A DNA stretch of 15,013 bases from assembly GCA_035528375.1 (NCBI GenBank), contig DATKYS010000054.1:1-15013 (forward strand). Reading direction: 5' to 3'. The notes below the pieces were generated by a model. The model searched no databases. It saw only the letters and a program-made list of their open reading frames with translations, and was not told where the DNA came from. Positions 1 through 15,013 of the stretch are shown here, one piece after another (within the stretch, counting starts at the first letter, position 1; every line of letters begins with the position of its first letter). The position numbers and the translations under genes were made by a program. This DNA is from a bacterium (lineage in GTDB: Bacteria > RBG-13-66-14).

Positions 1-145
1 TCTCCTGACCCGCCCGCGAAAGTTCATCAACCTCTGTGCGCCTGAATGTAGGGCGGGGATTTTAATCCCCGCCGCGGTTTACCATCGCCACAATCCCCCT
101 CCCCATCCCGAAGGCAAGCCGACCCCCAAAGGGAGGATGGGGATG
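1..145. other. Gene-free end of window with dispersed-repeat-like palindrome
   Basis: No credible gene lies here. The stretch follows the pyrB stop codon on the minus strand. It holds a near-perfect palindrome at 52-73 (arms ggcggggatt and aatccccgcc), with no T-tract on either side, so it does not look like an intrinsic terminator. A second, weaker inverted repeat (tccccatcc at 100-108, ggatgggga at 135-143) has a 26-nt loop and could form a weak stem after pyrB. The first palindrome resembles a REP-type intergenic repeat, but a single copy in this window cannot prove that. Confidence 0.45.
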
Positions 146-1273
146 TCAATACAGGGTGAGCTGTTCGCGGACCCGGTCGCAGTACCGGCAGGCCAGCTTC
201 CCCGGCTCGAACTCGTAGAACTCGGGCGCGGCGTTGTCGTCGAAGTAGGTGATGCAACGCCGGTTGGAACACGTGCCCTCGAAAACCGTCGGGACGCGCC
301 AGTTTACACCCCGCGGGCCGATAAGGCGGGAGTGGCCCAGGAGCACTAAAATGAGGGCCATCCGAGCCGGCACCCCGTTGAAGGCCTGCTCGAAGTAGCG
401 CACCCGGGGGTCCGAATCCACCTCGACGGCAATCTCGTCGAGACGGGGGAGGGGGTGCATGACTATCATCTCCGCCGGCGCCCCGTCCAGAATCCGCCGG
501 TCCAGCCGGTACACGTGCGCCACCCGCTCGTACACCTCGGGGTCCTCGAAGCGCTCCCGCTGGATGCGCGTCATGTAGAGGACGTGGACGTCGTCCAGGC
601 CGCCTGCCAGCTCCCGGCGCTGGACGATGGTCCCGCCGTAGCGTGATCCGAGGTGATGGAGGACGTGCGGCGGCAGCTCCAGTTCCTCGGGGCTTATCGC
701 CACGCATTGCGAGCCGAAAGCGGCCAGGGCCACGGCCAGGGAGTGGGTGGTACGGCCGTAGAGGAGGTCGCCGCAGAGGGCGACCTTCAGCCCGGATAGA
801 GTGCCGAACTCCTTGTAGATGGTGTAGAGGTCCAACAGGGTCTGGCTGGGGTGGAGGTGCCCCCCATCGCCGCCGTTCAAGACCGGGACGGGTGAGAATT
901 TTTCCGCCAGGTAAGCCGCGCCGTCCTTTGGGTGGCGCATGACGATGCAGTCCGCGTAGTGGGCGCTCATCCGGATGGTGTCGGCCAGCGACTCGCCCTT
1001 GGCCACGGAGCTGGAGGACGCCTCGGCGAATCCGACCACCGATCCCCCCAGTCGGATCATGGCCGTCTCGAAGGAGAGCCGGGTGCGGGTGGAGGGCTCC
1101 CAGAAGAGGGAGGCCATGACGCGGTAGGGCAGGAGCGGCGTGATGGGGGACCCGCCCTGGGTGGCCTTCTCGTACCGGACCCGGGCCTCCATCTCACCGG
1201 CGAGCTCCAGAAGCTGGAGGACCTCCTCGGGAGTGAACTCCTCGAGGTCTATGAAGTGGCGCAGGCGCGGCAT
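146..1273 (-). CDS. pyrB: Aspartate carbamoyltransferase catalytic chain with fused PyrI-like zinc domain
   Basis: This enzyme condenses carbamoyl phosphate with L-aspartate to N-carbamoyl-L-aspartate, the committed step of pyrimidine synthesis in the cytoplasm. The 375-residue product shows the carbamoyl-phosphate loop STRTR (61-65), the Ser/Lys loop SSSSVAKGE (about 86-94), HPSQ (141-144) and HPLPR followed by an acidic loop (273-277). Catalytic chains usually stop near 310 residues. Here a tail follows with Cys335, Cys340, Cys362 and Cys365 in CX4C-X21-CX2C spacing, the pattern of the PyrI zinc domain. The nucleotide-binding domain of PyrI is not present in this protein. I chose the ATG at 1273 because GGAGGAG lies just upstream. 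A longer in-frame start at 1321 overlaps the likely -10 box. The upstream gene is cut off by a terminator, so pyrB is probably transcribed alone. Family assignment is firm; the role of the tail is inference. Confidence 0.95.
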   Translation of the reverse strand: MPRLRHFIDLEEFTPEEVLQLLELAGEMEARVRYEKATQGGSPITPLLPYRVMASLFWEPSTRTRLSFETAMIRLGGSVVGFAEASSSSVAKGESLADTIRMSAHYADCIVMRHPKDGAAYLAEKFSPVPVLNGGDGGHLHPSQTLLDLYTIYKEFGTLSGLKVALCGDLLYGRTTHSLAVALAAFGSQCVAISPEELELPPHVLHHLGSRYGGTIVQRRELAGGLDDVHVLYMTRIQRERFEDPEVYERVAHVYRLDRRILDGAPAEMIVMHPLPRLDEIAVEVDSDPRVRYFEQAFNGVPARMALILVLLGHSRLIGPRGVNWRVPTVFEGTCSNRRCITYFDDNAAPEFYEFEPGKLACRYCDRVREQLTLY

Positions 1274-1309
1274 ATCTCCTCCCACGGCGGGGGGCCCGTA
1301 ATTTGGGTC

Positions 1310-1338
1310 ATGGTACGGCAACGCCCCTGCAAAGTCAA
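1310..1338 (-). promoter_or_regulatory. Sigma-70-like promoter of pyrB
   Basis: Read on the minus strand there is a -35 box TTGACT (1338-1333), a 17-nt spacer and a -10 box TACCAT (1315-1310). This would start transcription near 1303, about 30 nt before the ATG at 1273. The site lies just after the terminator of the preceding gene, where a promoter is expected. Assigned by eye from consensus only. Confidence 0.5.
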
Positions 1339-1354
1339 GGCGGGCCGAATCCCT

Positions 1355-1378
1355 AAAAAACGGGGCTTCGAGCCCCGT
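1355..1378 (-). terminator. Intrinsic terminator of the receiver-DUF4388 gene
   Basis: On the minus strand an 8-bp GC-rich stem (ACGGGGCT paired with AGCCCCGT, loop CGA) is followed immediately by a run of T. It lies about 25 nt after the stop codon of the gene at 1403-2380 and isolates it from pyrB. On the plus strand no T-run follows, so it acts in one direction. Confidence 0.85.
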
Positions 1379-1402
1379 CCGCTTGAAAAAACTGAACCGG
1401 CT

Positions 1403-2380
1403 TCACTCCTCCAACCGGACCATCCGGGCCAGGCGGGGAAGCGGCAGGAAGAAACCCCGTAGCTCGCCGTCGGGGGAATAGACGGCGACACCATCGGATT
1501 CGGAGAGCCCGCCGAACTTTTCCAACAGCTCGTTCAGCCCCAGCATCGCGCCATTCTCCAGGACGATCCGGGGAACACCACCGTCGTCTTCCGGCTTTTC
1601 ATCCCTCCGCTCCGCAATGTCCGGCTCCGGTTGCCCATCGGGCTCGGACTCGCAGAGGGATTCGTCCAGGGCGTCGAATCCCGACGCCGGGTGAGGATTA
1701 TCCCGGTTCTTCTCGTCGGCTAGACGGGCGGCCTCCAGTATGAGCTCCATGAGAGGGGTGGATATCCGCGGTCGGCACCTGCTCCGTTGCGTACGAATCC
1801 GGATGTATACCTCCTGCCAGCCCAGGATTTCGAGCGCCGCCTCCCGGGGAGGCAGGTGGCCGAGCCCCGCGTCCAGCAGACGACCCTCGGTGAAGCACAG
1901 AACGCCCCGATCGCCGCCGAAGGACCGGCAGACTTCCACCCGGCAGCTCTTCCGCTCCAGCTCCACCATCTGGACGAAACCGGGGAGGCTCGCCCCCCGC
2001 AGCTGACCCTGCTCGCCCCAATGCCTCACCGTCTTGACTACCACTCGATGAAGATGGTCCATGTCAATGGGCTTCTCCACGTACTCGATGGAGTAGGCCT
2101 CGAAGGTCCGTTCGAGCTCACCGCTGCCGTGGGCGGTCATCACGATGCAGGGTATTTCCGGGTTCTGTTCGAGGACGCGGGTGATGAGCCCGTACCCGTC
2201 CAGGTGGGGCATTTTCAGGTCCGTGACCAGGGTGACGACCTCGTTTTTCTCCAGAACGCGCAGGGCCTCCTCGCCGTCGGCGGCGACGAGGTAACCGATT
2301 CCGTCGTCGTATTGCTCCAGGCCGTCCTTGAGGGACTCCAGGAAGGCGGAGTCGTCGTCAACCAAGAGGACCTTTTTCAT
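1403..2380 (-). CDS. Response regulator with receiver and DUF4388 (PatA-N-like) domains
   Basis: The 325-residue product begins with a complete receiver domain (1-120): acidic cluster Asp8-Asp10, phospho-acceptor Asp54 in TDLKMP, switch Thr82 and Lys103 before Pro. Residues about 127-222 match the DUF4388 pattern (GVLCFTEGRLLDAGLG, then an alpha-helical end with ILGW), an output module found in regulators of motility and other signalling systems. An acidic low-complexity linker (about 225-268) leads to a short tail (LNELLEKFGG...GVAVYSPDGEL, 282-307) that resembles the beginning of a Roadblock/LC7 fold but is too short to be complete. There is no DNA-binding domain, so output is probably by protein contact. 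The ATG at 2380 is chosen because GAGGAG precedes it and the receiver starts right after it. A sigma-54-type promoter lies just upstream. It diverges from the kinase operon and may be one of its targets. Confidence 0.88.
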   Translation of the reverse strand: MKKVLLVDDDSAFLESLKDGLEQYDDGIGYLVAADGEEALRVLEKNEVVTLVTDLKMPHLDGYGLITRVLEQNPEIPCIVMTAHGSGELERTFEAYSIEYVEKPIDMDHLHRVVVKTVRHWGEQGQLRGASLPGFVQMVELERKSCRVEVCRSFGGDRGVLCFTEGRLLDAGLGHLPPREAALEILGWQEVYIRIRTQRSRCRPRISTPLMELILEAARLADEKNRDNPHPASGFDALDESLCESEPDGQPEPDIAERRDEKPEDDGGVPRIVLENGAMLGLNELLEKFGGLSESDGVAVYSPDGELRGFFLPLPRLARMVRLEE

Positions 2381-2402
2381 GGCTCTCCTCACCGGTGGGG
2401 AG

Positions 2403-2418
2403 AGCAATTGCCGTACCA
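2403..2418 (-). promoter_or_regulatory. Sigma-54 (-24/-12) promoter for the receiver-DUF4388 gene
   Basis: The minus strand reads TGGTACGGCAATTGCT, differing from the consensus TGGCACG-N4-TTGCW at one base. GG is at 2417-2416 and GC at 2405-2404 with the required 10 nt between. The expected start of transcription is near 2392, giving a leader of about 12 nt that still holds the GAGGAG ribosome site before the ATG at 2380. Position, orientation and spacing all support it. It would need an enhancer-binding activator, and one is encoded at 13408-14760. Confidence 0.72.
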
Positions 2419-2440
2419 GGGGTATGCGAGGTGTATGACG

Positions 2441-2454
2441 TTGATTGTCAGAGT
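2441..2454 (-). repeat. Left copy of 14-bp inverted repeat (ACTCTGACAATCAA)
   Basis: Minus-strand reading ACTCTGACAATCAA is identical to the plus-strand sequence at 3068-3081. The two copies face outward, this one toward the receiver-DUF4388 gene and the other toward the kinase operon. This copy sits about 50-62 nt upstream of the predicted minus-strand start of transcription. It could be an activator or bending-protein site. The core CTGACAATCAA has a weak dyad (TGA-N3-TCA). Confidence 0.5.
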
Positions 2455-2567
2455 GTTACTTAAAAACGCTAAGATGGACGTCCCCCGTCCTCGGTCAATG
2501 TGCTCCAGCAGAGTAAGGCGCCGCCGCAGTTTGGTGTAGTGGTGTCGGAGGATGACCGCTGACCGGG

Positions 2568-2636
2568 TATATAAATAGATGAATTTATATATTCATAATT
2601 ATCCAATTCATTATGACCGTTTCATTTTGACTCGTT
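2568..2636. promoter_or_regulatory. AT-rich island with inverted repeats between the two sigma-54 promoters
   Basis: This stretch is far richer in A/T than anything around it. It holds a 9-bp inverted repeat, tatataaat (2568-2576) and atttatata (2583-2591), and an overlapping one, ATGAAT (2579-2584) and ATTCAT (2591-2596). The motif (A/T)TTCAT recurs at 2591, 2606 and 2620, about 15 nt apart. It lies about 100-160 nt upstream of the predicted plus-strand start, the usual range for upstream activator or bending-protein sites at sigma-54 promoters. The role is inferred from position and composition. Confidence 0.4.
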
Positions 2637-2703
2637 TATCGTGGGCCAACCGAACCCGGTAACGCAAAACGGCCCCCTAAGCGGATTTTCAAGAGTATCA
2701 AAA

Positions 2704-2719
2704 TGGCACGCTTGTTGCT
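2704..2719 (+). promoter_or_regulatory. Consensus sigma-54 (-24/-12) promoter for the kinase operon
   Basis: The sequence TGGCACGCTTGTTGCT matches the sigma-54 consensus TGGCACG-N4-TTGCW at every defined base, with GG at 2705-2706 and GC at 2717-2718. Transcription would begin near 2730 and run toward the small ORF at 2889 and the kinase gene at 3287, leaving a leader of about 557 nt. An NtrC-family activator is the last gene of the operon, which suggests autoregulation. Confidence 0.8.
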
Positions 2720-2737
2720 TTTATTACCGATGAGCAA

Positions 2738-2802
2738 AGGGGAGACCCCTACACCGCACCTCTTACAGGGAGAAACCGAAGAAAACCCCGCTTTTTAAGA
2801 GG
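2738..2802 (+). other. Structured 5' leader downstream of the sigma-54 promoter
   Basis: Two stems can be drawn just after the predicted transcript start. One is AGGGG (2738-2742) with CCCCT (2746-2750) and loop AGA. The other is CCTCTTA (2759-2765) with TAAGAGG (2796-2802), enclosing 30 nt. I do not recognise a known riboswitch class. It could protect the transcript end or regulate the leader. By-eye pairing only. Confidence 0.3.
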
Positions 2803-2888
2803 CCGGGAAGGACAACGATCGGCGACTCCCTGACCCACTACCCCCGGATAGTCAAGCGTACCATCCGCCAATTCCAGCGAGGGTAATC

Positions 2889-3074
2889 ATGCCGACCAGA
2901 ATGTGCGAAGCAGCCCGAGACTGCGAAAACGAGGTCTTTGCCCCGTGCCCGCGCGGGGACGCGGAGACGTCAGGGACGGTTACCGAGTCCATCCGGGACG
3001 TGTGCGAGGCCATTCGTCTGGTTAAAACGAACGTGGAACGTTTCGTCTCCCGGGCGACCGAGATACTACTCTGA
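2889..3074 (+). CDS. Possible small protein (61 residues) in the kinase operon leader
   Basis: I do not recognise this product. The case for a gene: it lies downstream of the consensus sigma-54 promoter in the same direction; GAGGG sits five bases before its ATG; and about three quarters of its codons end in G or C, like the flanking real genes and unlike the AT-rich DNA upstream. It has four cysteines, three in the first 20 residues (Cys6, Cys12, Cys20) and one at Cys39, and a likely amphipathic helix in the second half (IRDVCEAIRLVKTNVERFV). There is no signal peptide or membrane segment. The stop codon overlaps the right copy of the 14-bp inverted repeat. It may equally be a chance ORF in a long leader. 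Confidence 0.35.
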   Translation: MPTRMCEAARDCENEVFAPCPRGDAETSGTVTESIRDVCEAIRLVKTNVERFVSRATEILL

Positions 3075-3081
3075 CAATCAA
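3068..3081 (+). repeat. Right copy of 14-bp inverted repeat (ACTCTGACAATCAA)
   Basis: Exact inverted copy of 2441-2454, starting in the last codons of the small ORF and pointing toward the kinase gene 205 nt downstream. By a rough count, an exact 14-bp inverted match is unlikely by chance in a region under 1 kb. Confidence 0.5.
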
Positions 3082-3286
3082 TCATCCAAAGTAATGCCAC
3101 CCCCGGTGCCCCATGCCGGCGGAGCTGACGAATCGGAGATTCACCATGAGCAACACCCACAGTTGACGAAAACCACTATTTTTTAAGAGGAGTATGTACC
3201 GCCCGTATTCAGGTAAGGACCAGGGTCCTTGCCTTAATATTTAAAAGAGCGGCACACCTTTTCTCACAATCCCCGGGAGACCGAGC
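3082..3286 (+). other. Gene-free leader before the first kinase gene
   Basis: No convincing gene is present. GAAAACC-N5-TTTTTAAGAGG at 3168-3190 is an imperfect direct copy of 2781-2802 (GAAAACC-N4-TTTTTAAGAGG). A small hairpin (AAGGACC 3215-3221, GGTCCTT 3224-3230) lies before the AT-rich stretch 3233-3246. GGGAG at 3275-3279 is the ribosome site of the kinase gene. Very short ORFs (six codons at 3146, fifteen codons at 3194) exist but are not supported. Confidence 0.4.
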
Positions 3287-6200
3287 ATGGCAAGGGTCCT
3301 CCTCGCAACCGATGACGGAAAGCTGGCCGAAGAGCTGAAGGTGCTGCTGGAGGATTTCGGGCACGCGTTTGCCGGTGTCGTCCCGGCGGACGGCAACCTC
3401 CTGGAGTCCGCCTTAAGCCGGGCCGCGGAGGTCCTCCTCTACGACGCCACGGGCGAAAACGGCTCCCGTCCCATCGTGATACCGGGCGTGCCCGTCCTGA
3501 TCCTGCAAGATGAGGAGGGACCGACAGACCCCGATCACCCCAATCCCTACCGGCTGGTGAAGCCGCTGGACCGACTGGAGCTGAAGTACAAGCTGGAGTG
3601 CGCCGCCTACAACGTCGCCGACACGACGATGACTCCGCCTTCACTCAGTCGGGACGGGGAGGCCGACCTCCCGGATGACTGGTTCCGATCGCTCTACGAG
3701 TACGCCCCGGACGCCTACTACATCATGGACCTTTCGGGCATCTTCGTGGACGGCAACCTCGCGGCCGAGGAGATAACGGGGTATAAAAGGGAGGAGCTCG
3801 TCGGCAGGAACTTCATCAAGGCGAAGCTGATCCCCGTCGGTCAGATCCCCATGGCCGTCCGCTTGTACCAGCAGAACAAGAAGGGTAAAAGTACCGGTCC
3901 CGATGAATTCGTGTTCAGACGGAAATCGGGTAAACAGGTCCCGATCGAGATACGTACCTACCCCATCCTAACCGGCGGCAGGCACCTGGTCCTCGGAATC
4001 GCCCGGGACATCTCCAAGCGCAAGCAGGCCGAGGAAGGCCTGCTCGCCAGCGAGGCGCGCTTCCGCTCCATGTTCGAGCTCTCGCCCGAATCCTTAACAC
4101 TCCTCGACCGTACGGGGAGGGTCATCACCACCAACTCGAAGGTTTACGAGTGGCTGGGTTTCAAGCCGGAAGAGATTATCGGCAAGAGACTTTCCAGCCT
4201 GCCGATACTGACGAAAACGGGGCTCTTGAAAGTGCTCCAGCAGTTCCGCAAACGCATCAAGGGGCTGGACGTCCCGCCCTACGAGGCCGAGTTCCACCAC
4301 AAAGACGGCGGAAAAATTTTCGGCCGGATATCCGCCAACCCCATCCAGGACGAAAAGGGGGAGATATCCTCCGTCCTGGTCCTGATTTCCGACGTCACCG
4401 CCGAGCGGCGGGCCAAGGAGGAACTGCGGGCCTCCCGCGACCTCCTGGACCGCATCCTCAACGGGATGTACGACTCCGTTGCCGTCATCGGCCCCGATTA
4501 CCGGATACGGGAGGTCAACGACAGCTTCCTCCGCACCTACGGCGGCTCCAGGGAAAAAGCCATCGGGAAAACCTGCCACAAGGTAACCCTCGGACAAGAT
4601 GAACCCTGCCCGGAGAGCTGCCACCTGGAGAAGGTGTTCAAAACGGGGAAGCCGAAGACCTTCGAGCATATGCACAGGAACGCCCGCGGCAGGAAGAGGT
4701 CCATCGAAATTTCCCTCTTCCCTCTGCAAAATGCCGAGGGGAAGGTAGAGGGCGTCGTGGAGATGGAGCACGACGTCACCCTGCAAAAAAAGGTGGAGAA
4801 GGCTCTGCGAGAGGAGAGGGACCGGGCGCAGACCTACCTCGACATCGCCGGGACGATAATCCTGGCCCTCGACGCCCAGGGGACGGTGACGCTCATCAAT
4901 CAGAAGGGGTGCGAGGTCCTGGGCTACCCCGAGGCGGAAATTGTGGGGAAAAATTGGATAGAGAACTTCATCCCCGACTGGACGCAGGAACGGGCAAACT
5001 ACACCTTTAACCGGCTCTTGGCCGGAGAGGTGGACCCGCTCAGGTACGTGGAGAACTACCTGATGACCTCCGCCGGAAAGATGCGGCTCATCGCCTGGAA
5101 CAACACCGTCTTAACCGATGAGACCGGCGGCATCGTAGGCACCCTGAGCTCCGGCGAGGATATCACCGAGCGGCGGCTGGCCGAAACGGCGCTGAAGGAG
5201 AGCGAGGAGAAGTTCCGCAATTTCTTCGACAACGCTCCGGCTTACTGCTATATGGTATCGTCGGAGGGTGTTATCCTGGACGTCAACGGAGCTGCGCTCT
5301 CAACCCTGGGCTACGAGAAGGGAGAGCTGGTCGGCGCGCCGTTGAGACGCATCTACGCCCCGGAATCGCACGATAAGATGAAACGGCTTCTCACCCAGTG
5401 GAAAGAGACGGGTACACTCCAGAATGAGGAAATGATCATCCAGACTAAGGGCGGCGATAAAAGGCACGTCTTGTTGAGTGCCACCACGATCCTCGGTCGA
5501 GATGGGAAGCCCATCCACTCCATATCCGTCCAGAGAGACATCACCGACCGCCGGAGAGCGGAGATAGCGCTCCGCGAGAGCGAGGAGAAGTACCGCAACC
5601 TGGTGGAGCGGGCGAACGACGGCATCGTCATCATCCAGGACAAAAATTTCAAGTACGTGAATCCGCGGACGGCCGAGCTCTTGGGATATACTAAAGAGGA
5701 GATGTTGAACACCCCGTTTGTGGACTACATCGAGGACGGGGAAAGAAAGAAGGTTTTCACCACTTACAGGAGCAGGATGGGAGGCGAAAACCCGCCGCCC
5801 GTCTACGAAACGGTAATGTTGCACAAAGAGGGCCGCCGGGTGATGATGGAGGTCAACGCCGGGCTGATCATGTACGGGGGCAAACCGGCGGACCTCGTCT
5901 TCCTCCACGATGTCACGAAAAGTAAGGAGGCCGAGGACGCCCTCCGCGACAGCGAGGCCAAGCTGAAGGCGACCCTGGACTCCCTGCCCGACCTCCTTTT
6001 CGAGGTGGACCACCGGGGGAAAATTTACGACTTCCGCACCCCCGACGCCTCAACGCTCTACGTCGCCCCGGAGAATTTCATCGGGAAAACCGTGGACCAG
6101 GTGATCCCCCCGGAGGCGGCCCGGATCATCATGGACGCCCTCGCCCAGGCCGTGGAGAAGGGGAGCCACCACGGGGCGGTCTATGTGTTGAATATGCCCG

Positions 6201-7363
6201 ATGGTCCCCATTGGCTCGAGCTCTCAATCGCCGTCAGGGGCGACCCGAAGGCACCCGAAGGCCGCCTGATCGTCACCTCCCGCGACGTGACCGTGCGTGT
6301 GAATGCCGAAAAGGCGCTGCGGCTCTCCGAGGAGCAGTACCGCTTCCTCTTCGAGGGCTCGACCACCCTCAACCTCATCATCGGCGTGGACGGCACCCTC
6401 CTGGATTCCAACATCTCCCTCCTGAAGGAGTTCGGCTACACCCGCGAGGAGGTCCGGGGGAGAAACGCGATGGAGTTCGTGGTCGAAAAGGACCGGGAGC
6501 TCATCGCCGGTCTTTTGGATAAATCCAACCGGGGCGAGGACACACCGGAGATAGACGTCGGCATCATCGCCAAGGACGGCTCCGTACGCACCATCCTCTT
6601 CTCCCGGGGGAACGTGGTCCTCACCGAGCACGACCAGCCGGTGACCATCGTCGTCACCGGGATAGACATCACCGAGCGCAACAAGTCCGTGGAGCAGATA
6701 AAGAACGCCCTCCAGGAGAAGGAGGTCCTGCTGAAGGAAATCCACCATCGGGTGAAGAACAACCTGCAGATAATCTCGAGCCTGTTGAACCTGGAAGCCG
6801 GAAAGACGCAGGACGAGAAGGTGTTGGACATCATCTCGACCAGCCAGAACCGGATAAAATCCATGGCGCTCATCCACGAGAAGCTCTACCAGTCGAAAGA
6901 GCTCTCGCGGGTAGACTTCCCCGGTTACATCAGCAGCCTGCTCGACTCTCTCCTCCTCACCTACACCGACGACTCGCGGTTCGTCACCCCTCGGCTCGAC
7001 CTCTCTCCCCTGTACCTGGACATCAGCACGGCCATCCCACTGGCCCTCATCATCAACGAGCTCGTCTCAAACTCACTGGAGCACGCATTCCCCGACGAGC
7101 GCAAGGGCATCATTTCAATCGGATTGAAGGGCGCGGGGAACGGCGACTACACGCTTTTGGTGGCCGACGACGGGGTGGGCATCTCGGACGATCTTGACTT
7201 GGAAAACACGAAAACCTTAGGGTTACAGTTGGTAAATATGCTCACCCAGCAGATAGGCGCCGTCATCGAGATGGACAGGGGTATGCAACCGAATGGAAGG
7301 AAGGGTGCGGAGTTCAGAATAACCTTCTCGGAAAAAACGCCCCAGGTGGCTCATGAAGCGTAG
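3287..7363 (+). CDS. Soluble multi-PAS sensor histidine kinase with N-terminal pseudo-receiver (HisKA_2 core)
   Basis: This 1358-residue sensor kinase has no membrane segment and should act in the cytoplasm. Residues 1-112 resemble a receiver: Asp9-Asp10, Asp53 and Lys92-Pro93 are kept, but the switch Thr is replaced (ILQDEE) and the central part is shortened, so it is probably degenerate. Eight PAS domains follow at about 133-256, 258-383, 385-508, 514-638, 642-765, 768-888, 892-1014 and 1017-1135, most ending in a typical D(I/V)T coiled linker. PAS3 carries Cys430, Cys441 and Cys445. The catalytic core is HisKA_2-type: EIHHRVKNNLQ with likely phospho-acceptor His1154, N-box INELVSN (from 1256), DDGVGI (1294-1299) and TLGLQLV (1310-1316). 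No output receiver is attached. GGGAG seven bases upstream supports the start. Its end overlaps the next gene by 11 nt, indicating translational coupling. Ligands cannot be read from the sequence. Confidence 0.93.
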   Translation: MARVLLATDDGKLAEELKVLLEDFGHAFAGVVPADGNLLESALSRAAEVLLYDATGENGSRPIVIPGVPVLILQDEEGPTDPDHPNPYRLVKPLDRLELKYKLECAAYNVADTTMTPPSLSRDGEADLPDDWFRSLYEYAPDAYYIMDLSGIFVDGNLAAEEITGYKREELVGRNFIKAKLIPVGQIPMAVRLYQQNKKGKSTGPDEFVFRRKSGKQVPIEIRTYPILTGGRHLVLGIARDISKRKQAEEGLLASEARFRSMFELSPESLTLLDRTGRVITTNSKVYEWLGFKPEEIIGKRLSSLPILTKTGLLKVLQQFRKRIKGLDVPPYEAEFHHKDGGKIFGRISANPIQDEKGEISSVLVLISDVTAERRAKEELRASRDLLDRILNGMYDSVAVIGPDYRIREVNDSFLRTYGGSREKAIGKTCHKVTLGQDEPCPESCHLEKVFKTGKPKTFEHMHRNARGRKRSIEISLFPLQNAEGKVEGVVEMEHDVTLQKKVEKALREERDRAQTYLDIAGTIILALDAQGTVTLINQKGCEVLGYPEAEIVGKNWIENFIPDWTQERANYTFNRLLAGEVDPLRYVENYLMTSAGKMRLIAWNNTVLTDETGGIVGTLSSGEDITERRLAETALKESEEKFRNFFDNAPAYCYMVSSEGVILDVNGAALSTLGYEKGELVGAPLRRIYAPESHDKMKRLLTQWKETGTLQNEEMIIQTKGGDKRHVLLSATTILGRDGKPIHSISVQRDITDRRRAEIALRESEEKYRNLVERANDGIVIIQDKNFKYVNPRTAELLGYTKEEMLNTPFVDYIEDGERKKVFTTYRSRMGGENPPPVYETVMLHKEGRRVMMEVNAGLIMYGGKPADLVFLHDVTKSKEAEDALRDSEAKLKATLDSLPDLLFEVDHRGKIYDFRTPDASTLYVAPENFIGKTVDQVIPPEAARIIMDALAQAVEKGSHHGAVYVLNMPDGPHWLELSIAVRGDPKAPEGRLIVTSRDVTVRVNAEKALRLSEEQYRFLFEGSTTLNLIIGVDGTLLDSNISLLKEFGYTREEVRGRNAMEFVVEKDRELIAGLLDKSNRGEDTPEIDVGIIAKDGSVRTILFSRGNVVLTEHDQPVTIVVTGIDITERNKSVEQIKNALQEKEVLLKEIHHRVKNNLQIISSLLNLEAGKTQDEKVLDIISTSQNRIKSMALIHEKLYQSKELSRVDFPGYISSLLDSLLLTYTDDSRFVTPRLDLSPLYLDISTAIPLALIINELVSNSLEHAFPDERKGIISIGLKGAGNGDYTLLVADDGVGISDDLDLENTKTLGLQLVNMLTQQIGAVIEMDRGMQPNGRKGAEFRITFSEKTPQVAHEA

Positions 7364-10142
7364 GCCCCACTTCATCCTCCTCATCGTGCTCACGGGACTC
7401 GCCGTCTGGGTTCTGGACGCCCTGTTCGATTCGCTGTTCCTCGGAAAACCGCTCGCGGACGCCCTGTTCCTCGACTTGTCCGGTTACGAAATCTTCCACC
7501 GACTCGCTGTGTGGCTCTGCTTCTCCGCCCTGTTGTTCCTCCTCAAAAGACTCCTGGAGCGCGGGGGGAAGACGCGGACTGCCCTCAGTGAATCGGAGGA
7601 AATTTACCGCACCTTCGTCGAGAGCACGAACGACGGCGTCGCCATCATTCAGGATTTAATTCTCAGGTACGTCAACCCGAGCCTGGCGAAGATGCTCCGG
7701 CGCACCGCGGAGAAGATGATCGGGACCCGGGCGGCGGATTACGTCCCGGAGTCCGAACTGCCCCGGTTCCTCGAGATGTTTAAAAAACGAATGGCCGGCG
7801 GCGAAGCCCCCCGGCTCTTCGAGAGCGTCCTTGAGCGAAAAGACGGCGAGCCGGTCCACGTCGAGGTCAGCGTGGAGGTGGTCAACTACGAGGGCAAACC
7901 CGCCGACATGGTTTTTTACCGCGACATTTCCGAACGCAAGAGGACCGAGGAGGAGCTCGTAGAATCGGAAAAGAGATACCGCTTCCTGGTGGAGAACACC
8001 CAGGACCTTTTTTACCGAGTCAACCTGGAGGATAAAAGCTACGCCTATCTGAGCCCGGCGTTGGAGAAAATCCTCGGCTACACCACCGAAGAGTTCATCG
8101 AGATGGCGAAAACCGGCGAGTTGATAAAAAGGATTCACCCCGACGACATGCCGATGCTGCTGGCGGATGCTGAAAAGCTGTGGGACAACGGGCGCGGGGC
8201 GCTGGAAAATCCGGTCATCGAGTACCGCCTGCGCCACAAAGACGGCGCGTATCGCTGGCTGTCCGATGCGCGTCGAGTCATTTTTAACGAGACGGGGAAA
8301 GCCACCGCCATCGTGTGGATGTCCCGCGACATCTCCGAAAGGAAGAGGGTCGAGGAGGAACTGAAAAAAACCGAGGAGCGCTTCAAGGCCGTTTTCGACA
8401 ACTCAATCATCGGACTCTACCGGACCACGCCCGACGGAAAAATCCTCATGGGTAACCCGGCCCTGGTGAAGATGCTCGACTACGGTTCCTTCGAGGAACT
8501 GACCCGGCGGAACCTGGAGGAGAATGGGTACGCGCCCCGGTATTCGCGCTCGACCTTCAAGGAGCGCATCGAGCGGGACGGGGTGGTCGTCGGTCTGGAA
8601 TCCGTCTGGCTCAAACGCGACGGCACACCGTTCCACATCCGGGAGAGCGCGAGGGCGGTGCGGGACGCCGACGGCAAGACCCTCTTCTACGAGGGAACAG
8701 TGGAGGACATCACCGATAAAAAACGGGCCGAGGAGGAACTGAAGAAAAGCGAGCTGAGCTACAAGAGCCTCGTCAACAGCGCCGGGGTCGGCATCGCCAC
8801 CACCGACGTCCGCGGCAGATTCACCATGGTCAACGAGCGACTCTGCAATATGTACGGCTACACGGAAGAAGAGCTCCTGGGCACACCATTCGCGGATTAC
8901 CTACATCCGGAGGATAAAAAGCACTTCCTAAAAATATTCTTCAACGCCTTGAAGCAGCCGGAAAATAAGCCTCAAATCGAGTTCAGGGGCATCCGCAAAG
9001 ACGGCCGCACCGTGCACTGCTTCTCCTGCCCGACGCTCACCCTCTTCGGTGGCGAAATCATCCGGTTCAACGCCATCGTCATGGACATTTCCGAGATGAA
9101 AATGGCCGAAGCGGCTTTGCGGGCGTCCGAGGAACGGTACCGGACCTTCACCGAGGAGGCCCAGATCGGAGTGTACATCTACGACAACGGGCGGCTCCTG
9201 TTCGCGAACCCGGCTATGGAGCGTATAACGGGCTATACCAAAGCGGAGCTCCTCGCCGGGGACACCAAGCGGATGGAGGTGCCCGACGAGCAGAAAACCG
9301 AGGAAATCCGGGAGGAAATCCGCCAACAGAAAGACGAGAACATACACCACTACAACATGCACCTTATGCGCAAGGACGGCACAATCGCCATCCTGGAGTT
9401 TCGGACCCACCCCATCGTCTTCGAGGAGCGCACCGTCACCTTCGGCACCTGCATAGACATCACCGAAACGAAGAGGAACGAGGAGAAACTCAGGGAGGTC
9501 ATCGCGGAAAAGGAGGTCCTCCTGAGGGAGATTCACCACCGGGTGACGAACAACCTCCAGATTATCTCCAGCCTCCTGTACCTCGGTTCGGAAGATTTGA
9601 CGGAGTCGGACGCCATCGCGGCGTTCCGGGAGAGCCAGAACCGGATAAAGATAATGGCCCACATACACGAGATGCTCTACCAGTCACAAAACACGGGGAG
9701 CATCTATCTGCCGGTTTACCTGGCGGACATCGTGAGCTCCATCTTCAGCTCCTACTCGACCAATCTGGGCGACCTCGACTACGAGCTTGACATTGACGAC
9801 GTAGACCTCGGCATTGACACCGCCATCCCGCTGGGGCTTTGCGTCAACGAGCTGGTGGCGAACTCCATCGAGCACGCCTTCCCCGACGGTAAGGGTCGGG
9901 TCAGCATCAGCGTGAAAAAGGTCGGCGACGGCCGCCTCAGCTTACGCATCGCGGACTCGGGCATCGGCATCCCCGAAGGGACCGACATCGGCAAGACCAA
10001 GTCATTGGGGCTGCAGTTGGTGAGAATGATGGTTGAGCAGTTACAGGGGGAACTGGAGTTGCGCCGAAAGGACCCCACGGCATTCACCATCACCTTTTCC
10101 CATGGGGGCCCATCCACGCGGGGGGCCCATCTACCCGGTTGA
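7353..10142 (+). CDS. Membrane-anchored five-PAS sensor histidine kinase (HisKA_2 core)
   Basis: The 929-residue product starts with two probable membrane helices (about 7-28 and 50-66) joined by a loop of about 20 residues, so nearly all of the protein faces the cytoplasm. Five PAS domains follow at about 84-206, 208-341, 343-465, 468-592 and 595-710. The second has the PAS_3 look (HPDDMPML, YRLRHKDGAYRWL). A HisKA_2 core follows: EIHHRVTNNLQ with likely His729, N-box VNELVANS (831-838), DSGIGIP (868-874) and SLGLQLV (884-890). The usual Lys after the phospho-His (HRVKNN) is Thr here. PAS1 is visibly similar to PAS6 of the preceding kinase, suggesting duplication. AGGTGG lies just before the ATG, inside the end of the upstream gene. 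No receiver is attached; the receiver of the next protein is the likely partner. Confidence 0.93.
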   Translation: MKRRPHFILLIVLTGLAVWVLDALFDSLFLGKPLADALFLDLSGYEIFHRLAVWLCFSALLFLLKRLLERGGKTRTALSESEEIYRTFVESTNDGVAIIQDLILRYVNPSLAKMLRRTAEKMIGTRAADYVPESELPRFLEMFKKRMAGGEAPRLFESVLERKDGEPVHVEVSVEVVNYEGKPADMVFYRDISERKRTEEELVESEKRYRFLVENTQDLFYRVNLEDKSYAYLSPALEKILGYTTEEFIEMAKTGELIKRIHPDDMPMLLADAEKLWDNGRGALENPVIEYRLRHKDGAYRWLSDARRVIFNETGKATAIVWMSRDISERKRVEEELKKTEERFKAVFDNSIIGLYRTTPDGKILMGNPALVKMLDYGSFEELTRRNLEENGYAPRYSRSTFKERIERDGVVVGLESVWLKRDGTPFHIRESARAVRDADGKTLFYEGTVEDITDKKRAEEELKKSELSYKSLVNSAGVGIATTDVRGRFTMVNERLCNMYGYTEEELLGTPFADYLHPEDKKHFLKIFFNALKQPENKPQIEFRGIRKDGRTVHCFSCPTLTLFGGEIIRFNAIVMDISEMKMAEAALRASEERYRTFTEEAQIGVYIYDNGRLLFANPAMERITGYTKAELLAGDTKRMEVPDEQKTEEIREEIRQQKDENIHHYNMHLMRKDGTIAILEFRTHPIVFEERTVTFGTCIDITETKRNEEKLREVIAEKEVLLREIHHRVTNNLQIISSLLYLGSEDLTESDAIAAFRESQNRIKIMAHIHEMLYQSQNTGSIYLPVYLADIVSSIFSSYSTNLGDLDYELDIDDVDLGIDTAIPLGLCVNELVANSIEHAFPDGKGRVSISVKKVGDGRLSLRIADSGIGIPEGTDIGKTKSLGLQLVRMMVEQLQGELELRRKDPTAFTITFSHGGPSTRGAHLPG

Positions 10143-10156
10143 GGGGGATAGATCCC

Positions 10157-13100
10157 ATGCCAAGTACGAGTCAGAGGGAAACCGAGCCCAAAGGGGAAAA
10201 AGTGAAAGTGCTGGTCGTCGAGGACGAGATGATCGTCGCCCGGGACATCGAGAACCGGTTGAACAACCTCGGGTACACGGTCGTCGGCCTGGCGTCCACC
10301 GGTGAAGAGGCGGTCCGGACCGCCATCGGCGCCATCCCCGATCTTGTGCTCATGGACATCATGCTGAAAGGGGAGATGGACGGCATCCAAGCGGCGGAGA
10401 GGATAAACCGCGAGCTGGACATCCCGGTCGTCTACCTGACGGCCTACGCCGACGAGACGACGCTGGAGCGGGCGAAGATAACCGGTCCCTTCGGCTACAT
10501 CGTCAAGCCTTTCGAGCAGCGCGGTCTGCACACGACCATCGAAACGGCGCTCTACAAACACGAGCTGGAGAAGAAACTGAAGGTCTCCGAGCAGCGCTAC
10601 CGCACGCTCCAGGAGAACCTGCCCATCGGCATCTTCCGGGCGACGCCCGACGGTAGGCTCATCTCCGTGAACCCGGCCATGGTGCAAATGTTCGGGCGTA
10701 CTTCCGCGGACGAGCTCATGGGAATGCGGGTCAACGATTTGTACGCAAGTCAGGCGCACAGACTGGAGCTGAGGAAAGGGCTCCGCATCTCGGGGGTGGT
10801 CACCAACTTCGAGGCCGAGCTCCTGCGCAATGGGGGGGAGAGATTCTGGGCCTCCCTCAACGTCCGAGCCGTCCAGGACGACACGGGGAGAATCCTCTAC
10901 CACGACGGCACGATGCGGGATGTCACGGCGATCAAACGCGCCGAAGAACGCGAGAAGGAGTATCTCCGCGACCTCGCTTTTCTCTCGAAGACGGCGATGG
11001 AGTTCGTGGCTCAGACGCCGGGGGAGAACCTTTACGACTACGTGGCCGAGAAGGTACGGGAGATAGTGCCGGGCTCCCTGGTAGTCGCCGTCACCTCCCT
11101 CGACTTGAAAGATGGCGTTTTCACCCTCCACGCGGTCGCCGGTCTCGGGAAACGCCTGGGCGGCATCCTGAAGGTGCTGGGGCAGGACCCCATCGGGTGG
11201 GAGATACCCTTCACCGATGAAATCGGCGACGTGATGAAAAAGGGCCGCCTGCGCCACATCTCGGCCGAATACGACCGGCACTCGGGGGGAGCGATTTCGA
11301 AGAGCACGGCCGGAGCCCTGCGGAAACTCATGGGAGCAGGCCAAACTTACCTCATGGGCCTCCTCAAGCAGAACACTCTCCTCGGCTCCGTGGTCATCTT
11401 GATGAAGAAGGGGCAAAGAATAACCAACCGGGACATGGTGGAGGCGTTCATCAACCAGGCCGCCGTGGCCTTTATGCGCCAGCGGGCGGAACAGGCGCAA
11501 CACGAGAGCGAAAAGCGCTACCGTCAGCTCTTCCACTACATGAGCATCGGGATTTCCATCCTCGAGGCGGTCGAGGGCGGGAAGGATTTCATTTTCAAGG
11601 ACTTCAACCGAGCGGCCGAGAAGATCAACCGGCTCGAGACAGAGCGTGTCATCGGGGCCAGGATCACCGAAGTATTTCCCGGACTGAAGGATACCGGAAT
11701 CCTCGATGTAATAAAGAAGGTCTGGCGGAAGGGGGGCTCCGAATATCTGCCCGCCTGGCTCTACAAAGATGAGCGCATCTCCGGTTGGCGGGAGAGTTAC
11801 ATCTACAAACTCCCCTCCGGCGAGATAGTCAACGCGTACCAGGACGTCACGGACAAGATACTGGCCGAAGAGGCGCTCAAGAATTCCGAGGAGCGCCACC
11901 GCTCCGTGGTCGAGAACGCCCGGGACGCCATCGTCACCATTGACGATGAAGGTCTCATCTCTTTCTGGAACCGGGCCGCCGAGATGATGTTCGGCTACAC
12001 GGAGGACGAAATCGTGGGCCGATCCCTGACCCAAATAATCCCGAACCGGTTCCAGAACGGCTTCAAGGAAGGCATCCAGGGGTTGAAGACCACGAAGGCC
12101 ACCCTCCTCTCCGGTCAACACCGACCGGTTTCCGCCATGCACAAGGACGGTCACGAATTTTCCGTCGAAATTTCCGTCAAGGGCTGGAAGCAAGGCTCGA
12201 GGCAGTTCTACACGAGCATCATCCGCGACGTCACCGAGCGCATCCGTATGGAGGTGGCGATACTCACCGCCAAACAAGAATGGGAGCGCACCTTCGACAC
12301 CGTGCCCGACATGATTGCCATCCTGGACACGACCGGACGGGTCATCCGGGCCAACCTGTCCCTGGCCGCGCGGCTTTCCATAAACGTCAAAGAACTAATC
12401 GGAAAGCACTTCTACGACGTGCTCTACGGAACGCCGGAACCGCCCGTGGAGTACATGCTGCCGGAGACCTGGGGCTCGGGCGAGAGTTTTTCCCGAGAGC
12501 TTCATCTGGCGCACCTCGACGGAGACTTCTCCCTTACGCTCACGCCGCGCTACGACCCGTCCAACCAGCTCGTCGGGGCCGTCTTCGTCGGTCGCGACAT
12601 CACCGTCCATCGGCGCGCCGATGAGGCCCTCCGGCGTCAGGCCATGATCAACCAGGCCGAGCACATCTTCAGCTCCATCCGCCACGAGATGGGAAACGCC
12701 CTCAACACGCTGAAAACCACGCTTTCCGTCCTCTGGAAGAACTACCTGAACTTCGACCCCGAAAAGAGGGAAACCTATTTCATACGCTGCCTGGACACCT
12801 TCAAGGTGGCCGAGCGGCTGCTCGGCGTGCTGAAGGAGTACCAGAAGTTCGACAAGCTGGAGCTCAACCCGATCTACCTGGACCGGTTCCTCCAGGAGAA
12901 ATCAGGCCTGTTCGTGGACCTGGCGCGTCACTCCGACGTGGACTGCGAGGTGGACATGTCCTTCTCCGACGTGCGGATCAACGTGGACAGGGACGCCCTG
13001 ATCCAGGTTCTCTTGAACGTCGTGGACAATGCCATAGCCGCCACCCGCAACGCGAAAAACCCCCTCGTCTCCATCGGTTGCCGGCCGCTGTACATGCGCC

Positions 13101-13357
13101 CGAAGGGGAACGACTGGGCCGTCATCACCGTGGCCGACAACGGGCGCGGGATTCCGGAAGACGAGCTGACGAAGGTCTTCACCCCGCTCTTCACCACCAA
13201 ACCGGAGGGGTCGGGCCTGGGGATGGCCATCGTCCAGAAGAGGATGATGCAGATGGGCGGCGAGGCGAAGATCCAGAGCAAACCCAACCAGGGGACGACC
13301 GTGGAGCTGTGGCTCCCCCTCTACTCGGGGGAGAAGGCCACGAAGCTCCCCGTTTGA
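10157..13357 (+). CDS. Hybrid signalling protein: receiver, PAS, GAF, three PAS, NtrB-like kinase core
   Basis: The 1066-residue product opens with an intact receiver (15-135): Glu22-Asp23, Asp67 in LMDIML, Thr95, Lys117-Pro118. PAS1 spans about 145-265. A GAF-like region follows (about 267-445), then PAS2 (453-572), PAS3 (577-698) and PAS4 (705-825). The kinase core has SSIRHEMGNALNTL with likely phospho-acceptor His843, N-box LLNVVDNAI (952-960), ADNGRGIP (993-1000) and EGSGLGMAI (1017-1025), resembling NtrB-type kinases rather than the HisKA_2 type of the two genes upstream. The receiver could accept phosphate from those two, and the C-terminal core could phosphorylate the NtrC-like regulator next door. 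The ATG at 10157 is preferred because GAGGGGG lies nine bases upstream; a TTG at 10139 would add six residues. PAS4 resembles the cysteine PAS of the first kinase but lacks its cysteines. Confidence 0.92.
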   Translation: MPSTSQRETEPKGEKVKVLVVEDEMIVARDIENRLNNLGYTVVGLASTGEEAVRTAIGAIPDLVLMDIMLKGEMDGIQAAERINRELDIPVVYLTAYADETTLERAKITGPFGYIVKPFEQRGLHTTIETALYKHELEKKLKVSEQRYRTLQENLPIGIFRATPDGRLISVNPAMVQMFGRTSADELMGMRVNDLYASQAHRLELRKGLRISGVVTNFEAELLRNGGERFWASLNVRAVQDDTGRILYHDGTMRDVTAIKRAEEREKEYLRDLAFLSKTAMEFVAQTPGENLYDYVAEKVREIVPGSLVVAVTSLDLKDGVFTLHAVAGLGKRLGGILKVLGQDPIGWEIPFTDEIGDVMKKGRLRHISAEYDRHSGGAISKSTAGALRKLMGAGQTYLMGLLKQNTLLGSVVILMKKGQRITNRDMVEAFINQAAVAFMRQRAEQAQHESEKRYRQLFHYMSIGISILEAVEGGKDFIFKDFNRAAEKINRLETERVIGARITEVFPGLKDTGILDVIKKVWRKGGSEYLPAWLYKDERISGWRESYIYKLPSGEIVNAYQDVTDKILAEEALKNSEERHRSVVENARDAIVTIDDEGLISFWNRAAEMMFGYTEDEIVGRSLTQIIPNRFQNGFKEGIQGLKTTKATLLSGQHRPVSAMHKDGHEFSVEISVKGWKQGSRQFYTSIIRDVTERIRMEVAILTAKQEWERTFDTVPDMIAILDTTGRVIRANLSLAARLSINVKELIGKHFYDVLYGTPEPPVEYMLPETWGSGESFSRELHLAHLDGDFSLTLTPRYDPSNQLVGAVFVGRDITVHRRADEALRRQAMINQAEHIFSSIRHEMGNALNTLKTTLSVLWKNYLNFDPEKRETYFIRCLDTFKVAERLLGVLKEYQKFDKLELNPIYLDRFLQEKSGLFVDLARHSDVDCEVDMSFSDVRINVDRDALIQVLLNVVDNAIAATRNAKNPLVSIGCRPLYMRPKGNDWAVITVADNGRGIPEDELTKVFTPLFTTKPEGSGLGMAIVQKRMMQMGGEAKIQSKPNQGTTVELWLPLYSGEKATKLPV

Positions 13358-13375
13358 CGTTTATCAATCCAACAT

Positions 13376-13391
13376 CGGTCCCCCGGGACCG
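13376..13391 (+). repeat. Hairpin in the gap between the hybrid kinase and the NtrC-like gene
   Basis: Arms CGGTCCC (13376-13382) and GGGACCG (13385-13391) face each other in the only sizeable gap (50 nt) inside the operon, six bases before the GAGGTGG ribosome site of the activator gene. No T-run follows, so it is not a terminator. It might set relative expression by RNA processing or be a protein site. Confidence 0.4.
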
Positions 13392-13407
13392 CGTTTGAGG
13401 TGGCACG

Positions 13408-14760
13408 ATGAAGCTGCGCCCAAAAGTTCTTCTCGTTGACGACGATTTAGGTTTCTGCGAAACGGCCTGCGACGGTCTTCTGCAAGAAGGCTACGACGCC
13501 CGCTTCGCCAACACGGGGAGCGAGGGGGTTGAGCTATTCAACACCTGGCACCCCGACGTCGTTCTCCTGGACCAGATTCTGCCCGACACGAACGGGCTGG
13601 AGCTCTCCCGCCAGTTCATCCAAACCGACCCCGGGGTGAAGATCATCTTCATCACGGCGTACGGCTCCATCTCCGACGCCGTCGAGGCGGTGAAGACCGG
13701 GGCCTACGACTACCTGACCAAGCCGCTGGAGATGGAGGAATTCTACCTCTCCGTGGCAAAGGCCTTCGAGCTCATCGAGCTGGAACGGCAGCAGCAGATA
13801 CGCAGCTTCCAACTCTCCCACACTCCCGCCAACGATCAACTCACGGGCAACTCGCCCGCCCTGCGGCGCATTGACCGCCTGGTTTCCCTGGCCGCCCAAA
13901 GCGATTCCACCCTTTTAATCACCGGCGAGACCGGGGTGGGGAAAGGGGTGGTGGCGCGGGCCATCCACCGCTTGAGCGACCGCGGCGAGGAGCTGCTCAC
14001 GCTCAACTGCTCGGCGATTCCCGAGACCCTCATCGAGAGTGAGCTCTTCGGCCACGAGAAGGGCGCCTTTACCGGTGCGGCCAACCGCCGCAAGGGCGTC
14101 TTCGAGCTGGCCACGGGGGGCAGCCTGCTCCTGGACGAGATAGCCGAGATGCCCATCCGCCTACAGAGCAAACTCCTAACCGTGCTGGAGGATAGAAAAA
14201 TCCGCCGACTGGGCGGTTCCGTCGAAATTCCACTGAACGTGAGGGTCATCGCAACGACGAACCGCAACCTGGTCGAGGAGATAAAGCAGGGCCGTTTCCG
14301 GGAGGACCTCTACTACCGCCTGGCGGTCATCACCATCCACGTTCCGCCGCTGCGCGAGCGCCCCCAGGACATCCGGCCGCTCTGTCGCAACCTCCTGCAC
14401 CGGTTGACGGACGGCGCCTACACCGACCTGCCCCCGGAGCAGTTGCAGGTCCTGGAGGCTTACCACTGGCCGGGAAACGTGCGCGAGCTGCGTAACGTGC
14501 TGGAGAGGGCGCTGATCCTAGCCGGCGGCGGAGAACCGGACCCCGCGGTGCTGATAGAGCTCGTCGCGGCGAAGGCCCCCGCCATGATGAAGGACGACGA
14601 AAAGCCGATCCGCCCCCTGGAACTGGTGGAGCGGGAGCACATCGAGCGCGCCCTGTCCCTCTGCGGGGACAACAAGACCAAGGCGGCGAAGATACTGGGG
14701 ATATCCCTCTCCACCCTGCGGCGCCGCCTGAGCGACTACGACGGTTCCAACGGCCCATAG
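13408..14760 (+). CDS. NtrC-family sigma-54-dependent response regulator
   Basis: This 450-residue protein should bind upstream of sigma-54 promoters and use ATP to open the closed polymerase complex. The receiver (1-122) has Asp11-Asp12, phospho-acceptor Asp55, Thr83 and Lys105-Pro106. The AAA+ domain (about 144-375) shows Walker A GETGVGKG (173-180), the sigma-54 contact loop GAFTGA (219-224), Walker B LLLDE (240-244) and RFREDLYYRL with the arginine fingers (297-306), then WPGNVREL (354-361). The C-terminus is a Fis-type helix-turn-helix (about 405-443, NKTKAAKILGISLSTLRRRL). All parts needed for function are intact. Length is typical of the family. The GAGGTGG site (13397-13403) sets the start. 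It ends the kinase operon, just before a terminator. The two sigma-54 promoters at 2403-2418 and 2704-2719 are natural candidate targets, which is inference. Confidence 0.96.
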   Translation: MKLRPKVLLVDDDLGFCETACDGLLQEGYDARFANTGSEGVELFNTWHPDVVLLDQILPDTNGLELSRQFIQTDPGVKIIFITAYGSISDAVEAVKTGAYDYLTKPLEMEEFYLSVAKAFELIELERQQQIRSFQLSHTPANDQLTGNSPALRRIDRLVSLAAQSDSTLLITGETGVGKGVVARAIHRLSDRGEELLTLNCSAIPETLIESELFGHEKGAFTGAANRRKGVFELATGGSLLLDEIAEMPIRLQSKLLTVLEDRKIRRLGGSVEIPLNVRVIATTNRNLVEEIKQGRFREDLYYRLAVITIHVPPLRERPQDIRPLCRNLLHRLTDGAYTDLPPEQLQVLEAYHWPGNVRELRNVLERALILAGGGEPDPAVLIELVAAKAPAMMKDDEKPIRPLELVEREHIERALSLCGDNKTKAAKILGISLSTLRRRLSDYDGSNGP

Positions 14761-14784
14761 ACGTGGAAAAAGCCGATACGGGAA

Positions 14785-14808
14785 GGCCGCCCTCGGGCGG
14801 CCCTTTTT
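14785..14808 (+). terminator. Intrinsic terminator of the signalling operon
   Basis: A 7-bp all-GC stem (GGCCGCC 14785-14791, GGCGGCC 14796-14802) with a CTCG loop, one further C, then five T residues. It begins 25 nt after the stop codon of the NtrC-like gene and ends the operon. Confidence 0.88.
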
Positions 14809-14844
14809 ATATTCCAGTTCCGGTATTTTTTATTCCGGTGGCCA

Positions 14845-14873
14845 TTGACGGCCTTAATTATTTGTGCTAAACA
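14845..14873 (+). promoter_or_regulatory. Sigma-70-like promoter of the exported-protein gene
   Basis: TTGACG (14845-14850), a 17-nt AT-rich spacer and TAAACA (14868-14873), preceded by a TGn extended -10 motif (14865-14867). It overlaps a small inverted repeat (CTAAA 14867-14871, TTTAG 14876-14880). It follows the operon terminator and points at the gene beginning at 14916. Confidence 0.42.
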
Positions 14874-14915
14874 AATTTAGTCGTGTAAAAAACCAAAAAT
14901 GAAGAAGGTAACCTC

Positions 14916-15013
14916 ATGACCAGGACGATAACATTTTTGCTCTGCGCCGTCGCCTTCTCGGCCGCGCTCGGTTTCACCGGCGCCATCGGCGTTTCGTCCC
15001 CGAGCCGGGCCGA
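14916..15013 (+). CDS. N-terminus of an exported protein (cut by the window edge)
   Basis: Only 32 codons are visible. They read as a Sec-type signal peptide: a positively charged start (MTRT), a hydrophobic core (ITFLLCAVAFSAALGF) and a small-residue region after it. There is a Cys at position 10 but no convincing lipobox, so cleavage by signal peptidase I is more likely. AAGG at 14904-14908 precedes the ATG by about 8 nt. The gene has its own promoter after the operon terminator. The mature protein lies outside the window, so its function is unknown. Confidence 0.6.
   Translation, partial: MTRTITFLLCAVAFSAALGFTGAIGVSSPSRA

Follow-up and report, generated by a model that had tools for sequence, protein, structure and literature searches.

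The window, that is, the whole stretch of DNA analysed here, comprises 15,013 nucleotides from an uncultured bacterium of Candidatus Coatesbacteria (named relatives' records, e.g. RBG_13_66_14). The genome to which it belongs (G000) measures 2.63 Mb, with an estimated completeness of 100%. It was compared with three congeneric genomes (G001, G002 and G003), giving four genomes of one genus, and with three other genera of the same family (G004, G005 and G006), whose receiver-DUF4388 proteins share 46-48% identity with those of the window's genus.

Genes of the divergent locus

On the minus strand, positions 1403-2380 encode a response regulator of 325 residues, composed of a receiver (Pfam Response_reg, PF00072, 5.9e-20) and a DUF4388 domain (PF14332, 4e-12), which we take to be the PATAN domain. 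The phospho-acceptor Asp54, Thr82 and Lys103 are kept in all six aligned sequences of this protein. A CheY-like receiver combined with a PATAN-type domain is also found in the receiver-PATAN regulators PixG, PixE and LsiR of Synechocystis. The Coatesbacteria protein differs from them in that the receiver comes first, followed by DUF4388, and in its putative sigma-54 control. An association of receiver-PATAN proteins with the machinery of type IV pili is known from Synechocystis, cyanobacterial members acting on the pilus motor or on cell polarity (PMC7690835), and, by analogy, the control of surface motility or polarity would be a reasonable guess for the output of the Coatesbacteria regulator.

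On the plus strand, three multi-PAS kinases and an activator occupy positions 3287-14760, separated by intergenic gaps that are small or negative (50 bp before the activator), which is consistent with a single operon. According to Pfam, the first two genes code for multi-PAS histidine kinases of the HisKA_2/HWE type (3287-7363) and the HisKA_2 type (7353-10142), and the third for a receiver-PAS histidine kinase with an AtoS-like C-terminus (10157-13357). The last gene, at 13408-14760, had been described in the first-pass annotation as coding for an NtrC-family protein, and domain searches agree, with a receiver bearing Asp55, an AAA+ domain with its GAFTGA loop, and a Fis-type helix-turn-helix. 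Asp55 and GAFTGA are invariant in five activator orthologues, which places the protein in the NtrC class. The best NCBIfam matches are AtoC for the activator and AtoS for the adjacent kinase, both well below the equivalog cut-offs (for the activator, 376.6 bits versus 714), and the kinase at 10157-13357 is likely to be the cognate kinase of the activator. The genome contains 10 matches to PF00158, some of which are distant AAA+ proteins, and several sigma-54 activators are encoded besides that at 13408-14760.

A leader of more than 500 bases separates the plus-strand promoter from the first kinase. The first reading frame in the predicted transcript is an ORF of 61 codons (2889-3074, plus strand), maintained in G002 and G003 and broken in G001 by a stop codon; a Pfam search with it gave no match. 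Its status as a firmly conserved gene is unproven, given this early stop and the 12 synonymous versus 19 non-synonymous codon differences between G000 and G002. Further along, just before the first kinase, lies a terminator-like hairpin (3211-3234) formed by a 10-bp stem followed by TAATATTTAA. It is largely conserved in G001, and is possibly an attenuator. The leader also contains a very conserved block, GGGAAGGACAACGATCGGCGACTCCC, at 2803-2836, which might represent an RNA element or a protein site; an Rfam search of positions 2300-3400 returned no match even at E up to 1.

The two sigma-54 boxes

Between the divergent genes lie two sigma-54 -24/-12 boxes, TGGTACGGCAATTGCT at 2403-2418 on the minus strand, preceding the receiver-DUF4388 gene with a predicted transcript start near 2392, and TGGCACGCTTGTTGCT at 2704-2719 on the plus strand, preceding the PAS-kinase/activator operon with a predicted start near 2730. 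Both present the TGG-N10-GC core within the consensus TGGCACG-N4-TTGCW, with no mismatch to TGGYACGNNNNTTGCW, and are thus exact boxes, at the positions given in the first-pass annotation. The only other match in the window carries two mismatches and falls within coding sequence. The annotation also had each box facing the gene next to it. The orientation is as described, but the nearest plus-strand reading frame is the 61-codon ORF rather than the kinase at 3287, which lies about 570 bp from its box. On the other side, a short leader containing GAGGAG separates the minus box from the ATG of the receiver-DUF4388 gene.

The rarity of the boxes was gauged by genome-wide pattern counts of TGGYACGNNNNTTGCW, with the reversed pattern as a control. 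Eight perfect matches occur in the 2.63 Mb of the window's genome, where about one is expected from base composition, and the reversed pattern has none. Two of the eight form the divergent pair in a single intergenic region, each directed to its flanking gene. The genome also encodes rpoN (Sigma54_DBD, E 1.6e-55, contig C113), and both boxes are kept in the three congeneric genomes, as the annotation's reading implied. Within the genus, the 16-mer is matched 4-8 times per genome, and the idea that it represents a genome-wide repeat there was rejected on these low counts.

With regard to conservation, the boxes occupy matching positions in each of the four congeneric genomes, 299-311 bp apart. 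They read TGGCACACTTGTTGCT and TGGTACGACAATTGCT in both G002 and G003, and G001 shows one further change in each box. In the four-genome alignment of the intergenic region, 14 of the 16 columns of each box are invariant, against a regional mean of 5.9 per 16-column window; this is the top value of any such window, matched only by the block of the plus leader at about 2818-2836. Outside the genus, a perfect box precedes the receiver-DUF4388 start codon by 26-30 bp in G004, G005 and G006, where the neighbours differ. Among receiver-DUF4388 relatives from other phyla, no sigma-54 box (at least 9/12) was found within 300 bp upstream.

A simple scan of the intergenic region detects one sigma-70-like site, ATGAAA-N16-GATAAT (9/12, minus strand, 2625-2598), which could be invoked if the boxes were chance matches and transcription proceeded from sigma-70-type promoters. 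Such an explanation is scarcely credible in view of the genome-wide rarity of the boxes, with an empty control, and of their conservation across the genus and, for the receiver-DUF4388 gene, across the family.

Palindromes between the boxes and the proposed circuit

Comparison of the upstream regions yielded an inverted repeat with the consensus GTTCA-N3-TGAAC. In the window, it is represented at 2606-2632 by tandem imperfect palindromes, ATTCATTATGACC (2606-2618) and TTTCATTTTGACT (2620-2632), conserved in the four congeneric genomes, with a period of 14 bp and matches of 8/10 and about 7/10. These sites lie upstream of both boxes, the plus box being 72-98 bp and the minus box 187-214 bp away. 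They are of the type expected for the enhancer of an AAA+ activator, and we regard them as a putative enhancer (UAS) shared by both promoters. The three other genera all carry palindromes ahead of the receiver-DUF4388 box, at a distance of 74-129 bp, namely two perfect copies and one of 9/10 in G005, one perfect and one of 9/10 in G006, and one of 9/10 with a weaker one in G004. When family sequence was divided into 4590 tiles of 80 bp, only two contained a 10/10 match, a figure whose associated p-values are post hoc since the palindrome was recognised by eye before scoring, and all the 10/10 copies in the loci scanned are those upstream of receiver-DUF4388 promoters. A search of the window's genome with the pair pattern gave seven matches, including the window site, versus one for the control. 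The motif was not found at the groESL, hsp20, RpoS-like sigma gene and gdhA boxes of the same genome, which score at background level. On contig C20, a 9/10 palindrome at a comparable distance before a secreted-protein gene could represent an additional target or a chance occurrence.

A second conserved palindrome, TGCTCCAGCA, forms an invariant block in the four genomes at 2501-2510, 82 bp upstream of the minus box, and is possibly a second protein site. Its position raises the question of whether the tandem sites at 2606-2632 serve the plus promoter alone, the minus promoter relying on 2501-2510. The distances are compatible with this division, the tandem sites being much closer to the plus box than to the minus box and the invariant block closer still to the latter than they are. 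In the other genera, however, the tandem motif precedes the receiver-DUF4388 gene itself, and TGCTCCAGCA is absent from the G004, G005 and G006 loci compared, so that separate sites appear unlikely, although they are the most serious of the alternatives.

The gene order in the sister genera bears on the identity of the activator. In G005, the box is followed by one same-strand run comprising the receiver-DUF4388 gene, a small ORF, a PAS kinase and the activator, and in G006 a same-strand run contains the receiver-DUF4388 gene, several other genes, a PAS kinase of 3141 residues and the activator. Kinase, activator and receiver-DUF4388 gene are thus linked in every genus with a long enough contig; in the window's genus, the linkage takes the divergent form. 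As a side observation, the 3141-residue PAS histidine kinase of G006 (L154:2728-12150) is a single protein that stands in for the multiple kinases found in the window operon. It could still be argued that the sigma-54 promoters are genuine and that one or both are controlled by an activator encoded elsewhere, the in-operon activator having other targets: the genome encodes several sigma-54 activators, and the separate palindrome at 2501-2510 lies at a classical distance from the minus box. The linkage of the in-operon activator to the receiver-DUF4388 gene in other genera, and a putative enhancer motif that the other sigma-54 targets tested do not share, speak against this possibility, which we hold to be improbable, slightly more so than separate sites for the two promoters.

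We therefore favour, with good though not full confidence, a divergent sigma-54 region in which one enhancer serves both promoters and which is autoregulated by the activator of its own operon. The multi-PAS kinases would sense a signal, upon which the AtoS-like kinase would phosphorylate the NtrC-class activator, the product of the last gene of the plus operon. This activator, one of several in the genome, would then bind the tandem enhancer at 2606-2632 and loop to sigma-54 RNA polymerase at both boxes, including the minus box 187 bp away, thereby opening both promoters. The expected outcome would be positive autoregulation of the sensor/activator operon together with co-induction of the receiver-DUF4388 protein, which is probably itself phosphorylated by the same kinases as an output of the system. 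The observations underlying this circuit are the identity, rarity and conservation of the boxes, the presence of rpoN, the domains of the activator, the conservation of the enhancer and its absence from the other sites tested, and the linkage in sister genera. Counting against it are a minus promoter farther from the enhancer than usual, with the conserved 2501-2510 block nearer to that box, as well as the other sigma-54 activators of the genome, the imperfect enhancer copies of the window's own genus and the post hoc p-values. The first-pass annotation had proposed that the protein at 13408-14760 activates both promoters; sister-genus linkage and the palindrome, specific to this circuit among the sites tested, lend support to this proposal, the control itself being deduced from sequence. 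On the whole, its regulatory interpretation is largely supported.

Divergent sigma-54 promoters with a common enhancer are an established layout. The best reading of the locus is an AtoSC-like autoregulated two-component system, split in the window's genus into a divergent pair. As in AtoS-AtoC and other NtrC-class systems, a receiver-AAA+(GAFTGA)-Fis activator adjoins a PAS histidine kinase, and a palindromic enhancer, here a putative one, lies upstream of -24/-12 boxes. Compared with AtoS-AtoC, the window operon has several multi-PAS kinases, a divergent second output gene that codes for a response regulator, and GTTCA-N3-TGAAC as its enhancer sequence. The circuit would thus be predicted to work like AtoSC or NtrBC without its activator belonging to the AtoC equivalog. 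The type of circuit is itself already known and well conserved, and the locus adds a new case to it; our literature search on DUF4388, on Coatesbacteria and sigma-54, and on divergent sigma-54 promoters with a shared enhancer brought up no precedent for it. The locus provides a sigma-54 circuit amenable to experiment in a candidate phylum on which the open-access literature searched yielded no sigma-54 paper, together with predictions of the motif bound by the activator and of an activator-target pair, and with a PATAN-type output protein found throughout the family. The enhancer motif would also make the regulon searchable in other Coatesbacteria genomes.

Boxes elsewhere in the family

In two of the sister genera, perfect boxes are far more numerous, amounting to 165 in G004 and 139 in G006, with controls of 0-2. 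The majority of the boxes examined form the arms of inverted repeats located between genes, at a regular arm spacing of 55-60 bp. The common 16-mer arm, TGGCACG-T/G-TT-C/T-TTGCA, differs between the two genomes by two letters, at non-consensus positions, and the flanks and interior of the repeats differ as well. Since the G004 repeats vary no more at spacer positions than at consensus positions, they could be the terminal repeats of a mobile element at least as readily as sigma-54 sites. A large sigma-54 regulon is not favoured for these boxes, since they are regularly spaced inverted-repeat arms, the 34 sampled all lie outside genes, divergent pairs of genes are under-represented, and the G004 spacer is as conserved as the consensus. 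A REPIN mobilised by a Y1 transposase is not supported either, with no Y1_Tnp match in G004 or G006. One could also imagine that the locus is a coherent feed-forward device, in which the kinase cluster phosphorylates the activator and then its product, the receiver-DUF4388 protein, and that the boxes amplified in sister genera titrate sigma-54 RNA polymerase or act as genome-wide promoters; this combination seems to us very doubtful.

In the window's own genome, other perfect boxes are found just upstream of groESL (L157:3075-3090), of the genes for an Hsp20-type protein (L158:5534-5549) and an RpoS-like sigma factor (L156:7082-7097), and of the glutamate dehydrogenase gene gdhA (L159:7347-7362). 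Of these 16-mers, those belonging to groESL, the sigma-factor gene and the small heat-shock gene were also detected in one or two congeneric genomes, and in G004 the Hsp20 gene is likewise preceded by a box (L298:4230). It may be that sigma-54 governs heat-shock genes and a sigma cascade in the window's genus. Of note, many predicted secreted proteins end in a shared C-terminal W-G-x-I-K-x-x-F motif (L162, L158, L149:15825-16803), which is possibly a sorting tag of Coatesbacteria.
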